Source: Bacteroidales bacterium (lineage in GTDB: Bacteria > Bacteroidota > Bacteroidia > Bacteroidales > JAADGE01). From it: a DNA stretch of 64,000 bases. The position numbers and the translations under genes are program-made. Below are positions 1 to 64,000 of the stretch, one piece after another. Under the pieces are notes generated by a model. The model was not told the DNA's origin. It saw only the letters and a list, made by a program, of their open reading frames with translations, and made no database searches. The stretch spans positions 1 to 64,000 of the forward strand of contig JAKISF010000014.1 of the NCBI GenBank assembly GCA_021648725.1, read 5' to 3'. Position 1 is the first letter of the stretch; every line of letters starts with the position of its first letter.

Positions 1-1
1 C

Positions 2-103
2 AAAATTGTTTACAACACCCGGGAGCTTGTAAGACCTAATCGGAAAAACATTCGAAAACATCGGCAAAAGAAACCTTATTCTATGAATTACAAAAGGTTA
101 TGA
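2..103 (+). CDS. Possible C-terminal end of an upstream gene (partial)
   Basis: A reading frame is open from the window edge to a TGA at 101-103 and gives 33 residues, very rich in Lys and Arg, ending MNYKRL. It may be the basic tail of a protein that starts outside the window. It is too short to identify and could be chance. No start codon or domain is visible. Confidence 0.3.
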   Translation, partial: KIVYNTRELVRPNRKNIRKHRQKKPYSMNYKRL

Positions 104-390
104 CAGATTATTAACTAAACGACATTGTTTCATAATTAGTTATTTTTATAGTCCCCAAATTGAATAAGGGTTGTAATATCCCGGATAAAAGTTTTTTTGC
201 AACTTATTTGCTTTTGCTTATGCAATAATAGTTATTTTTTGCCGGAAATAAAAGCTGTTGTTTCCGGTTTTAATTGTGTTACAAGAAAAGTTAATGCTGT
301 GCAGAACGGCTTTGTCTTTTTATTTTATACCTACGCTGAACTGGTATGTGAGGTTTGTTTTGTTTCCGTAGGTATTTAAACTCTAATACT
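104..390. other. Intergenic region, no convincing gene
   Basis: A 60-codon frame on the plus strand (197-379) looks like non-coding translation (Cys/Phe-rich) and I do not accept it. Two small inverted repeats are visible: CCGGAAA at 242-248 with TTTCCGG at 261-267, and ATACCTACG at 327-335 with CGTAGGTAT at 367-375. The second lies just beyond the stop of the minus-strand lipoprotein gene and could be a weak transcription end. Nothing else was recognised. Confidence 0.4.
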
Positions 391-822
391 TTATTGATAA
401 GTATATACTGTTTGATATTCGTCCATATTATCGCTTAACAATTCAAGTTTTAATTCTTCTTCCGTTAATTTTAGAATAAGATATTCTGAAATAATGTTAT
501 CGTAAGAGATGTAAATTTTTGTTTTGTTTTCTTTGAACTCCCAATGAGAAATTAAAGAATCGTTTAAACAAGCATCTTTTTGAAAATAACTTGAATCTTC
601 GTTAAATTTATAACTTGACTGAAAGGCACAATCTTGCCATGCATCTGAAATACTTGACTCAAGTCCGCTTTTATTAATAAGAACCGCTTTAACAACGTGC
701 CGTGTTTTTGTCGTAAGCAAATCGGTGTTAATACTTTCCGCTTCCGGTTTAATTTGACCTTTTTTGCAAGAAAAAGTAATTACCGATAAAACCATAAGCG
801 TAATCAGAAATTGTTTTTTCAT
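391..822 (-). CDS. Small lipoprotein, lipocalin-like fold suspected
   Basis: This 143-residue protein begins with a lipoprotein signal peptide, with a lipobox ending FSC and the lipidated Cys at residue 19, so it should be membrane-anchored. The mature part has a pattern seen in small Bacteroidetes lipocalin-like lipoproteins: a Trp/Asp/Cys region, a YKFNEDSSY strand, a second Cys (DAC), then a W-containing strand and ISYDNIISEYLILKL. That fold assignment is inference from pattern; no ligand can be proposed. Its ATG overlaps the stop of the upstream gene in an ATGA, so the two are translationally coupled. Confidence 0.75.
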   Translation of the reverse strand: MKKQFLITLMVLSVITFSCKKGQIKPEAESINTDLLTTKTRHVVKAVLINKSGLESSISDAWQDCAFQSSYKFNEDSSYFQKDACLNDSLISHWEFKENKTKIYISYDNIISEYLILKLTEEELKLELLSDNMDEYQTVYTYQ

Positions 823-1556
823 TGTTTTTTATTTTTATAGTTAAAATTATAGGATAAGCCGACTGATATATGTAGTTTTGAGTATTCAACAGTTTCAAAA
901 TAATCTGTACCTATAAGTATCATTTTATCTTTATCGGGGAACATTCCTGCTATTTGAAATTCTGTTTTAAGATTTTTTCCGAGTTTTAAAAATATACCGG
1001 GTTCAAAAGAAAAAAAATTAAAATTATATATAAAAGTTTCACCGGAATAATATGTTTTTGGGATTTTATAGTTATTATGATAAATTTTAATATACGAACC
1101 GATATTCATTTTTTTACCTGATGTAGAAAAAACAAAATTAAAATTCGGGCTGTAATATTTCCCGTCATTATAATGACTTTTAGAGTTTCCTGTTTTTACA
1201 CCGGTATAAATTTCATAAATAAATTTGTTATTTATTTTATTGAAATATCCTGCCGAAATTTCAAAACTTGAATTGTAAGCCAGCGAAGGAATTTCAAAAA
1301 ACCAGTCTATAAAACCAAAATCATCACTCCCTAAACCTGTTATGTAATTATATGTAAATCGTGCATCTGCTTTAAAAGCAATGTTTTTAAAAGGTGCATA
1401 GGCAACAGCAGTTTGAAAACTATTTGTACTTAAAGATATTTTTGCTTTTAAATCTTTTTTTTGTTGCATTAAAGGCACAAAACTTCCTGAAGGCATATAT
1501 TGAGTTGCACAAGCCGAAAACATGAAGAAAAATATGACCGAAAATAAATATCTCAT
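819..1556 (-). CDS. Putative lipoprotein with beta-barrel-like sequence
   Basis: This 245-residue protein has a short signal peptide and a lipobox (FSAC, Cys16). The rest alternates aromatic and polar residues in amphipathic strands and ends in an aromatic/Asn-rich strand (ISVGLSYNFNYKN), the look of an outer-membrane beta-barrel or beta-sheet surface protein. No family is recognised. It is the first gene of a two-gene unit and overlaps the downstream lipoprotein by 4 bp, which suggests the two products act together at the cell envelope. Confidence 0.7.
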   Translation of the reverse strand: MRYLFSVIFFFMFSACATQYMPSGSFVPLMQQKKDLKAKISLSTNSFQTAVAYAPFKNIAFKADARFTYNYITGLGSDDFGFIDWFFEIPSLAYNSSFEISAGYFNKINNKFIYEIYTGVKTGNSKSHYNDGKYYSPNFNFVFSTSGKKMNIGSYIKIYHNNYKIPKTYYSGETFIYNFNFFSFEPGIFLKLGKNLKTEFQIAGMFPDKDKMILIGTDYFETVEYSKLHISVGLSYNFNYKNKKQ

Positions 1557-1621
1557 AACAAACTATTTTTGAATGATTATTTTTTTTGCAGAGGTTGAAA
1601 AATCAGATGTTAGTTTCAACC

Positions 1622-2401
1622 TTATACCGAAACCTGTATTTCAAAACCTTCATTTTTAACTTTTTCGGCTATTTCGTATAATTTTTCAGGAGAAACTTTT
1701 TTTAAATTTTCGGAAGGCGTATCTCTGTCTATTGTATAAATCATTACCTGTTTAGGTTTTATTTCTTTTAAAAGTTTTATCCATGCCTCAACTTCTTTGT
1801 TGTTTGTATTATCGGCAGATTTGCCTTTGTAAGTTCCTGACAAAAACATGGTTTGTATAATTAAATTGCCTTTGAAAGCTTTTAAATTTCCAACTAATTT
1901 TTTAACCGTAAATTCGGCAGGAGGGTTATTCATAAACTTTACGGTTTCGTCAAAAGCGGAATCTAATTTTAAAATGTTGTCATCAACTTTTTGAAGTGCG
2001 TTAAAAACAGATTTTTTTTGAATTAAAGTTGCATTTGACAGTACTGCGATTCTTGCTTTAGGGAAATATTTATTTCGAGTTATTATTGTGTCGCCGATAA
2101 TCCCTTCAAAATCAGGATGTATTGTAGGCTCACCGTTTCCTGCAAAAGTTATTACATCAGGCGAATTGTTATTTTTTTTCATTTCAGAAAGAACATTTTC
2201 TAATTTTTCTTTTACATCTTTTCTGTCGTGAAATCTTTTTCCTTTAAATTTTTCTTTATGTGTTCTTCCGCATTCGCAATAAATACAATCGAAATTGCAG
2301 TATTTATAATCAAGCGGTAAAAGGTTAATACCGAGAGATACACCAAGGCGGCGACTTTTTACGGGACCGAATATAGTTTCGTCAAATAAAAATACAGGCA
2401 T
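1622..2401 (-). CDS. Radical SAM protein (COG0731-like)
   Basis: The protein carries a radical SAM cluster motif CX3CX2C (Cys35, Cys39, Cys42, in KYCNFDCIYCECG) that should bind a 4Fe-4S cluster and S-adenosylmethionine. The N-terminal stretch FGPVKSRRLGVSLG and the later FAGNGEPTIHPDF (the GGEPT-like SAM contact) fit the COG0731 group, related to wyosine-type tRNA-modifying enzymes. The actual substrate in Bacteroidetes is not established. I chose the ATG at 2401 because family members start just before the FGP-SRRLG motif; an in-frame ATG at 2428 would add nine residues (MFLLLAKKK). It is monocistronic on the minus strand. Confidence 0.82.
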   Translation of the reverse strand: MPVFLFDETIFGPVKSRRLGVSLGINLLPLDYKYCNFDCIYCECGRTHKEKFKGKRFHDRKDVKEKLENVLSEMKKNNNSPDVITFAGNGEPTIHPDFEGIIGDTIITRNKYFPKARIAVLSNATLIQKKSVFNALQKVDDNILKLDSAFDETVKFMNNPPAEFTVKKLVGNLKAFKGNLIIQTMFLSGTYKGKSADNTNNKEVEAWIKLLKEIKPKQVMIYTIDRDTPSENLKKVSPEKLYEIAEKVKNEGFEIQVSV

Positions 2402-2578
2402 CTTTTTTTTCGCCAAAAGTAAAAACATTTATATAAAAAAAAAGAGATACAATTTAATGTACCTCCTTTTTTCGACATAATAAGTTATAAGTAGTTTTAA
2501 AATGTTGCCTATGAAATATAATATTAGTTTGTTGTTAGTACAAATGTATGACAAAAACTGTTTTTATAACAATTTTTC

Positions 2579-2603
2579 AATGCTCACTTGATGAAAGAGC
2601 ATT
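2579..2603 (-). terminator. Candidate terminator after the enoyl-CoA hydratase gene
   Basis: An AATGCTC/GAGCATT stem of 7 bp with an 11-nt loop lies about 40 bp beyond the hydratase stop. On the minus strand it is followed by an A/T-rich run with several T residues. The stem is short, so the call is tentative. Confidence 0.35.
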
Positions 2604-2641
2604 AATTTTTGACGAGTAATAATATATAGCTGATTAAATTT

Positions 2642-3421
2642 TTACTTTCCGGGGAAATTTGCTTTCCGTTTATTCATAAAGGCATCGGTTCCTTCTTTGA
2701 AATCTTCGGTTCCGAAACATTTTCCGAATTCTTCGATTTCGGTTTTAAAACCGTCAACACCGGCGGTAAAATAGGCATCAATGCAGGCAATTACTCCGGC
2801 AACTGCTACGGGTGATTGTTTCATTATTGTTTTCAGAAGTTCTTCGGTTTTTTCAATTAGTTCATTCTGCGGGAAAACGTAATTTACAAGTCCGAGTTTA
2901 AGTGCTTCGTCGGCTTTAATCATTGCTCCCGTCATAAGAAGTTCCGTAGCTTTTCCTTTTCCGATAAGTTGTGTAAGTCGTTGTGTCCCGGCATATCCGG
3001 GTGTAACACCGAGGCTGACTTCCGGCTGACCGAAACGTGCATTGTCGGATGCTGTTCTGATGTGGCAAGCCATTGCAAGTTCCAGACCTCCGCCGAGGGC
3101 AAATCCGTTTACGGCTGCAATAACAGGTTTTTTGAATGTTTCGATTATTTTGAAAATTCGTTGTCCGTTTGCCGAAAGTTCTTTACCTTCTTCAACGGAA
3201 AAGTTTGCAAATTCTTTAATATCGGCACCTGCGGCAAATGCTTTTTCTCCGGAACCGGTTATAAGAATGCTTTTTACTTCGTTTTTTGTTGCAATTTCGG
3301 TAAAAATGCTTTCTAATTCGGCAAAAACTGCTTTGTTAAGAGCATTTAGTTGTTTGGGACGGTTTAAGGTAATTGTTAAAATTCCGTCTTTAACTTCGGT
3401 TTGAATATTTTCGTAGTTCAT
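2642..3421 (-). CDS. Enoyl-CoA hydratase/isomerase (crotonase family)
   Basis: The protein hydrates a 2-enoyl-CoA to the 3-hydroxyacyl-CoA, probably in short-chain fatty acid or butyrate-type metabolism. It has the family's CoA and oxyanion-hole segment AFAAGADIKEF, then FALGGGLELAMAC and FGQPEVSLG, which carry the two catalytic glutamates of true hydratases, and AGTQRL after them. Length from the ATG at 3421 is 259 residues, the usual size; an in-frame upstream start (3472) would add 17 residues that do not look like the family. It follows the LuxE-like gene by 47 bp on the same strand. No thiolase or dehydrogenase gene is beside it, so the exact substrate is unknown. Confidence 0.9.
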   Translation of the reverse strand: MNYENIQTEVKDGILTITLNRPKQLNALNKAVFAELESIFTEIATKNEVKSILITGSGEKAFAAGADIKEFANFSVEEGKELSANGQRIFKIIETFKKPVIAAVNGFALGGGLELAMACHIRTASDNARFGQPEVSLGVTPGYAGTQRLTQLIGKGKATELLMTGAMIKADEALKLGLVNYVFPQNELIEKTEELLKTIMKQSPVAVAGVIACIDAYFTAGVDGFKTEIEEFGKCFGTEDFKEGTDAFMNKRKANFPGK

Positions 3422-3468
3422 TTTATTTGGTTTTTTAGTTTGTAAAGTTAAAAAGTTTAAAGTTATTA

Positions 3469-4467
3469 TCAAATTACCATCAAATTACAACCTCTTACAT
3501 CAGAATTGTCAAATCTTCCGAGAACTTCAAAACTGTTGTCTTTGTGAATTTTACCCAAATCTTTTGTTTCGATAAAAGAGCAGGAATAAATATTTGCCAA
3601 ATCAATGATATTTATGCCTCCGGATTTTCCTTGCGGAAGCAAATCGAAAGGGTCATTTGTATCTCTTATCAAAATTTTCATCCAAGGCGGAGTAATATAT
3701 TTATTTTCTTGTTTTGCATAGGCTTGCGACAGAAGTTCTGTCATACCGTATTCGGAATGTATTTGTTTTAAGCCGGTTGCATTTTTAATTATGCGGTGTA
3801 ATTCTTCCCTTACGATTTCTTTTTTACGCCCTTTCATACCTCCGGTTTCGATAATTGTTGTGTTTTTTAAAGAAATTTTAAATTTCTCAAAGAAATCTAA
3901 AAGGGCAAAACTTACACCGAATAAAATTGTTTTTTGTTTGCGGTTTTCAAGTTCCGAAAGTTTTTCAAAAAGTTCTTCATGGTTGTATAAATAGTATTCA
4001 TTACCTTTTTTGTTGCTTATTTGCATTAATTTTTCGACCATATATATTAGTGAAGAGTCGTTTCTTTCGGAATATGACGGAAGTAATGCCAAAAAAGTGT
4101 ATTGTTCGGGGTTTCCGTAAAAAAGTTCAAAGGTTTTTATAAAACTTTCTTCGTAAATTTTTAAGTCGGGAATATGGTGTTCGCTTGTTGACATTCCGGT
4201 AGTTCCGCTGCTGCGAAATGTTGTTTGAATTTCTCTCTCGGAAGAAATAATTTTATGTGTTTTGAAAAAATCAATCGGCAAAAAAGGAATATCTTTATAG
4301 TGCTTTATTTGTGAAATATTTATATTAAGTTTTTTTATGTAACTTCTGTAAACACCATCGGCTCCAAGCTGATATTCAAACACTTCCAGAGCCGCTGCGT
4401 TAAATTGCTCTTCATTTTTAATACTAAAAATGTTCTTTGCCGTAATATTTTTATTTTGCATTTTCAT
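3469..4467 (-). CDS. LuxE-like acyl-protein synthetase/acyltransferase
   Basis: The 332-residue protein resembles the LuxE family, which activates a fatty acid with ATP and loads it onto a Cys of the enzyme for reduction by LuxC. Visible signs are the adenylate-forming signature RSSGTTGMSTSEHH near residue 90, the HSEYGMTELLSQAY motif near residue 240, and a Cys (Cys327, in RGCNLMVI) close to the C-terminus, where LuxE of luminous bacteria has its acylated Cys. No luxAB or luxD genes are present, so this is not a light-producing system. A LuxC-like reductase lies far away at 38.3 kb. The gene sits 47 bp after the efflux adaptor gene. Confidence 0.8.
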   Translation of the reverse strand: MKMQNKNITAKNIFSIKNEEQFNAAALEVFEYQLGADGVYRSYIKKLNINISQIKHYKDIPFLPIDFFKTHKIISSEREIQTTFRSSGTTGMSTSEHHIPDLKIYEESFIKTFELFYGNPEQYTFLALLPSYSERNDSSLIYMVEKLMQISNKKGNEYYLYNHEELFEKLSELENRKQKTILFGVSFALLDFFEKFKISLKNTTIIETGGMKGRKKEIVREELHRIIKNATGLKQIHSEYGMTELLSQAYAKQENKYITPPWMKILIRDTNDPFDLLPQGKSGGINIIDLANIYSCSFIETKDLGKIHKDNSFEVLGRFDNSDVRGCNLMVI

Positions 4468-4514
4468 GAAAATATAAAAACCTGCCGAATGAGGTTTAAA
4501 AGTATTTAAAAATA

Positions 4515-5648
4515 TTATTCCGTTAATAAATTGTAAGCTCCTTTTTCTAAAAATATAGCAGCGGTATCGTTTAACATAACTTCGGTAAAACCGTTATACG
4601 TTTGCCCGGGTTTAATGTTTTTCTTTGCAAAATAATAATTATCGGCATCCTTTTCTTCAAGTTTCAAAATATAAGTTTCTGTTTCGGAATAAACAATTGC
4701 ATTTTCCGGAAGGGCGTATTTTTTAAATTCCGAGGAAATTACATCAACATTCATAAACATATTTTCGGCTAAATTTTCGGAAGTTTCTGTGTCTGTTTCA
4801 GCATAACAGGTTACGGTTTTTGTTTCGTTATTAACAGACTTTCCGATTGCTTTAATTTTACCTTCATATTTTAAATTTTCATTATCAGGCATGAAAAATA
4901 TTATTCCCTGCCCGGTTTTTATTTTAGAAATATCCTTTTCAAAAACAAAAAATTCCAGTTGCAAAGATTTAATATTTATAACTTCAAACAAATTATCGCC
5001 GGCATTTACCGATTGTCCGATAAGGCAATTATGATTACTGATATATCCGTTTATGGGTGAGGTTAAATAAATTTCAGAATATATATTTCCGTTTAGAATT
5101 TTGCCGGGGCTAAGTTTCATCATCAAGATTTTTTGTTTTAGGCCGTTATAAGTTCCCAAAGTACCGAGATATTCACTTTTTGCTGTTTCAAACTCTTTGT
5201 CGGATAAAACTTTATTTTCGTGCAATTCTTTTTTTCGTAAATAATTTTGCTTTAAATTATCGAGTTTTGCAGCAACTTCTGAAAATTCTTGCTGTAAAGA
5301 TACAATTCCCATACCGGTAATTGAACATAATTTTTGTCCTTTTACAACTTTCTGCTCCGGGGCAACAAAAACTTTTTTGACGATTCCGGGAAATAAAGAA
5401 TTAATCAGAGCTTTGCCTTTCGGTTTTGTAGAAATTTTTCCGGTTGTTCTTATTTTCTCCTTAAATATTTTCAACCTTATTTTTCCGGTTTGCATTGCCG
5501 ATCTTTCAAATTGTTTTTGACTTACAACAATCAGATTATTAGTTTGCTTTGTGCTTATTTCTTCTGTGTTTTCATTTTTATCCTGCGAACAACTTTGAAA
5601 CATGATTGTGCCTGCTAATACGAGGATAAATATTGTTATTTTGTTCAT
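4515..5648 (-). CDS. czcB: RND efflux periplasmic adaptor, CzcB/CusB type lipoprotein
   Basis: The membrane-fusion subunit should join the inner-membrane pump to the outer-membrane channel. It has a lipoprotein signal with lipobox FQSC (Cys20), then a biotinyl-lipoyl-like half (LFPGIVKKVFVAPEQKVVKGQKL), a helical hairpin around residues 110-170 (LQQEFSEVAAKLDNLKQNYL), a second lipoyl half (YLTSPINGYISNHNCLIGQSV) and beta-barrel domains. At 377 residues it is typical for the heavy-metal subgroup. The gene lies 12 bp after the pump gene on the same strand, clearly one operon. No His- or Met-rich metal tail is visible. Confidence 0.9.
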   Translation of the reverse strand: MNKITIFILVLAGTIMFQSCSQDKNENTEEISTKQTNNLIVVSQKQFERSAMQTGKIRLKIFKEKIRTTGKISTKPKGKALINSLFPGIVKKVFVAPEQKVVKGQKLCSITGMGIVSLQQEFSEVAAKLDNLKQNYLRKKELHENKVLSDKEFETAKSEYLGTLGTYNGLKQKILMMKLSPGKILNGNIYSEIYLTSPINGYISNHNCLIGQSVNAGDNLFEVINIKSLQLEFFVFEKDISKIKTGQGIIFFMPDNENLKYEGKIKAIGKSVNNETKTVTCYAETDTETSENLAENMFMNVDVISSEFKKYALPENAIVYSETETYILKLEEKDADNYYFAKKNIKPGQTYNGFTEVMLNDTAAIFLEKGAYNLLTE

Positions 5649-5660
5649 TACTAAAGAGTT

Positions 5661-8600
5661 TTAAAAAGTTAAATAGTTAAGTTCCAGAACAGCATCAGAA
5701 TATTCTTTAAGATTTTTGAGGTATTCGTATTTAATGTTTAGTGCATTTTCGACACTGAAAATAAACTTAAAATAGTCAATATCACCGTTTTCGTAGCTCA
5801 TTTGTGCAGATTTTAAAATTTCGGAAGACAGTTTTTTTCCGACATTTTCATAATAATCAATTTTTGACCGTAGTTTTGAAATTTCCGCTTTCAGCAACGA
5901 TATTTTATTTTCGACTTTTATTTTTACAATTTGTTTTTCTTCTAAAGAAATATTTAAATTTATTTTTGCAGCTTTAAGTTTCGATTTTTGTGCTCCGAAA
6001 AACAGCGGAACAGATATACCTGCCTGATAACCGATATAATTTTCAGCACCGGGATAAGTGTTATTTCCGTTAAAAAGTCCGATTGTTACCGAAGGTAAGA
6101 AATTACTTTTTTCGGTTTTAATTACGGATTTTTTCAATTCTGAATTTTTATCAAATAATTTAATATAAATGTTAGAATCTGATATTACAAAATTAGATTC
6201 GGGAGGTATTAAATCAATATCCGGAAAACTAAAATCAAAATCAGTTTGCAATAATGTTTTTATTCTGTCGTAAGTTGTTTCGATGTCTTTTTCAATATTC
6301 TCTTTTCTAATTTTCAGCATATCAGCTTTTGCCTTTGCATTAAGGTACGATAACGAATTTGTTTCGCCTGTTCTGTATCTTAGCTCTGATGCCGTTATAA
6401 AATCTTTGTAAAGACTGTCGATTTTCAATATCAGCTTTTTGCTGTTTTGCAGGTATATAATTTTATAATACAATAATGAAATATCTTTTTTGACCTTCAT
6501 TATTTTTATATCATATTTGGTTTCCGCAATTTCCTTTCTGATTTTTTGCGATTTTTTTTCGGAAATATATATCGTAGGGAATTTGAAACTTTGTTCTACT
6601 CCGAAAATATTCAAAGGATGGTTATTTTCGGCAATATTATTTTCATCAAATTCATAATAAATATCTGTTTTTTCAATGTCAAATGCCGAACGGATTAAAG
6701 CATTTTCTCTGTCAACTGTCAGTTTTGATTGTTTTATTTCCGGATTATTTTTAAGTGCAATTTCAACGGCTTTTTCAAGTGTTATTTGTTTTTTTGATGT
6801 TTGTGCCTGCAAAGTTGCGGGAACTAATAAAAATATTCCGATAAAGAAAAACAGTTTTTTAAATTTCATCTTCTTTTTTAATTTTTCAGGTTCTTCAAAA
6901 ATAGCATAAAGCAGGGGTAATGCGATCATAGTCAGCAGAGTAGAGGTAACAAGCCCGCCAATTACAACGGTAGCCAATGGTCTTTGCACTTCTGCTCCGG
7001 CAGATGAAGAAATTGCCATAGGCAAAAATCCCAAAGCTGCTGCAGAAGCTGTTAAAAGCACGGCTCTTAAACGGTCTTGCGTTCCTTTAAATATAAGTTC
7101 TCTTATTGTATATTTGCCTTCTTTTTTCAACTCTTTAAAGTGTTCGAGCAGAACTATTCCGTTGAGTACAGCAATACCGAAGAGAGCAATAAACCCTATT
7201 CCTGCCGAAACACTGAACGGCATTCCTCTTATCCACAAAAATGTAACACCTCCTACGGCAGATAAAGGAACAGCAGTGTATATAAGCAATACATCTTTAA
7301 TTGATTTAAAAGCGAAGTGTAAAAATATGAAAATCAAAAGCAATGCAATCGGGACAACAATGAACAAACGGCGTGTTGCATTTTGTAAATTCTCAAATTG
7401 TCCGCCGTATGTAACGTAATATCCTGCTTTGAGCTTAAGATTTTTATCTATTTCTACCTGAATATCCTCAACCACCGATTGTAAATCTCGGTTTCTTACA
7501 TTAATGCTTACAACAACCCTACGATGCGTATTATCGCGAGATATTTTTGCCGGTCCGTAAGTATAAAACACATCTGCAACTTCGCTTAAACGTATCAGTT
7601 TACCATCGGAAGTTCTCAATGGCATATTTTTTATGTTTTCAATGTTCTTCCTGAAATAATTATTATAACGCAAAACCAAATCAAAACGTTTTTCTCCTTC
7701 AAATACACTTCCTGCAATATTTCCTGCAAAGGCAGTAGTTAAAGTATTATTAATTTCTTTAATATTCATTCCGAAGCGAGCAATTTTTTGAGTTTTATAT
7801 GTTATTCCGATTTGCGGAAGTCCCGCAGTTTTTTCGATGATAATATCGGCAGCACCCTGTACCTCTTCTATTAGCTTTTTTATTTCAATTGCTTTTTTAT
7901 TCAGGTAATCTAAATCTTCACCGTAAATTTTCACGGCAATATCGGCACGTACGCCTGTAATCAGTTCATTAAAACGCATTTCTATCGGTTGCGTAAATTC
8001 ATATTCAATACCCGGAAATACAGATAATGTTTCTTTAATTTTATCAGCAAGTTCTTCTTTGGTATCGGCATTTACCCATTCGTTTTTCGGTTTAAGCCTG
8101 ATAATCATATCTGTTTCTTCCATTGACATAGGGTCGGTAGGAACTTCCGCTGCACCTATTCGACAAACTATTTGGTCAATTTCGGAAAATTTTGCCATAA
8201 GTTCTTTTTCCATTTCTGTCATCATTTTCACGGTTTCGGATAAAGAAGTACCGGTTTTCAGTACGGGTTGAATAACAAAATCTCCTTCGTCAAGCGTGGG
8301 AATAAATTCTCCGCCCATTCTTGTAAAAATAATGCCTGTGAAAATTAATGAAGCTAATGCCGCTCCGAGTACGATTTTTTTATGAGAATATGACCATTTT
8401 AAGACAGGCTTATATGATTTAGTTATAATATTCATTAAAATAACCGACGGATTTCGCTTTGAAAGTTTTTTAGGTTTTAAAAATAAACTTGAAGCAACAG
8501 GCAACCATGTAAAACCAAATATCATGGCTCCGATTATTGCAAAACTGAATGTTAATGCCATCGGCCTGAACATTTTTCCTTCAACTCCTGTTAAAGATAA

Positions 8601-10001
8601 TATAGGAACTAAGATTATTAAGATTATTACTTGTCCGAAAACAGCAGAGCTCATCATTTTGCCGGCTCCTTCGGCTGTTATTTTGTCGTATAAGCTTTTG
8701 CGTTCCTCTTTGGGAGTGTTTTTAATTTTATCTCTGTTCAAGATTAGACTAAACATTATAAACTCAACCAGAATTACGGCTCCGTCAATGATTATACCGA
8801 AGTCTAATGCTCCGAGGCTCATTAGGTTAGCGTCAATTCCGAAAATATACATCAATGAGATAGTAAACAACAGAGCCAAAGGAATGATTGAGGCAATTAT
8901 CAATGCCGAACGAGCATCACCGAGCAATAACATAACTACAAAGATTACTATAATACTTCCGAGCAAAAGATTTTCAACTATTGTAAAACTTGTTTTTGCA
9001 AGCAATTCACTTCTGTCTAAAATTGGATTTATGTAAACACCTTCGGGCAATATTTTTTGAAGTTCATCTATTTTTTTATGAACTGCATTTATTACGTCCT
9101 GGGAATTTGCTCCTTTAAGCATCATAATTTGCCCCAAAACTTTTTCGCCTTCGCCGTTTGCTGTTATTGCCCCGAACCGATTGGCATAACCCGTTTTCAC
9201 TTCAGCAATATCTTTTATTAAAATAGGTTTCTTGCTGTTTTTTTTAACAACAATAAGTTTTATGTCTTCTATATCTTTAAGTAAGCCGTTTCCTCGAATA
9301 AAGAAGCTTCTGTTACCTTTTTCGATGTATGCACCGCCTGCAATGGAGTTGCTGTTCTCTAAGGCGTTAAAAACTTCGGCTAAACTGATGTTATAATTAA
9401 AGAGTTTTTGAGGATTAACGGAAACTTCGAATTGTTTCAGATATCCGCCCCAAGAATTAATTTCGACAACACCGGGAATACCTGACAAATTTCTTTTTAC
9501 TAACCAATCTTGGATAGTTCTGAGCTTCATTGCATCGTACTTGTCTTCGTAGCCGGGTTTTACATCCAAAGTATATTGATAAATTTCGCCTAAACCGGTT
9601 GTAATCGGCCCGAGAGTAGGCATTCCGAAATCTTCAGGGATATTTTCTTTTGCCGCTTTTATTTTTTCCTCTATAAGTTGACGTGGCAGATATGTTCCCA
9701 TAGATTCATCAAAAACAATAGTAACAACCGACAAACCAAATTTAGAAACCGACCTTATTTCTTGAACACCCGGTAAATTTGCCATTTCAAGTTCAATAGG
9801 GTATGTTATAAATTGCTCTATATCCTGTGTTGATAAATTGGTTGACACCGTAATTACCTGAACTTGATTATTTGTTATGTCGGGAACAGCTCCGACAGGT
9901 ATCCGTGACAGTGCAAAAATACCGAAAGCTGTGACCGTTGCCGTGAAAAGAAAAATAATTAACTTATACTTTATGCTGAAACTGATAATTGACTTTATCA
10001 T
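5661..10001 (-). CDS. czcA: CzcA-type heavy-metal RND pump fused to a TolC-type outer-membrane channel
   Basis: The 1446-residue protein joins two proteins that are usually separate. Residues 1 to about 1040 are a complete HME-RND proton/metal antiporter: N-terminal membrane helix, the DFGIIIDGAV motif with its proton-relay Asp residues near residue 400, two periplasmic loops, and a QPIEMRFNELITGVRADIA segment typical of CzcA (Zn/Co/Cd) rather than copper-specific CusA. Residue 1045 is a Met (codon ending at 6869) that starts a basic, hydrophobic, AQ-ending stretch exactly like a signal peptide. The last 400 residues are an outer-membrane efflux (OEP) domain with its coiled-coil repeats. The frame is continuous, so there is no frameshift. 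Comparable fusions are known in Bacteroidetes. A cleavage or internal start at residue 1045 could release the channel. Confidence 0.92.
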   Translation of the reverse strand: MIKSIISFSIKYKLIIFLFTATVTAFGIFALSRIPVGAVPDITNNQVQVITVSTNLSTQDIEQFITYPIELEMANLPGVQEIRSVSKFGLSVVTIVFDESMGTYLPRQLIEEKIKAAKENIPEDFGMPTLGPITTGLGEIYQYTLDVKPGYEDKYDAMKLRTIQDWLVKRNLSGIPGVVEINSWGGYLKQFEVSVNPQKLFNYNISLAEVFNALENSNSIAGGAYIEKGNRSFFIRGNGLLKDIEDIKLIVVKKNSKKPILIKDIAEVKTGYANRFGAITANGEGEKVLGQIMMLKGANSQDVINAVHKKIDELQKILPEGVYINPILDRSELLAKTSFTIVENLLLGSIIVIFVVMLLLGDARSALIIASIIPLALLFTISLMYIFGIDANLMSLGALDFGIIIDGAVILVEFIMFSLILNRDKIKNTPKEERKSLYDKITAEGAGKMMSSAVFGQVIILIILVPILSLTGVEGKMFRPMALTFSFAIIGAMIFGFTWLPVASSLFLKPKKLSKRNPSVILMNIITKSYKPVLKWSYSHKKIVLGAALASLIFTGIIFTRMGGEFIPTLDEGDFVIQPVLKTGTSLSETVKMMTEMEKELMAKFSEIDQIVCRIGAAEVPTDPMSMEETDMIIRLKPKNEWVNADTKEELADKIKETLSVFPGIEYEFTQPIEMRFNELITGVRADIAVKIYGEDLDYLNKKAIEIKKLIEEVQGAADIIIEKTAGLPQIGITYKTQKIARFGMNIKEINNTLTTAFAGNIAGSVFEGEKRFDLVLRYNNYFRKNIENIKNMPLRTSDGKLIRLSEVADVFYTYGPAKISRDNTHRRVVVSINVRNRDLQSVVEDIQVEIDKNLKLKAGYYVTYGGQFENLQNATRRLFIVVPIALLLIFIFLHFAFKSIKDVLLIYTAVPLSAVGGVTFLWIRGMPFSVSAGIGFIALFGIAVLNGIVLLEHFKELKKEGKYTIRELIFKGTQDRLRAVLLTASAAALGFLPMAISSSAGAEVQRPLATVVIGGLVTSTLLTMIALPLLYAIFEEPEKLKKKMKFKKLFFFIGIFLLVPATLQAQTSKKQITLEKAVEIALKNNPEIKQSKLTVDRENALIRSAFDIEKTDIYYEFDENNIAENNHPLNIFGVEQSFKFPTIYISEKKSQKIRKEIAETKYDIKIMKVKKDISLLYYKIIYLQNSKKLILKIDSLYKDFITASELRYRTGETNSLSYLNAKAKADMLKIRKENIEKDIETTYDRIKTLLQTDFDFSFPDIDLIPPESNFVISDSNIYIKLFDKNSELKKSVIKTEKSNFLPSVTIGLFNGNNTYPGAENYIGYQAGISVPLFFGAQKSKLKAAKINLNISLEEKQIVKIKVENKISLLKAEISKLRSKIDYYENVGKKLSSEILKSAQMSYENGDIDYFKFIFSVENALNIKYEYLKNLKEYSDAVLELNYLTF

Positions 10002-10065
10002 TAGAGTTTTAAAAAAGAGTTCTTAGATTAAAATATGTAATAGATAATAATTTGCAAATAAATTT

Positions 10066-10097
10066 AATCAGGGAAGTTGAATTATGCTTCCCTGATT
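10066..10097 (-). terminator. Terminator of the peroxide-defence operon
   Basis: A perfect 11-bp inverted repeat, AATCAGGGAAG and CTTCCCTGATT, with a 10-nt loop lies 23 bp after the rubrerythrin stop. On the minus strand it is followed by AAATTTATTTG, a moderately T-rich run. It separates this operon from the efflux operon on the same strand. Confidence 0.65.
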
Positions 10098-10119
10098 CAT
10101 AATCTTTTAAATTTAATTA

Positions 10120-10695
10120 TTAATAATTTGTTTCTTTAATTTCAAAATAAGATTGCGGGTGCAAACATGCAGGACACAGTTTCGGAGCTTTTTCGCCTTC
10201 GTGTACATAACCGCAGTTTCTGCATTTCCAATAAATTTTATTGTTTCTTTCAAATACTTTTCCTGCTTCCAGGTTATTGTATAGTGTTCTGTATCTTTCT
10301 TCGTGTTCTTTTTCAACTTTTGCAATCATTCTGAAAGCCACGGCAACTTCTTTGAAACCTTCTTCATCTGCTATTTTTGCAAATTCGGGGTAAAGTTCTG
10401 TCCATTCTTCATTTTCGCCGTCTGCTGCTGCTTTTAAATTTTCTAATGTAGTTCCTATTTTTCCTGCAGGATACATTGCCGTAATTTCAACAGCACCGCC
10501 TTCCAAAAATTTAAAAAAGCGTTTTGCATGTGCTTTTTCATTTATTGCGGTTTCATCAAATAAAGCTGCAATTTGTTCCAAACCTTCCTTTTTTGCTTGT
10601 TTTGCAAAATAATCGTAACGCATTCTAGCTTGCGATTCTCCGGCAAATGCTTTTAATAAATTTTGTTCTGTTTTTGTTCCTTTAATACTGTTCAT
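10120..10695 (-). CDS. rbr: Rubrerythrin
   Basis: Rubrerythrin reduces hydrogen peroxide in the cytoplasm of anaerobes, using electrons passed through rubredoxin-type iron. The first 140 residues form a ferritin-like four-helix domain with the iron-binding glutamates ([29 protein letters not shown]). The last 40 residues form a rubredoxin domain with CRNCG and CPAC. Length (191) and domain order match classic rubrerythrins. It is the third gene of the perR operon, 30 bp after the flavoprotein-rubredoxin, its likely electron donor or partner. Confidence 0.96.
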
Positions 10696-10725
10696 AATGA
10701 TTAATTTTTAATTAATAAGATTTGT

Positions 10726-11385
10726 TTATATTTCAGAAAATTCCTCTTTACCTACTCCGCAGGTCGGACAAGTCCAGTTGTCGGGTAAGTCTTCGAATTT
10801 TATTTTTTCGATATTATTGTCGTATATATGCCCGCATACATTGCATTTATAAATTTTACCTTCGGATTTTTGTTTTTTTTCTTTTTTGATATACGAAGGT
10901 GCATTTTTTGGTGTAAAGCCTTTTTTTATTTTTCTGTAATAATCATAGGTTAAAGGTTGTCCTTCGGCAATCAGTTGAGCATCAACCAACTCGCCTATAA
11001 ATAATATGTGTGTTCCCAGATTAATTTCATCGGTTAATTTGAATTCCATGTATGCAATACTGTCATTGATAACAATCGGAACACTTGTTTTTCCGAATCT
11101 GACATCAAAATTTTCAAATTTATTGATTTTTCTTCCGGTTCTAAAACCGAAATTACCAATTGTTTCGGCTTTTGCATTTTGATTTAAAATTGAAACCGAA
11201 AATGTTTTAAACTTTTTAATAAACTCGCTTGTAAAATTTTTCTTATTACAACTTACTGCAAACAATGGCGGTTCGGAGGTAATTTGAAAAACGGTATTGG
11301 CAATATAAGCATTGCCCTCTTTTTTACTTCCTGAACTTACAATGTAAAGCCCGTAAGAAATATTATATAATGCTTCAACATTCAT
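10726..11385 (-). CDS. Flavin reductase-like protein fused to rubredoxin (high-molecular-weight rubredoxin)
   Basis: Residues 1 to about 155 form a flavin-reductase (FMN-binding split-barrel) domain (LYNISYGLYIVSSG, GNAYIANTVFQIT, PPLFAVSCNKKNFT). After a Lys-rich linker, residues 170-219 are a rubredoxin with the CNVCGHIYD and CPTCGVGKEEF iron ligands. This is the arrangement of clostridial Hrb, an NAD(P)H-oxidising electron carrier that delivers electrons to flavodiiron proteins or rubrerythrin. Its place between perR and rubrerythrin (12 and 30 bp gaps) supports a role in peroxide or oxygen reduction. Confidence 0.93.
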   Translation of the reverse strand: MNVEALYNISYGLYIVSSGSKKEGNAYIANTVFQITSEPPLFAVSCNKKNFTSEFIKKFKTFSVSILNQNAKAETIGNFGFRTGRKINKFENFDVRFGKTSVPIVINDSIAYMEFKLTDEINLGTHILFIGELVDAQLIAEGQPLTYDYYRKIKKGFTPKNAPSYIKKEKKQKSEGKIYKCNVCGHIYDNNIEKIKFEDLPDNWTCPTCGVGKEEFSEI

Positions 11386-11397
11386 ATTTTTTTAAAT

Positions 11398-11817
11398 TTA
11401 AGAGTTTTTTATTATGCATTCTTTACAAATTCCTTTTATCATAACATCTGTTTTGTTTAAAACAAAATCATCCAAACCGGAAAATTTTAAATCGTTGTAA
11501 TTGTAGTCAAAGTCGAAAATTTTACCGCAACTTTCACACTTAAAATGACCGTGAATATGTTTTTGTGCATCATATCTTATTTCACTTTCTTCGATATTCA
11601 CATTTATAATAAGATTCCGGTTTTCAAATAGTTTTAATGTGTTATAAACGGTTGTTTTTGATAATGTAGGAATTTCTTTTGATAATTTCTTATAAATAAT
11701 GTCAACCGTAGGATGAATATTATTGTTTACTAAAAACTCATATATTTTCATTCTTTGATACGACGGTTTTATACCTGCTTTAAGTAATTCATTATTTATA
11801 TTTTGTACTCTCTCCAT
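11398..11817 (-). CDS. perR: Peroxide-responsive repressor PerR (Fur family)
   Basis: This 139-residue Fur-family repressor has an N-terminal winged helix (PTLSKTTVYNTLKLF recognition segment) and a C-terminal metal-binding dimer domain. The structural zinc pairs CESC and CKEC are present. The peroxide-sensing ligands of Bacillus PerR also seem to be present: His35 (NIHPTVD), the Asp of IRYDAQ, the two His of HIHGHF, and an Asp in CGKIFDFD where Fur usually has Glu. In PerR, iron-catalysed oxidation of these His residues releases the repressor. It heads the perR, rubredoxin, rubrerythrin operon and has a perfect Per-type palindrome just before its start, so it should repress itself and the two enzymes. 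Confidence 0.9.
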   Translation of the reverse strand: MERVQNINNELLKAGIKPSYQRMKIYEFLVNNNIHPTVDIIYKKLSKEIPTLSKTTVYNTLKLFENRNLIINVNIEESEIRYDAQKHIHGHFKCESCGKIFDFDYNYNDLKFSGLDDFVLNKTDVMIKGICKECIIKNS

Positions 11818-11819
11818 AT

Positions 11820-11834
11820 TTGTAATTATTACAA
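11820..11834 (-). promoter_or_regulatory. Per box, predicted PerR operator
   Basis: TTGTAATTATTACAA is a perfect 7-1-7 palindrome. It matches the Bacillus Per-box consensus TTATAATnATTATAA at 13 of the 14 defined... positions except one base change in each arm (A to G and T to C). It ends two bases before the perR ATG and lies downstream of the predicted promoter, a position where bound repressor would block transcription of the whole operon. Confidence 0.82.
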
Positions 11835-11848
11835 CTCTAAAAACGTTA

Positions 11849-11879
11849 CAAATTTACAATAAATAATTTAATAATGCAA
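11849..11879 (-). promoter_or_regulatory. Promoter of the perR operon (Bacteroidetes type)
   Basis: On the minus strand TTG (11877-11879) is followed by 20 bases and TAAATTTG (11849-11856). This fits the Bacteroidetes sigma consensus, TTTG near -33 and TAnnTTTG near -7. The start of transcription would fall near 11842, so the Per box would lie in the first bases of the transcript. Confidence 0.7.
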
Positions 11880-11956
11880 GAAAGTCCGGAATATCTTTTA
11901 TGTTACAATAGATGTGTCTAAATGTCAGGCAAATAGGAGTTGTGTGAGGTTTTGGA

Positions 11957-12715
11957 TTATAACTCTACAACTTCCGATATCTTTTGCCTTGAAGTTAATT
12001 TTATATCGTATTTACCGTTAAGCCCGGAAAAAACCTCCGATACAGTTTCATGAGTGTTATTTGCCGCTGAAATATGTGACAATAAAATTGCTTTCAATTT
12101 GGGAGATGCATAATTTTTAACCAATTCCAAAGCTTGAATATTAGACAAATGTCCATCATAAGAACTTACTCTTTGTTTTAAATGATATGGATATAATCCG
12201 TTTTGCAGCATATCTTCGTCATAATTTGATTCAAGAAAAACTGCATCGCATTTTGAGAATTCGGTTTGTAAAATTTCGTCAACTTTCCCTATATCGGTCA
12301 TTACTCCGATGTTTTTATTATCAATTTCTATTCTGAAACTGCACGGATCTATTGCATCATGATTTTTTTTAAAAGAATATACTTTTATGTTACCAATAAT
12401 ATGAGGTGTACCTGGTTCAAAAAATATGAAATTTTGTGCTTTGTTTTTATTATAGCTTTTATGAAATGTTTTTTTTGTGTAATAAACAGGTATTCCGAGT
12501 TTATTACTTGTTGAGCGTGCACCTTGGATATGGTCTGTGTGCTCATGACTTATAAAAATTGCTTTTATTTTATTCTTATCTAAACCGGCATCATCAAGCC
12601 TTTCAATCAACCTCTTATAATAAATACCGGCATCTATTAGTACTGCGTTTTCTTCGTTCCCGATATAATAACAATTTCCGTTGCTTCCGGAAGCTAATGC
12701 ACAAATTTCAATCAT
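11957..12715 (-). CDS. MBL-fold metallo-hydrolase, YycJ/VicX-like
   Basis: The protein has the metallo-beta-lactamase signature SHEHTDH (zinc site) near residue 60, the start motif ICALASGSNGNCYYI, and later Asp and His ligands (MTDIG, SHISAAN). This resembles YycJ/VicX, single-domain MBL exonuclease-like enzymes linked to DNA or cell-wall processes; the true substrate is unproven. I start it at the ATG at 12715, where the family motif begins. An upstream in-frame start at 12763 would add 16 residues that do not fit. It is divergent from the ppiD-like gene. Confidence 0.86.
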   Translation of the reverse strand: MIEICALASGSNGNCYYIGNEENAVLIDAGIYYKRLIERLDDAGLDKNKIKAIFISHEHTDHIQGARSTSNKLGIPVYYTKKTFHKSYNKNKAQNFIFFEPGTPHIIGNIKVYSFKKNHDAIDPCSFRIEIDNKNIGVMTDIGKVDEILQTEFSKCDAVFLESNYDEDMLQNGLYPYHLKQRVSSYDGHLSNIQALELVKNYASPKLKAILLSHISAANNTHETVSEVFSGLNGKYDIKLTSRQKISEVVEL

Positions 12716-12804
12716 ATTTTTAATTTGTTGCAAAGAAATATATTCTATTTGAAAATGTTGCATATTATTTCAAATATTAAAATTCATTATAATAAGTTTT
12801 TTTA

Positions 12805-12812
12805 TATATTTG
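12805..12812 (+). promoter_or_regulatory. Candidate -7 box of the ppiD-like gene
   Basis: TATATTTG fits TAnnTTTG and lies 43 bp before the chosen ATG at 12855. No TTG is found at the right distance upstream. The last three bases (TTG) could be misread as a start codon, which would wrongly lengthen the protein by 15 residues. Confidence 0.45.
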
Positions 12813-12854
12813 CAAACTCAAAATTTTGAACTAAAAAAAATTAATCATTCAAAA

Positions 12855-14954
12855 ATGGCAACATTACAGAAAATCAGAAACAAAGGACCATTAATTGCTA
12901 TAGTTATAGGTATTGCATTATTAGCGTTTTTATTAGGGGATGTAAATAAAATATTTTCATCGGGAAACGACATGAGTATTGCCGAAATAAACGGAACTGA
13001 GGTATCTCTTCAAGAGTATCAAGCCAGATATAATAACTACGAACAAGGTTTAAAATTATTAACAGGACAAACCTCTTTAACTACCGAAAATCAAAAATAT
13101 GTTGAAAGTCAAGTATGGGATAAAATCGTAAAAAATTATGCTTTATCAGATACTTATGAAGAACTCGGTATTGATGTCAGCGGTATGGAACTGGCAAAAA
13201 TTATAAGCGGTGAAAATATTCAAAACGGTCTTGATCCTTTAACAAGACAAGTTTTTTCTGACCAAAACGGTAATTTTAACGCACAAAATGCTGTCAACTT
13301 CTTTTCAAATGCAAGTGAAACAGAAGACGGAGCCGGTGTTGCAAGATTCTTAGAGGAAGAAATGAAAGACAACCGAAAATATACAAAATATATGTCCCTT
13401 ATTTCAAAAGGTATTAATATTACAGGTTTTGAAGCTAAACAATTATACAGAGAACGTACTGAACTTGTTGATTTTGATTATGCAGTTAAAAGATATAATA
13501 CAGTTGCCGACAGCACCATAAATGTAAGTGATACAGAACTTGAGGCATATTATAAAGAACATAAAGAAGAATACGAACAAGAACATACCAGAGACATTGC
13601 TTATATAACATTCAATGTTGTTCCTTCCGAAGAAGATAAAAAAGTAACAAGAGAAGAACTTGAGTATTATAAAAATGAGTTCGCAGAAATAAGCATAGAT
13701 TCAACGCAAGAAGAATTAATTAATTATGTTAATGCAAACTCTGAAACTAAATTTTCATACCCACATTTATCATTTGAAGAACTGAATGATTCCGCACTAT
13801 TTTATGCAAGTTCCGATACAGTTTTCGGTCTTGTGTTTGAGAATGGTGCTTATACCATGAAAAGAGTTTTCGACAGGGTAAATACACCCGACTCAATAGA
13901 AGCACGACATATATTAATTCAAGTTGACGGACAAGTTATTAAAGATATTGACAGAGCAAAAGAAATAGCCGACAGTTTGATGACTTTAATAAAAAGCGGT
14001 TCTGATTTTGCCCAAATTGCAAAAGATAATTCTGCTTATCAAGTTTCTGCACAAAAAGGCGGCGATTTAGGTATGTTTACGGAAGATATGATTCTTAATC
14101 AGTTAGGTTTAGAATTCAGCGACGAAGTTTTTAAGTCTAAAGTAGGAGAACTTAAAATTATTGAAACAGGGTACGGAGTTCATATTACAGAAATAACAGG
14201 ACTGGGTGGAGACAAAAAGGAAAGAGTAAGATTAGCAGTTGTTTCACAAATTGTAAGACCCGGAAATAATACCGTAAGTGACGCATTTTCAACAGCGAGA
14301 GATTTTTCGGTAAATTCTGATAACAACATCGAAAAATTTGATGAGCTTGTTGAAAAAAACGGATATATTAAACGTATTTTAAATGATGTAAATTATGAAA
14401 CTGAAGTTATTGCAGGAATTGAGAATCCAAGCTCTATTATAAACTGGATATTCAAAGACGATACAGAAAAAGAATCTGTATCTCAGGCTTTTCAAGACGG
14501 AGATATGTTTATTGTAGCAATTGTTACAGAAATAAGAGAAGAGGGAATTGCTCCTTTAGAACAAATTAAAGATGAAATTACGGCTAAAGTTGTTAAAGAG
14601 AAAAAAGCGGAACAATTTGTAAAAGAAATGACAGGAGAAACAAATCTTGTTAAAACAGCAAAGAACATTAGTTTTTCTTCTGCCAGATTAAATGATGACG
14701 GAATTGAATATAAAGTAATTGCGACAGCAGTTTATTCTGAGAAAGACAAAGTTACAAATCCAATTATCGGAGAAAACGGAGTTTATGTTTTAAAAGTAGT
14801 TTCAAAAACAGGTATTGAAAACCTTGATGAAATCGATGTTACAAACGATAAATTAAACTCTCAAAGAAGAATTGATTTCAGAATTTCTCGTGAAGCTTTT
14901 GAAGCAATAAAAGAAGCTGCTGAACTTACAGATAATAGATATAAATTTATATAA
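12855..14954 (+). CDS. ppiD: PpiD-like membrane-anchored peptidyl-prolyl isomerase/foldase
   Basis: The protein should help fold envelope proteins leaving the Sec translocon. From the ATG at 12855 it has a short cytoplasmic start (MATLQKIRNKGPL), one membrane helix (IAIVIGIALLAFLLGD), a SurA/PpiD-type N-terminal chaperone region (residues 40-220), and a parvulin domain (about 340-450) with EARHILIQ and KGGDLGMF, followed by a second weaker PPIase-like segment and a C-terminal helix region. The 699-residue length is normal for Bacteroidetes PpiD-like proteins. It ends at a strong bidirectional terminator facing the rhomboid gene. Confidence 0.9.
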   Translation: MATLQKIRNKGPLIAIVIGIALLAFLLGDVNKIFSSGNDMSIAEINGTEVSLQEYQARYNNYEQGLKLLTGQTSLTTENQKYVESQVWDKIVKNYALSDTYEELGIDVSGMELAKIISGENIQNGLDPLTRQVFSDQNGNFNAQNAVNFFSNASETEDGAGVARFLEEEMKDNRKYTKYMSLISKGINITGFEAKQLYRERTELVDFDYAVKRYNTVADSTINVSDTELEAYYKEHKEEYEQEHTRDIAYITFNVVPSEEDKKVTREELEYYKNEFAEISIDSTQEELINYVNANSETKFSYPHLSFEELNDSALFYASSDTVFGLVFENGAYTMKRVFDRVNTPDSIEARHILIQVDGQVIKDIDRAKEIADSLMTLIKSGSDFAQIAKDNSAYQVSAQKGGDLGMFTEDMILNQLGLEFSDEVFKSKVGELKIIETGYGVHITEITGLGGDKKERVRLAVVSQIVRPGNNTVSDAFSTARDFSVNSDNNIEKFDELVEKNGYIKRILNDVNYETEVIAGIENPSSIINWIFKDDTEKESVSQAFQDGDMFIVAIVTEIREEGIAPLEQIKDEITAKVVKEKKAEQFVKEMTGETNLVKTAKNISFSSARLNDDGIEYKVIATAVYSEKDKVTNPIIGENGVYVLKVVSKTGIENLDEIDVTNDKLNSQRRIDFRISREAFEAIKEAAELTDNRYKFI

Positions 14955-14968
14955 ATATAATTTATGAT

Positions 14969-15003
14969 AAAAAAAGAGATGTTAAAAAAACATCTCTTTT
15001 TTT
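14969..15003. terminator. Bidirectional terminator between ppiD and the rhomboid gene
   Basis: A 14-bp stem (AAAAAAAGAGATGT with ACATCTCTTTTTTT) with a 7-nt A-rich loop sits in the convergent gap. Its A and T runs give a T-tract on either strand. The far end overlaps the last base pairs before the rhomboid stop. Confidence 0.85.
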
Positions 15004-15682
15004 ATTCCTCATCTTCCTTTTTTATATGATACTTAACTTCCGAATAATAATCATCACTAAGGTCTGGGGCAGAAAACTCAGATAAATCATCATTTGTTTC
15101 AGGCTCAACAATATATTCTTCAGGTATTTTTTTAGCAAAGGCTAATGTTAAAATAAAGCCTGTTACCGCACCGAACAAATGTCCTTCCCAAGAAATCTCC
15201 GGTTTAATGGGTAAGATTCCCCAAACCATGCTTCCGTATATAAAAACAACGATTAAAGAAACGGCACTTAAAGCACGGTTTTTATGAATAATCCCTGAAA
15301 AAAAGAGAAAAGATGCAAGTCCGTATATAATCCCGCTTGCTCCTATATGATATGCTGAGCGTGCAGCTAACCACACCCAAAATCCGGAGAAAAAATAAAT
15401 TAAAAGAAAAACTTTAAGAGCATATTCTCTGTAAAAATAAAACAACGCTGTTCCGAGAAATAAAAAAGGAAAAGTATTTGAAAACAAATGGTCAAAATCT
15501 CCGTGAATAAAAGGTGCAAACAATATACCCGTTAAATTTTCAAATTTTAACGGAAATATGCCGTATTTATACAAATGTAAATTCAACGAATATTCAATTA
15601 TTTTAACACTCCACATAATAAGTAAGAAAAATACCGGAAGTATTAAGCTGAATCTTAATCTTTTTTTCTCGCTTTTATTCAT
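15002..15682 (-). CDS. Rhomboid family intramembrane serine protease
   Basis: A 226-residue membrane protein with about six helices. The catalytic Ser lies in GASG (AYHIGASGIIYG, near residue 117) and the catalytic His in WEGHLFGAVTG (near residue 170); the HxxxxHLFSN-like segment (GDFDHLFSNTFPF) is the usual rhomboid helix-2 motif. It should cut single-span membrane proteins within the bilayer. The last 40 residues are a soluble, acidic tail (EEYIVEPETNDDL). It has its own promoter and points away from tgt. Confidence 0.92.
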   Translation of the reverse strand: MNKSEKKRLRFSLILPVFFLLIMWSVKIIEYSLNLHLYKYGIFPLKFENLTGILFAPFIHGDFDHLFSNTFPFLFLGTALFYFYREYALKVFLLIYFFSGFWVWLAARSAYHIGASGIIYGLASFLFFSGIIHKNRALSAVSLIVVFIYGSMVWGILPIKPEISWEGHLFGAVTGFILTLAFAKKIPEEYIVEPETNDDLSEFSAPDLSDDYYSEVKYHIKKEDEE

Positions 15683-15698
15683 TAATTTTACCTTTATG

Positions 15699-15729
15699 CA
15701 AAAATATTAATAATCCAAGTTGAAAACAA
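15699..15729 (-). promoter_or_regulatory. Promoter of the rhomboid gene
   Basis: On the minus strand TTG (15727-15729), a 20-base spacer and TATTTTTG (15699-15706) fit the Bacteroidetes promoter pattern. The -7 box lies 16 bp before the ATG, which implies a very short leader. Confidence 0.6.
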
Positions 15730-15739
15730 CAATTATAAT

Positions 15740-16870
15740 ATGAAGTTTGAAATACTGACGAAAGATACAAAAACAAAAGCAAAAACAGGAAAAATATATA
15801 CTGCACACGGCATAATCGAAACTCCTATTTTTATGCCCGTAGGAACTGTCGGCTCCGTTAAAAGTGTTCATCAAAGAGAGTTAGACGAAGATATTAAAGC
15901 TCAAATAATTCTCGGAAATACATATCATTTATATTTAAGACCCGGAACAGAAACTTTAGAAAAAGCAGGAGGGTTACATAAATTTATGAATTGGAACAAA
16001 CCTATATTAACAGACAGCGGAGGTTATCAAGTTTTTTCTTTATCAGATATAAGAAAAATTAAAGAAGAGGGAGTAACGTTTCGTTCTCATATTGACGGCT
16101 CAAAACACCTGTTTACACCTGAGAATGTGGTTGATACAGAAAGAAGCATCGGTGCGGATATTATTATGGCATTAGATGAATGTCCTCCTTACCCTTCTGA
16201 TTATAAATATGCAAAAGATTCAATGAATTTAACACACAGGTGGTTAAAAAGAGGCATTAAGAGATTTGACGAAACAGAAAGTTTATACGGGTACAAACAA
16301 GCATATTTTCCTATTGTACAAGGAAGCACATACAAAGATTTAAGAATACAATCTGCCGAAACCATTGCTTCATTTGAAAGAGAAGGAAATGCAATAGGAG
16401 GTTTGTCTGTAGGAGAACCCACAGAAGAAATGTATGAAATGTTAGAAATCGTAAATAATATTCTTCCCGAAGACAAACCGAGGTATCTAATGGGAGTAGG
16501 CACACCGGAAAATATATTGGAGGGAATTGCTCTCGGAACTGATATGTTTGATTGTGTTATGCCGACAAGAAACGGAAGAAACGGAATGCTTTTTACTTGG
16601 CAGGGCAGAATTAACATAAAAAATAAAAAGTGGGAGCACGATTTTTCTCCAATCGACGAATTCGGCACTTCATTTGTCGATTCTTTTTATTCAAAAGCAT
16701 ATTTAAGGCATTTGATGAAAGTGCAAGAACGTTTAGCTGCACAAATTGCAAGCATTCATAATTTGGCCTTTTATTTAGAATTAGTTCGTATTGCAAGACA
16801 AAAAATTAATGATGGAACATTTGCAGATTGGAAAAATAAAATGGTTAAACAACTTGCTCAAAGGTTATAA
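15740..16870 (+). CDS. tgt: Queuine tRNA-ribosyltransferase
   Basis: TGT swaps guanine 34 for the queuosine precursor preQ1 in GUN-anticodon tRNAs. Substrate and catalytic motifs are intact: LTDSGGYQVFSL, LDECPPYPSD, GGLSVGEP, and the nucleophile Asp in TDMFDCVMPTRNGRNG near residue 270. The usual zinc ligands are not: where most bacterial enzymes have CxCxxC before RNYSRAYLRHL, this protein has GTSFVDSFYSKAYLRHL, so all three Cys are missing, while the downstream His (SIHNLAFYL) remains. From memory, many Bacteroidetes TGTs share this loss; an alignment should confirm it. It heads a likely run tgt, rprX-like, rprY-like, eno. Confidence 0.95.
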   Translation: MKFEILTKDTKTKAKTGKIYTAHGIIETPIFMPVGTVGSVKSVHQRELDEDIKAQIILGNTYHLYLRPGTETLEKAGGLHKFMNWNKPILTDSGGYQVFSLSDIRKIKEEGVTFRSHIDGSKHLFTPENVVDTERSIGADIIMALDECPPYPSDYKYAKDSMNLTHRWLKRGIKRFDETESLYGYKQAYFPIVQGSTYKDLRIQSAETIASFEREGNAIGGLSVGEPTEEMYEMLEIVNNILPEDKPRYLMGVGTPENILEGIALGTDMFDCVMPTRNGRNGMLFTWQGRINIKNKKWEHDFSPIDEFGTSFVDSFYSKAYLRHLMKVQERLAAQIASIHNLAFYLELVRIARQKINDGTFADWKNKMVKQLAQRL

Positions 16871-16894
16871 TTAAAATATTTTCAATTAAGAAAT

Positions 16895-18421
16895 ATGCGA
16901 AAAAGATACATCAGGCTTCTGGCAATAATTATGACAGCTACCGTAATACTCCTTATTTTGGTGCAAGCTGCATGGATTGAAAAAGCCCTGATTATTGAGG
17001 AACAAGAATTCAGAGAAAGCGTAAATAAAGCATTATTTGAAGTTGTTAAATTAACAGAAGAAAGAGAAGCAATTTTGCAAATTTCCGAATCATCAGTTCC
17101 TTTCAGCAAAGACAGCACCGAAACACCCGGCAGTTTTTTATTTGAAGAAAACTTTATTGAAGACAAAAAAGACGAAAGAGATACAACCAAAAAAAAACAA
17201 AGCATTTACTATTTACAAGGAGATTCTCTTTATCGGATAGAAGCCGGCACACAAGATTCTCTCGGAAATTATGTTGAATTTACACAAAAAGACTTAAAAG
17301 AAAGAATTATAGGAAACATAAGTAAAAAAACTATATTCATACAAAATGTTTTGAACAGGTTAATCGCAGGAGAAACTAAAATTGAAGAAAGACTTGCCGC
17401 CGTTCAATTTAAACAAATAATTTCAAAAGTTTTTAAAACCAATAACATTCCGCACCCTTATTATTTCGGTGTCAAAGATGAAAAAAACGAATATAAATTA
17501 AAATCACAAAATTTCAGCTTAGATTATGTAAAAGAAACATACGAAATTTTGATTTTCCCAAATGATGTTTTAGCTTCAAAATATTTCTTAGTCGTTTATT
17601 TCAAAAACAAAAATAGGATTATTCCGAAAAAGATGCCTCGCGAAATGATTGTTTCGTTTATTATTACATTAATTATTACAATAACTTTTGCATTCATTAT
17701 TTATCTTATTTTAAAACAACGAAAACTGTCAGAATTAAAGAATGACTTTATAAATAACATGACACACGAGTTGAAAACACCTGTTTCAACAATTTCTCTG
17801 GCATCTCAAATGTTAAGTGATGCATCAATTGAAATTGATAAAAAGAAACAAAAGTCTGTTACAAAAATTATTAAAGATGAAAGCAAACGATTAGAATTTC
17901 AAATAGAAAAAGTATTACAAATTTCACTATTTGAAAAAGGCAACATTCACTTTAACATACAAGATGTTGACATACACGACATTATAAAGCTTGCTGTTTT
18001 AAATACGGATATTAAAGCAAAGAATAAAGGCGGAGAAATTATTTTCAATCTAAAAGCTGAACATTATAACTTTAAAGGAGATAAATTGCACTTAACCAAT
18101 ATCTTATTCAACCTGTTAGATAATGCCGTAAAATATTCAAAAAAAGATGTGCCGCCAAAAATCGAAGTTATAACTTCAAACACCGAAGAAGGAATACAAA
18201 TAGAAATAAAAGATAACGGAATAGGAATAAGCAAAGAAAGTCAAAGGAAAATTTTTAATAAATTTTTCAGAGTTCCTACCGGAAATGTTCATGATGTTAA
18301 AGGCTTCGGCTTAGGATTAAGTTATGTAAAAAGAATAGTTGAAGAACACAAAGGAACAATATCAATAAAAAGCGAAGCCGGTAAGGGTGCAAATTTTGTA
18401 ATATTTTTTCCGCAAGAATAA
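16895..18421 (+). CDS. rprX: Sensor histidine kinase, RprX-like
   Basis: This 508-residue kinase has a membrane helix at residues 7-25, a long periplasmic loop of about 220 residues without a known domain, a second helix near 250-270, then a HisKA dimer domain with the phosphorylated His in NNMTHELKTP and an ATP-binding domain with DNAVKYS, DNGIGI and GFGLGLSYVKRI. Domain order and the partner gene 93 bp downstream match the RprX/RprY pair of Bacteroides, which responds to envelope or sodium-related stress. The signal here is unknown. It starts 24 bp after tgt and is probably co-transcribed. Confidence 0.88.
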   Translation: MRKRYIRLLAIIMTATVILLILVQAAWIEKALIIEEQEFRESVNKALFEVVKLTEEREAILQISESSVPFSKDSTETPGSFLFEENFIEDKKDERDTTKKKQSIYYLQGDSLYRIEAGTQDSLGNYVEFTQKDLKERIIGNISKKTIFIQNVLNRLIAGETKIEERLAAVQFKQIISKVFKTNNIPHPYYFGVKDEKNEYKLKSQNFSLDYVKETYEILIFPNDVLASKYFLVVYFKNKNRIIPKKMPREMIVSFIITLIITITFAFIIYLILKQRKLSELKNDFINNMTHELKTPVSTISLASQMLSDASIEIDKKKQKSVTKIIKDESKRLEFQIEKVLQISLFEKGNIHFNIQDVDIHDIIKLAVLNTDIKAKNKGGEIIFNLKAEHYNFKGDKLHLTNILFNLLDNAVKYSKKDVPPKIEVITSNTEEGIQIEIKDNGIGISKESQRKIFNKFFRVPTGNVHDVKGFGLGLSYVKRIVEEHKGTISIKSEAGKGANFVIFFPQE

Positions 18422-18514
18422 TTTAAACAAAATAAACATTATTTAACATTTTTTTAGTAATATTATGCATTAAAGACGGTTATCAATAAAGTTTTAAACA
18501 AAACTAATAAAAAC

Positions 18515-19216
18515 ATGGACAAAATAAAAGTACTGTTAGCCGAAGACGATTTAAACCTCGGTTCTCTTTTAAAACAATACCTCGAAGCAAAAAATTTTGA
18601 AACTGATTTATTTTCCGATGGTGAAGAAGCATACAAAGGATACATGAAAAAAGAATTCGATATTTGTATTCTTGACGTAATGATGCCCAAAAAGGACGGT
18701 TTTGAACTTGCAAAAAACATAAGATCTTTAAATAAAGATATTCCCGTAATTTTTTTAACGGCAAAAGTTTTAAAAGAGGATGTATTAAAAGGCTTTAAAA
18801 TAGGTGCCGATGATTATATTACAAAACCCTTTAATATGGAAGAATTACTTTACCGTATTGAAGCCGTATTAAGAAGAGCCGGAAGAGAAATGACTGACAA
18901 TCGTAAAATATTTACAATAGGGCATATTATTTTTGACTCAAACACACAAACATTACGAACTGACAGCAGTGATAAAAAAACAGCAAAACTTACTTCTAAA
19001 GAGTCAGAATTATTAAAACTTCTTTGCAAACACGAAGATACATTAATGCGAAGAGATTATGCTTTAAAAGTAATTTGGAGCGGAGATAACTATTTCAATG
19101 CCAGAAGTATGGATGTATATATTACCAAACTGAGAAAACTGTTACAGATAGATCCCAGAGTAAAAATAATCAACAAACACGGTGAAGGTTACAAACTTAT
19201 TGTTGAAGAAGAATAA
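18515..19216 (+). CDS. rprY: OmpR-family response regulator, RprY-like
   Basis: A 233-residue regulator with a receiver domain (acidic pocket LLAEDD, phospho-acceptor Asp in CILDVMMPKKDG, switch Thr/Lys in FLTAK and ITKPF) and a winged-helix DNA-binding domain (LTSKESELLKLLC, SMDVYITKLRKLL, GEGYKLIV). Segments such as KVLKEDVLKGFKIGADDY closely resemble Bacteroides RprY as I remember it. It is the partner of the kinase upstream and is followed by enolase after 42 bp. Confidence 0.9.
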   Translation: MDKIKVLLAEDDLNLGSLLKQYLEAKNFETDLFSDGEEAYKGYMKKEFDICILDVMMPKKDGFELAKNIRSLNKDIPVIFLTAKVLKEDVLKGFKIGADDYITKPFNMEELLYRIEAVLRRAGREMTDNRKIFTIGHIIFDSNTQTLRTDSSDKKTAKLTSKESELLKLLCKHEDTLMRRDYALKVIWSGDNYFNARSMDVYITKLRKLLQIDPRVKIINKHGEGYKLIVEEE

Positions 19217-19255
19217 AATTAAAAAAATATAATCTGAAATTTTAAATTTAATTAG

Positions 19256-20527
<1,272 letters not shown>

Positions 20528-20528
20528 T

Positions 20529-21605
20529 TTACTTCGGAGCAACCCGATACAAAAATACCGAAATTATTAAAAAAATAAAGTTAGGAATCCATGCAGCAAC
20601 AAAAGGCGGTAAGCCTCCTTTTACCGAAAACTGTTCTGTTATTCTCATTAAAAAAATATACATAAAACTTATAAGCAAGCCTATTCCTACTTTTATTCCT
20701 GTTCCTCCTTTGCTTTTTCTTGATGCTAAAGATACCCCGATTAATGTAAGAATAAACGTAGAAAACGGAAAAGCAGTTCGTTGATATTTCTCAAGTAAAT
20801 AAGTATTAATATTTGATTCTCCTCTTAACCTTTTCTCTTCAATATAAGTGTTCAGTTCAAAAAAATCCATTGTTGACTTTTCTGTATCTCTTCTTTTAAA
20901 ATCTATAGGCGAAATATTTAAGGCTGTATCAATTTCGTTTCCTTTGGTAATTTTCTCTTTATTTTTGCCAATATCTCGGATGTAATAATTAATAGCTGTC
21001 CACTTATTTTTAGTACTGTCCCATTTTACCCTTTGGGCAATTAATTTCGATTTTAACTCATTACCTTCAAAATGTTCTATTGAAAATTTATTACCTATAT
21101 TTGTTGAAGTATTAAAACTTTCCATATACAAAAACACACCCGGGCTTACTTGTTTGTGCATATTACGCTCACTGTTATAATATGTGCCGTTAATATATGT
21201 ATTTTCAAAATCGAGCCTTACCCGATTTGCCGGAGGAATTACAAAATTGCTCAAAACAAAAGATGCTACAGCTAATACTAATGCAGAGACAAAATACGGA
21301 TACATCATTCGCTTAAAACTTATTCCGCTTCCTATAATTGAAATGATCTCCGAATTTCCTGCCATCTTAGAGGTAAAAAAAACAACAGAAATAAAAACAA
21401 ACAAGAACAGAAAAAGATTTGTGTAATAAGGAATGAAATTCATGTAATGATCAAAAATAATATTCTTAATCGGAATTTGCTTTTCAATAAAAGAGTCTAA
21501 CTTTTCCGTTAAATCAATAACAATTGCAAGGCTTATTATCAAAATAATTGAAAATACAAATGTTCCTAAGAATTTTCTTATTATGTATCTGTCAATAATT
21601 TTCAT
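20529..21605 (-). CDS. LptF/LptG-family lipopolysaccharide export permease
   Basis: The 358-residue protein has the YjgP/YjgQ layout: start motif MKIIDRYIIRKFLGTF, three N-terminal membrane helices, a periplasmic beta-jellyroll of about 150 residues (130-275), and three C-terminal helices. In the Lpt system such permeases pull lipopolysaccharide from the inner membrane and pass it to LptC/LptA. FPFSTFILTLIGVSLASRK is the typical segment before helix 4. A single copy is in the window; its LptF partner and LptB are not here. Confidence 0.9.
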   Translation of the reverse strand: MKIIDRYIIRKFLGTFVFSIILIISLAIVIDLTEKLDSFIEKQIPIKNIIFDHYMNFIPYYTNLFLFLFVFISVVFFTSKMAGNSEIISIIGSGISFKRMMYPYFVSALVLAVASFVLSNFVIPPANRVRLDFENTYINGTYYNSERNMHKQVSPGVFLYMESFNTSTNIGNKFSIEHFEGNELKSKLIAQRVKWDSTKNKWTAINYYIRDIGKNKEKITKGNEIDTALNISPIDFKRRDTEKSTMDFFELNTYIEEKRLRGESNINTYLLEKYQRTAFPFSTFILTLIGVSLASRKSKGGTGIKVGIGLLISFMYIFLMRITEQFSVKGGLPPFVAAWIPNFIFLIISVFLYRVAPK

Positions 21606-21708
21606 TAATAAATCTTTTCTGTAACTAAATTATTTTCAAAACAACAAAACAATAAATAAATTGTGTTCATAAGAAAACAAAATTAAACGAAATTTATTTA
21701 TAAAAAGA

Positions 21709-21735
21709 AAAAGCACCCGTATTAAGAGTGCTTTT
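21709..21735 (-). terminator. Terminator of the EF-G paralogue gene
   Basis: A 10-bp stem (AAAAGCACTC with GGGTGCTTTT, one G-T pair) and 7-nt loop lie 24 bp after the stop. On the minus strand the stem is followed by TTCTTTTTA, a usable T-tract. Confidence 0.8.
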
Positions 21736-21758
21736 AACTTTTATTAATAGTTTAGTAC

Positions 21759-23918
21759 TTAATCTTCATCACCTTGCTCATCTGCATAAGCTTTAATTAA
21801 ATCGTTTTGAATATCTCCCGGCACAGGTTCATAACCGGCAAATTCCATTTCAAACGTTGCCCTTCCGCCAGATATAGAGCTTAATGCAGTTGCATATTTT
21901 GAAATTTCCGCCAAAGGAACTTTTGCTTTTATTACTTCAAAACCTTTTGCACTGCTCATTCCTTGAATAATGGCACGCCGTCCTTGTAAGTCACTCATAA
22001 CATCACCCATATTTTCTGACGGAACCATAACATCTAAGTTATAAATCGGTTCAAGAATTTTTGGTCCTGCATTTTTAAATGCTTCTGAAAATGCTTTTGC
22101 CCCGGCAATTTTAAATGAAATTTCATTTGAATCAACATCATGCATTTTACCGTCATAAACACTTACTCGAATATCTCTTGCATAACTTCCGGTTAACGGA
22201 CCGTTTTCTAATTTATCCATTAAACCTTTTATAATGGCAGGCATATAGTTCTTTTCAATAACACCGCCGACAATACAGTTATAAAAAACTAATTTGCCGC
22301 CCCATTTCAAATCAATTGTATCTTCATCTCTTACAGTAACAGTATATTCTTTTCCTGCAATTTTGAATGACGAAGGCTTTACTTTTCCTTCTTCAAAAGG
22401 CTCAATAATCATGTGTACCTCACCGAATTGACCTGAACCGCCTGATTGTTTTTTATGCCTGTAATCAGCTTGTGCAGCTTTAGTAATTGTTTCTCTGTAA
22501 GGAATTTTAGGAGCAAGAAATTCTGTTTCAATTTTGTAAATTGTATCTAAATGCCACTTTAAAGTATTTAAATGATGGTCTCCTTGTCCGTGAATTATTA
22601 ACTGCTTTAATTCTTTTGAATATTCCAGTATATAAGTAGGATCTTCATCGTGTAATCTGTGAAGATATTCGCCTAATTTTTCTTCATCCGATTCACTCAG
22701 GGCTTTTATTGCTTTTCTGTATTTAGGGTTAGGATATTTAATTCCTTCAAACTTATAATCTGTTCCTTTTTCACTTAAAGTATCATCATTCGATGTTGTT
22801 TTAAGTTTAACGGTTGCTCCTAAATCTCCTGCAACAATTTTCGTTAAGTTTTCTTTACCTTTACCGTTAACGGCAAATATTTGAGAAATGCGTTCTTTGT
22901 TATTATTTGATTCATTAATTAAATCATCACTTTCATTTATTTCTCCGGACATAACTTTGAAATAAATAACTTCGCCGAGATGTTCTTCTACACTTGTTTT
23001 GTAAACAAATACAGATTTAGGACCGGAAGCGTCAAATTTAACTTCTTTTCCGTCTGTTGTAACAGGAGCCGGCATATCCTTTGGTGAAGGTAAAGCATTT
23101 TTAATGAAATCCATTAAACGTCTTGTTCCCATATTATTTTTTGCTGCTGTACATAAAACAGGGAATAAGCCTCTGTTAAGAATACCTTTTAGTATTCCTG
23201 ATCTCATCTCATCTTCTGTTAATGTATCATTTTCGAAGAATATTTCCATTAAAGAATCATCATTTTCTGCCGCTGCTTCAATAAGTTCCATTCTTAACTC
23301 ATCTGCTTTTTCTTTTTCCGAATCAGGAATATCAAGCACTTCAGGGTTACTGCCTTCTGTTGACCATTTATACATTTTCATTGTAATAAGGTCAATTATT
23401 GAATTAAACCCAACCCCCGGATTTACGGGATATTGTACTATTGTTACTCCGTTTGACAATTGTTCTTTTGCTTGCTCAACAGTCTTTTCAAAATTTGTTT
23501 TATCGTGATCTAAGTGGTTTGCAATTATTACGACAGGTTTATTAAATTTTTCCGTAAGCCTCCAATGTATTTCTGCTCCCACTTCAACACCGTTCTGGGA
23601 ATTTAAAATGATTAAAGTTGTATCTGCAACAGCAATAGATGATACGGCACCACCAATAAAATCTAATGCACCCGGAGCATCAAGAATATTTATTTTAATT
23701 CCGTCCCACTCAGCATGAAGAACAGAAGAATACACAGAGCCTGATTGTTCATGTTCAACAGGTCTGTAATCTGATATTGTAGTATTTGTATCAATTGTAC
23801 CTCTTCTATTTATTTTTCCGCCTTCAAGTGCAAAGTTCTCGGCTAAAGTTGTTTTTCCGCTTCCCGCATTTCCTGCAAGAGCAATATTTCTAATTTCTCC
23901 TGTGTTATAAACTTTCAT
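21759..23918 (-). CDS. fusA2: EF-G paralogue (EF-G2 type) with altered GTPase motifs
   Basis: A 719-residue protein with all five EF-G domains, but with changes in the G domain. The P-loop is normal (GNAGSGKT). Switch I lacks the RGITI motif (HEQSGSVYSSV in its place). The G3 motif is DAPGALDF, so the catalytic His of DTPGHVDF is Ala. G4 is NHLDHDK instead of NKMDR. Domain IV and the C-terminal half are well kept (RHKKQSGGSGQFGEV, GPLTGSYARD, LQGRRAIIQGM). In Bacteroides thetaiotaomicron a paralogue of this kind (EF-G2) promotes translocation without GTP hydrolysis during starvation. A similar role is inferred here. Confidence 0.92.
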   Translation of the reverse strand: MKVYNTGEIRNIALAGNAGSGKTTLAENFALEGGKINRRGTIDTNTTISDYRPVEHEQSGSVYSSVLHAEWDGIKINILDAPGALDFIGGAVSSIAVADTTLIILNSQNGVEVGAEIHWRLTEKFNKPVVIIANHLDHDKTNFEKTVEQAKEQLSNGVTIVQYPVNPGVGFNSIIDLITMKMYKWSTEGSNPEVLDIPDSEKEKADELRMELIEAAAENDDSLMEIFFENDTLTEDEMRSGILKGILNRGLFPVLCTAAKNNMGTRRLMDFIKNALPSPKDMPAPVTTDGKEVKFDASGPKSVFVYKTSVEEHLGEVIYFKVMSGEINESDDLINESNNNKERISQIFAVNGKGKENLTKIVAGDLGATVKLKTTSNDDTLSEKGTDYKFEGIKYPNPKYRKAIKALSESDEEKLGEYLHRLHDEDPTYILEYSKELKQLIIHGQGDHHLNTLKWHLDTIYKIETEFLAPKIPYRETITKAAQADYRHKKQSGGSGQFGEVHMIIEPFEEGKVKPSSFKIAGKEYTVTVRDEDTIDLKWGGKLVFYNCIVGGVIEKNYMPAIIKGLMDKLENGPLTGSYARDIRVSVYDGKMHDVDSNEISFKIAGAKAFSEAFKNAGPKILEPIYNLDVMVPSENMGDVMSDLQGRRAIIQGMSSAKGFEVIKAKVPLAEISKYATALSSISGGRATFEMEFAGYEPVPGDIQNDLIKAYADEQGDED

Positions 23919-23969
23919 TGGATCTTATGTTAATAGTAAATAAATTGTTTAATTGCAAAAAATTGCACG

Positions 23970-23999
23970 CAAAAATATAAAAATTATAGAAGTTTCCAA
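23970..23999 (-). promoter_or_regulatory. Promoter of the EF-G paralogue gene
   Basis: On the minus strand TTG (23997-23999), 19 bases and TATTTTTG (23970-23977) match the Bacteroidetes consensus, giving a leader of roughly 45 bases before the ATG at 23918. The rest of the 308-bp divergent gap holds no gene. Confidence 0.65.
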
Positions 24000-24168
24000 T
24001 ACTTGTATTTTATTTCTTTACAGTTTTTTTGTATTTAATTACCGTACACTTATTCTTTTAGATATTATATATAAAAGTCAAGAATATAAACAAATAATTG
24101 CTATTACCGTTAATACGTGATTTTTGTTATATATGTGCAGTATTTTAAATAATCACATATACGTTTTC

Positions 24169-24198
24169 TTGCATATTTTCAGAATATTAATATATTTG
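24169..24198 (+). promoter_or_regulatory. Promoter of the secreted hydrolase gene
   Basis: TTG (24169-24171), 19 bases and TATATTTG (24191-24198) match the Bacteroidetes promoter pattern, 28 bp before the ATG at 24227. Confidence 0.68.
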
Positions 24199-24226
24199 CC
24201 TGTTGTAAAACACAAAAACTTTTAAT

Positions 24227-27200
24227 ATGCAAAGATTTTTTACCTCCACAGCTGTTATAACTTTATTTCTTTTCAGTTTTTTCAATGTAAACTCTCAAAC
24301 TAAAAATGACCCGTTTTCAGAATTAGATAAGACTAAAATATCAACAGGATTACTATACAACAAAGTGAAGATTCCGGTTTCACAAATAAAAAATTATAAC
24401 GGTACTTCAAAAATACAAATACTTAATCCTGTAAAATGGAGAGATATTTATTCTGAGCTTTATTACTCATCATTAATTAAAAATATAAGGGACTACCAAT
24501 CTGTAAAACAGGAAACTAAATCGAAAATAAGACAAAATATATTTCCTGTAGGTATAATAAATTATTCATACAATGAATTTAAAGAAAATGCCGTTAAATC
24601 AGGTTTGGTTACAATTAAAAACAATAAATATTTTGCCGAAAAAGGTAACATTTACGATACACATCATGTTTTTGCAACATCTGTAATTATTTCTAAACAA
24701 TATACAGGATTAACGCCTGTTTTTGATTTTTCAAAAGAATATTATTATTCAAACTCAGAAAATAAAATAACATATCTCGATATTGATTTTGATAACGGCA
24801 ATTCTTTCAGGAAAGTTTATTTAAACGAAAAAGTAAAAATTAAATATACTGAAGAAGGAGATAAAATAATACATATAAAGGCAAATTTTGAGAACGGCAC
24901 TTCTTATGTTTCAAAATTTAAAATAAAAATAAGTTCTCCTAAAATGCCCGCTCCGAGCGAAACATGGTCAAACTACACAGCAAATGAGTCCTATCTCGGA
25001 GTATTTGCACAAGGAGAAGTCGGTGTGTTTTTCGGTAGCGGTAATACTGATTTTACAAGACCCGTAATAATTGTTGACGGATTTGACCCCGGAGATACAA
25101 GAGATATTGCAGGATTATGGGATATTGCAAATCAACAAAACATGGCGGATAATTTAATTGCCGAAGGTTATGATTTTATTATCGTAAATTTCTTTGGCGG
25201 AGATGATTACATACAAAGAAATGCACTACTTGTTAAAAAAGTTATTCAAGAAATTAATACAAGAATGACAGCAGCAGGAACCATGAAAGATGCAAACCAA
25301 ATTGTTGTTATAGGTCCCAGTATGGGAGGTTTAATAACCAGATATGCAATAAGGAACATGGAGCAAAACGGACAAAACCACAACGTCAGAAACTGGGTTG
25401 CATTTGACTCTCCGATGAAAGGAGCAAGCATTCCTCTCGGATTACAACATTGGGTAAGGTTTTTTGCAGACGAAGGCGATGTGCAAGGAGCTATTGATGC
25501 AAAAGTAGCACTATCAGGACCTGCAGCAAAGCAAATGCTAATTTATCACTACACTGCAACAGTAGGAAATACTGCAAACAGCAACGGTTTATATTCAACA
25601 TTCTATAACGAATTAAATGCTATGGGATTTCCCGAACAAACCAGAATTGTTGCAATAGCAAACGGAAGCGGATATAGTGCAAATCAAGGGTTCGGACCGG
25701 GAGACCAAGTTGTTAAATATTCTTACGCAAGTTTTTTGGTTGACATTGAGGGAAATATTTGGGCTGTTCCGAACCAATCATATCAAAGGATATTTCAAGG
25801 TGCATTAAATAAAATTTGGCCACTTCCCGATTCTTACGAAGATATTTATGTAAACAATACACTTCCCTACGACGGAGCTCCCGGAGGAAAACGAAATACA
25901 TTTTTAGAATTAGACCAAACTGATACCGGAGGTTACGGTGACATTATAGCATTTCATAATTCTCACAGTTTTATTCCTGTTATAAGCTCAATGTGCATTC
26001 AAAACACTGTTGATCCGTATTTCAATATTAATAATAACATAAATACACTTACTACGCCTTTTGATAAGTTGTACTACCCAAATGAAAACCAAGATCATGT
26101 GCAAATAACCCCTGAATCTTATGCCTGGTTTTATCACGAAGTTATAAACTTTGCACCTGTGTTTACTTCTGCTCCCGTAACAAGCGTTAATGAGGATGAA
26201 GTTTATACATACACACTTTCGGCAACTGATGAGAATGAATGGAATGTTTTAACTTATGAGTTTATTGAAAAACCCGCTTGGTTAAATTTTAATGCCTCAA
26301 CAGGTGAATTTTCAGGAACTCCGTTAAATGAAGATGTAGGAATATTTAATGTATCGGTAAAAGTAAAAGATGAACTTGACGAAACAATTCAAGCATTTAC
26401 AATAACTGTTGTAAATACAAACGATGCTCCGGTTATTACTTCAACAGCTGTTGAATCAGCAACAGAAGATATTCAATATACATACACATTCACAGCAACA
26501 GATGAAGACCCCGTTCCTGACATTTTAACTTTATCAGCAGTTGAAATTCCCGCATGGTTAAGTTTTGATGAAGCAACAGGTATTTTATCCGGAACTCCGC
26601 TGAATGAAGATGTAGGAACTTACAATGTTATACTGAGAGTTAACGACGGAACTGTTGATATTGACCAAACTTTTACAATAACGGTAGCTAACACAAACGA
26701 TGCTCCGATTATGCAAAGCGAATTGTCAGACCAAGAAACCTACACAAATGAATTATTTAACTATTCTTTTGCCGAAAACGTTTTTTCAGATATTGATGCC
26801 GGAGATATTTTATCTTATTCGGCAAATTTGACAAACGGAAATCCCTTGCCGGAATGGCTTAGTTTCAATTCTGACACAAGAACTTTTTCAGGAACACCGT
26901 CAAATATTGAGAGCTTTGAAGTTTCTGTAACAGCAACAGACTTAAAAGGTGCAAGTATATCCGACAAATTTATTTTAGATATTAACGGTCATATATCAAT
27001 GTCCGAATCTATCTTAATTTATCCTAATCCTGCATCACATTTTTTCTATATTGAAAATAGGGAAACAATTAATAAAATAGAAATAATAAATATAGAAGGG
27101 AAAGAAATAAGAAATATTCAACCCGGAAATAACAAAATTCATGAAATAGATGTTTCCGATATTTCCGGAGGAATATATTTTCTTAAAATTTCAAATTTAA

Positions 27201-27235
27201 ACAAAAGTTTTCTCAGGAAATTGATAATTGAGTAA
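24227..27235 (+). CDS. Type IX-secreted lipase-like protein with Ig-like repeats
   Basis: This 1002-residue protein starts with a signal peptide (ending VNSQ, residue 24). A beta-rich N-terminal region is followed by an alpha/beta-hydrolase domain (about 275-560) with the nucleophile elbow GPSMGG near residue 365 and a PGAP1/lipase-like look (VIIVDGFDPGD, WVAFDSPMKGASIP). Then come three Ig/cadherin-like repeats (about 640-735, 736-825, 826-920); the first two share GTPLNEDVG and are recent copies. The last 78 residues are a type A T9SS sorting domain (IYPNPASHFFYIEN, GGIYFLKI, FLRKLIIE), so the enzyme should be exported through type IX secretion and attached to the cell surface or released. 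Substrate unknown: lipid, ester or surface glycolipid are possible. Confidence 0.86.
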   Translation: MQRFFTSTAVITLFLFSFFNVNSQTKNDPFSELDKTKISTGLLYNKVKIPVSQIKNYNGTSKIQILNPVKWRDIYSELYYSSLIKNIRDYQSVKQETKSKIRQNIFPVGIINYSYNEFKENAVKSGLVTIKNNKYFAEKGNIYDTHHVFATSVIISKQYTGLTPVFDFSKEYYYSNSENKITYLDIDFDNGNSFRKVYLNEKVKIKYTEEGDKIIHIKANFENGTSYVSKFKIKISSPKMPAPSETWSNYTANESYLGVFAQGEVGVFFGSGNTDFTRPVIIVDGFDPGDTRDIAGLWDIANQQNMADNLIAEGYDFIIVNFFGGDDYIQRNALLVKKVIQEINTRMTAAGTMKDANQIVVIGPSMGGLITRYAIRNMEQNGQNHNVRNWVAFDSPMKGASIPLGLQHWVRFFADEGDVQGAIDAKVALSGPAAKQMLIYHYTATVGNTANSNGLYSTFYNELNAMGFPEQTRIVAIANGSGYSANQGFGPGDQVVKYSYASFLVDIEGNIWAVPNQSYQRIFQGALNKIWPLPDSYEDIYVNNTLPYDGAPGGKRNTFLELDQTDTGGYGDIIAFHNSHSFIPVISSMCIQNTVDPYFNINNNINTLTTPFDKLYYPNENQDHVQITPESYAWFYHEVINFAPVFTSAPVTSVNEDEVYTYTLSATDENEWNVLTYEFIEKPAWLNFNASTGEFSGTPLNEDVGIFNVSVKVKDELDETIQAFTITVVNTNDAPVITSTAVESATEDIQYTYTFTATDEDPVPDILTLSAVEIPAWLSFDEATGILSGTPLNEDVGTYNVILRVNDGTVDIDQTFTITVANTNDAPIMQSELSDQETYTNELFNYSFAENVFSDIDAGDILSYSANLTNGNPLPEWLSFNSDTRTFSGTPSNIESFEVSVTATDLKGASISDKFILDINGHISMSESILIYPNPASHFFYIENRETINKIEIINIEGKEIRNIQPGNNKIHEIDVSDISGGIYFLKISNLNKSFLRKLIIE

Positions 27236-27248
27236 ATTTCAAGATAAC

Positions 27249-27283
27249 AAAAAAGCGTCTGAAAAAATCAGACGCTTTTTTTT
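27249..27283. terminator. Bidirectional terminator
   Basis: AAAAAAGCGTCTGA pairs with TCAGACGCTTTTTT around a 5-nt loop, with long A and T runs on the two sides. It lies between the convergent hydrolase and SPFH genes and would stop transcription from both. Confidence 0.87.
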
Positions 27284-27311
27284 ATATCAAAATCCGACAA
27301 AAAAACACGCC

Positions 27312-28424
27312 CTACATCGGAGGAGGCGGTGGCGGAGGAGGAGTTCCTCCGAATAAACCTGAAACTTCGGGAACTTCACCGGCAGCTTTCCAGCCTGCCA
27401 TTCCTTGCTTCCAAACAAATGTTTCTTTTTTAAGTTGCCCTTGTGCTATCATTTGTTGTAATACTTCGGTATTAAAAGGTCCTTGTTGCTGCCCGTTTAC
27501 TGAAACAAAATATTGTATAACAGGTGGGGGCGGCGGAGCAGACTGTTGATTTTGTTGTGTTTGTTGATTCTGCATCATATTATTTTGATTCATCATCTGT
27601 TGCATCATTGCCATTCCCATCATTCCTTCCATTCCTCCTCCCGTTCCGGTATTTCCGGCAGCTTTTTCCATAGAGTCGGCAGCTTTCATTTGAGCATATT
27701 TATTCATATCGCCCAGCATATTCATTCCTGTTCCTTCATCAAGTTTTGCTTGAAGTGCCTCAGGCAAACTTATACTTGACACTAAAAATTTTGTAATTTC
27801 AATACCGTATTCTAAAAATTCGTCCCCCAGAGCTTTTTGGCAGAAAACAGATATGTCTTTATAATTCTGAGCCATATCAAGCAAAGGAATTTTACTCTCT
27901 CCTATTGCATCAATAAATTGTGTTACAATCAAACTTCTTAATTCTGAGCTTATTTCACTTGTAGAGAAATCTCCGCTGGTTCCGGCAACTTCCTGAATAA
28001 ATTTAACCGGGTCTGCAACTTTCATTGTGTAAGTTCCGAATGCTCTTAAACTTACACGTCCGAAATCGGCATCTCTTAAATAAAAGATGTTGGGTGTTCC
28101 CCATTTCTGATTTGTAAACCTTTTAGTATTTAAAAAATATACTTCTGCTTTAAAAGGGCTGTTAAATCCGTGTACCCATCCTTTTAATGTTGAAAGTATG
28201 GGAAGGTTTTGTGTTGTTAATTCATATCTTCCCGGAGGAAAAACATCTGCTAATTTACCTTCGTTAATAAAAACGGCAACTTGTGACTCTCTTACTGTCA
28301 GTTGTGCTCCGTTTTTTATTTCATTGCCGTATCTGTCATATCTCCATGAAATTGTATCATTACTGTCATCTAACCATTCAATGATATCAATTAATTCACC
28401 TTTAAGTTTACTGAATAATCCCAT
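27312..28424 (-). CDS. SPFH-domain protein with C-terminal GYF_2-like domain
   Basis: Residues about 30-245 form an SPFH/band-7 domain of the YdjI or 'virion core protein' type (SWRYDRYGNEIKNGAQL, VFPPGRYELTTQNLP, then VSLRAFGTYTMKV). A Met/Gln/Asn-rich, disordered linker (about 255-300) leads to a GYF_2 (DUF4339-like) domain near 305-355 (YFVSVNGQQQGPFNTEVL, FVWKQGMAGWKAA), and the protein ends in a run of eight Pro. GYF domains bind proline-rich peptides, so the Pro tail may be a self- or partner ligand. No signal peptide or membrane helix is visible. Function unknown; SPFH proteins scaffold membranes. Confidence 0.85.
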   Translation of the reverse strand: MGLFSKLKGELIDIIEWLDDSNDTISWRYDRYGNEIKNGAQLTVRESQVAVFINEGKLADVFPPGRYELTTQNLPILSTLKGWVHGFNSPFKAEVYFLNTKRFTNQKWGTPNIFYLRDADFGRVSLRAFGTYTMKVADPVKFIQEVAGTSGDFSTSEISSELRSLIVTQFIDAIGESKIPLLDMAQNYKDISVFCQKALGDEFLEYGIEITKFLVSSISLPEALQAKLDEGTGMNMLGDMNKYAQMKAADSMEKAAGNTGTGGGMEGMMGMAMMQQMMNQNNMMQNQQTQQNQQSAPPPPPVIQYFVSVNGQQQGPFNTEVLQQMIAQGQLKKETFVWKQGMAGWKAAGEVPEVSGLFGGTPPPPPPPPM

Positions 28425-28573
28425 ATTTTTTTTAGTTTAATTTTAGATTTTTAATAATATTATTTTTCGTTTCGGCTTTGAAAGTATAAACATTATACCA
28501 AATTTCAAAGATTTATTTATTAATTACACTAATTTATTTTTGAATAATTTAGATTTTCAAAGTTATAAAAATT

Positions 28574-29428
28574 TTACAGATATTTTTTTAAGATTTTGCT
28601 TTTCCTTTTAAGAATTTTTAAAGTGCGGCTTTTAAGTTGTCTTACACGTTCTCTTGTAATGTCAAAATTTAAGCCTATTTCTTCAAGGGTAAGAGGGTGT
28701 TGCATTTCAATACCGTAATATTGTTTAATAATTTCTGCTTCTCGATACGGCAATGTTGCTAATACTCTTTTCAATTCTGCGGTTAAGGACTGCTTGATCA
28801 TTTCTTTTTCAGGCGAATCTGAACTGTCATTGATAATTATGTTGTACAAATTCATTTTCTCATCATCATTGATGGGAGCATCCATTGAAATGTTTTTATT
28901 ATTACCTGCTATTACTTTTTGTACATCTTTAGGGGCAATTCTCAGTTCGTCCGCAATTTCTTTTATTGACGGTTCTCTGTGGTATCTTTGCAGAAGCTCA
29001 TAAAATGTTCTGTTTACTTTATTTGCTGTTGTTATTTTATTCAGCGGCAAGCGGACAATTCTTGAATGTTCGGCAAGTGATTGTAAAATAGATTGTCTAA
29101 TCCACCACACTGCATAAGAAATAAATTTAAACCCTTTGGTTTCGTCAAATCTTTTTGCTGCTTTTATAAGTCCTATATTTCCTTCATTAATAAGGTCGGG
29201 TAAAGTTAATCCTTGGTTTTGATATTGTTTAGCAACGGAAACTACAAATCTTAAATTTGCTTTAATGAGTCTGTCAAGTGCATTAAAATCATCTTTTCTT
29301 ATTTTCTCTGCTAATTTAGCTTCTTCTTCTGCTGTAATCAATTCATACTTACTAATCTCATGCAGGTATTTATCCAGAGACAATGATTCTCGGTTTGTAA
29401 CTTGCTTAGTGATTTTAAGTTGCTTCAT
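28574..29428 (-). CDS. rpoD: Primary-type RNA polymerase sigma factor (RpoD/SigA family)
   Basis: A 284-residue sigma-70 protein with the short N-terminus typical of Bacteroidetes primary sigmas (MKQLKITKQVTNRESLSLDKYL). Region 2 is strongly conserved (NLRFVVSVAKQYQNQGL, LINEGNIGLIKAA, FISYAVWWIRQSILQ, SRIVRLPLN), region 3 diverges (TTANKVNRTFYELLQRY), and region 4 has TLEEIGLNFDITRERVRQLKSR for -33 box contact. The C-terminus is very Lys-rich. Differences from the textbook Bacteroidetes sigma in regions 3 and 4 suggest either lineage drift or a paralogue. It lies 48 bp downstream of the AAA+ gene on the same strand. Confidence 0.9.
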   Translation of the reverse strand: MKQLKITKQVTNRESLSLDKYLHEISKYELITAEEEAKLAEKIRKDDFNALDRLIKANLRFVVSVAKQYQNQGLTLPDLINEGNIGLIKAAKRFDETKGFKFISYAVWWIRQSILQSLAEHSRIVRLPLNKITTANKVNRTFYELLQRYHREPSIKEIADELRIAPKDVQKVIAGNNKNISMDAPINDDEKMNLYNIIINDSSDSPEKEMIKQSLTAELKRVLATLPYREAEIIKQYYGIEMQHPLTLEEIGLNFDITRERVRQLKSRTLKILKRKSKILKKYL

Positions 29429-29476
29429 AAATGAATGATTTACAACAAATTTTCGATAAATATAATAATTTAATTA

Positions 29477-32062
29477 TTAAAAACCTATATTATCGGATAA
29501 GCCTAATGCTTTATTTACTTCAATATTAATCACATCTTCTGTTATTATTGTTTTTAAGGCTTCTTTTGTTCTTTCTCTTGCAGGAACAGATGCCATTCTT
29601 AAATTTTGTTTTCTTATTGATTCTTCAACAATTTTTCTGACAGTTCTTGCATTTCCGAAATATTTATCTCTTCTGTTATAAAGTTTTTTAATATATTCTT
29701 TTAAATGTTTTTCTGCTTTTTTATCGGGCGTTAAATCTTCACCTACAAGCATTTGCAATAAAATTTCGTATAAAGTTTCGGGTTTATAGTCTTTAAAAAC
29801 TAATGTTTTATCAAATCTTGATTTTAAACCCGGGTTCATTTTTAGGAATGTTTCCATATTTCCGGGATAGCCTGCAACAATTACGGCAAATTTTCCTCTG
29901 TTATCTTCCATATTTTTCAAGATAACTTCAATAGCTTCATTTCCGTAGTTATATTGTCCTGTACCGGCAAGAGCATAGGCTTCGTCTATAAAAAGAACAC
30001 CTCCGAGTGCCTTGTCAATTTTCTCTTTAGTTTTTAATGCTGTTTGACCGACATAACCGGCAACTAAACCATCTTTTCCGGTTTCGATAATATGACCTCT
30101 TTCCAACAAACCGAGGGCTTTATAAATTTTACCGAATATTCTTGCTAAAGTTGTTTTACCGGTTCCGGGATTTCCGCTGAAAATCGCATGTAAAGAGAAC
30201 TTGTTAAGAACATCTTTTCCTGTTTCTTTATAGAATTTAACTAATTTAATAAGTTCATTAACTTCGGTTTTAATATCATTCATTCCTACTAAAGAATTCA
30301 TCTCGTCTAATGCTTCTTTGAGCAATTCATTATCTATAGGGATTTTAACAATACTTTTTGATTTTACGCTTTCAATTTTATTAATGTCCTCCGGAGTTAC
30401 AGTTGATAATTCATCTTCGGTAAGAAGGTCAATTTCAGCATTTCTCATTACCCGGAGTCCCATATTCATTTTACCTTCGTCAATAAGAGAATACGCAAAA
30501 CGTGCATTCCCGAATGTATGATCTCTGTTTCTGTATGCTTCGGTTAAAATTTTCTTTAACAATTCTGCAGCATCATCTGTCAATTTAATGTTCCGTTTAT
30601 CGGCTGCATAATATGCTATTTCATGCAATTCATCGGGGGTATAATCATCAAAATGAAAGAAATATTTTATTCTGGATTTTAACCCGGGGTTAGAATTAAT
30701 CATAAACATTGTTTCTTTCGGGTAACCTGCCATCATTATTGCAATATCTCCTTCTCCGTCGCTCATTTCTTTTACAAGAACTTCAATAACTTCTTTTCCG
30801 AAATCTTTTTTATCCTCTTTAGAACGAACCAACATATAAGCCTCATCAATAAATAAGATTCCTCCTCTTGCTTCTTTTATTGCATCTTTTACTTTAGGTG
30901 CTGTTTGTCCGATAAATTCCCCGACAAGTTCTGCTCTGTCAACTTCATGCACATGCCCTTTTGACAGTAAACCTTTTTTCTGATATATTTTTCCGAGTAA
31001 TTTAACAACAGTTGTTTTTCCTGTTCCGGGGTTTCCGGTAAAAACACTGTGAAGACTTATATCTTCCGTATCTTTAAATCCTCTTTCTTTTCTCAGCTTT
31101 AAGAAATCAATATATGTTATGTGATCTTTAACTTTTTGCTTTATTGTATTTAAACCTATTAAACTGTTGAAGTTCTTTAATAAATCCTCTAATGTTTCTG
31201 TTTCTTCTCCGATAATTGCATCTCCGTCAGTTCTTGATGTTTTTGAAACTGTTAACTCGCCTTCAACATCATTTTCGCCCATAGTAAAAGTTGCCGATGC
31301 AACCAAGGTATCCATAAAAACAAGCTCAACTGAATATTTATCATCTTTCCAAGAACCGGGTGCCGTATTCCCCCAGCCTCTTTCAAAAGTTAATATTTTG
31401 TCTTTGTTTCCGTTTTCGACTTCTTTTAATGTATCAACTTTTGCTTTGTATTGCCCTGCATCATCGTAGAAGTTAATAAAGTATTCTAAGTTAAACGCTT
31501 TATTTGTTTTTACTTTTATTGAAAATTCAATCCAAATATATCGAGCTTTACTTTTACTGAATTCTTTCAGATATTTCCTGTCTTTTTGATTCCATCCGTC
31601 AAACCCTCCTTCGTACAACTTTAAAGTAACAATATCAAAATACGGGTTATCCTCCTGTGTTACAATACCTACATCGTATATAAAAAATTCCTGAGTCCCT
31701 ATTTTTTTATCATCTATATATGCTTCGCAAATATATTTTCCGGCTTTCCAATATCCTCCGGGAGTTTCTACACCCCAACTTTCATAAACGTTAACAATAT
31801 TGTCAGTTTTTTTAACTGTAATGTTTTTGTCTAAGCTACATATCTCTTTTCTTTTCTTTTCGGAAATATCAAAAGCTTTAATCGTTATCTTTGTTTTCCA
31901 GTCTTCCTCATCAAATTTTTTATTATAGAATGACAGTTCTGTTCTTAAATAGGTAATCTCAGATTTATCATAAACCCGACGGTATTTTTTTGTAGAATCA
32001 ACCATCCATTCGGATGATGAAAATATTTTTAATGACTTATATTTATATATTTTTTCTGCCAT
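29477..32062 (-). CDS. Tandem AAA+ ATPase (CbbX/SpoVK type) with two N-terminal beta-sandwich repeats
   Basis: This 861-residue protein has two AAA+ modules of the CbbX/SpoVK/EccA branch: Walker A GNPGTGKTT near residue 341 with GILFIDEAYML, and GNPGTGKTT near 629 with GVLFIDEAYAL. Each has pore-loop and arginine-finger-like segments (NPGLKSR). Before them lie two related beta-rich repeats, about residues 10-130 and 135-270, that share W-G-TPG-W-K-KY segments (VETPGGYWKAGKY and NTAPGSWKDDKYSVEL), likely target-binding domains. CbbX-type ATPases remodel other proteins; the target here is unknown. I start at the ATG at 32062; a TTG at 32083 within a promoter-like box would add seven residues. 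Confidence 0.87.
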   Translation of the reverse strand: MAEKIYKYKSLKIFSSSEWMVDSTKKYRRVYDKSEITYLRTELSFYNKKFDEEDWKTKITIKAFDISEKKRKEICSLDKNITVKKTDNIVNVYESWGVETPGGYWKAGKYICEAYIDDKKIGTQEFFIYDVGIVTQEDNPYFDIVTLKLYEGGFDGWNQKDRKYLKEFSKSKARYIWIEFSIKVKTNKAFNLEYFINFYDDAGQYKAKVDTLKEVENGNKDKILTFERGWGNTAPGSWKDDKYSVELVFMDTLVASATFTMGENDVEGELTVSKTSRTDGDAIIGEETETLEDLLKNFNSLIGLNTIKQKVKDHITYIDFLKLRKERGFKDTEDISLHSVFTGNPGTGKTTVVKLLGKIYQKKGLLSKGHVHEVDRAELVGEFIGQTAPKVKDAIKEARGGILFIDEAYMLVRSKEDKKDFGKEVIEVLVKEMSDGEGDIAIMMAGYPKETMFMINSNPGLKSRIKYFFHFDDYTPDELHEIAYYAADKRNIKLTDDAAELLKKILTEAYRNRDHTFGNARFAYSLIDEGKMNMGLRVMRNAEIDLLTEDELSTVTPEDINKIESVKSKSIVKIPIDNELLKEALDEMNSLVGMNDIKTEVNELIKLVKFYKETGKDVLNKFSLHAIFSGNPGTGKTTLARIFGKIYKALGLLERGHIIETGKDGLVAGYVGQTALKTKEKIDKALGGVLFIDEAYALAGTGQYNYGNEAIEVILKNMEDNRGKFAVIVAGYPGNMETFLKMNPGLKSRFDKTLVFKDYKPETLYEILLQMLVGEDLTPDKKAEKHLKEYIKKLYNRRDKYFGNARTVRKIVEESIRKQNLRMASVPARERTKEALKTIITEDVINIEVNKALGLSDNIGF

Positions 32063-32268
32063 AGTTAAGTTTCTCAGTGACAAAAATAATCAGAAATTTT
32101 ATAATTAAAAAAGTTTAAACCACAGACATAACAATTTTATTCAAGATTTTTAACAATTTCAGACAATTTCGGTTTAAATTAAAATCTGTTTAATACATAA
32201 AATTATTTCAGAAATACATTTTAAAATTCATTTTTTTAAAGATATTTTATAATTTTGGAAACCAAATT

Positions 32269-33090
32269 ATGACAGATATTGATCCAAAAGACATACAATT
32301 GTTTATTAATGCTATACAAAGTAAGTCTGACTATAACTTTTCGGAGTATTCGATTAAATCATTTACAAGAAGAATACAAAAGATTATTGCAGATAACAAA
32401 ACTGATATTCACGGATTAATAAAAAAAGTTTCTGAAAACAGTGTTTTTCTTGAACAAACAGTAAAACATATAACCGTTAATACAACTGAAATTTTTAGGG
32501 ATCCTGAAATATGGAAAAAAATAAAGCAAGAAATTATACCTTCCCTAAAAGATGAACTTCGTATAAATATTTGGCATGCAGGCTCATCAACAGGACAAGA
32601 AGTTTACACGATGCTTATTCTTTTGAAACAACACGGATTATTTGAAAAAGCAAGAGTTTATGCTTCTGATTTGAATACTGATGTTTTAGACGTAGCTGAG
32701 GCAGGAAAATATAAATATCGAGAAATTGATGAGTATATTAACAATTTTAATGAAACATACGACTCATCAAATGAGTATGATATTAATGATTATTTTAAAA
32801 TATCAAGAAACAGGAATTTAATTAAGGTTAAATCTAACTTACTGAACAAAGTTCAATATAAAAAGCATGATTTAACAGCTTTAACAAATCCCTTTGCAGT
32901 AAAATATAACATAATTTTTTGCCGAAATGTATTGATTTATTTTAATCATCATCTTCAAAATAAGATTTTCAAGCTTTTTTATGATTCATTATTTACCGGC
33001 GGAGCTCTGATAGTCGGCAAACATGAAGGCATTCTTGGTGATATTGTCAATAAATTTGAAAAAAAAGGAACAATATATATTAAGAAATAA
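32269..33090 (+). CDS. cheR: CheR-type protein-glutamate methyltransferase
   Basis: The 273-residue enzyme has an N-terminal all-helical CheR domain (FTRRIQKIIADN) and a C-terminal SAM-binding domain: TEIFRDPEIW, WHAGSSTGQEVYTMLI (the A-x-STGxE SAM loop), VYASDLNTDVLD and NIIFCRNVLIYF. It should methylate glutamates in a chemoreceptor-like or other partner protein. No cheB, receptor or CheW gene is nearby, so it may serve a signalling system outside chemotaxis. It heads a plus-strand run cheR, sirtuin, AlbA_2 protein, with a 27-bp gap to the next gene. Confidence 0.92.
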   Translation: MTDIDPKDIQLFINAIQSKSDYNFSEYSIKSFTRRIQKIIADNKTDIHGLIKKVSENSVFLEQTVKHITVNTTEIFRDPEIWKKIKQEIIPSLKDELRINIWHAGSSTGQEVYTMLILLKQHGLFEKARVYASDLNTDVLDVAEAGKYKYREIDEYINNFNETYDSSNEYDINDYFKISRNRNLIKVKSNLLNKVQYKKHDLTALTNPFAVKYNIIFCRNVLIYFNHHLQNKIFKLFYDSLFTGGALIVGKHEGILGDIVNKFEKKGTIYIKK

Positions 33091-33117
33091 ATTATTCATC
33101 AGTTAATTCACAGAAAA

Positions 33118-33873
33118 ATGCTGGATATTTTAGAAATAAATCTTGAAAAAGCTGTTGAAGTTCTCAGCAAAGCTAAACATATAACAGCCTTTACGGGTGC
33201 CGGCATCTCTGTTGAAAGCGGAATACCCTCATACAGAGGCGAAGGCGGATTATGGACAAAATACGACACAAAAGTCCTTGAATTGAACTATTTTTATAAT
33301 AATCCGAAAGAGGCATGGGAAACTATCAGAAAAATTTTCTATGAATATTTCGGTAATGCAAAACCTAATGCTGCCCATTTTGCTCTTGCAGAAATGGAAA
33401 AAAAAGCTCAGCTAAAAGCAATTATTACACAAAATATTGACAACTTACATTTTGAGGCCGGAAGTAAAACTGTTTTTGAATTTCACGGGAACTCAAAAGT
33501 AATGCTTTGTACAAAATGTTCAAAAAAGTACAAAGCAGAACAAATAAATTTAGAAAAACTTCCGCCAAAATGTAGTGTTTGCGAAGCTTTATTAAAACCT
33601 GATTTTATTTTCTTCGGAGAGGGAATTCCGCAAGATGCATATAAAAATTCTTTTGCCGAAGCTGAAAAAGCAGATGTGTTTCTTTTAATAGGAACAACAG
33701 GCTTAGTGCAACCTGCAGCATCAATTCCTGTTAAAGCAAAACAAAACGGTGCAACAATTATTGAAATAAATCCGGAAAGAACTGCTTTTACGGAAGAAAT
33801 AACAGACATCTTCTTACCCGGAAAAGCAGGAGAAGTTATGAATAAACTCAGAGAATTGATTTTTGAAAAATAG
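33118..33873 (+). CDS. cobB: NAD-dependent protein deacylase (sirtuin, CobB type)
   Basis: A 251-residue sirtuin that removes acyl groups from Lys side chains using NAD+. It has the NAD-binding GAGISVESGIPSYRG, TQNIDNLH, the catalytic His in EFHGN, a zinc-binding Cys4 (CTKC and CSVC), and the LKPDFIFFGE and GTTGLVQPAA loops. The length and single domain are those of bacterial CobB-like enzymes; the usual Tyr/Arg of desuccinylases is not clearly seen, so deacetylation is the safer assignment. Confidence 0.94.
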   Translation: MLDILEINLEKAVEVLSKAKHITAFTGAGISVESGIPSYRGEGGLWTKYDTKVLELNYFYNNPKEAWETIRKIFYEYFGNAKPNAAHFALAEMEKKAQLKAIITQNIDNLHFEAGSKTVFEFHGNSKVMLCTKCSKKYKAEQINLEKLPPKCSVCEALLKPDFIFFGEGIPQDAYKNSFAEAEKADVFLLIGTTGLVQPAASIPVKAKQNGATIIEINPERTAFTEEITDIFLPGKAGEVMNKLRELIFEK

Positions 33874-33912
33874 CTTTTATGTTCATTTGTTTTTTTATTG
33901 ATCGGATTAAAA

Positions 33913-34545
33913 ATGCAAAAACATCCTATAATAAGATTGATTGAAGAAGGTGAACACCAAAAGTTAGACTTTAAATTTGCCGTAAACGATTCCAAAAAAA
34001 TTGCTCGCTCTCTGTCGGCTTTTGCAAATACCGACGGAGGGAAATTATTGATAGGAGTAAAAGATAACGGAAAAATTGCAGGAGTAAAAAGCGAAGAAGA
34101 ATATTACATGATTGAAGCTGCATCTGAATTATACACACAACCAAAAGTAGAATTTGAAACCGTTAAGCATTCAATAGAAGGGAAACAGGTTTTGGAAGTG
34201 ATAATTAATAAAAGTAATATCAGACCTCATAGTGCTCCGGATGAAAAAGGTAGAATGAAAGCCTTTGTGCGAGTAAATGACCAAAACTTGTTAGCTAACG
34301 GTTTATTACTAAAAGTGTGGGAGCAAGAAAAAAACGAGGCAGGCGTAAAAATTCATTATAATGAGGCAGAAAAGTATATTTTAAAATATTTAACTGAAAA
34401 TGATTACGTTACTTTTTCAAAATTCATAAAACTTGCTGAAATTGAAAAAGCTTATGCTGAAAAAATTCTGATTGATTTTATACTTTTAGATATTATTGAG
34501 ATTGCTATTTCTGAAAGTTTAATCTGTTACAGGTTGAAAGATTAA
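33913..34545 (+). CDS. AlbA_2/Schlafen-type putative DNA-binding protein
   Basis: Residues 10-130 match the AlbA_2 (Schlafen-like) domain: GEHQKLDFKFAVNDSKKIARSLSAFANTDGG... with the characteristic E/D-F-K and FANTDGGKLLIGVKDNG segments. The C-terminal third is a helical region that may be a winged helix (KYILKYLTENDYVTFSKF). Such proteins bind nucleic acids; some relatives are transcription regulators. I use the ATG at 33913 rather than a TTG at 33898. The name is unrelated to archaeal Alba, despite the sirtuin next door. It ends 32 bp before the convergent TPR gene. Confidence 0.8.
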   Translation: MQKHPIIRLIEEGEHQKLDFKFAVNDSKKIARSLSAFANTDGGKLLIGVKDNGKIAGVKSEEEYYMIEAASELYTQPKVEFETVKHSIEGKQVLEVIINKSNIRPHSAPDEKGRMKAFVRVNDQNLLANGLLLKVWEQEKNEAGVKIHYNEAEKYILKYLTENDYVTFSKFIKLAEIEKAYAEKILIDFILLDIIEIAISESLICYRLKD

Positions 34546-34571
34546 ACTTTAAGACTCTAAATTTAAAGTTT
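34544..34571. terminator. Weak symmetrical hairpin between convergent genes
   Basis: AAACTTTAA pairs with TTAAAGTTT around a 10-nt loop; the AlbA_2 gene's stop codon lies in the first arm. The stem is almost all A-T and so weakly stable, but its place between two convergent genes suggests a transcription end. Confidence 0.35.
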
Positions 34572-34577
34572 CAAAGC

Positions 34578-36761
34578 TTATTGTAACATTTTAGTTTTAA
34601 CATAATCCATTAATAAATCAATATCGGTTTGTTCCGAACCGTGTTTCAATAACATTTCTTTATCTTCTTTGATACTGTTTTCAAATGTTTTTAAATCTTT
34701 CATTTTAATTGCCTTTAAATACATTTCAACAGCTTTCATCTTATCGCCTTTACAAAATAAAACATGACCAAAATTAATATAATCAAAAACGGTCGGTTTA
34801 TTCTCCAACAATTTACTATAGTATTTCACAGAAATATCAAACTTTCCTAAAACAAAAGAGCACCAAGCTATCGGTCGCTTAACCATAAGATTATCAGGCT
34901 CATAATATTCCACTTTAAAATATTTTTTCAATGCTTCTTCGTGGTTTTCCATCGATAAATAACAATGCCCGATATTTGCTTGGATATGTAAATTATTATC
35001 TTCTTCTTTTTCTGCTTTTTGATAATATTTTAATGCTTCTTCATAATTACGATTTTTACGGTAACAAAAGGCTATCTTTTTTGTAAGCCATAAAGATGCT
35101 TCTCCGAATAATTCAGCTTTTTTATAATGTTCAGATGCTTTATCGTAATTTTTTAATTTTTGCCAGGCAAACCCGAGTTTTTCAAAATTCTTTTGAGCAG
35201 CTTTTCCTTTTAGTTTTAATTTAGAAAGTGCGTCAATTGCTTCGTTATAAAATCCTTTTTTAAAATAAAGTTCCGAAATTATTTTCAGAGTCTTGTTATC
35301 TTTAATTATCGTATCAAAAAGTAAAGTATTATAAATATCAAAACTTGAATCAAAAAAATCATCAAACTCTTTGTGTAAAGGGTGCAGTTTAAAAAAACGA
35401 TATAAATCTTGAATATATCTTGTGAAAATTTGTTTGTCTTTCTTTCCTTTGTTCAGTAACTCGTCATCATCACTTATTTCTTTCATTTGCTGCATCTCTG
35501 TTTTAAACAATTCTACGATCATACTTCTTTGAGCTTTCGGCATCATTTGAACATTCATGCAAAACGAATATTTATCAGAATTGCACATAAAAGCGGAACG
35601 TTCCAAACCTTTTGCAAAAGCTTCTGCATCAAAGTTTTCGTCAAAATCTGAAAATGCGTTTTTTACTTCTTCGTTTTCGGCATAAAACGGCATAAACCAA
35701 TTTGCCGGTTGCTTGAAAAAAGGGAAGTTTTTAAACATTGCAAACGCACTCATAAAAACATCGGAACCTTCTAATTGCATTTTTGAAAAGTCTGCCATTT
35801 TCCCGAGTAATTCGGGAGCATCATCAAAAAGTTCTTCCCAGTCAGGGTTTTTATCTTCTATTAAGTTATCGGAAAGAATATCGTCTAAATTCAGTTTTTC
35901 TTCAATTTTCGGTCTGAACTTCTGCATCTCAGGAATAATTTCATCTCTTAATTTTTTTGAAATTTTCTCAGTTTCTTTTGTTCTGATAAATTGCAAAATA
36001 ATATCTTCAATATGTTTTTCAATTCCGTCATCTTTTTTTATTTGTTTTAACTTTTTTATTAAATCATCGTGCAAATACATTCTTTTATTATACACATAAA
36101 AAGAAATAACAATCCCAACTAATGCTCTGTTCCAAACTGCATTTTCATCAGCATCGTAAAAATCAAATAAAGAAATCAATTTTTTTTCGTCAAACCTTCT
36201 TATTAAGCTTATTGTGAGAGCACTTACAATAATACTTTTTTCATGAAATAATATTTTTTTTGAACGAGAAAGTTTTCGAAGCGAATCTAAATCGTTGTCA
36301 GTAATGCCGTTACTCAGCCAAATAAAAAAGAAGAGTTTATACAAAGCAGACTTTCTTTCATTATTTTCGGCACCTTTCTTAATACTTAATAATTGGTTAA
36401 TCTCACTTTCAACAGTAGTCTTATTTTTAATAATATCAACATTTAATACTCTTTTCTCTGCACTTAGCCTGTTATTTGTATCGTTCAAAAAATAATAATC
36501 GTTCAATTGCTCTGCCGTTTCCTCCAAAACAGTTTGAATACGTTTGTATATAGCCGGTTTTTGCGGATCGTCGATTCCTTTAAAAGTATATTCTAACAAA
36601 TAACCATACGTTTCTTTTTGTTTTTCAAAGTTATGAATTAACTCAAGATTATTGGTCCGGCTAATGTTTTCTTCAATTAATAAAAATGCGTCTGCAAGTT
36701 TTTTTTCGGTTATGTAATTGCATATTTTCTTATATATTGTTCTGAATTTTTTATACAGCAT
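34578..36761 (-). CDS. Large TPR-containing protein of unknown function
   Basis: The 727-residue protein is cytoplasmic by appearance (no signal peptide or membrane helix). Residues 1 to about 480 are helical and of unknown family (for example FAMFKNFPFFKQPANWFMPFY). From about 490 to 700 there are at least six tetratricopeptide repeats (NEAIDALSKLKLKGKA, YDKASEHYKKAE, YEEALKYYQKAE, HEEALKKYFKVEYYEPD, FDISVKYYSKLLENKP, MKAVEMYLKAIK), which usually bind partner proteins. Single-gene unit, divergent from the membrane kinase. No function is proposed. Confidence 0.8.
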   Translation of the reverse strand: MLYKKFRTIYKKICNYITEKKLADAFLLIEENISRTNNLELIHNFEKQKETYGYLLEYTFKGIDDPQKPAIYKRIQTVLEETAEQLNDYYFLNDTNNRLSAEKRVLNVDIIKNKTTVESEINQLLSIKKGAENNERKSALYKLFFFIWLSNGITDNDLDSLRKLSRSKKILFHEKSIIVSALTISLIRRFDEKKLISLFDFYDADENAVWNRALVGIVISFYVYNKRMYLHDDLIKKLKQIKKDDGIEKHIEDIILQFIRTKETEKISKKLRDEIIPEMQKFRPKIEEKLNLDDILSDNLIEDKNPDWEELFDDAPELLGKMADFSKMQLEGSDVFMSAFAMFKNFPFFKQPANWFMPFYAENEEVKNAFSDFDENFDAEAFAKGLERSAFMCNSDKYSFCMNVQMMPKAQRSMIVELFKTEMQQMKEISDDDELLNKGKKDKQIFTRYIQDLYRFFKLHPLHKEFDDFFDSSFDIYNTLLFDTIIKDNKTLKIISELYFKKGFYNEAIDALSKLKLKGKAAQKNFEKLGFAWQKLKNYDKASEHYKKAELFGEASLWLTKKIAFCYRKNRNYEEALKYYQKAEKEEDNNLHIQANIGHCYLSMENHEEALKKYFKVEYYEPDNLMVKRPIAWCSFVLGKFDISVKYYSKLLENKPTVFDYINFGHVLFCKGDKMKAVEMYLKAIKMKDLKTFENSIKEDKEMLLKHGSEQTDIDLLMDYVKTKMLQ

Positions 36762-36862
36762 TATTTTTGTTTTAATTACAGATAATTATACACAAAAACA
36801 ATACAAATAAGTAAATTATGTCAATAAGACAGTTTTTGTATAAATATTTTGTTATATTTTTA

Positions 36863-36870
36863 TATATTTG
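36863..36870 (+). promoter_or_regulatory. Candidate -7 box of the membrane histidine kinase gene
   Basis: TATATTTG lies 49 bp before the ATG at 36920 and fits TAnnTTTG. No TTG is found at the normal distance upstream, so support is partial. Confidence 0.4.
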
Positions 36871-36919
36871 AGGTTTAAAATAAGTAATTGATACAAAAGC
36901 TTTATAGCCTGACAAAACA

Positions 36920-38311
36920 ATGAAATCAATATTAAAGTACTTTTTAAAAGCGTACAAATTTAATTCTAATATAGAAAGCATAAGAACAAAATCATTTTTA
37001 TTGTTTCTGTTGTCAGGCTTACTTTTGTTGATAGCTTTTATGATTAAAACAGGTGTATCCGGAAACTGCAGTTCTTTGCCCGTGCAAGCATCTTTTGTAT
37101 TTCTGATTCTTTTATCATTATTTTTTATAAAAAGAGGCAATCAACAAATCGTAGAAAACAGTCTTGCAATAATTATAATTTTGGTTGAGATTCTTTCTGT
37201 TTTTTTAAACTTCTCAGGTGCTGCTGCTTTTAACTTCTTTGTTGATGAGTTTTACATTCTTTTGTCTTTTCTTCTTTTTACGGCAATGTTTGCGTCAAGA
37301 TTTGTTTTAGGGTTAAATACAGTATTAGTAATAGCAACATCAATTACGGCATTTATATACAAAAAAGATGATTTCCCTCCTGAAATTATTAGTGAACTTA
37401 AATTTGGGTTAAGTGTATATATATTTGTTATACTTCTTATATTTATTTTCAGCTATTTATATACTAACATAATACATACTGCAATTAAAGAAATATCAGA
37501 CCATGCAGATGATGCAGATGAAAAAAATATTCAACTGAAAAAACATTCCGACATTTTATCGAAACAGAAAGAGGAGTTAGAAAAGGCGAAAAAAAAGGCA
37601 GAAGAAAGTGATAAACTTAAATCTACCTTTCTTGCAAATATGTCGCATGAAATAAGAACACCAATGAATGCAATTCTTGGATTTACGGAAATACTAACAG
37701 GGACAAAATTAGACGAGAAACAAGCAGAATACATAAAAATAATTGAAAACAGCGGAAAACATTTATTAGAACTGATAAACGATATCATTGACATTTCAAA
37801 ACTTGAATCTAACCAGCTTAAAATTGAAGAATCAAAATGCAACTTAAATCATTTTATAGAAGAGATGGTTACTTTCTTTGAACTGTCTTTGCATAAAGAT
37901 CATAAAACAAACTTAAAAATAACAAAAAGTTTGGGTTTAGAAAAAGGAGAAGATATAATATTAACAGACACAACAAGGCTCCGGCAAATTTTAATAAACC
38001 TTACGGGTAATGCAATTAAATTTACAATGTCGGGTTCAATAAATATTGCATACACAAAACAATCTGACAACGAACTGCTGTTTTCGATTAAAGATACAGG
38101 AATAGGAATAAGCCAAGAACAATTACCTATTATATTTGAACGTTTCCGACAAGCAGACGAAACAACAACAAAAAAATTCGGAGGAACGGGATTAGGTTTG
38201 GCAATATCAAAAGCCTGTACAGAACTTCTCGGAGGCAAAATATGGGCAATATCAGAAAAAGACGAAGGCTCAACTTTTTACTTTACAATTCCGTATAAAC
38301 CTTTTGTATAA
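36920..38311 (+). CDS. Membrane sensor histidine kinase
   Basis: A 463-residue kinase with six N-terminal membrane helices and almost no extracellular loop (residues 20-195), a coiled linker rich in Lys/Glu, a HisKA domain with the phosphorylated His in LANMSHEIRTPMNAILGF, and an ATP-binding domain with GNAIKFT, DTGIGIS and GTGLGLAISKA. It lacks a receiver domain, and no response regulator gene is adjacent, so the partner is elsewhere. Such multi-helix sensor parts read membrane or intracellular cues. The LuxC-like gene follows after 14 bp. Confidence 0.9.
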   Translation: MKSILKYFLKAYKFNSNIESIRTKSFLLFLLSGLLLLIAFMIKTGVSGNCSSLPVQASFVFLILLSLFFIKRGNQQIVENSLAIIIILVEILSVFLNFSGAAAFNFFVDEFYILLSFLLFTAMFASRFVLGLNTVLVIATSITAFIYKKDDFPPEIISELKFGLSVYIFVILLIFIFSYLYTNIIHTAIKEISDHADDADEKNIQLKKHSDILSKQKEELEKAKKKAEESDKLKSTFLANMSHEIRTPMNAILGFTEILTGTKLDEKQAEYIKIIENSGKHLLELINDIIDISKLESNQLKIEESKCNLNHFIEEMVTFFELSLHKDHKTNLKITKSLGLEKGEDIILTDTTRLRQILINLTGNAIKFTMSGSINIAYTKQSDNELLFSIKDTGIGISQEQLPIIFERFRQADETTTKKFGGTGLGLAISKACTELLGGKIWAISEKDEGSTFYFTIPYKPFV

Positions 38312-38325
38312 ATACAGTTATTTTA

Positions 38326-39327
38326 ATGAATTTACAACAAAAAATAAATGCTTTCTCAAACCTCGGAAAGGCTATAATTGAAAATAAAGAAAAACTAAAA
38401 CAAAAAAAACACAACCCTTGGTTTACCGAAAGCAATTTGGAATATGCTCTGACAGAAATCGGACAATCTTTAAACCAAAAAAATCTTGAAACGTGGACTG
38501 AAAAATATCCTGACTTACAAGCTGAAAAAGACGCAAAAACAATAGGCGTAATAACTGCCGGGAATATTCCGTTAGTCGGATTTCACGACTTTTTATCGGT
38601 ACTTATAAGCGGACACAAGTTTAAAGGTAAGCTGTCTTCAAAAAATGATAAATTATTACCGGAAATAATTAATCTGCTAATTGAAATTGAGCCTAATTTT
38701 AAAAACTATATCCGGATTTCTGAAAATAAATTAGAAAACTTTGATGCCGTAATTGCTACCGGAAGTAATAATTCTGCAAGATATTTTGAATACTATTTCG
38801 GAAAATACCCGCATATTATTCGAAAAAACAGAAATTCGGTTGCCGTTTTAACAGGAAACGAAACAGACAAAGAATTACAACTTCTGTCTGATGATATTTT
38901 TCTGCATTTCGGTTTAGGATGCCGATCTGTATCTAAATTATTTTTACCCGACAACTACAATTTAGACAACATATTCAAAAATTCATTAAAACATAAAGAA
39001 ATAATAAACCACAATAAATACGCAAATAATTACGATTATAACAGAGCAATTTACATGATGAATTTAATCGAGTTTAAAGACAACGGAGTAATGCTGATGA
39101 AGGAAGATGTAAATTTGGCATCGCCTGTTTCTGTTGTGTATTATGAATATTATTCTAAAATAGAAACCGTAAAACAAAGGCTTGAACTTGAAAAAAACAA
39201 AATTCAATGTATTGTTGCCGACAGCAAAATAATTTCGGATGCAATACCGTTCGGCAAAAGCCAAAAACCGATGCTTTGGGATTATGCCGACAATATTGAT
39301 ACTCTTAATTTTTTAGTACGGTTGTAA
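38326..39327 (+). CDS. LuxC-like acyl-CoA reductase
   Basis: The 333-residue protein belongs to the LuxC family, which reduces activated fatty acids to aldehydes with NADPH. It has ITAGNIPLVGFHDFLSVL (nucleotide-binding region), VIATGSNNSARYFEYYF, RKNRNSVAVL and the catalytic Cys in LHFGLGCRSVSKLFLP near residue 205. It is shorter than LuxC of luminous bacteria (about 480). The matching LuxE-like protein is 34 kb away at 3469-4467. In this phylum this reductase often stands apart from light genes; its physiological product is unknown. Confidence 0.86.
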   Translation: MNLQQKINAFSNLGKAIIENKEKLKQKKHNPWFTESNLEYALTEIGQSLNQKNLETWTEKYPDLQAEKDAKTIGVITAGNIPLVGFHDFLSVLISGHKFKGKLSSKNDKLLPEIINLLIEIEPNFKNYIRISENKLENFDAVIATGSNNSARYFEYYFGKYPHIIRKNRNSVAVLTGNETDKELQLLSDDIFLHFGLGCRSVSKLFLPDNYNLDNIFKNSLKHKEIINHNKYANNYDYNRAIYMMNLIEFKDNGVMLMKEDVNLASPVSVVYYEYYSKIETVKQRLELEKNKIQCIVADSKIISDAIPFGKSQKPMLWDYADNIDTLNFLVRL

Positions 39328-39403
39328 AAAACTTTTTATTTTGTAATCCGAATTATTTATCAAAATTCTGAGAATTATCGTAAATTTCATTAAATTTAAT
39401 AAA

Positions 39404-40186
39404 ATGGAAAATTTCAAATGGTTTGAAAAGTGGTATTCTAAGCACGTAATTGAACATTATAAAGAAGATATCACCGTAAAAATTGAAAATAAGAACAACT
39501 TGGGCTGGAGGTTATTTGTTGATTTTAGTTCTGCAAATTATAAGCACTTGAACGGATTATCAGAATCTAAAAAGGTTTCAGATTACAATTATTTTTTGAT
39601 TAATGCGAAAGAAAAAATATTTAGCGGTGAAGGTGATTTTACGAAATTGGATTTTTTAATCGGTAAATTCAGAGCATATTTAGGTGAAACAGATTTTCAT
39701 TCACATGAAAACGACATGTTTTTAAATCCGGATATTCAAAACTTCATTTTTGAAAACGAAAAAAATGAACTAATATTTCTTCATTATACTTCCGAAAAAG
39801 AAACAGCAGATAAAATATTAAAAGAAGGTTTTAGATACCAAACATCATTTGATAAAACAACAACATTAATTAAAAACGACAAAATCGACATAAATTATAA
39901 TCATCTTATAAGAAAACCGTTCGGGAAATTTGTTGTCGTTATTTCAATTCAAAAAAAATTGCACTCAAAATACAATCAACTTGTTAATAATGCAGGCAAA
40001 AAAGAGTTAAAAGTTGAAGAGGTATTGTCGGAAAAACCTGTTTATGAAGATGAGTTTAACGAAAAAACTTACACCCTGCATCATAAGTTTATTAAAGGTT
40101 ACATAAACTATTCATCGGGTCAAATAGTAAAAAATGCTGAATTTAACAGCGGTTTTGATTCAGACTTATTTAAGTCATTTATTTAG
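39404..40186 (+). CDS. Imm53-like domain fused to a possible ADP-ribosyltransferase-like domain
   Basis: Residues 1-95 resemble the Imm53 immunity family: a W-E-K-WY start ([11 protein letters not shown]), [18 protein letters not shown], and the closing [21 protein letters not shown]. The rest (about 118-260) holds [23 protein letters not shown], which looks like the H-[YG]-T...ILKEGF opening of ADP-ribosyltransferase or KptA-like folds, and ends [20 protein letters not shown]. The second assignment is weak. No toxin gene is visible beside it, so an immunity role is uncertain. The stop overlaps the convergent rnhB stop by 8 bp. Confidence 0.72.
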
Positions 40187-40784
40187 CTTTTTTATCACAT
40201 CCGGAACAAGGAAGAAGCCTGAAACTTTTTCTGTGATATTTTGTAATGCCGTGTTCAACAATACCTTGCCGATGTTTCTTTGTCGGGTATGCTTTATTGT
40301 TTTCCCAATCATAAAAAGGGTATTCTTTATGAATCTCAATCATATAATCATCTCGAAATGTTTTTGCCAAAACAGAAGCCGCAGCAATCGACAAAAATTT
40401 TCCGTCACCTTTAATAATACATGTATGCGGAATGTTTTTATATGGTTTAAAACGGTTTCCGTCAATAAGTATGTGCTCGGGAATATTCTTCAATTTACCT
40501 ATTGCAAGTTGCATTGCTTTTATTGATGCGTTTAAAATATTTATTTTATCAATTTCTTCGTTATTAACCGATGCAACTGCCCATTCAACAGATTCTTTTA
40601 TAATTTGCTCCCTTAAAATATATCTTTGTTTTTCTGAAAGTTTTTTAGAATCATTCAGCAATTTATTTTTATAATTTTTCGGGAAAATTACGGCAGCAGC
40701 ATAAACCGGTCCTGCAAGACAACCTCTGCCGGCTTCATCGCAACCTGCTTCAATCAATTTCTTATGTAAATAAGACTTTAGCAA
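40179..40784 (-). CDS. rnhB: Ribonuclease HII
   Basis: Cleaves the RNA strand of RNA-DNA hybrids and single ribonucleotides in DNA. The active-site motif [19 protein letters not shown] (Asp/Glu pair) sits near residue 15, another acidic residue is in HILIDGNRF, and the later segment [15 protein letters not shown] is typical. At 201 residues it is full length. It begins one base after the stop of the upstream membrane-protein gene, so the two are co-transcribed, and its 3' end overlaps the convergent gene by 8 bp. Confidence 0.96.
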
Positions 40785-40785
40785 T

Positions 40786-41514
40786 TTATTTTGGTACTTT
40801 ATCTTTAAATATTACTTGCCCTTTTACCAACCAAGATGTTCCGAATGCAAATAAAGCAACGGTTTCTAACCAAAACATCGGTTTCAATTCATCAATAAAC
40901 GAATATTTTCCCATTAAAAATTCACGATATAAAATAATGAATAATAAACACAGCAGAATTAAAATTCCGCTTATTCTGTAGATTCTGTTTCTGTTAATTT
41001 TTTCTTTTGACATAACAGAACCTTTGCCTCTGTATGTTCTTGTAAATAAAAATATTGAAATGAATGACAATGTAACAAAAAACAATAATGCAGACAGCAA
41101 ATGAACAATAGTTTTCCATTCGTTTGATTTTACACACTCAACATTGCACAACTTTGCAACTTCTATAATCTCAGGCGGAAAAAATGCAACACCCAAAGCT
41201 CCCGTTCCGGCAATAACTCCGGCAATTCTGTCAACTTTTGAATGACCTCTGTATGCAAATAAAAACATTGCAACAAACGACAAAATTCCGACAAGAAAAT
41301 CTCTCATTCCTGTATGATAGTATTGACTTATTGATATTTGCAACACATTACATTTATAAAAAATAACCGACCCGACAATTAACACAAAAGGCAAAGCCAT
41401 TCCCAGAATGCCGATATTTCGACGCATTGCATAATAAGAAATTACTTTTCGGTTTTCATCGTACTCTTTAAAACGATTTATAAATTCGGTAATTATTGAG
41501 GGTTTCTTTTTCAT
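40786..41514 (-). CDS. Integral membrane protein of unknown function
   Basis: A 242-residue protein with a basic, soluble N-terminus and about six membrane helices ([106 protein letters not shown]). [13 protein letters not shown] and the AYRGH...DR segment recall DUF998-like proteins, but I cannot confirm this. First gene of a pair with rnhB (one-base gap). Confidence 0.8.
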
Positions 41515-41654
41515 AATGTATATGAATAATCTATATAAAATTAGATACTATAGTTTAATTTGTCATAATTTTTATCGAATATTTTAAAAAAAATCTACTT
41601 ACGAAACAAATAACAAACAGATAAATAATTCTATATTCGCCGACTGTTACAAAT

Positions 41655-42551
41655 ATGAAGTTTTTTAATTTACATAAGCGTTTTTGGCAATGGGCTTTAC
41701 TGCTTTTTGTTTCCTTTATTTGGGGAGCATCTTTTATTTTAATGAAACGCAGTTTAGAGTCATTCTCATCAATTCAGGTAGGAACTTTGCGTATTTTCTT
41801 TGCTTTTCTTTTTCTCTTACCTTTATTTATCAAACGATTTAAGAAATTTCCAAAGAAGCATATTAAGTCTCTGCTGATTGTTGCATTTATCGGAAATCTG
41901 TTGCCTGCAATTTTATTTGCTTTAGCTCAAACAGAAATAAGCAGTTCGTTAAGCGGAATGCTGAATACAATGTTTCCTATTATTGCATTGATTATAGGGG
42001 CACTTTTTTACGGAATAAAAACAGAAAAACACAGAATTTTAGGCATTGTAATCGGCTTACTCGGCACAATCGGAATTGTATTATCCGGAGACTCTGATTT
42101 TACCGGAAATAACAATTATTCTTTATATATATTCCTTGCCGTTGTTTTTTATGCCTTTAGTATTAATGAAATTAAATATAATTTGGCAGAAATTGACGGA
42201 GTAAGCATTACTGTTTTTGCTTTTATGATTATAGGTCCGGTTTCCGGAGTATATTTATTGTTTTCAGACTTTTCAAGTGCAACTGCTACACCTGATTATC
42301 TTGAAAACTTAGGATATATTGTTTTATTGGCTTTGGGAGGCTCTGCTGTTTCAGTTACTTTATTTTATTTGCTTATGGATTATGTTGATGTTGTTTTTGC
42401 TTCATTAACAACATACATTATACCCGTTTTTGCTATTTTTTGGGGAATTTTTGACGGAGAAGTAATCACTATAGTACAAATGTTATTTATGTTTTTAATA
42501 TTTGCAGGCATTTTTCTTGTTAACAAGAAAAAACAGAAAATTTCAAAATAA
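41655..42551 (+). CDS. EamA/DMT-family transporter
   Basis: The 298-residue protein has ten predicted membrane helices in two EamA halves (about 10-140 and 155-290). Typical segments are LLFVSFIWGASFILMKRSL at the start and ALGGSAVSVTLFYLLMDYVDVVFASLTTYIIPVFAIFWG in the second half (split here into family motifs). Members export amino acids, nucleosides or other metabolites; the substrate cannot be read from sequence. Single gene, divergent from the membrane-protein/rnhB pair. Confidence 0.9.
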   Translation: MKFFNLHKRFWQWALLLFVSFIWGASFILMKRSLESFSSIQVGTLRIFFAFLFLLPLFIKRFKKFPKKHIKSLLIVAFIGNLLPAILFALAQTEISSSLSGMLNTMFPIIALIIGALFYGIKTEKHRILGIVIGLLGTIGIVLSGDSDFTGNNNYSLYIFLAVVFYAFSINEIKYNLAEIDGVSITVFAFMIIGPVSGVYLLFSDFSSATATPDYLENLGYIVLLALGGSAVSVTLFYLLMDYVDVVFASLTTYIIPVFAIFWGIFDGEVITIVQMLFMFLIFAGIFLVNKKKQKISK

Positions 42552-42588
42552 AACTTTTTTATTCCTTCCTATTCTGCTCAGACTTTCT

Positions 42589-42596
42589 TATATTTG
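42589..42596 (+). promoter_or_regulatory. Candidate -7 box of the TPR/FecCD run
   Basis: TATATTTG, 37 bp before the ATG at 42634. No good TTG at the expected -33 position. Confidence 0.42.
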
Positions 42597-42633
42597 TTAA
42601 ATTACTTTTTTTAACCTTATTTTTATTCATCGG

Positions 42634-43752
42634 ATGAAAAAATTTATACTTTTTTTATTGACCGTTTTCTTCGCATACTTAACAGCCTTTTATACAACCG
42701 GTAAAAAAAACGGATATGAGAAAATTTTTGATTTTGATTTTCTTATTCAAAAATTAAACACCCCGAAAACCGAAAGCGAAGCACCTGAGAAAACAAATAT
42801 AGAAACGGGTAAATATTACTTGGAAGCAGAAGAATACGACAGTGCTTTAGATGCTTTCTTTGACGCACTTGACGAAAATGATAACAGTGAAAGCAATTAT
42901 TATATTGGTCATACCTATTTAATGCAGGAAGATTACTATAATGCACTTGAGTATTTAAATACAGCTATTGACTTAGATGCAAAAAATGACAAAGCATATC
43001 TTGATAAAGGAATAGTTGAATATGAACAAGGCTATTACAGTGAAGCTATTAATGATTTATTCTTCTCAACGGAGCTTAATTCTGAAAATGCAAAGCCATA
43101 TTATTATTTATCTTTGTGCTATGAACAAAACAAGCAGTTAGAGGTTGCTCTGCAATCTGTTGAAACAGCAGTAAAATACGACTCGTTATATTCAGATGCA
43201 TGGTTTAAAGCCGGTTATTTAGCTTTTAATCTTGACAGCTTCAATCGGGCAAAATATTATTATACTAAACTGTTAAATATAGAACCTGAGCATAAATACG
43301 GTTTAGTTAATCTCGGGCTTACATACAGTTACTTAAATGAAAATGATTCTGCAATTTTATATTATGATAAAGTTATAGAAATTTACCCTAAATACGATTT
43401 AGCATACAACAACAAAGGATATATTTATCAAAAACAAAAACGATACAAAGAAGCAATAGAATTATACAATACAGCATTTTTGCTCAACAATAAGAACTCT
43501 CGTTCTCTATGGAACAGAGGAGATTGCTTATTTCTGTCAGGCAAATATAATGAGGCATTAAAAGATTTTAAAAAAGTATATGAATTAGATAAAGACAGTT
43601 ATAATGTGCTGTTTCGAATAGGTGAATGCTATGAAAAATTAGGACTTAAAAAAGACGCATTAGATTACTATCAACAATATCAGTCTGTTGCAAGTATTAA
43701 AAGCATTTATTTTAATAAGGTCATAGATAAAATAAAAAAACTGAAAAAATAA
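42634..43752 (+). CDS. Envelope TPR protein
   Basis: This 372-residue protein has an N-terminal hydrophobic signal or anchor (FILFLLTVFFAYLTAFY), then about eight TPR units from residue 60 to 365 (YLEAEEYDSALDAFFDAL, DYYNALEYLNTAIDLD, GYYSEAINDLFFSTEL, FNRAKYYYTKLLNIEPE, RYKEAIELYNTAF, KYNEALKDFKKVYELD). It is likely periplasmic or inner-membrane anchored and acts as a binding scaffold. The next gene starts one base after its stop. Confidence 0.85.
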   Translation: MKKFILFLLTVFFAYLTAFYTTGKKNGYEKIFDFDFLIQKLNTPKTESEAPEKTNIETGKYYLEAEEYDSALDAFFDALDENDNSESNYYIGHTYLMQEDYYNALEYLNTAIDLDAKNDKAYLDKGIVEYEQGYYSEAINDLFFSTELNSENAKPYYYLSLCYEQNKQLEVALQSVETAVKYDSLYSDAWFKAGYLAFNLDSFNRAKYYYTKLLNIEPEHKYGLVNLGLTYSYLNENDSAILYYDKVIEIYPKYDLAYNNKGYIYQKQKRYKEAIELYNTAFLLNNKNSRSLWNRGDCLFLSGKYNEALKDFKKVYELDKDSYNVLFRIGECYEKLGLKKDALDYYQQYQSVASIKSIYFNKVIDKIKKLKK

Positions 43753-43753
43753 T

Positions 43754-43957
43754 ATGGGAAAACAAAAAAGAATAAGTGATAAAGAATTTCTTGAAAATTA
43801 CGGCAAGCATCATAATCGCAAATCAAGAAGTGACCTGTACGTTAAAGAAAAAGACGGCATTACGGGAAAAGGTATTTTATTTTGGATATTTCTTGCAATA
43901 GTTTTTTTGGTCGCATATTATTTATTTTCAAATTTCCTTTTCTCGCCTCAATCATAA
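43754..43957 (+). CDS. Small single-span membrane protein
   Basis: 67 residues: a basic N-terminal half (ISDKEFLENYGKHHNRKSRSD) and one C-terminal membrane helix (ILFWIFLAIVFLVAYYLF), so the N-terminus probably stays in the cytoplasm. It starts one base after the TPR gene and lies 18 bp before the FecCD gene, tight spacing that supports a real co-translated gene. No family is recognised. Confidence 0.68.
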   Translation: MGKQKRISDKEFLENYGKHHNRKSRSDLYVKEKDGITGKGILFWIFLAIVFLVAYYLFSNFLFSPQS

Positions 43958-43975
43958 AATAAGAAAAAGAGTTAT

Positions 43976-44980
43976 ATGCGTAATAAATCTTTGTTGCTTA
44001 CTTTTTCTGTTATCATTTTAATTGTTTTCATTATTGCTGATATTTTAATAGGTTCAGTTTCCATTCCTGTTAAAGATTTTTTCAGTTTTTTTTCCGGAAA
44101 TACAATTAAGCCTGAGTATAAAACAATTATTACAGAATTTAGAATCCCGAAAGTAATTACCGCAATTATTGCAGGATTTGCTTTATCTGTTGCAGGACTC
44201 CAAATGCAAACAATTTTCAGAAACCCTCTTGCAGGTCCTTATGTTCTCGGCATAAGTTCGGGTGCAAGCTTAGGAGTAGCTTTATTATTATTAAGTCCTA
44301 TACCTTTTATGTTTAACTCCGGTATCGGAATGAGTTGGTTTACAAGCATATCGGCTTGGACAGGTGCCGGCTTGGTTTTAATATTAATTTTTATCGTATC
44401 GCTTCGTGTAAAAGATGTAATGACAATTTTAATAATAGGTGTTTTATTCGGAAGTGCAGTAAGTGCTTTGGTCAGTATTTTACAATACTTCGGAGACCAA
44501 GCACAATTAAAAACTTTTATTGTTTGGACAATGGGAAGTTTAAGCGGAGTTACAAATAATCAGTTAATTGTTCTTTTACCTTCCGTAATGATCGGGTTAT
44601 TAATTACAATCTTTTCATACAGAATTTTAAACATTTTATTACTTGGCGAAAACTATGCAAAAAGCTCAGGGCTGAACTTGACAGCTGCAAGAATACTGAT
44701 ATTTACAAGTACGGGAATATTAGCAGGCTCGGTTACCGCATTTTGCGGACCGATAGGATTTATCGGTATAATTGTTCCTCATATTACTCGAATGCTTTTT
44801 AAAACTGCCGATCATAAATTTTTAATTCCGGGCTCAGCCGTAATAGGTGCAATTTTAATACTTATAAGCGATATAATTTCACAACTTCCTGCACACAGCG
44901 GAACTTTACCTATTAATTCCGTAACGGCAATTATGGGAATCCCTGTTGTAATATATATCATTATTAAAAATAAAATATAA
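43976..44980 (+). CDS. FecCD/BtuC-type ABC transporter permease
   Basis: The 334-residue permease has about ten membrane helices and family motifs: LRIPKVI-type FRIPKVITAIIAGFALSVAG, MQTIFRNPLAGPYVLGISSGAS, WTMGSLSG, and VTAFCGPIGFIGIIVPHITRML, the contact loop for the ATPase. It should import a ferric siderophore, haem or vitamin B12. No ATPase or binding-protein gene lies next to it, so partner genes are elsewhere. It sits 18 bp after the small membrane protein. Confidence 0.92.
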   Translation: MRNKSLLLTFSVIILIVFIIADILIGSVSIPVKDFFSFFSGNTIKPEYKTIITEFRIPKVITAIIAGFALSVAGLQMQTIFRNPLAGPYVLGISSGASLGVALLLLSPIPFMFNSGIGMSWFTSISAWTGAGLVLILIFIVSLRVKDVMTILIIGVLFGSAVSALVSILQYFGDQAQLKTFIVWTMGSLSGVTNNQLIVLLPSVMIGLLITIFSYRILNILLLGENYAKSSGLNLTAARILIFTSTGILAGSVTAFCGPIGFIGIIVPHITRMLFKTADHKFLIPGSAVIGAILILISDIISQLPAHSGTLPINSVTAIMGIPVVIYIIIKNKI

Positions 44981-45009
44981 TAAAAGTGTTTTTTAACTTT
45001 TCCATATTT

Positions 45010-45039
45010 TTTGAAATCCTTAAAATAATAGTAAGTTTG
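45010..45039 (+). promoter_or_regulatory. Distal promoter candidate of the DUF1573 gene
   Basis: TTTG (45010-45013), an 18-base spacer and TAAGTTTG (45032-45039) fit the Bacteroidetes pattern. Together with the box at 45125 it suggests two start points in this 238-bp leader. Confidence 0.5.
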
Positions 45040-45124
45040 CATCGTTTAATAGTTATCACAAAAAATAAATTATGAATAATCCGTGATAAATTAAGTAAAG
45101 CCGACCCAACTATTGTAAAATGAT

Positions 45125-45132
45125 TATATTTG
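45125..45132 (+). promoter_or_regulatory. Proximal -7 box candidate of the DUF1573 gene
   Basis: TATATTTG, 86 bp before the ATG at 45219. The closest upstream TTG is too near (9 bases), so only the -7 element is supported. Confidence 0.35.
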
Positions 45133-45218
45133 TAAGTTGCGTTTATTCAGTAATAAAACAGATATAATATAACAAAACTTCATTTTTTTCAATTTATTTA
45201 ACTACAAAAATCAGACAG

Positions 45219-46370
45219 ATGAATAAAATCAATTTACTTTTTTCATTCATATTCATATTTACAAGCAGTATTTTTGCTCAAACCGTTGAACCGAATATGA
45301 CTTTTGAAACCGAAAAACATGATTTCGGAAAAATAAAAGAATCAGGCGGAAATGTAGAATTTCAATTCACTTTTACTAATTTAGGTTCGAAACCTATTGT
45401 TATTAATGACGTTAAATCAACATGCGGCTGCACAACTCCTTCGTGGAGCAAAAAACCGATTGCACCCGGGGAGAAAGGTTATATTAAAACTGTTTTTAAT
45501 CCTTATAACCGCCCCGGAGTTTTTCACAAATCTGTAACTGTTAATTCAAACGCAAAAAACAGCCCGGTAACTTTACATATTTCAGGAGAAGTAATTCCTA
45601 AATCACAAGATATTGCTGATGAATACCGCTACCAAATCGGGCCCGTTAAATTGAAAAAGAACAATGTCCATTTTTCTGAAATTTATAATACCGAAACAAA
45701 GAAAGATAAAATTGAAATTATTAACGTAAGCAAAGAAACCGTAAAAATAGGATTTAACGAAAAAAGAAGAATGCCTGCACACCTTACGGTTATTTGCAAA
45801 CCCGAAACATTAGCTCCGAACCAAAAAGGTGTTATATTTTTCACTTATGATGCTTCTAAAAAAAACGATTGGGGATATGTTTATGACAGAATTTATTTGA
45901 ACTTTAACGGTAATAATGATTCCAAAAATCGAATGAACGTAAGTGCAATAATCAAAGAAAAATTCAGCCAAGATATGATTGACAATCCTCCTGTTTTTAC
46001 CCCTATAGGTAATAAAACTTATGATTTCGGGAAAATTAAACAAGGGGAAACAGTTGAACATATTTTTACATTTAAAAATACAGGTAAAAATGATTTGATT
46101 ATAAGAAAAACAAAAGCAAGTTGCGGGTGCACAGCTGTCCAACTCGGAGATAAAGTCGTGAAACCGGGAGAAGAAAGCAGCATTAAAGCAATATTTAATT
46201 CAAGAGGAAAAAGAGGAAATCAACATAAATCAATAACTGTTACTACGAATATTCCGGATGTTGAAGGACAACCGAAAAGATCTCAAATTATTTTAATGGT
46301 AAAAGGAATTATCGAAGTTCCGGAAACAGGAAATAACAATACAGTAAAAAAAGGTGTAAAAAATAAGTAA
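45219..46370 (+). CDS. Secreted protein with two DUF1573 domains
   Basis: A signal peptide (ending SSIFAQ, residue 21) is followed by two DUF1573 Ig-like domains, about residues 30-130 and 265-365. Both have the signature H-D-F-G-K-I / Y-D-F-G-K-I start, a CGC motif (KSTCGCTTP and KASCGCTAV) and an ending KSVTVNSNA or KSITVTTNI. The middle section (135-260) is a weaker third beta domain. DUF1573 proteins are common in Bacteroidetes envelopes; their function is unknown. Single gene ending at a strong bidirectional terminator. Confidence 0.88.
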   Translation: MNKINLLFSFIFIFTSSIFAQTVEPNMTFETEKHDFGKIKESGGNVEFQFTFTNLGSKPIVINDVKSTCGCTTPSWSKKPIAPGEKGYIKTVFNPYNRPGVFHKSVTVNSNAKNSPVTLHISGEVIPKSQDIADEYRYQIGPVKLKKNNVHFSEIYNTETKKDKIEIINVSKETVKIGFNEKRRMPAHLTVICKPETLAPNQKGVIFFTYDASKKNDWGYVYDRIYLNFNGNNDSKNRMNVSAIIKEKFSQDMIDNPPVFTPIGNKTYDFGKIKQGETVEHIFTFKNTGKNDLIIRKTKASCGCTAVQLGDKVVKPGEESSIKAIFNSRGKRGNQHKSITVTTNIPDVEGQPKRSQIILMVKGIIEVPETGNNNTVKKGVKNK

Positions 46371-46392
46371 GTCTTTAATAAAATACCATACT

Positions 46393-46429
46393 AAAAAAAC
46401 CTGCTTAAAAATTTAAGCAGGTTTTTTTT
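46393..46429. terminator. Bidirectional terminator
   Basis: CCTGCTTAAA pairs with TTTAAGCAGG across a 2-nt centre, flanked by seven A on one side and at least seven T on the other. It serves the convergent DUF1573 and dnaN genes. Confidence 0.87.
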
Positions 46430-46446
46430 ATTTGAATTTATGCCGG

Positions 46447-47577
46447 CTAGGAATTAATCATCATCGGCATTAACAGCATTAAAACATCTTCGTGCTCCGA
46501 ATCAGATTCGAAAGGCAACATAATCCCTGCTTTTGAAGGATCAGACATTTCAAGAACAACTTCTTGCGACCCCATATTTGCAATAATTTCAGAAAGAAAC
46601 ACAGATTTAAATCCTATCTCCATATCATCACCTTCATATTGACATGTTAAACGTTCATGTGCCGAAATAGAAAAATCGATATCTTGTGCTGAAACCGTAA
46701 TTTCATTAGCTGTTAAATGCAGTTTTATTAAATTACTTGCTTGGTTTGAGAATACCGAAACTCTTTTTACGGTATTATACAAATCTGCTCTGTTTATAAT
46801 TAATTTATTCGGGTTTTCCGTAGGAATTACCGATTCGTAATTCGGAAATTTGCCCTCTGTTAATCTACAAATTAATTTAAATCCTAAAAATGTAAAAACT
46901 GCATTTTTTTCATCAAATTCAACAGTAACATCTTCGTCAATGCCGGACAATAAACCCTTTAATAAATTTGCAGGTTTTTTAGGAAGAATAAAAGATGATT
47001 CACCGTCTGCATTTGCATCTGTTCTTTTGTATCTTACTAATTTATGCGAATCCGAAGCAACAAAAGTTATGTCTTTATCTGTCATTGAAAAATAAATACC
47101 GTTCATTACGGGGCGAAGTTCGTCATTTGCCGTTGCAAAAATTGTTTTGCTTATTCCTGTGTCTAAAATATCAGATTTTATAACAAACTTAATTGTTGCG
47201 TCTTTTACTAACTCAGGAAATTGAGGATATTCATCTGCCGGAGAGCCGACAATACTAAACTTACCGTTTTCCGATAAAATTGTAACCGCCAAACTTTCTA
47301 AATCAAACTCAAATGTAAGAGGTTGTTCCGGAAATTCTCTTAAAATATCTAATAATCTTTTTGCCTCCAAAGCAACTCTTCCGTCTCCGTCGCTGTTTTC
47401 AAGCGAAAGACTTGTTATTAAAGTCGATTCTAAGTCTGAAGCCGTAATCGTTAATTCTCTGCTTTTTAGGTCAAATAAAAAGCTGTCTAATATCGGAATC
47501 GTAGATTTTCCGCTTATTGCTTTGCTTACACTTTGAAGGTGTGATAATAATTCTGAACTGGAAACAATAAATTTCAT
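46447..47577 (-). CDS. dnaN: DNA polymerase III sliding clamp (beta subunit)
   Basis: 376 residues, the normal size, with three clamp domains. Landmarks are MKFIVSSSELLSHLQSVSKAI, FKLICRLTEGKFPNYESVIP and the C-terminal MLLMPMMI, matching the family's LPM end. The dimeric ring holds the polymerase on DNA. It stands alone here, without dnaA or recF, which is common in Bacteroidetes. Confidence 0.96.
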   Translation of the reverse strand: MKFIVSSSELLSHLQSVSKAISGKSTIPILDSFLFDLKSRELTITASDLESTLITSLSLENSDGDGRVALEAKRLLDILREFPEQPLTFEFDLESLAVTILSENGKFSIVGSPADEYPQFPELVKDATIKFVIKSDILDTGISKTIFATANDELRPVMNGIYFSMTDKDITFVASDSHKLVRYKRTDANADGESSFILPKKPANLLKGLLSGIDEDVTVEFDEKNAVFTFLGFKLICRLTEGKFPNYESVIPTENPNKLIINRADLYNTVKRVSVFSNQASNLIKLHLTANEITVSAQDIDFSISAHERLTCQYEGDDMEIGFKSVFLSEIIANMGSQEVVLEMSDPSKAGIMLPFESDSEHEDVLMLLMPMMINS

Positions 47578-47785
47578 TGATATAGTTTTTTATTAATCTT
47601 TTGAATAGTCCGCTAAAATAGACAATTTTATATTACAAAACAATATGACCGCAAAGCTTTTTTTAATTTTTCTTATTGACATTTAATAATTTACTTCTTA
47701 ACAGTTATTTAACATGATACTAACATCTATTTAACAATCTCTGGTATAATTTGTCGAAAACAGTGTTTTTAAATGAAAAAGTAAC

Positions 47786-48358
47786 TTAACAGGAAAGCCA
47801 ATTTTCAATAATATTTTGTCCGTATTTTGTCATAATTGATTCCGGATGAAACTGAATACCTTTAATATCATATTCTTTATGACTTATTCCCATTATTATA
47901 TTTCTTTGAGAAATTGCGGTAATTTTTAAATCTGTATCTTTTAAATCTTTATAAACTGCCCAAGAATGATACAGCCCGACTTCGATTCTTTCGGGCAAAC
48001 CCGTGAAAATAACTTCATCGCTGTCAATTATATGTGCATTGGCTTTAATACCGTGATATACTTTTTCAAGATTATAAAGTTCGGCACCGAAAAACTCGGC
48101 AATCCCTTGCATTCCCAAACATATTCCGAGAATTGATTTAGTTTTATGATATTTTGCAATTATTTCCGGAAGTTTCCCTGCATTTTCGGGTAAACCCGGA
48201 CCGGGAGAAATTAAAATTTTATCAAATTCGGAAATTTCTCCTATTTTTACAATATCATTTTTTATTATTTGAAAGTTACACATAGTACTCTCATCAAGCA
48301 ATTGTGCTAAATTATAAGTAAATGAATCGTAATTGTCTATTAATAAAACTTTTTTCAT
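47786..48358 (-). CDS. pabA: Aminodeoxychorismate/anthranilate synthase glutamine amidotransferase
   Basis: A 190-residue class I glutaminase giving ammonia to the partner synthase. It has LIDNYDSFTYNL at the start, ISPGPGLPENAG, the catalytic Cys in GICLGMQGIAEFFG, YHSWAV and the His/Glu pair in GIQFHPESIMT. Because the adjacent divergent partner has the PMKGT motif of aminodeoxychorismate synthase, this is best called PabA; it could also serve anthranilate synthase. Its start lies 36 bp from the pabB start on the opposite strand. Confidence 0.9.
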   Translation of the reverse strand: MKKVLLIDNYDSFTYNLAQLLDESTMCNFQIIKNDIVKIGEISEFDKILISPGPGLPENAGKLPEIIAKYHKTKSILGICLGMQGIAEFFGAELYNLEKVYHGIKANAHIIDSDEVIFTGLPERIEVGLYHSWAVYKDLKDTDLKITAISQRNIIMGISHKEYDIKGIQFHPESIMTKYGQNIIENWLSC

Positions 48359-48394
48359 ATTAAAACAATTGACAGAAATAGTGCCGTAAATCTA

Positions 48395-49333
48395 ATGAAT
48401 AAGCTCGGAAAAAACCAAGAAGCTTTTTTATTCATTATTGATTTTGAATTTAATAACGCTGTTATTCTGACAAAAGATTTTTTAGACCCTTACAAAATTA
48501 AGTTTTCTTTTAACAAATTTTCAAACAGCAAACAAAAAATTAAAAAAAAGAATATCGATTTTAAGAAATTCCCGACATCATTATACAATTTCCAAATTGC
48601 TTACGATAAAGTACAAAAAGAAATAAATGCAGGCAACACTTATCTTCTTAATTTATCCTTTCCCGCAAAAATAGAAACAAATCTTGGACTAAAAGATATT
48701 TTCCGTCACAGCAAAGCTAAGTATAAACTATATTTTAATGGGGAATTTGTTGTTTTTTCGCCCGAAACATTTATTAAAATACAAAACAATAAAATATTTT
48801 CGTATCCGATGAAAGGAACAATTGATGCCGATATTCCGAATGCCGAACTGAAAATTTTAAGCGACAGAAAAGAATCAGCCGAGCACAATACAATTGTAGA
48901 TTTAATCCGTAATGACTTGAATATGATTGCAAAAAATGTAAAAGTTGAAAAATTTCGTTATATTGATAAGATACAAACTAATCAGAAAAATTTATTGCAA
49001 GTAAGTTCTGAAATCAGCGGTAATTTACCCGAAAATTATAATGAGCAAATCGGAAATATATTTGAGAAGTTACTGCCTGCAGGTTCAATAAGCGGTGCTC
49101 CGAAAAAGAAAACAATTGAAATTATAAAATATGTAGAAAATTACAGCCGAAATTTTTATACCGGTATTGCCGGTTATTTCGACGGAAAAAATTTAGACAG
49201 TTTTGTAATGATAAGATTTATAGAAAAGCAAGGAAATGAATTATTCTTTAAAAGCGGAGGCGGAATTACGAGTATGAGTAAACTTAAATCAGAGTACAGA
49301 GAGATGATTGATAAGATTTATATTCCGGTGTAA
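48395..49333 (+). CDS. pabB: Aminodeoxychorismate synthase component I
   Basis: The 312-residue chorismate-binding enzyme lacks most of the usual N-terminal domain (about 450 residues in Escherichia coli PabB), so it is mainly the catalytic core. It has FSYPMKGTIDAD, whose PxKGT Lys marks PabB rather than TrpE (PIAGT), EHNTIVDLIRNDLN, LPAGSISGAPKKKTIEII and RNFYTGIAGYFDG. With PabA it makes 4-amino-4-deoxychorismate for folate. A pabC lyase gene is not adjacent. Confidence 0.9.
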   Translation: MNKLGKNQEAFLFIIDFEFNNAVILTKDFLDPYKIKFSFNKFSNSKQKIKKKNIDFKKFPTSLYNFQIAYDKVQKEINAGNTYLLNLSFPAKIETNLGLKDIFRHSKAKYKLYFNGEFVVFSPETFIKIQNNKIFSYPMKGTIDADIPNAELKILSDRKESAEHNTIVDLIRNDLNMIAKNVKVEKFRYIDKIQTNQKNLLQVSSEISGNLPENYNEQIGNIFEKLLPAGSISGAPKKKTIEIIKYVENYSRNFYTGIAGYFDGKNLDSFVMIRFIEKQGNELFFKSGGGITSMSKLKSEYREMIDKIYIPV

Positions 49334-49666
49334 TAATTCAGCATTTCAGCAACTTTATAAGGACACTTACGAATATTTACGGATAAGTAAATTAAAAACT
49401 GCAATAACTTGTATTTTGTAATTAATTAAACGTTGTTCGGACTAAACTCCCCGATTAATTGCAATATTTAAATAATTTCGACAAAATTTTATTTAAACCT
49501 TTTCGGTTTTTATAAGTCGAACAGTATTTAAAAGTAAACACATGAAACACCATTCTAAATTTTAACACACGAGGTTGACCTAATGCACAAACAGAACCTT
49601 TCAGAATGACAAAATGCCCACACGCTGGTGTTCCTATGTGATAATTAAAAACAATAAAAAACACAC
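49334..49666. other. 333-bp intergenic region, no gene recognised
   Basis: A minus-strand frame (49455-49721) runs through part of this region and into the next gene, but its translation has no family look, so I leave it out. Small palindromes are visible (for example AGGTTGACCT near 49572). The upstream part is A/T-rich without a clear promoter. It could be decayed sequence. Confidence 0.4.
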
Positions 49667-52117
49667 ATGAAACAAATATTAATACTAGTATTCTTTTTTC
49701 AAATAACACAAATATTTGCACAAGGCGGGCATCCCGGAGGAGGAATGAACAGAGGAGATATGCCTAATGACGGAATTATCAGAGGAAAAGTTGTTGATGA
49801 GCAAACAAATAAATCAGTAAAATTTGCGAATGCCGCATTATTCAGTATGCGTGATTCTTCGGTTGTTGCAGGAGCTGTTTGTGATGAAGAAGGAAATTTT
49901 GAATTGAGCGAACTTAAATACGGAAGATATTATTTAATTGTTGACTTTATCGGCTATTATAAAAAAACAATTTCAGATTTGAAAGTTCATCCGAGAAATA
50001 AAACAAGCGATTTAGGAACAGTTTTATTGAAACAATCTGCCGAAAACATTGAAGAAGTTGAAATAATAGGAGAACGTAATTTTGTTGAGTATAAAATTGA
50101 CAGAAAAGTTTTAAATATCAGCAAAAATATAAACGCAACCGGAGAAACAATTATTGAAGCTTTGGAAAATGCACCTTCAATACAAGTTGATATTGACGGA
50201 AATGTTACAATGCGAGGAAGTTCAAATTTCATAGTATTAATTGACGGAAAACCTACCGTTTTAGATGCAAATGATATTTTACGCCAAATTCCTGCCTCTT
50301 CGGTAGAGAATATTGAGATTATTACAAACCCTTCCGTAAAATATGACCCCGACGGTACAACCGGCATTATTAACATTATAATGAAAAAAGGCAAGAAAAG
50401 CGGTTTCAGCGGTGTTGTTAATACTTCCGTAGGAACAGGCGATAAATATTCAGCTGATTTTCTGTTTAATTACAGAGCAAAAAAAGTAAATTATTATATA
50501 GGAGCAAATTACGGCGACCGAACTTTTTCAGGAACCGGAAGTTCTTTGCGTGAAACATATTTAAATGATTCAACATACTTTTTAAGTTCCGTTTCCGAAA
50601 GAAGCCATCAAAGAAATTATTATTCGGTTAAAGGCGGTGTTGATTTATTTTTAAACGATAAAAACACTGTTTCATTTTCCGGCAAATACGGGTATTTCGG
50701 TTTCGGAATGGAAAGAAATTCAAAAAATTATGATTATACTTTTCCTGTTTCCGAAAATATTTATTCGTTTAACGAAGGAACTTTTACGATAGGCGGTGAC
50801 TTTTACAGTTTAAATTTTGATTATACTCATAAATTCAACAAAAAAGGTCATGAAATTACCGTATTAACACAATATTCATCAAGAAGCGGCGGAATTGAAA
50901 ATATTGTTATTGAGAATGCCACTAATGAAGATTTTACAAATACATTTAGTTACGAAAAATATAAAACCTTCCAAGACAGAGGGCGAAATGTATTAACCTT
51001 AAAGGTAGATTATACATACCCGGTTAATGAAAAAATGAAATTTGAAACCGGCTACCAATCAAGAATAAGAGATGCATCCGGGAATTACATACTTGAAGAT
51101 TATATTTCGGGAGATTGGGTTTTAGATGAAACTTACAGCAACGAATTAATTTTTACAAGAAATATTCATTCTTTATATTCTTCTTTGTCGGGAGAACTTC
51201 TCGGATTACAATATATGTTAGGATTAAGGGGCGAATATACCGACCGATTAATTGAACAAATTACAAGCGGCGAAAGTTACCCTTTGCAACGATTTGATTT
51301 TTTTCCGAGCGTTCATTTAACAAAAGAACTTTCAAAAACCCAACAAATTCAGGCATCATACAGCAAACGAGTAAATCGCCCGAGACATTGGTACATGAAT
51401 CCTTTTCCCGGATATTCAGATGCTTATTCCGAAAGAGTCGGAAATCCGGCATTGCTTCCGGAGTATATTGATTCTTATGAATTATCGTTCAATAAACGAA
51501 TTAAAAAGTCGTTTTTCAATATTGAAGCATACTTCAGACAAACAAATAACAAAATTAATCGTGTGCAGGAACTTATGAATGACGGAAGAATATTAAATAC
51601 TTTTGATAATTTGGATAAAGAGTTTGCATACGGTTCTGAGCTTTCAGGTAATATTAATTTTTTTAGTTGGTGGATGCTGTATGCAAATGCAAATATTTAC
51701 AGGTACAACCTCGAAGGAGAAATTGCAGGAATTGAAACAGGCACAAAAAGTACAAATTATGATTTTCGTATAAACTCAACATTTATGTTTGCCAAAAACA
51801 GCAGATTGCAAATAACCGGAATGTATAATGCACCAAGCGTTACATCGCAGGGAACACGTGACGGTTTTTATTATTTCGGAGCTGCTTACAAGCATGAATT
51901 TTTCAAAAGAAAGTTATCCGTTACTTTTAATGTTCGAGATATGTTCAAAACCGCAAATTATATTTTTGATTCGGAAGGTGTAGGTTTTTCTTCACATGAT
52001 GAAATGTTGCGAGAAGCTCCCGTTTTTACTTTAAGCTTGAGTTACAAAATAAATAATTATAAACAAAAACGCGGGAACAGAGGAGACACGGAAGAAATGA
52101 ATGAAGGCGGAATGTAA
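49667..52117 (+). CDS. TonB-dependent receptor-type outer-membrane protein
   Basis: 816 residues: signal peptide (ending IFAQ, residue 19), a Gly-rich linker, a CarboxypepD_reg-like domain (about 37-115: GKVVDEQTNKSVKFANA and GNFELSELKYGRYYL), a plug domain (about 130-235: LENAPSIQVDIDGNVTMRGSS, LIDGKPTVLDAND, VENIEIITNPS) and a C-terminal 14-strand-type barrel (OMP_b-brl family), with strand ends such as FTLSLSYKINNYKQKRGN. It likely imports a substrate through the outer membrane or acts in export. No SusD partner is next to it, so it is not a standard polysaccharide locus. Confidence 0.9.
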   Translation: MKQILILVFFFQITQIFAQGGHPGGGMNRGDMPNDGIIRGKVVDEQTNKSVKFANAALFSMRDSSVVAGAVCDEEGNFELSELKYGRYYLIVDFIGYYKKTISDLKVHPRNKTSDLGTVLLKQSAENIEEVEIIGERNFVEYKIDRKVLNISKNINATGETIIEALENAPSIQVDIDGNVTMRGSSNFIVLIDGKPTVLDANDILRQIPASSVENIEIITNPSVKYDPDGTTGIINIIMKKGKKSGFSGVVNTSVGTGDKYSADFLFNYRAKKVNYYIGANYGDRTFSGTGSSLRETYLNDSTYFLSSVSERSHQRNYYSVKGGVDLFLNDKNTVSFSGKYGYFGFGMERNSKNYDYTFPVSENIYSFNEGTFTIGGDFYSLNFDYTHKFNKKGHEITVLTQYSSRSGGIENIVIENATNEDFTNTFSYEKYKTFQDRGRNVLTLKVDYTYPVNEKMKFETGYQSRIRDASGNYILEDYISGDWVLDETYSNELIFTRNIHSLYSSLSGELLGLQYMLGLRGEYTDRLIEQITSGESYPLQRFDFFPSVHLTKELSKTQQIQASYSKRVNRPRHWYMNPFPGYSDAYSERVGNPALLPEYIDSYELSFNKRIKKSFFNIEAYFRQTNNKINRVQELMNDGRILNTFDNLDKEFAYGSELSGNINFFSWWMLYANANIYRYNLEGEIAGIETGTKSTNYDFRINSTFMFAKNSRLQITGMYNAPSVTSQGTRDGFYYFGAAYKHEFFKRKLSVTFNVRDMFKTANYIFDSEGVGFSSHDEMLREAPVFTLSLSYKINNYKQKRGNRGDTEEMNEGGM

Positions 52118-52143
52118 ACTTGATAATCTGATTTCGATATAAA

Positions 52144-52500
52144 TTACACCATTGTAACCGGAACTTCAAAGGTAAAGCTTGAGCCTTTACCTTTTTCGGA
52201 TTTAAGTTGGGGCTTGCTGAAAAGCTCAGATGTGCGTCTATTTTGGATTTTGTGAGAAGTAGATGTATATAAATACTTCAAATTGAACAAAATACAAAAG
52301 AGATGTGCAACTGAGCAGCAAAAATTTGGTAGTTTTATTAAAATAAGTGCAAGGGGTTCAAGGTGTTTCATTCAGAAACCTTGCACTTTATCAAAAAAAC
52401 ACAAGCATAAAGTATTGAATTGCAGTACGTTTAGCGTTTTTCAGCAAGCCCTAAGATGTATTTTTCCTCCGAGAAGTTTAATATTTTTGACCATTAAACC
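52144..52500 (-). pseudogene. Remnant of a sensor histidine kinase C-terminus, split by an insertion
   Basis: Reading the minus strand and removing the inserted element together with one flank repeat restores GLMVKN-IKLLGGKIHL-KSEKGKGSSFTF-EVPVTMV and a stop at 52144-52146. This is the G2-box and C-terminal end of a histidine kinase ATP-binding domain (compare GLAISKACTELLGGKIW in the kinase at 36920). Upstream of it the frame has a shift and a stop, with only traces (TIRK near 52545), and no 5' part exists. The gene was evidently broken before or after the insertion. Confidence 0.75.
52203..52458. mobile_element. Small inverted-repeat insertion (MITE-like) with 7-bp flank repeats
   Basis: The element runs from 52210 to 52451 (242 bp). 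Its ends are perfect 14-bp inverted repeats, GGGCTTGCTGAAAA (52210-52223) and TTTTCAGCAAGCCC (52438-52451). The 7-base flanks are TAAGTTG (52203-52209) and TAAGATG (52452-52458), six of seven identical, like a target duplication. It contains no transposase frame; inside is an AAGTGCAAGG/CCTTGCACTT hairpin (52345-52354, 52379-52388). Its end sequence resembles termini of some DDE insertion sequences, though the family is not proven. Confidence 0.68.
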
Positions 52501-52638
52501 TTAAATTTCATAAGTTTTATCGGGCGATTAATTGTTTCCTTATTGTGAAAACTATAAAAAGTCACTAAGCAGCTAAATGCAGGTTGGTACAAATAGGCAA
52601 TTTAATGACTTTTCAGTAAAAATTATATTCCGGGAAGT

Positions 52639-53142
52639 TTAATGATCGTGTCCGTGAGAATGAACGTGTTTGTGTTCCAGCTCTTGCTCGGTTGCTTCTC
52701 TTATATTTACAATTTTTCCTGTAAAGAACAGGTCTTCTCCTGCAAGCGGATGGTTGAAATCTAATTTTACAAGTTCGCCGGTTACCGAAATAACTTGTCC
52801 GTTAAACCGGTTTCCTTTATCATCTTGAAGCGGAATAACATTTCCTATATCCAATAAACCGGCTTCAATTTTTCCGTTTTGTTCAAATACATTTTTGGGT
52901 ATTTCAGATATATTTTCTTCATTTCTTACTCCGTACCCTTCTTCACTTGTTAATTTAAAGTTAAAAGTATCGCCTATTGATAATCCTGCTAAATTATCTT
53001 CAAACTTTTGAAGCATCATTCCGTTTCCGAATAAAAATTCTAAGGGTTTTTCTTCATAAGCTAAATCAATAATTTCTTCACTTTTTTCCTCAATCCTTAA
53101 TTCGTAACTTACTGCTACTACTTTATTTTTTTCTGTTTTCAT
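52639..53142 (-). CDS. slyD: SlyD-like FKBP-type peptidyl-prolyl isomerase
   Basis: 167 residues from the ATG at 53142 (an in-frame upstream start at 53166 would add eight). The FKBP domain with an inserted chaperone flap is seen in VVAVSYELRIEEKSEE, EFLFGNGMMLQKFEDNLAGL, GYGVRNEENISEIP and KLDFNHPLAGEDLFFTGKI. The last 12 residues are His-rich (EHKHVHSHGHDH), the metal-binding tail typical of SlyD, which handles nickel and other metals and helps fold or metallate enzymes. Confidence 0.92.
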   Translation of the reverse strand: MKTEKNKVVAVSYELRIEEKSEEIIDLAYEEKPLEFLFGNGMMLQKFEDNLAGLSIGDTFNFKLTSEEGYGVRNEENISEIPKNVFEQNGKIEAGLLDIGNVIPLQDDKGNRFNGQVISVTGELVKLDFNHPLAGEDLFFTGKIVNIREATEQELEHKHVHSHGHDH

Positions 53143-53243
53143 ATTTTTAATTTTTATAAGCGGCAAATATAGTTTTTTTATTTAAGGTGTGCAGAAACAG
53201 GAAAATATTCATAAATTTATTGTATTATTGGGAAAAAAAGAAG

Positions 53244-53600
53244 ATGAAAACATTAGTATTGGGAGCAAGCCCGAATCCTTCAAGGTATTCTTACAAAGCA
53301 GTAAGATTATTAAAAATGTATAACCATAAAGTTGTTCCCGTAGGTATAAAAAAAGGGGAAATTGAAAATCAAGAAATTACTTTAGGAAAGCCACAAATCG
53401 CAGATATTCACACAGTAACATTATATGTAGGTGCGGAAAAACAAGCAGATTATTACGATTATATTTTATCTTTAAAACCTGAAAGAATAATTTTTAATCC
53501 GGGAACCGAAAATGAAGAATTTATAAAAATTGCAAAAGAAAATGATATTAAAACTGTCGTAAATTGTACTTTAGTAATGCTTAATTCAGGTTTATTTTGA
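53244..53600 (+). CDS. CoA-binding domain protein (YccU-like)
   Basis: 118 residues from the ATG at 53244, a single Rossmann-like CoA-binding domain: TLVLGASPNPSRYSYKAV, VVPVGIKKGEIE, then FNPGTENEEFIKIAKENDI and VNCTLVMLNSG. It corresponds to the small YccU-type proteins, thought to bind CoA or acyl-CoA; no enzyme activity is known. Divergent from slyD. An upstream in-frame start at 53187 is not supported. Confidence 0.85.
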   Translation: MKTLVLGASPNPSRYSYKAVRLLKMYNHKVVPVGIKKGEIENQEITLGKPQIADIHTVTLYVGAEKQADYYDYILSLKPERIIFNPGTENEEFIKIAKENDIKTVVNCTLVMLNSGLF

Positions 53601-53626
53601 AAATAATATCAACTTTATAATCTGAA

Positions 53627-56551
53627 TTATTTAAAAAGTTCCAAAATATTTGTTTTTGTCATATTCTTTAAAGGATTGTTGTTGTTAATAAAAGTATCGG
53701 CAAGTTTGCTTTTTTTCTCTTGCAATTTTGAAATTTTTTCTTCAATCGTATTTTCGCTAATATACCTGTAAACCATAACTTTTTTGTCTTGTCCTATCCT
53801 GTGTGCCCTGTTAACGGCTTGTTTTTCTACTGCCGGATTCCACCATGGGTCGATAATAAAAACATAATCGGCTTCAGTTAAGTTTAAGCCTGTTCCGCCT
53901 GCTTTTATTGATATAAGAAAAACACGATTATCAGTATTATCTTGAAATTCTGAAATAACTTCTTCTCTTTTTTTTGTTTGCCCCGTAAGCTTTGAATATT
54001 TTATATTGTTTTTTTCAAAATAAGCGGCTAATAAATCTAAATGCTTTACAAACGATGAAAAAATTAATACTTTATGATTTTCGGAAGTTAAACTTTCAAT
54101 ATTTCTGATAATTTCATTAAACTTCCCGGATTCCCCTTCATATTTTTCATCAACTAAAACCGGATGATTTGAAATTTGCCTTAACTTTGTTAATGCACCC
54201 AAAACCTCAACCGAAAGTGATTTTTTTTCTCCGCTTTCAATCAGTCCGATAATTTTATTTCTTATTTTTGATTTTTCTTTCTCGTAATAACTTTTTTGTT
54301 CCTCATCTTGCTTGCAATAAATTGTTTGTTCCGTAAGCGGAGGCAAGTCTTTTGCAACTTCGTTTTTTGTACGTCTTAATAAAAAAGGATTAATAATTCT
54401 TTTTAACTTTTCCTCTTGAATTTCATTAGCTTGTTTTTCAATCGGCTTTATAAAAGTTTGATTAAAAAAGTTTTCATTCCCCAACATTCCGTTGTTTATA
54501 AAGTTCATTTGCGACCATAAATCTGTCAGAGAGTTTTCTATCGGTGTGCCGGTTAAAACTAATCTGTATTCCGAGTCTAATTCCAAAACAGCCTTGTAAG
54601 TTTTTGAATTAGAATTTTTTATAAATTGACTTTCGTCTAAAACCACATATAAAAATTCATGATTCTTTAATAAATCAATATCATTTCGAATTAATGCATA
54701 GCCGGCAAGTATTATATCATATTCATTAAAACGATTAATGTTTCGATGCCTGTTGCTGCCTTTATAAACTAAAACTTTTAACTTCGGAGCAAACTTTTTT
54801 ATTTCATTTTTCCAATTATGGATTAATGAAATCGGCATTACAATTAAACTTGCTTTTCTCTGAAATTCAGCAGGTTCAGAAGCCTTCTCTACGAAAAGAT
54901 TTAATTGAGATTGCTGTTTGGTTTCAATCGATTCTTTAATTCTGCTGTTTATTGTTTTTTGCAGCAAAGTTATTGTTTGCAATGTTTTTCCCAAGCCCAT
55001 ATCATCGGCAAGGCAACCTCCGAAGTTGTTTTCCTGTAAAAAATACATCCACTTTAAGCCGTCTTTTTGATAAGGTCGTAATTCTGCTTTTATATCTTCC
55101 GGAACTTCCGTTTCAAATTCATTAAAGTGAATTAATTTTGAAATGCTTTTTTTAAACTGCTTGTCAATTCCTTTTATTTCTGATTTTTTAAGTGCGTCAA
55201 AATGTGTTTTCCCGAGTTTTAATTTATCCGAATTTTTTTCACCAAACATAAATATTTCAGAATATTTTGCAAACCATTCATCAGGAATTATTGCAATTGT
55301 TTTATCGGGCAAAACAAATTCTCTTTTCTCTTTTAGAATGTGATTTCTTAGATTTATAAAGGGAATCTCAAATTTACCGAAAGATACTGTTCCGTAGATA
55401 TCAAACCAGTCTTTTTTCTTGCTTATTTTAATATTTGATGAAATTTTCTGAATGAAATACTCTTTTCTGTATAAATCTTGCTTAAAACTTACTCCGATTT
55501 CTGTAAATTTGTGCTTATTCTCACTCAGCCATTCAACAGTTTCTTGATATTGCAATTCTCTTGCTTTGGTTTTTGCATTAACTTTGAAGTTATTATCAGC
55601 TTGCAATATTAATCCTGTATTTTGTATTTTTTTTATAATCTTTTTCTCCCAACTTTCATTTCTGCTGAGTTTTGTGAATTCAAAGTTTATTTCGTCAAAC
55701 TCTAATTTGGTTTCAAATTTTTTTCCTGAATGGAAGGTTTCATTTTCATAATGAAAATAAAGCATAAAAGCTAAATCTCCTTTCCAATCTTTTTCAAGAA
55801 CAAGTTCTGCGGTTGCATCAATTCTTTTTTCTTTTATCAAAAAACCTTTAGAACTGACTTCAAATTTTTTAATTGCATTTATTCCGAAGGCTTCAAACCA
55901 CTTTCTTTCTGCCGATTTCGGAATGCTTATATGCGTTTTGTCAAAAAAAGGTTTCAGTTTTTTTCCGTCAATATCGGCAAAAGAATATAACTTACTGTCT
56001 AAAATCAAATTACACGGCTCATTACTTATTATCACAACTGATTTACCGAACAAATTAATTTCTTTTTCCTCATGTTTTACAGATAAAAAATATTTTGTTC
56101 CTGCTTCTTCTTTTTCAATATTAAAAACCGTTTTCGCAGGCTCTTTTTGTATGGTAATTAAATCTTCCTTATATAATGTATTGAATTTATCTTTTTTCAG
56201 ATACATAGGAATATCTGCCTCGCTTAACTTCTCAATAATTGTTATCAAACGCTTTTCAATAAACGGTCTTATGCGTTTTTCAATATCGTATTTTGAAACT
56301 GACTTAACAAATTCTAAAGCCTTTTTCTTTTTTGAAAAAATTCTTGCAAGATTCTGATCTGAATAACTTTCAATTGTTTTAATTATCCCTTTTTCTTCTT
56401 CCGTATATCGTTCAGGCTGGCGTTCAACATCAGGAAAAGATACATTTTCGGCAATTTCGATAAAATGTTTATTTTTCTTTTCCGTAAAATGGGCAGAAAA
56501 CACAAACCCGAAAGTATAATGTTCTCTTAAAAGTATTATCAATTCAGACAT
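53627..56551 (-). CDS. SNF2-family DNA helicase/translocase
   Basis: The 974-residue protein has an unusual N-terminal half (1 to about 490) without a known zinc or SWIM domain, then a SNF2 ATPase core: Q-motif area LRPYQKDGLKWMYFL, Walker A LADDMGLGKTLQ near residue 517, Walker B variant VLDESQFIKN near 637, TGTPIENSLTDLWSQM, and helicase C-terminal motifs ISIKAGGTGLNLTEADYV and RAHRIGQDKKV. It should move along double-stranded DNA or remodel protein-DNA complexes. I use the ATG at 56551; a TTG at 56566 overlaps a promoter-like TAAATTTG. Confidence 0.92.
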   Translation of the reverse strand: MSELIILLREHYTFGFVFSAHFTEKKNKHFIEIAENVSFPDVERQPERYTEEEKGIIKTIESYSDQNLARIFSKKKKALEFVKSVSKYDIEKRIRPFIEKRLITIIEKLSEADIPMYLKKDKFNTLYKEDLITIQKEPAKTVFNIEKEEAGTKYFLSVKHEEKEINLFGKSVVIISNEPCNLILDSKLYSFADIDGKKLKPFFDKTHISIPKSAERKWFEAFGINAIKKFEVSSKGFLIKEKRIDATAELVLEKDWKGDLAFMLYFHYENETFHSGKKFETKLEFDEINFEFTKLSRNESWEKKIIKKIQNTGLILQADNNFKVNAKTKARELQYQETVEWLSENKHKFTEIGVSFKQDLYRKEYFIQKISSNIKISKKKDWFDIYGTVSFGKFEIPFINLRNHILKEKREFVLPDKTIAIIPDEWFAKYSEIFMFGEKNSDKLKLGKTHFDALKKSEIKGIDKQFKKSISKLIHFNEFETEVPEDIKAELRPYQKDGLKWMYFLQENNFGGCLADDMGLGKTLQTITLLQKTINSRIKESIETKQQSQLNLFVEKASEPAEFQRKASLIVMPISLIHNWKNEIKKFAPKLKVLVYKGSNRHRNINRFNEYDIILAGYALIRNDIDLLKNHEFLYVVLDESQFIKNSNSKTYKAVLELDSEYRLVLTGTPIENSLTDLWSQMNFINNGMLGNENFFNQTFIKPIEKQANEIQEEKLKRIINPFLLRRTKNEVAKDLPPLTEQTIYCKQDEEQKSYYEKEKSKIRNKIIGLIESGEKKSLSVEVLGALTKLRQISNHPVLVDEKYEGESGKFNEIIRNIESLTSENHKVLIFSSFVKHLDLLAAYFEKNNIKYSKLTGQTKKREEVISEFQDNTDNRVFLISIKAGGTGLNLTEADYVFIIDPWWNPAVEKQAVNRAHRIGQDKKVMVYRYISENTIEEKISKLQEKKSKLADTFINNNNPLKNMTKTNILELFK

Positions 56552-56665
56552 TATGTTTTTTGACAAATTTAACCGGTAAAGTTAAAGAAAGTTTATAAAT
56601 CAAAGCAGAAAAAATCAAGCTTATTTTCATTTTTTTCATAATTGCAATTGAGCTAAAAAAACAAC

Positions 56666-58177
56666 TTAATTAGCATCTGCCCATTCCGGAAAAACATTCA
56701 TGTCAATATCAAAAACAGATTGCCCCCAGTAATACATTGCAAGCGTAACGATTATTACACCTATTATGTTCAGAATAAATCCGGTTCGCATCATATCTTT
56801 AATGCGGATTTTGTTTGTGCCGAAAACAATAGCATTGGGAGGCGTTGCAACCGGCAGCATAAAAGCTAAAGATGCAGCCATTGTTGCAGGAATCATAAAA
56901 ATTAAAGGATTTATTTTAACTGACATAGCTAAGCCTGCAAGAATAGGTAAAATCATTTCCGTAGTTGCTGTATTTGAAGTCAACTCAGTTAAAAATGACA
57001 TAAAAAATGTTATCGACAATATTAAAATTAAGGGATGAACTTCTGCCAATCCTTTCATTTGCTCACCGAACCAAACAGCAAAACCGCTCTCGGCAAAACC
57101 TTGTGCCAAAGCAAATCCGCCGCCGAAAAGCAAAACAATATGCCAAGGCAGTTTTCGTATAGAATCTGCCTCTAATATCCTTTCTCCTTTTTTTGATTTT
57201 GAAGGAACTATAAACAAAATAACAGCAATTACTATTGCAACCGTTCCGTCATTTATAAACTTCGGATTTTTAAAAAGTGATGACCATCCGGGAATCGTAA
57301 AACTTTCAATTGTTATTCCTGAGCGAAAAATCCACAATAATGCTAATGTAACAAATGCTGTAAAAACAACATTTTCCTCAAAGCTTGCTTTTCCGAGTTC
57401 TTTGTATTGTTTTCTGAAAAAATCTTTTCCAATATTTATTGATTTCGAACTTGTTCGATACATTAAATATAAAACCGACCATGCAGCAAAAAGCATAAAC
57501 AAACTTACAGGCAAAGCAAACACAAACCATTGCGAAAATGAAATTTCGGGTGCATTCGGGAAAATAATCGCAAAAATTCTTGAAAATGATAAATTCGGCG
57601 GTGTACCTATTAGTGTTGCAATTCCGCCGACTGATGCTGCATAAGCAATACCGAGCAACAAACTTAAAGAATATTTTCGAGCATCTTTTTTGTTCAAAAT
57701 CTCATTAAATTTTGAAATTATTGAAATTGCAACCGGCACCATCATCATAGCAGTTGCGGTATTTGACATCCACATTGATAAAAATGCAGTTGCAAACATA
57801 AATCCGAACAGAATTTTTCCGTGTCCGGTTCCCGTGAGTAATAATATTTTTAATGCAATTCGTTTATGCAAATTATGTTTTTCCATTGCCATAGCAACCA
57901 AAAAACCGCCGATAAATAAAAAGATAATATGATTAAAATAAACAGAAGAAACTGCTTTACCGTTCATAATTCCGAGCAAAGGAAACAGGGCAACCGGCAA
58001 AAGTGCCGTAACGGCAATCGGAATCGCTTCCGTTACCCACCAAACCGCCATTAAAACGGCAATGGCAAGTGTTGCGGTAATTTCGGGATTTTGCGGGTCA
58101 AGGTCAGCAAAAATCAATATAAATATTGCTGATAATGAGCCGATTATTAAACCGATGGTTTTTGTCGGGAATTTCAT
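56666..58177 (-). CDS. SLC13/DASS-family sodium-dependent anion transporter
   Basis: The 503-residue protein has about 11-12 helices and the paired substrate and sodium motifs of the family, MSNTATAMMMVPVA and TSNTATTEMILPIL, with ATLIGTPPNLSF and VATPPNAIVFGTNKI. It should import a dicarboxylate such as succinate, malate or aspartate with sodium. It starts 7 bp after the DPP11 gene's stop and so belongs to that operon, which suggests an acidic amino acid or related acid as substrate (inference). Confidence 0.92.
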   Translation of the reverse strand: MKFPTKTIGLIIGSLSAIFILIFADLDPQNPEITATLAIAVLMAVWWVTEAIPIAVTALLPVALFPLLGIMNGKAVSSVYFNHIIFLFIGGFLVAMAMEKHNLHKRIALKILLLTGTGHGKILFGFMFATAFLSMWMSNTATAMMMVPVAISIISKFNEILNKKDARKYSLSLLLGIAYAASVGGIATLIGTPPNLSFSRIFAIIFPNAPEISFSQWFVFALPVSLFMLFAAWSVLYLMYRTSSKSINIGKDFFRKQYKELGKASFEENVVFTAFVTLALLWIFRSGITIESFTIPGWSSLFKNPKFINDGTVAIVIAVILFIVPSKSKKGERILEADSIRKLPWHIVLLFGGGFALAQGFAESGFAVWFGEQMKGLAEVHPLILILSITFFMSFLTELTSNTATTEMILPILAGLAMSVKINPLIFMIPATMAASLAFMLPVATPPNAIVFGTNKIRIKDMMRTGFILNIIGVIIVTLAMYYWGQSVFDIDMNVFPEWADAN

Positions 58178-58184
58178 TTTTTAT

Positions 58185-60353
58185 TTACTCTACAATCGTC
58201 ATTTCTTCAACCAAATGCGAAGCTCCTGCAAATTTATCAATTATAAAAAGAACGTAACGAATATCAAGGGTTATATTTCTGCATTGATCAGGATCATACA
58301 TTATATCACTCATTGTGCCTTCCCAATTACGATCGAAATTTACGCCTATTAATTCTCCGTTTCCGTTAATGACGGGACTTCCTGAATTTCCGCCTGTTGT
58401 ATGATTTGATGCTATAAAACAAATGTGCATTTCTCCGTTTTCAGCATATCTTCCGTAATCTTTATTGTTATATAATTCTTTTAACTTATCCGGTACATCG
58501 TAATCATAAATTTCAGGGTTATCTTTTTCAATAACTCCTTTTAAAGTTGTATAGTATTGGTATTTTACACCGTCTTTCGGTTCATAAGTATCAACTTGTC
58601 CGTATGCAATTCGTAAAGTTGAATTTGCATCAGGATAGAATATTTTATTTGTGTCGGCTTCCATTAATGCTTGCATATAAAAGCGTTTTTTCTTATCAAT
58701 TTGAGTTGTATATTTTTCGGTAAAAGGTGTTATTTTTGTGTAATACACATTTACAAAATCATAAAAAAAGTTGTAAGCAGGTGTGTTTTTTATTTTTTCA
58801 ATATTTTCTGAACCATAGCTGAATTTCTCCATGAATTCATTAAATTTTTCTTGGTTTAAGAAGAAAGTGTTAGCAAAGTAATAATCTGTATAATAATCGA
58901 TTATATCTTTTTTGCTTAAATCAAAATGATTAAATGTTTCAAATATGTTCATAATTTCGGGTTGAAATTGTTCTCCTGCGTTTTCATAATAAAGCTTAAA
59001 TAAAACTTTAAATAATTTCTTATCGGTTTCTTGATTGTAATCTTTAAAAAATTTTGTTGCATATTTTTTTACCGATTCAATATCTTCTTCGGTATTTTTT
59101 TCTCCTTTTCTTACTAAACTTGCCATTTTTGAACTGAACTTTACACTTTCCATTCTCCAAATTGCTTCATAAAAATATTCTTCCGCTAAAAAATACGGAG
59201 TATATTCGGCATATAATTTTTTGAAATCGGGTAATAAATGTCCGTATTTTGCTATTCGGTCTTTGCTGCCGTTTATCCATTTAATTAGTTGTTCTTCGGT
59301 TGCTTCTTTTTTTGCAACTGCATTTAAAATCTCCAAACCTCTGTTTTCTCCCAACCATTTTTTCCAATAATTTGAAACACCTGCATATTTTGCAGAATAT
59401 TTTATTCTTACTGCCGGATCTTTTTCCATATCAGCACTCATAATATCAATTATGTTTTGGCGGATATTAATTCTGTGCGGATTTATTTTGTTCTTAATCA
59501 TGTCAACGGCATAAGAAGTAAGATATTCTTGTGTTCTTCCGGGATAACCGAAAACCATTGTAAAATCACCTTTTTTAACACCTTTTATTGAAACCGGGAA
59601 GTGTTTAATCGGTTTAAAAGGAACATTATTTTCCGAATATTCGGCAGGTTCATTGTTTTCATCAGCATAAATTCTGAATAAAGAAAAATCACCGGTATGT
59701 CGAGGCCACATCCAATTGTCAGTATCTCCTCCGAATTTACCTATTGCAGAAGGCGGTGCTCCTACCAAGCGAACATCTTTATAAACTTTTTGAACGAATA
59801 AAAAGTATTGGTTTCCGTAGAAAAAGGGTTTAACTTTAATTTTATAGTCATTTCCTTCTGCCGCTTTTTCTTCTGCTGCTTTAATATTTTCTTCAATTAA
59901 TTTTTCTCGGTCTTCGTCTTTCATATCGTCTGTAATACCTGCAAGAATTTTAGAAGTTACGTCTTCCATTCTTACAAGAAAGGTTACGGTTAAATTTTCG
60001 TTGGGAAGTTCTTCTTTATCAGACATTGCCCAAAAGCCGTTTGTCAAATAGTCATTTTCCAACGAGCTGTGTGATTGAATGTTATAATAACCGCAATGAT
60101 GGTTTGTAAGAATTAAACCTCTGTCAGAAATAAGTTCTGCCGTGCAACCTCCTCCGAAAATTATTACTGCATCTTTCATGCTTGCTTGATTAATGCTGTA
60201 TATATCTTCAGCCGTAAGTTTAAAGCCTTTCTTTTGCATTTTATCAATATTATATTTTTTAAGAAAAAGAGGAATCCACATTCCTTCATCAGCTTTTAGA
60301 TTTGAAACTGCAATTATTAAAATTGCTAATGTTGTTGATATTATTTTTTTCAT
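58185..60353 (-). CDS. dpp11: S46 dipeptidyl-peptidase, DPP11 type (acidic P1)
   Basis: 722 residues with a signal peptide (AVSNLKA-like, about 21 residues), so periplasmic. The catalytic His lies in TNHHCGYY (about residue 85), an Asp near 227 (FRIYADEN), and the Ser in GGNSGSPVI (about 655). Eighteen residues after that Ser is Arg (VNFDRNWEG), the position (Arg673) that in Porphyromonas gingivalis DPP11 selects Asp or Glu before the cut; DPP7 has Gly there. It releases dipeptides ending in acidic residues from peptide N-termini. First gene of an operon with the SLC13 transporter and divergent from an aspartyl aminopeptidase. Confidence 0.9.
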   Translation of the reverse strand: MKKIISTTLAILIIAVSNLKADEGMWIPLFLKKYNIDKMQKKGFKLTAEDIYSINQASMKDAVIIFGGGCTAELISDRGLILTNHHCGYYNIQSHSSLENDYLTNGFWAMSDKEELPNENLTVTFLVRMEDVTSKILAGITDDMKDEDREKLIEENIKAAEEKAAEGNDYKIKVKPFFYGNQYFLFVQKVYKDVRLVGAPPSAIGKFGGDTDNWMWPRHTGDFSLFRIYADENNEPAEYSENNVPFKPIKHFPVSIKGVKKGDFTMVFGYPGRTQEYLTSYAVDMIKNKINPHRINIRQNIIDIMSADMEKDPAVRIKYSAKYAGVSNYWKKWLGENRGLEILNAVAKKEATEEQLIKWINGSKDRIAKYGHLLPDFKKLYAEYTPYFLAEEYFYEAIWRMESVKFSSKMASLVRKGEKNTEEDIESVKKYATKFFKDYNQETDKKLFKVLFKLYYENAGEQFQPEIMNIFETFNHFDLSKKDIIDYYTDYYFANTFFLNQEKFNEFMEKFSYGSENIEKIKNTPAYNFFYDFVNVYYTKITPFTEKYTTQIDKKKRFYMQALMEADTNKIFYPDANSTLRIAYGQVDTYEPKDGVKYQYYTTLKGVIEKDNPEIYDYDVPDKLKELYNNKDYGRYAENGEMHICFIASNHTTGGNSGSPVINGNGELIGVNFDRNWEGTMSDIMYDPDQCRNITLDIRYVLFIIDKFAGASHLVEEMTIVE

Positions 60354-60382
60354 GTTTTAAAATATTTTTGAGTTTTAAAGTT

Positions 60383-60390
60383 CAAATATA
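60383..60390 (-). promoter_or_regulatory. -7 box candidate of the dpp11 operon
   Basis: On the minus strand TATATTTG (plus-strand CAAATATA), 29 bp before the dpp11 start. The -33 element is not clear. Confidence 0.45.
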
Positions 60391-60497
60391 GAAATTTTGA
60401 ATGATTAGACATAAATATTCAGACAAGGATAAATTTATTGAGCATAAAAAGGTAATATAAAACAGGAAAACTTGTTTTATTTATACCAAACAATGAT

Positions 60498-60505
60498 TAT
60501 ATTTG
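60498..60505 (+). promoter_or_regulatory. -7 box candidate of the M18 peptidase gene
   Basis: TATATTTG, 27 bp before the ATG at 60533. A TTG lies at 60472-60474, 23 bases upstream, slightly beyond the usual spacing. Its own last bases (TTG) could be taken for a false start at 60503. Confidence 0.45.
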
Positions 60506-60532
60506 TTGAAAATTTTCAAAAACCTTAAATTA

Positions 60533-61831
60533 ATGGAAACTACAATAAAATTTGCAAATGATTTAATTGACTTTTTATATGAAAGTCCGACAGCTTTTCA
60601 AGCCGTAAGAAATGTTAAAGCTGCCTTAATAAGAAAAGGATTTAAACAACTTCACAGAGGCGAAAGTTGGAATTTAGAAAAAGGAGGAAGGTATTTCACA
60701 ACAAAAAATGCGTCTTCTTTAGTTGCTTTTATTGTAGGAACCGGAGAAATTGAAAAAGAAGGTTACAGAATTATTGCTGCACATACAGATTCGCCTGCTT
60801 TAAAAATAAAACCTTCGCCTGAAATGACCGGTCAGGGAAATTACTTAAAATTGAATGTTGAAACATACGGAGGTCCTATTTTAAGTACTTGGATGGACAG
60901 ACCACTTTCTCTTGCCGGCAGAGTTTCGCTGAAAAGTGAAAACGTAATGCGACCGGAAGTTAAATACATAAATATTCGGAAACCTATAATGGTTATACCA
61001 AATTTGGCAATACATCTTAACAGAACAATTAATGAAAGCAAGGAATATAACAAGCAAAAAGATATGTTACCGATTTTAAGATTAGTTGAGGAAAAGTTTG
61101 AAAAAGACAACTATCTTAAAAACCTTCTTGCCAAATATTTACATGTTGAAAATGATAAAATAATGGACTTTGACTTAAATTTATACGAATTTGAGAGGGG
61201 TTCAATAATAGGAGAAAATAATGATTTTATTTCAGCCGGAAGAATTGATGATTTATCGATGGTTCATGCCGGAATTGATGCTTTATTTAACAGCAGAACT
61301 GCAAAATCAACAAATGTTATGATTTGCTTTGATAACGAAGAAGTAGGGAGTGAAACAAAACAAGGAGCAGCTTCTCCGTTTTTAAAAGATGTTTTAAAAA
61401 GAGTTACTTGGGCACAAAGCACACAAAGAGATGCTTTTTACAGAGCAAAAATTAATTCTTTCGGAATTTCTGCTGATAATGCTCATGCAATTCATCCGAA
61501 TTTACCCGAAAATTATGACCCTGTTTTGCAACCTAAAATGAATGAGGGACCTGTTATTAAAGTAAATGCAAATCAAAAATATACAACAGATGCTTTATCA
61601 TCGGCAACATTTCAAATGCTGTGCGAAAAAGCCGGTGTTCCTGTTCAAATGTATGTAAATAAATCTGATATTGCGGGTGGCTCAACATTAGGAAGTATAT
61701 CATCAACACAGTTGGATATACGAATGGTTGACGTTGGCAATGCAATGCTTGCAATGCACTCAATAAGAGAGCTGTGCGGCGTTAAGGACCATTACTATAT
61801 GAAACAAGTTTTTGATGAGTTTTATAAATAA
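60533..61831 (+). CDS. apeB: M18 family aspartyl aminopeptidase
   Basis: 432 residues from the ATG at 60533, the normal size of M18 enzymes, which remove N-terminal Asp and Glu in the cytoplasm with two zinc ions. Metal and active-site motifs are AAHTDSPALKIKP, SAGRIDDLSMVHAG, CFDNEEVGSETKQGA, ISADNAHAIHPN and the C-terminal MLAMHSIRELCG. The gene is divergent from dpp11; both products act on acidic residues, one on dipeptides in the periplasm and one on N-termini in the cytoplasm. Confidence 0.93.
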   Translation: METTIKFANDLIDFLYESPTAFQAVRNVKAALIRKGFKQLHRGESWNLEKGGRYFTTKNASSLVAFIVGTGEIEKEGYRIIAAHTDSPALKIKPSPEMTGQGNYLKLNVETYGGPILSTWMDRPLSLAGRVSLKSENVMRPEVKYINIRKPIMVIPNLAIHLNRTINESKEYNKQKDMLPILRLVEEKFEKDNYLKNLLAKYLHVENDKIMDFDLNLYEFERGSIIGENNDFISAGRIDDLSMVHAGIDALFNSRTAKSTNVMICFDNEEVGSETKQGAASPFLKDVLKRVTWAQSTQRDAFYRAKINSFGISADNAHAIHPNLPENYDPVLQPKMNEGPVIKVNANQKYTTDALSSATFQMLCEKAGVPVQMYVNKSDIAGGSTLGSISSTQLDIRMVDVGNAMLAMHSIRELCGVKDHYYMKQVFDEFYK

Positions 61832-62701
61832 TTAAAAGAAAAAACTTTTTTTAATTTTATAATACGGGTATTGTTTTGCTCCTAATCCTTTGTAGAATTC
61901 GACAGGCATCAGGTTTAAACCGAAAAAATCCAGTGTAATTGCTTTTTCGGAATGAATTTTTAAATAGTGATCTATAAGCCCGTAAAGGGCTTTTTTATTT
62001 TGTGCTTCTTTGCTTGAATATGCAACAATAATATTTGTTTTATAATGAGAGCGAATAAATAAAACAGCGGCAATTAATCTGTTTTTTTCATTAAATGCAC
62101 CAAAAATTTCACCTTTGTTTTTTCTTAACGCAAGAGAAGACAACACTCTTAATTTATTTTGTTTCTTCTTGTTTAATTTATTTACAACTGATGCCAATAA
62201 TACAAAACCGTTAGGAAGTATGCCCGTATTATAAAACAGTTTGTTTTTTTTTGCAATTTCTAATTGTTCTTTAAAAAAACCGGAGTAAGTTTTTTGAAAT
62301 GATTTGTAAGGGCTTATTAAATCGATTCGGTACGAATATTTTTCGATTAACTTAGAAGAATAAACAGTTAGATTTTTATTGTCGGAATAAAAACTATAAA
62401 GTTTTCCGGCTAAGGGTTTAAAAAAATCTGAAGTTATTTCGACATTTAAATTTTGCGATATATATAAATTCAACTTACTCAAAAATATCGGCTTTTCGAT
62501 TATCTTTATTCCGGCAATTTTTTTAACAGGGACGGGAAAAACTGCTTTATAATCATCAATAATTAGTGCATCCCATTCGATATAAACAGCATCAAGATAC
62601 CAAGAATAGCCGAAAACATCACCGTTTTGTGCACGAGAGATACATTTATCCCACAGGATAAAATCAATATCTTTATTTTTTATATATTTTATTTGAGGCA
62701 T
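61832..62701 (-). CDS. FemAB/GNAT-like putative acyltransferase
   Basis: The 289-residue protein looks like a two-lobe GNAT/FemAB fold: AVFPVPVKKIAGIKII early on, then the acceptor-lobe segments FKEQLEIAKKNKL and KGEIFGAFNEKNRLIAAVLFI, NIIVAYSSKEAQNKKALYGLIDH and LDFFGLNLMPVEFYKGLGA. The last segments are the GNAT-like core. FemAB-like proteins use aminoacyl-tRNA or CoA to modify peptides or sugars; the substrate here is unknown. Its stop touches the M18 gene's stop on the opposite strand, and it follows radC by 9 bp. Confidence 0.75.
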   Translation of the reverse strand: MPQIKYIKNKDIDFILWDKCISRAQNGDVFGYSWYLDAVYIEWDALIIDDYKAVFPVPVKKIAGIKIIEKPIFLSKLNLYISQNLNVEITSDFFKPLAGKLYSFYSDNKNLTVYSSKLIEKYSYRIDLISPYKSFQKTYSGFFKEQLEIAKKNKLFYNTGILPNGFVLLASVVNKLNKKKQNKLRVLSSLALRKNKGEIFGAFNEKNRLIAAVLFIRSHYKTNIIVAYSSKEAQNKKALYGLIDHYLKIHSEKAITLDFFGLNLMPVEFYKGLGAKQYPYYKIKKSFFF

Positions 62702-62710
62702 TATTTAAAT

Positions 62711-63406
62711 TTACAATATTTTTTCATCTGCGAAACTAAAAAAATCACTAAAAGAAACAATAATATGGTCAAGTAAAGAGATATCAACAATTTCGCAAGC
62801 AGCTTTTAGTTTTTTTGTGATATTTACATCTGAGTTGCTCGGTTTTACATTTCCGGAAGGATGATTATGACAAACAATTATGCCGGATGCTGTTTTTTCT
62901 ATTGCCGCTTTTAAAATTATTTTAACATCGGTAACTGTTCCCGAAACTCCTCCTGCACTAATTTTTTTTAATTCAATAATTTTATTTGCTCTGTTTAAAA
63001 TGATTAACCAAAATTCTTCATAAGGTAAATCTCCGAGTTTCTGACTAAATATGTCTGCAACATCTTTGCTGCTTTTTATTTGCTTTTTTTCAATAACTTC
63101 TGATATTTTTCTTCTTTTACCGAGTTCCAAAGCAGCAACAATTGAAATTGCTTTTGCTTCGCCAATTCCTTTAAATTTTTGCAAATCTGTTACGCTCAGT
63201 TTTGCAAGTTCGTTTAAATTATTTTTCGATTCTGCCAATATTCTTTTAGAAAGTTCAACGGCAGATTCACTTCTGTTTCCCGAACCTATCAGTATAGCAA
63301 TTAATTCTGCATCAGACAAACTTTCGATTCCTTTTAAAAGAAGTTTTTCTCTGGGACGGTCATCTGCTGCCCAGTTTTTAATAGATGTTTTGGGTGTTTT
63401 TTTCAT
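62711..63406 (-). CDS. radC: RadC-family JAB/MPN-domain protein
   Basis: 231 residues: an N-terminal helix-hairpin-helix region (LSVTDLQKFKGIGEAKAIS) and a C-terminal JAB1/MPN domain with the JAMM zinc motif VCHNHPSGNVKPSNSD (His, His and Asp ligands). The start segment SIKNWAADDRPREKLLLKG matches the family. Despite the name, its role in repair is doubtful; function remains unknown. It has its own start 213 bp from the next gene and is followed by the FemAB-like gene. Confidence 0.93.
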   Translation of the reverse strand: MKKTPKTSIKNWAADDRPREKLLLKGIESLSDAELIAILIGSGNRSESAVELSKRILAESKNNLNELAKLSVTDLQKFKGIGEAKAISIVAALELGKRRKISEVIEKKQIKSSKDVADIFSQKLGDLPYEEFWLIILNRANKIIELKKISAGGVSGTVTDVKIILKAAIEKTASGIIVCHNHPSGNVKPSNSDVNITKKLKAACEIVDISLLDHIIVSFSDFFSFADEKIL

Positions 63407-63485
63407 TAGAACATTAATTCTTCGGGCTATATTTTGCTCTATACAAACCAGTTACGAAAATATTAAAATTATTTGCATTATTTTT

Positions 63486-63510
63486 ATGGAATTATTGTGA
63501 AAATTCCATC
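63486..63510. repeat. Inverted repeat upstream of radC
   Basis: ATGGAATT pairs with AATTCCAT around an 8-nt loop, about 80 bp before the radC start. It could be an operator or a small hairpin; no homologous site was seen elsewhere. The rest of 63407-63591 is A/T-rich without a gene. Confidence 0.3.
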
Positions 63511-63591
63511 TATATATCAAACGACAAGGTTAACAAACAACTAAATTAAAATTTAAAGAAGAAAACCTAAATCAAAAACAAGGAAAACGCT

Positions 63592-63619
63592 AAAAACTGT
63601 TCTTAACCGAACAGTTTTT
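63592..63619 (-). terminator. Terminator of the SpoIIE-like gene
   Basis: AAAAACTGTTC pairs with GAACAGTTTTT around a 6-nt loop, immediately after the stop codon (63620-63622). The minus-strand T run follows the stem, and the mirrored run could also serve the plus strand. Confidence 0.75.
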
Positions 63620-64000
63620 TTATATTTTAATTCCTGTTATCAAAACATCGTCAACCTGATTAAAACTTCCTTTCCAATTTTCAAATTCATCTTTAATAAT
63701 TTTATTTTGTTCGTTCATTGTTTTGTCGGAAATTGATAATAAAAGATTTTTCAATCGTTTTGATGAATACTTTTTAGTTCCTTCGTTATTAAACTGATCG
63801 GAATATCCGTCGGTAAAAAGCCACATTATATTTCCTTTTTCAACTTTAAAATTATGCACGGTAAAAGGCAGTTCTCTATAGTGTATTCCTACGGGTTGTC
63901 TGTCGGCACTATACTTAATCATTGTTTTGTTTTTACCTTTCCCGGAAATTAAATATAGCGAATTGTATGCACCGGCAAATTGAACTTCCTTTGTTTTTTC
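63620..64000 (-). CDS. SpoIIE/PP2C-type phosphatase C-terminus (partial)
   Basis: The frame is open from the window end to the stop at 63620, giving 126 residues. They include FAGAYNSLYLISGKG, YSADRQPVGIH, LPFTVHNFKVEKGN and MWLFTDGYSDQFNNEG, which match the end of the SpoIIE phosphatase domain (metal-binding Asp in TDGYSDQ). Such domains in Bacteroidetes often sit behind sensor or TPR parts and act on anti-sigma antagonists. The N-terminal part is outside the window. An internal ATG at 63922 is not the true start. Confidence 0.88.
   Translation of the reverse strand, partial: EKTKEVQFAGAYNSLYLISGKGKNKTMIKYSADRQPVGIHYRELPFTVHNFKVEKGNIMWLFTDGYSDQFNNEGTKKYSSKRLKNLLLSISDKTMNEQNKIIKDEFENWKGSFNQVDDVLITGIKI

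Follow-up and report, generated by a model that had tools for sequence, protein, structure and literature searches.

Positions 52210-52451 of the window, i.e., of the whole 64,000-nucleotide stretch of Bacteroidales DNA analysed here, very probably constitute a MITE that owes its mobility to an IS5-family transposase acting in trans and that carries, as a separate module, a long hairpin (hairpin 1). Short length, terminal inverted repeats, a target duplication, dispersed copies and absence of a transposase are properties of a MITE, and all are seen with this 242-bp element. Read on the forward strand, with hairpin 1 coming first, it begins with the terminal inverted repeat GGGCTTGCTGAAAA (52210-52223) and ends with that repeat's perfect match on the reverse strand (52438-52451). 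An earlier note on this DNA had described these 14 bp as perfect, which they are, and the repeats reach 17 bp if one mismatch is allowed. The near-identical 7-bp flanks likewise are as that note gave them, that is, TAAGTTG to the left (52203-52209) and TAAGATG to the right (52452-52458), the two copies of the target duplication with one mismatch between them; 7-bp duplications are known from other copies of the element. No transposase ORF is found inside the 242 bp, again as had been claimed. Folded as single-stranded DNA, 52210-52451 lies 8.4 SD below shuffles.

A check for further copies in the element's own genome (G000, 66 contigs) found about 16. Two subfamilies are present there, A with a length of 242 bp and B of 232-233 bp, which are about 64% alike, and the window's copy, belonging to A, is 92-96% identical to other A copies. 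When one mismatch at most is tolerated, the 15-base end is matched 203 times in a sister species (G002). Among 81 complete copies from own and related genomes, target duplications are exact in 48 (40 of 6 bp and 8 of 7 bp) and present with one mismatch in a further 16, versus exact duplication in none of 486 offset controls. The typical duplicated target is TANNTA. At one locus (L162) an A element is nested in a B element, with duplication of TAAATA, which is positions 61-66 of B, and intact B copies therefore represent the empty site. A 2-bp or 4-bp duplication is ruled out by that same insertion, as what it duplicates is exactly TAAATA.

The window's copy, taken alone, has an imperfect duplication and so might be viewed as a chance arrangement of repeats and flanks, or as a recombination scar, with no transposition having been involved. 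That reading is refuted by the other copies and retains practically no probability, given the duplication statistics over 81 copies, the nested insertion and the matching ISs described below. Non-autonomous transposition, as the earlier note proposed, is instead supported: by the many copies, by their target duplications, by the nested insertion with a MITE as its empty site, and by IS5-family elements possessing the same ends. The insertion's being not very recent, also suggested previously, is plausible in view of the 92-96% identity of this copy to other A copies and of the mismatch in its duplication.

The element sits, as had been recognised, within what is probably the remnant of a histidine kinase, at the end of the ATPase domain. 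Both parts lie on the reverse strand and resemble the end of HATPase_c and kinases of the same genome: an upstream part, GLMVKNIKLLGGKIHL (52452-52500), and a downstream part ending in ..LKSEKGKGSSFTFEVPVTMV* (52144-52209). If the flanks are joined such that a single 7-bp copy is retained, one open frame results, GLMVKNIKLLGGKIHLKSEKGKGSSFTFEVPVTMV*, which is 48-62% identical to own-genome kinases and which matches positions 80-110 of 111 of HATPase_c (E 4.6e-4; 21 bits, under Pfam's cutoff of 26.4). The claim that removal of the element restores the reading frame thus holds to the extent that one open frame is obtained upon excision, but there is no frameshift to be corrected. As 242 plus 7 is 249 nt, which is divisible by three, both halves already share a frame, and what the insert adds, and excision removes, is in-frame stop codons. 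That the gene is a dying one fits with the 35 kinase codons left. Taken by itself the insertion is ordinary. In a search for the empty site of this very locus, none of 12 relatives from the same genus had a kinase fragment next to its slyD-like ortholog, and no empty site was obtained. Another MITE copy of the same genome (L061:1658-1889, C3) lies within a START-domain-like gene and interrupts what appears to be its signal peptide; read by eye, the flanks form a continuous frame once a single TAATTA is retained.

Of 393 genomes of the order, 12 contain the exact 16-base end TAGGGCTTGCTGAAAA. In Bacteroidetes bacterium GWF2_29_10 one such match is a full IS of 1618 bp (L194), its transposase decayed and its flanks TAATTA and TACTTA. 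Related transposases elsewhere in the order are bounded by ends GGGYYTGCTGAAAA or close variants and by duplications of 6-7 bp, e.g., TAAGTA on both sides (L210), TACATTA (L214) and TAATTTA (L219). There exist, that is, matching autonomous ISs of roughly 1.6-1.7 kb which share both ends and target with the MITE, and which come from other families of the order. Their transposase belongs to the IS5 family (NCBIfam NF033578, 379 bits versus a cutoff of 275), for which named plasmid matches include ISAcma17 and ISMae6. These same-end relatives carry the transposase that the MITE is without, and hairpin 1, for its part, is missing from the nine autonomous ISs examined.

Neither the own genome nor the genus yielded a partner transposase, in a search whose query came from another family and whose target assemblies are fragmented; the local source therefore has been lost, is unassembled, or is too diverged. 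The sole match within the genus at an E of 1e-5 or better (G012) was rejected as a partner, being a distant transposase of 27% identity. A contig scan of genomes with the GWF2_29_10 transposase returned only the source, Bacteroidetes bacterium GWF2_29_10 itself, and plasmids, phages and viral contigs yielded no relative of the element, of the transposase fragment, or of the hairpin core.

The relationship between MITE and IS extends inward from the ends. Several of the autonomous ISs possess a leader hairpin, AARTGCA..TGCAYTT, that abuts the transposase ATG, and this hairpin recurs in the right half of the MITE, about as far from the end. Hairpin 2 of the window's copy (52345-52388, reverse strand) is the counterpart of that leader hairpin as seen, i.e., as AAGTGCAAGG..CCTTGCACTT, in several related ISs. 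We infer that an IS5-family transposase would recognise ends of the form GGG[C/T]YTGCTGAAAA, acting in trans, and would insert the element at TANNTA or TANNNTA with duplication of those 6-7 bp. The right half of the MITE would then be the left end plus leader of such an IS, inclusive of the hairpin abutting its transposase start codon, while the left half would be the separate 93-nt hairpin module.

The MITE ends of the sister species are associated with a different IS as well. At least six junctions, seen at contig starts (L147, L148, L149, L151, L152 and L158), connect that IS's 3' end to position 8 of a MITE end (GGGCTTG/CTGAAAA, the slash marking the junction), and they occur at left and right ends and with both subfamilies. 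The C-terminus encoded there is weakly IS110-like (NF033542, E 0.005), with no relevant Pfam match, and it is possible that this is an RNA-guided IS for which MITE ends serve as the target.

Hairpin 1 itself (52224-52316, forward strand) was not mentioned in the earlier note. It is 93 nt in length, over a third of the element, and consists of a long conserved stem with the apical arrangement GTAT-ATAA-ATAC. A covariance model (R2) scores the window's copy at 92.7 bits and, among 393 genomes of the order, detects the hairpin in 12, which represent 10 genera and about nine families and usually have several copies; in a phylum-wide sample of 395 genomes there was no match beyond the own genome. 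Inspected matches place the hairpin nearly always close to a MITE end. Over 32 sequences, 94.9% of cells are paired, both partners have changed in 18 of 27 pairs, and covariation reaches 0.591, versus 0.240 when shuffled and at most 0.12 with slid partners, though this alignment was fitted to the R2 model, which favours the model. In an earlier alignment, made with MAFFT and comprising 16 sequences, the paired fraction was 86.4% and covariation 0.405 versus 0.191 shuffled. The co-varying of paired bases across about nine families suggests that the hairpin may have some function, that is, that it is not junk.

Such pairing could also be maintained at the level of DNA. Hairpin 1 might be a by-product, a fold-back module whose symmetry is maintained by template switching and which has no RNA function, a reading we consider rather doubtful but nevertheless a live alternative, as template switching is seen directly in one copy (L166), with one arm rewritten as the perfect complement of the other, and as switching in DNA can also give rise to paired changes. 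That hairpin repeats of another kind are found in the same apex points in this direction too. Template switching, however, should remove G-U and A-C appositions alike. On the hairpin-1 strand there are instead 105 G-U versus 12 A-C cells, an excess which suggests RNA rather than DNA, and in 15 representatives the counts are 39 versus 9 (p 1.5e-5, with cells that are not independent). A tandem U-G/G-U step, moreover, persists in 25 of the 32 sequences, and where both strands are reported the reverse strand scores lower by about 25-70 bits, against a model that was built on the forward strand.

Alternatively, hairpin 1 may be a DNA feature that transposition needs in cis, such as a host-factor site or a cruciform, rather than an RNA. 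Its position near one end in nearly all inspected copies speaks for such a feature, but we regard this as unlikely, more so than template switching, since the G-U bias is strand-specific and since two unrelated types of end carry the hairpin. The second of these types is found in two other genomes, G073 and G278, where the hairpin core is enclosed by different ends, e.g., CCTGAATTATTCAT..ATGAATAATGCGGG, flanked by 4-bp duplications (TTAA, TTAG or CTAA); R2 gives these copies modest scores of 29-39 bits, with per-genome E values from 8e-7 to 9e-4, but several copies agree. An IS1380-family IS of G073 has ends CCTGAATTATGCAT with TTAA on both sides. With its core present in MITEs having IS5-like and IS1380-like ends, the hairpin appears not to be tied to one transposon type. 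Also speaking against a need in cis is a 167-bp copy in the own genome (L007) which has lost most of hairpin 1 and still displays a perfect 6-bp duplication, albeit with a deletion that may postdate insertion.

As an RNA, hairpin 1 would act when read from an upstream gene. Where copies are found was assessed with 109 of them, with genes taken as simple ORFs, such that the counts are rough: where both neighbours were within 700 bases, 41 lie between convergent genes and 6 between divergent genes. In 10 cases the element contributes the last base of the upstream ORF, as would be the case if the target's TA and the element's G together formed a TAG. Among copies at tandem sites, the hairpin strand runs in the direction of the genes in 15 of 18 from the own genus and in 7 of 15 from elsewhere, i.e., an orientation bias that is weak overall (22 versus 11, p 0.08), clear in the own genus and absent outside of it. 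In our view the most likely role would be that of a structure serving host transcripts as a 3' end or in their processing, one which would make intergenic insertions tolerable.

More broadly, it is conceivable, and somewhat less doubtful to us than either DNA-level account, that hairpin 1 is a mobile structured RNA, borne across the order on IS5-type and IS1380-type MITEs and acting in host transcripts. Were that so, then a transposon would have spread genome-wide, e.g., a 3'-end, stability or processing element. No credible match to the hairpin was obtained with the covariance models of Rfam 15, nor was any report of it found in the literature that was searched, including with the letters of the hairpin core. 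Structural conservation that is biased to one strand, that extends over about nine families and two end types, and that has no Rfam entry makes hairpin 1 a good candidate for an RNA that a transposon has spread.

That MITEs can possess structured transcripts which affect mRNA is already known, as are IS5-type MITEs in Porphyromonas gingivalis. RNase cleavage is the means by which Correia elements, and ERIC located at the 3' ends of genes, affect mRNA (review PMC10969869). Bacterial MITEs including Correia/NEMIS and ERIC (PMC10969869) resemble the present element in being short, in having terminal repeats and a target duplication but no transposase, and in their many intergenic copies and strong predicted transcript fold. 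What differs here is one hairpin with compensatory changes, found over about nine families and with two types of MITE end. BrickBuilt and MITEPgRS of P. gingivalis (PMC4596501) similarly are MITEs of Bacteroidota whose ends match IS5-family elements, but those ends are GAGACC.. or GAGACT.., versus GGGCTTGC.. here, and BrickBuilt, unlike the present element, has target duplications that differ among copies along with an internal minisatellite (PMC4596501).

The interior of the element varies among copies. One of 376 bp (L081:1501-1876, in G004) has about 140 bp extra within the hairpin-1 loop. At the other extreme are palindromes of about 45 bp, comprising little beyond the two MITE ends, in G004 (L163:1054-1098) and G003 (L165:1304-1347), at sites that look orthologous. 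In some B elements another palindromic repeat, GTCATCGTATCA..TGATACGATGAC, is located within the hairpin-1 apical loop (L153:1090-1400; L154:931-1249 and 4819-5132; L157:1-291); this repeat occurs also as one free copy outside a MITE (L151, after position 512). Copies in G341 (L238, L244 and L229) are interrupted in the hairpin-1 stem by some 22 bp that resemble GTTGAGCTTGTCGAA.

Follow-up and report, generated by a model that had tools for sequence, protein, structure and literature searches.

A gene for a DPP11-type dipeptidyl-peptidase, a gene for an SLC13 anion transporter and a gene for an M18 aminopeptidase adjoin one another in the window (the whole 64,000-nucleotide stretch of Bacteroidales DNA analysed here). 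We consider it likely that these are three ordinary metabolic genes, each acting on its own, which were brought together in one lineage, the M18 gene by inversion of a block. Beyond that, the best reading of the data is at most a loose pairing of DPP11 with SLC13 at the level of the genus. The case calls for caution, as an inversion together with a shortened gap can make three adjacent genes look convincingly like one functional theme; the gene-level calls are of use in annotating an uncultured Bacteroidota genus.

The locus and its three proteins

The region is laid out as follows:

53627-56566, minus strand: SNF2-type helicase gene, adjoining SLC13 in the window genome (G000)
56666..58177, minus strand: SLC13/DASS Na+-coupled anion symporter, 503 aa
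58178..58184, minus strand: DPP11-SLC13 junction, 7 bp
58185..60353, minus strand: DPP11-type S46 dipeptidyl-peptidase, 722 aa
60354..60532, no strand: divergent DPP11/M18 intergenic region, with one candidate TATNTTTG box per gene
60533..61831 (probable start), plus strand: M18 aminopeptidase, probably 432 aa (listed open reading frame 60503-61831)
61832-62701, minus strand: 289-aa open reading frame after M18, followed by a RadC gene, also on the minus strand

The order, coordinates and names that a sequence-only reading of this DNA had given for the three genes were right, and so was its spacing of SLC13 from DPP11: the ATG of SLC13 stands at 58177, 7 bp past the DPP11 stop codon. Two further genes of the layout drew our attention. 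The SNF2-family helicase shows similarity to the PADLOC families DpdE and ZorD, far under the NCBIfam cut-offs, and its ∼490 N-terminal residues have no Pfam match. The 289-aa frame has no Pfam or NCBIfam match and is kept in the genus at 44-54% identity, beside RadC.

The DPP11 protein matched the Pfam S46 family (PF10459, 805 bits) over positions 1-698 of 698, i.e. over the full-length family domain. Its best solved relatives were Asp/Glu-specific dipeptidyl-peptidases (5jxf, 1.4e-215; 4xzy, 2.5e-170), and the DPP7-type 7dkb and DAP BII scored far below these two. In the alignment Arg675 (in NFDRNWE, 18 residues past the catalytic Ser657) occupies the position of PgDPP11 Arg673, at which, by a rule given in a section of PMC8048996, Arg or Ser denotes DPP11 and Gly denotes DPP7. 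The scores and this residue bear out the earlier call of a DPP11 with the Arg673 signature. By eye, the N-terminus looks like a signal peptide. The protein thus shares with DPP11 (S46.002) of Porphyromonas gingivalis and P. endodontalis the S46 fold, the catalytic Ser, the acid-selecting Arg and putative export, and we saw no difference of kind between them. A second S46 gene of the window genome (G000:C49) has Gly at this position (FDGNWEA) and is DPP7-like. Outside the window, DPP11 is split over two frames in G001 (L193), and in G016 (L188) a stop interrupts it close to a contig end; either case may reflect real decay or an assembly error.

The transporter matched Pfam PF00939 and the NCBIfam model 'dass' (TIGR00785, 301 bits against a cut-off of 198.6). 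It carries two SNT motifs (SNTATAMMMVP and SNTATTEMILP), and when it was aligned to 8y5u its selectivity residues were of the carboxylate type (GTPPN and VATPPN). In a section of PMC10980263 on the NaS1 and NaDC1 structures, NaS1 Ser260 and Asn533 are positions that differ between sulfate and carboxylate carriers. The window protein has Pro at the first (equivalent to VcINDY Pro201) and Thr at the second (equivalent to NaDC1 Thr519), the pair that VcINDY also carries. Its scores were best to NaDC3, NaCT and NaDC1, followed by NaS1 and then by VcINDY. Could it nonetheless be a carrier of sulfate or another inorganic anion, unrelated to peptides? The Pfam family name does include sulfate symporters, but the Pro and Thr and the order of the scores speak against this; we rejected the sulfate reading on the selectivity residues and give it next to no chance. 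With both NaS1-distinguishing positions of the carboxylate type, the residues sustain the sodium/dicarboxylate class proposed earlier, and the protein most likely moves C4-dicarboxylates. It resembles the SLC13/DASS cotransporters (VcINDY, NaDC1, NaDC3, NaCT) in the two SNT motifs, the carboxylate-type Pro and Thr and cotransporter-like scores; by score it is nearer to animal SLC13A2/3/5 than to VcINDY, and its substrate is a prediction.

The aminopeptidase matched PF02127 (451 bits) and NCBIfam PRK02813 (578 bits). Its listed open reading frame begins at a TTG (60503); an in-frame ATG at 60533 (METTIKF...) gives 432 aa. This agrees with the 432-433 aa of most relatives and makes 60533 the probable true start, with ∼179 bp left between DPP11 and M18. 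We aligned the window protein with PaApeB and the S. pombe enzyme (7dde), placing the DNPEP position by residue count, and found Lys at the DNPEP Lys374 position, 25 residues past the aligned His349 with no gap between. Part of a paper on the DNPEP structure (PMC3472314) proposes that Lys374, 25 residues after the P1-pocket His349, marks the acidic M18 enzymes and states that the bacterial M18 structures compared there are without it; PaApeB carries the marker Lys in our alignment. The window enzyme is like PaApeB and DNPEP/Ape4 in its full length, its SADNAHAIHPN metal motif and its Lys at DNPEP 374, but by the same ungapped count DNPEP His363 is Leu, and the activity is predicted. With the Lys marker kept, the identity as an aspartyl aminopeptidase and the acidic class hold at the level of residues. 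Thus the substrate classes first suggested for all three proteins are plausible, and acidic substrates indicated for each are a point against reading the genes as unconnected.

Within the divergent region there are two candidate TATNTTTG boxes, at 60383-60390 (minus strand, for DPP11) and at 60498-60505 (plus strand, for M18), so that each of the two genes has its own candidate promoter. We take this box to be the Bacteroidota -7 promoter element. DPP11 is also preceded by a candidate box in each of the 12 readable genus genomes, whichever gene is the neighbour; this DNA is AT-rich, and the box distances run to the ends of the extracted pieces of sequence. A sigma-70 promoter scan of the region gave matches at shuffle level, and terminator matches were little above the shuffles. 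DPP11 and SLC13 are probably on one transcript in the window genome, since only 7 bp separate them.

The aminopeptidase gene as a neighbour of DPP11

We compared the locus across a genus set of 14 genomes including that of the window. DPP11 was not found in two of them (G014 and G015), and its 5' neighbour could be read in 12. This neighbour was M18 in four (G000, G007, G009 and G010), a two-domain adenylate kinase in six (G006, G008, G011, G013, G016 and, behind a 405-aa open reading frame, G012) and another gene (x300) in two (G017 and G018). In G009 (L165) the order is pullulanase-like gene, adenylate kinase (ADK2), alpha/beta hydrolase (ABH), RadC, ORF289, M18, DPP11. In G006 (L166, L168) the orientation is opposite: one contig reads ORF289, RadC, sensor, hydrolase, adenylate kinase, DPP11, and on another contig M18 lies beside the pullulanase-like gene. 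The M18 and adenylate kinase states are therefore mirror images, and comparison of the two orders indicates that the block between DPP11 and the pullulanase-like gene was flipped. Both ends of the flipped block fall in divergent intergenic regions (L165, L166, L168, L198). The two block states follow two subclades in the DPP11, DPP7 and M18 trees (FastTree, support values left aside), which agree on the subclades and not on the order inside them. Thus, M18 adjoins DPP11 by rearrangement, the other half of the genus having the block the other way round.

The adenylate kinase of this block is a fused double enzyme in the window genome (389 aa, minus strand, L198:2564-3733, equal to G000:C14:66564-67733), just beyond the window. 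Its first domain has an intact P-loop (GPPGAGKGT) and its second reads GHPGSGRGS, with Arg replacing the P-loop Lys; the second lobe is probably an inactive partner. At 83-90% identity, the double kinase lies beside or near DPP11 in several members of the genus.

Linkage of DPP11 and the transporter in the genus

Across the 14 genomes, DPP11 and SLC13 were linked in five, not linked in three and at contig ends, which hide the state, in four (G007, G012, G013 and G016); the other two are those in which DPP11 was not found. In all linked cases (G000, G017, G018, G008 and G010) the genes are on the same strand with SLC13 after DPP11. The 7-bp gap is found in the window genome only; in G017 and G018 the gap is about 350-380 bp and holds possible promoter boxes of its own, in G008 a transposase-like open reading frame lies between the genes, and in G010 two genes are inserted. 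SLC13 is elsewhere in the genome in G006 and G011. G009 lacks it, and there RIC-LuxR-NADK (NADK, NAD kinase) comes directly after DPP11. This trio follows SLC13 in other genus genomes, and in the window genome the SNF2 gene adjoins SLC13 instead. The position of the trio directly after DPP11 in G009 implies that the ancestral order in the genus was probably DPP11-SLC13-RIC-LuxR-NADK, and the comparison as a whole suggests that this order is being broken up. The linked genomes fall in both subclades (G000, G010, G017 and G018 as well as G008), which suggests that the linkage is older than the split and may have been kept for a reason. In the SLC13 tree (FastTree), the sequences of one subclade are not directly joined to those of the other, an argument against simple vertical descent of this gene.

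These data bear on the possibility that the genus has a real two-gene unit of DPP11 and SLC13, combining periplasmic harvest of Asp/Glu dipeptides with uptake or release of Asp-derived C4-dicarboxylates and leaving M18 as a bystander. The same-strand linkage in both subclades, the ancestral order to which G009 points and the carboxylate-type residues of the transporter all favour it. We still think such a unit unlikely, as the genes are unlinked or one is lost in G006, G011 and G009, they are interrupted in G008 and G010, and the wide gaps in G017 and G018 may contain separate promoters. In addition, the pair did not recur outside the genus: DPP11 adjoined neither SLC13 nor M18 in any of seven genomes from six other genera of the family (two of the seven had strong SLC13 matches, none beside DPP11), and among the matches listed for 198 genomes of the order, compared by eye, no DPP11-SLC13 linkage was found beyond the window genome. 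Less probable again is a bolder version, by which the ancestral pair couples acidic dipeptide harvest to C4-dicarboxylate exchange and, in the window lineage, has become a single transcript and been placed by the inversion beside an acidic aminopeptidase, a functional cluster forming by rearrangement. We keep to the reading of three separately acting genes.

The transposase-like frame of G008 (L160:3603-4456) matched Pfam Y1_Tnp and, below the cut-off, the NCBIfam REP-associated tyrosine transposase. Short GC-rich palindromic repeats flank it, and a similar weak match follows DPP11 in G012 (L173).

The three genes beyond the genus and their proposed working

The sequence-only reading had proposed that the three genes form one scavenging unit for acidic peptides. 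Its gene identities and its acidic and dicarboxylate substrate classes stood at residue level, and the DPP11-SLC13 link retains some support (5 of 14 genomes); the joint module was not borne out. Using DPP11 as the query, we scanned 84,980 species genomes and kept the best 80 loci, relatives at 47-59% identity. By alignment count, the selecting position was Arg in 79 and Gly in one. None of these 80 loci had SLC13 or M18 near DPP11 in tblastn with the window proteins, nor in a second search with limits of E 1e-3 and 50 bits; the available flanks on both sides measured 1 kb or more at 68 loci, 3 kb or more at 58 and 5 kb or more at 49. Likewise, neither M18 nor ADK2 adjoined DPP11 in the seven family genomes outside the genus. 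Even inside the genus all three genes are adjacent only in the window genome; G010 has them close to one another, with two other genes between DPP11 and SLC13. The neighbourhood is thus not conserved (neither SLC13 nor M18 at any of the 80 loci, M18 beside DPP11 in four of 12 genomes), and we rejected the three-gene module on these grounds. In G248 and G024 (L200, L201; one distant family of the phylum) the matches listed place SLC13 just upstream of an S46 gene on the same strand, the G024 copy by match coordinates since the simple ORF caller missed its frame. A wider DPP11-SLC13 association based on these two was also rejected, as in both of them SLC13 is upstream and the S46 protein belongs to the Gly (DPP7) type.

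The distribution of M18 does not follow that of S46 either. Among 296 genomes of the phylum, S46 was found in 153 and SLC13-family matches in 162. M18 matches occurred in 57, of which 51 were short and weak (up to 27.5 bits) and six were full-length. Among 198 genomes of the order, the counts were 181 for S46, 124 for SLC13 and 20 for M18, and four of these 20 M18 carriers lacked S46 (G340, G392, G452 and G494). A scavenging unit of three genes draws on the gene order and the acidic-substrate residues in the window genome. Against it are the reshuffled neighbourhood of M18 inside the genus, the rarity of M18 where DPP11-type S46 is common and the fact that DPP11 products as a rule are without N-terminal acidic residues. 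M18 is not the natural next step after DPP11, because the dipeptides released by DPP11 carry the acidic residue second and M18 would remove N-terminal Asp or Glu. Moreover, no SLC13 carrier is known to take up dipeptides, which we also counted against such a unit. We regard it as very improbable and prefer to see three ordinary genes.

How might the three proteins then work? DPP11 would be exported and, through Arg675, would cut Xaa-Asp/Glu dipeptides off peptide N-termini in the periplasm; part of PMC8048996 describes for DPP11 a preference for Asp/Glu at P1 and a hydrophobic residue at P2. The Xaa-Asp and Xaa-Glu dipeptides would enter through a POT-type carrier, the main route of dipeptide entry in P. 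gingivalis according to a section of the same paper, and cytosolic dipeptidases would then split them. A POT-family gene is present in the window genome, in two pieces in one 658-aa frame. SLC13 would act as a Na+/C4-dicarboxylate symporter (succinate, fumarate, malate), putatively co-transcribed with DPP11 in the window genome, and M18 as a cytosolic acidic aminopeptidase of general peptide turnover, expressed from its own promoter. If SLC13 and DPP11 are tied at all, the tie would run through Asp carbon skeletons. An operon of DPP11 with a dicarboxylate carrier was not found in the literature searched for DPP11 together with dicarboxylate. Finally, among the matches listed, S46 genes also occur as same-strand pairs ∼1 kb or less apart (G250:C18, G258:C2, G376:C82 and G479:C165).
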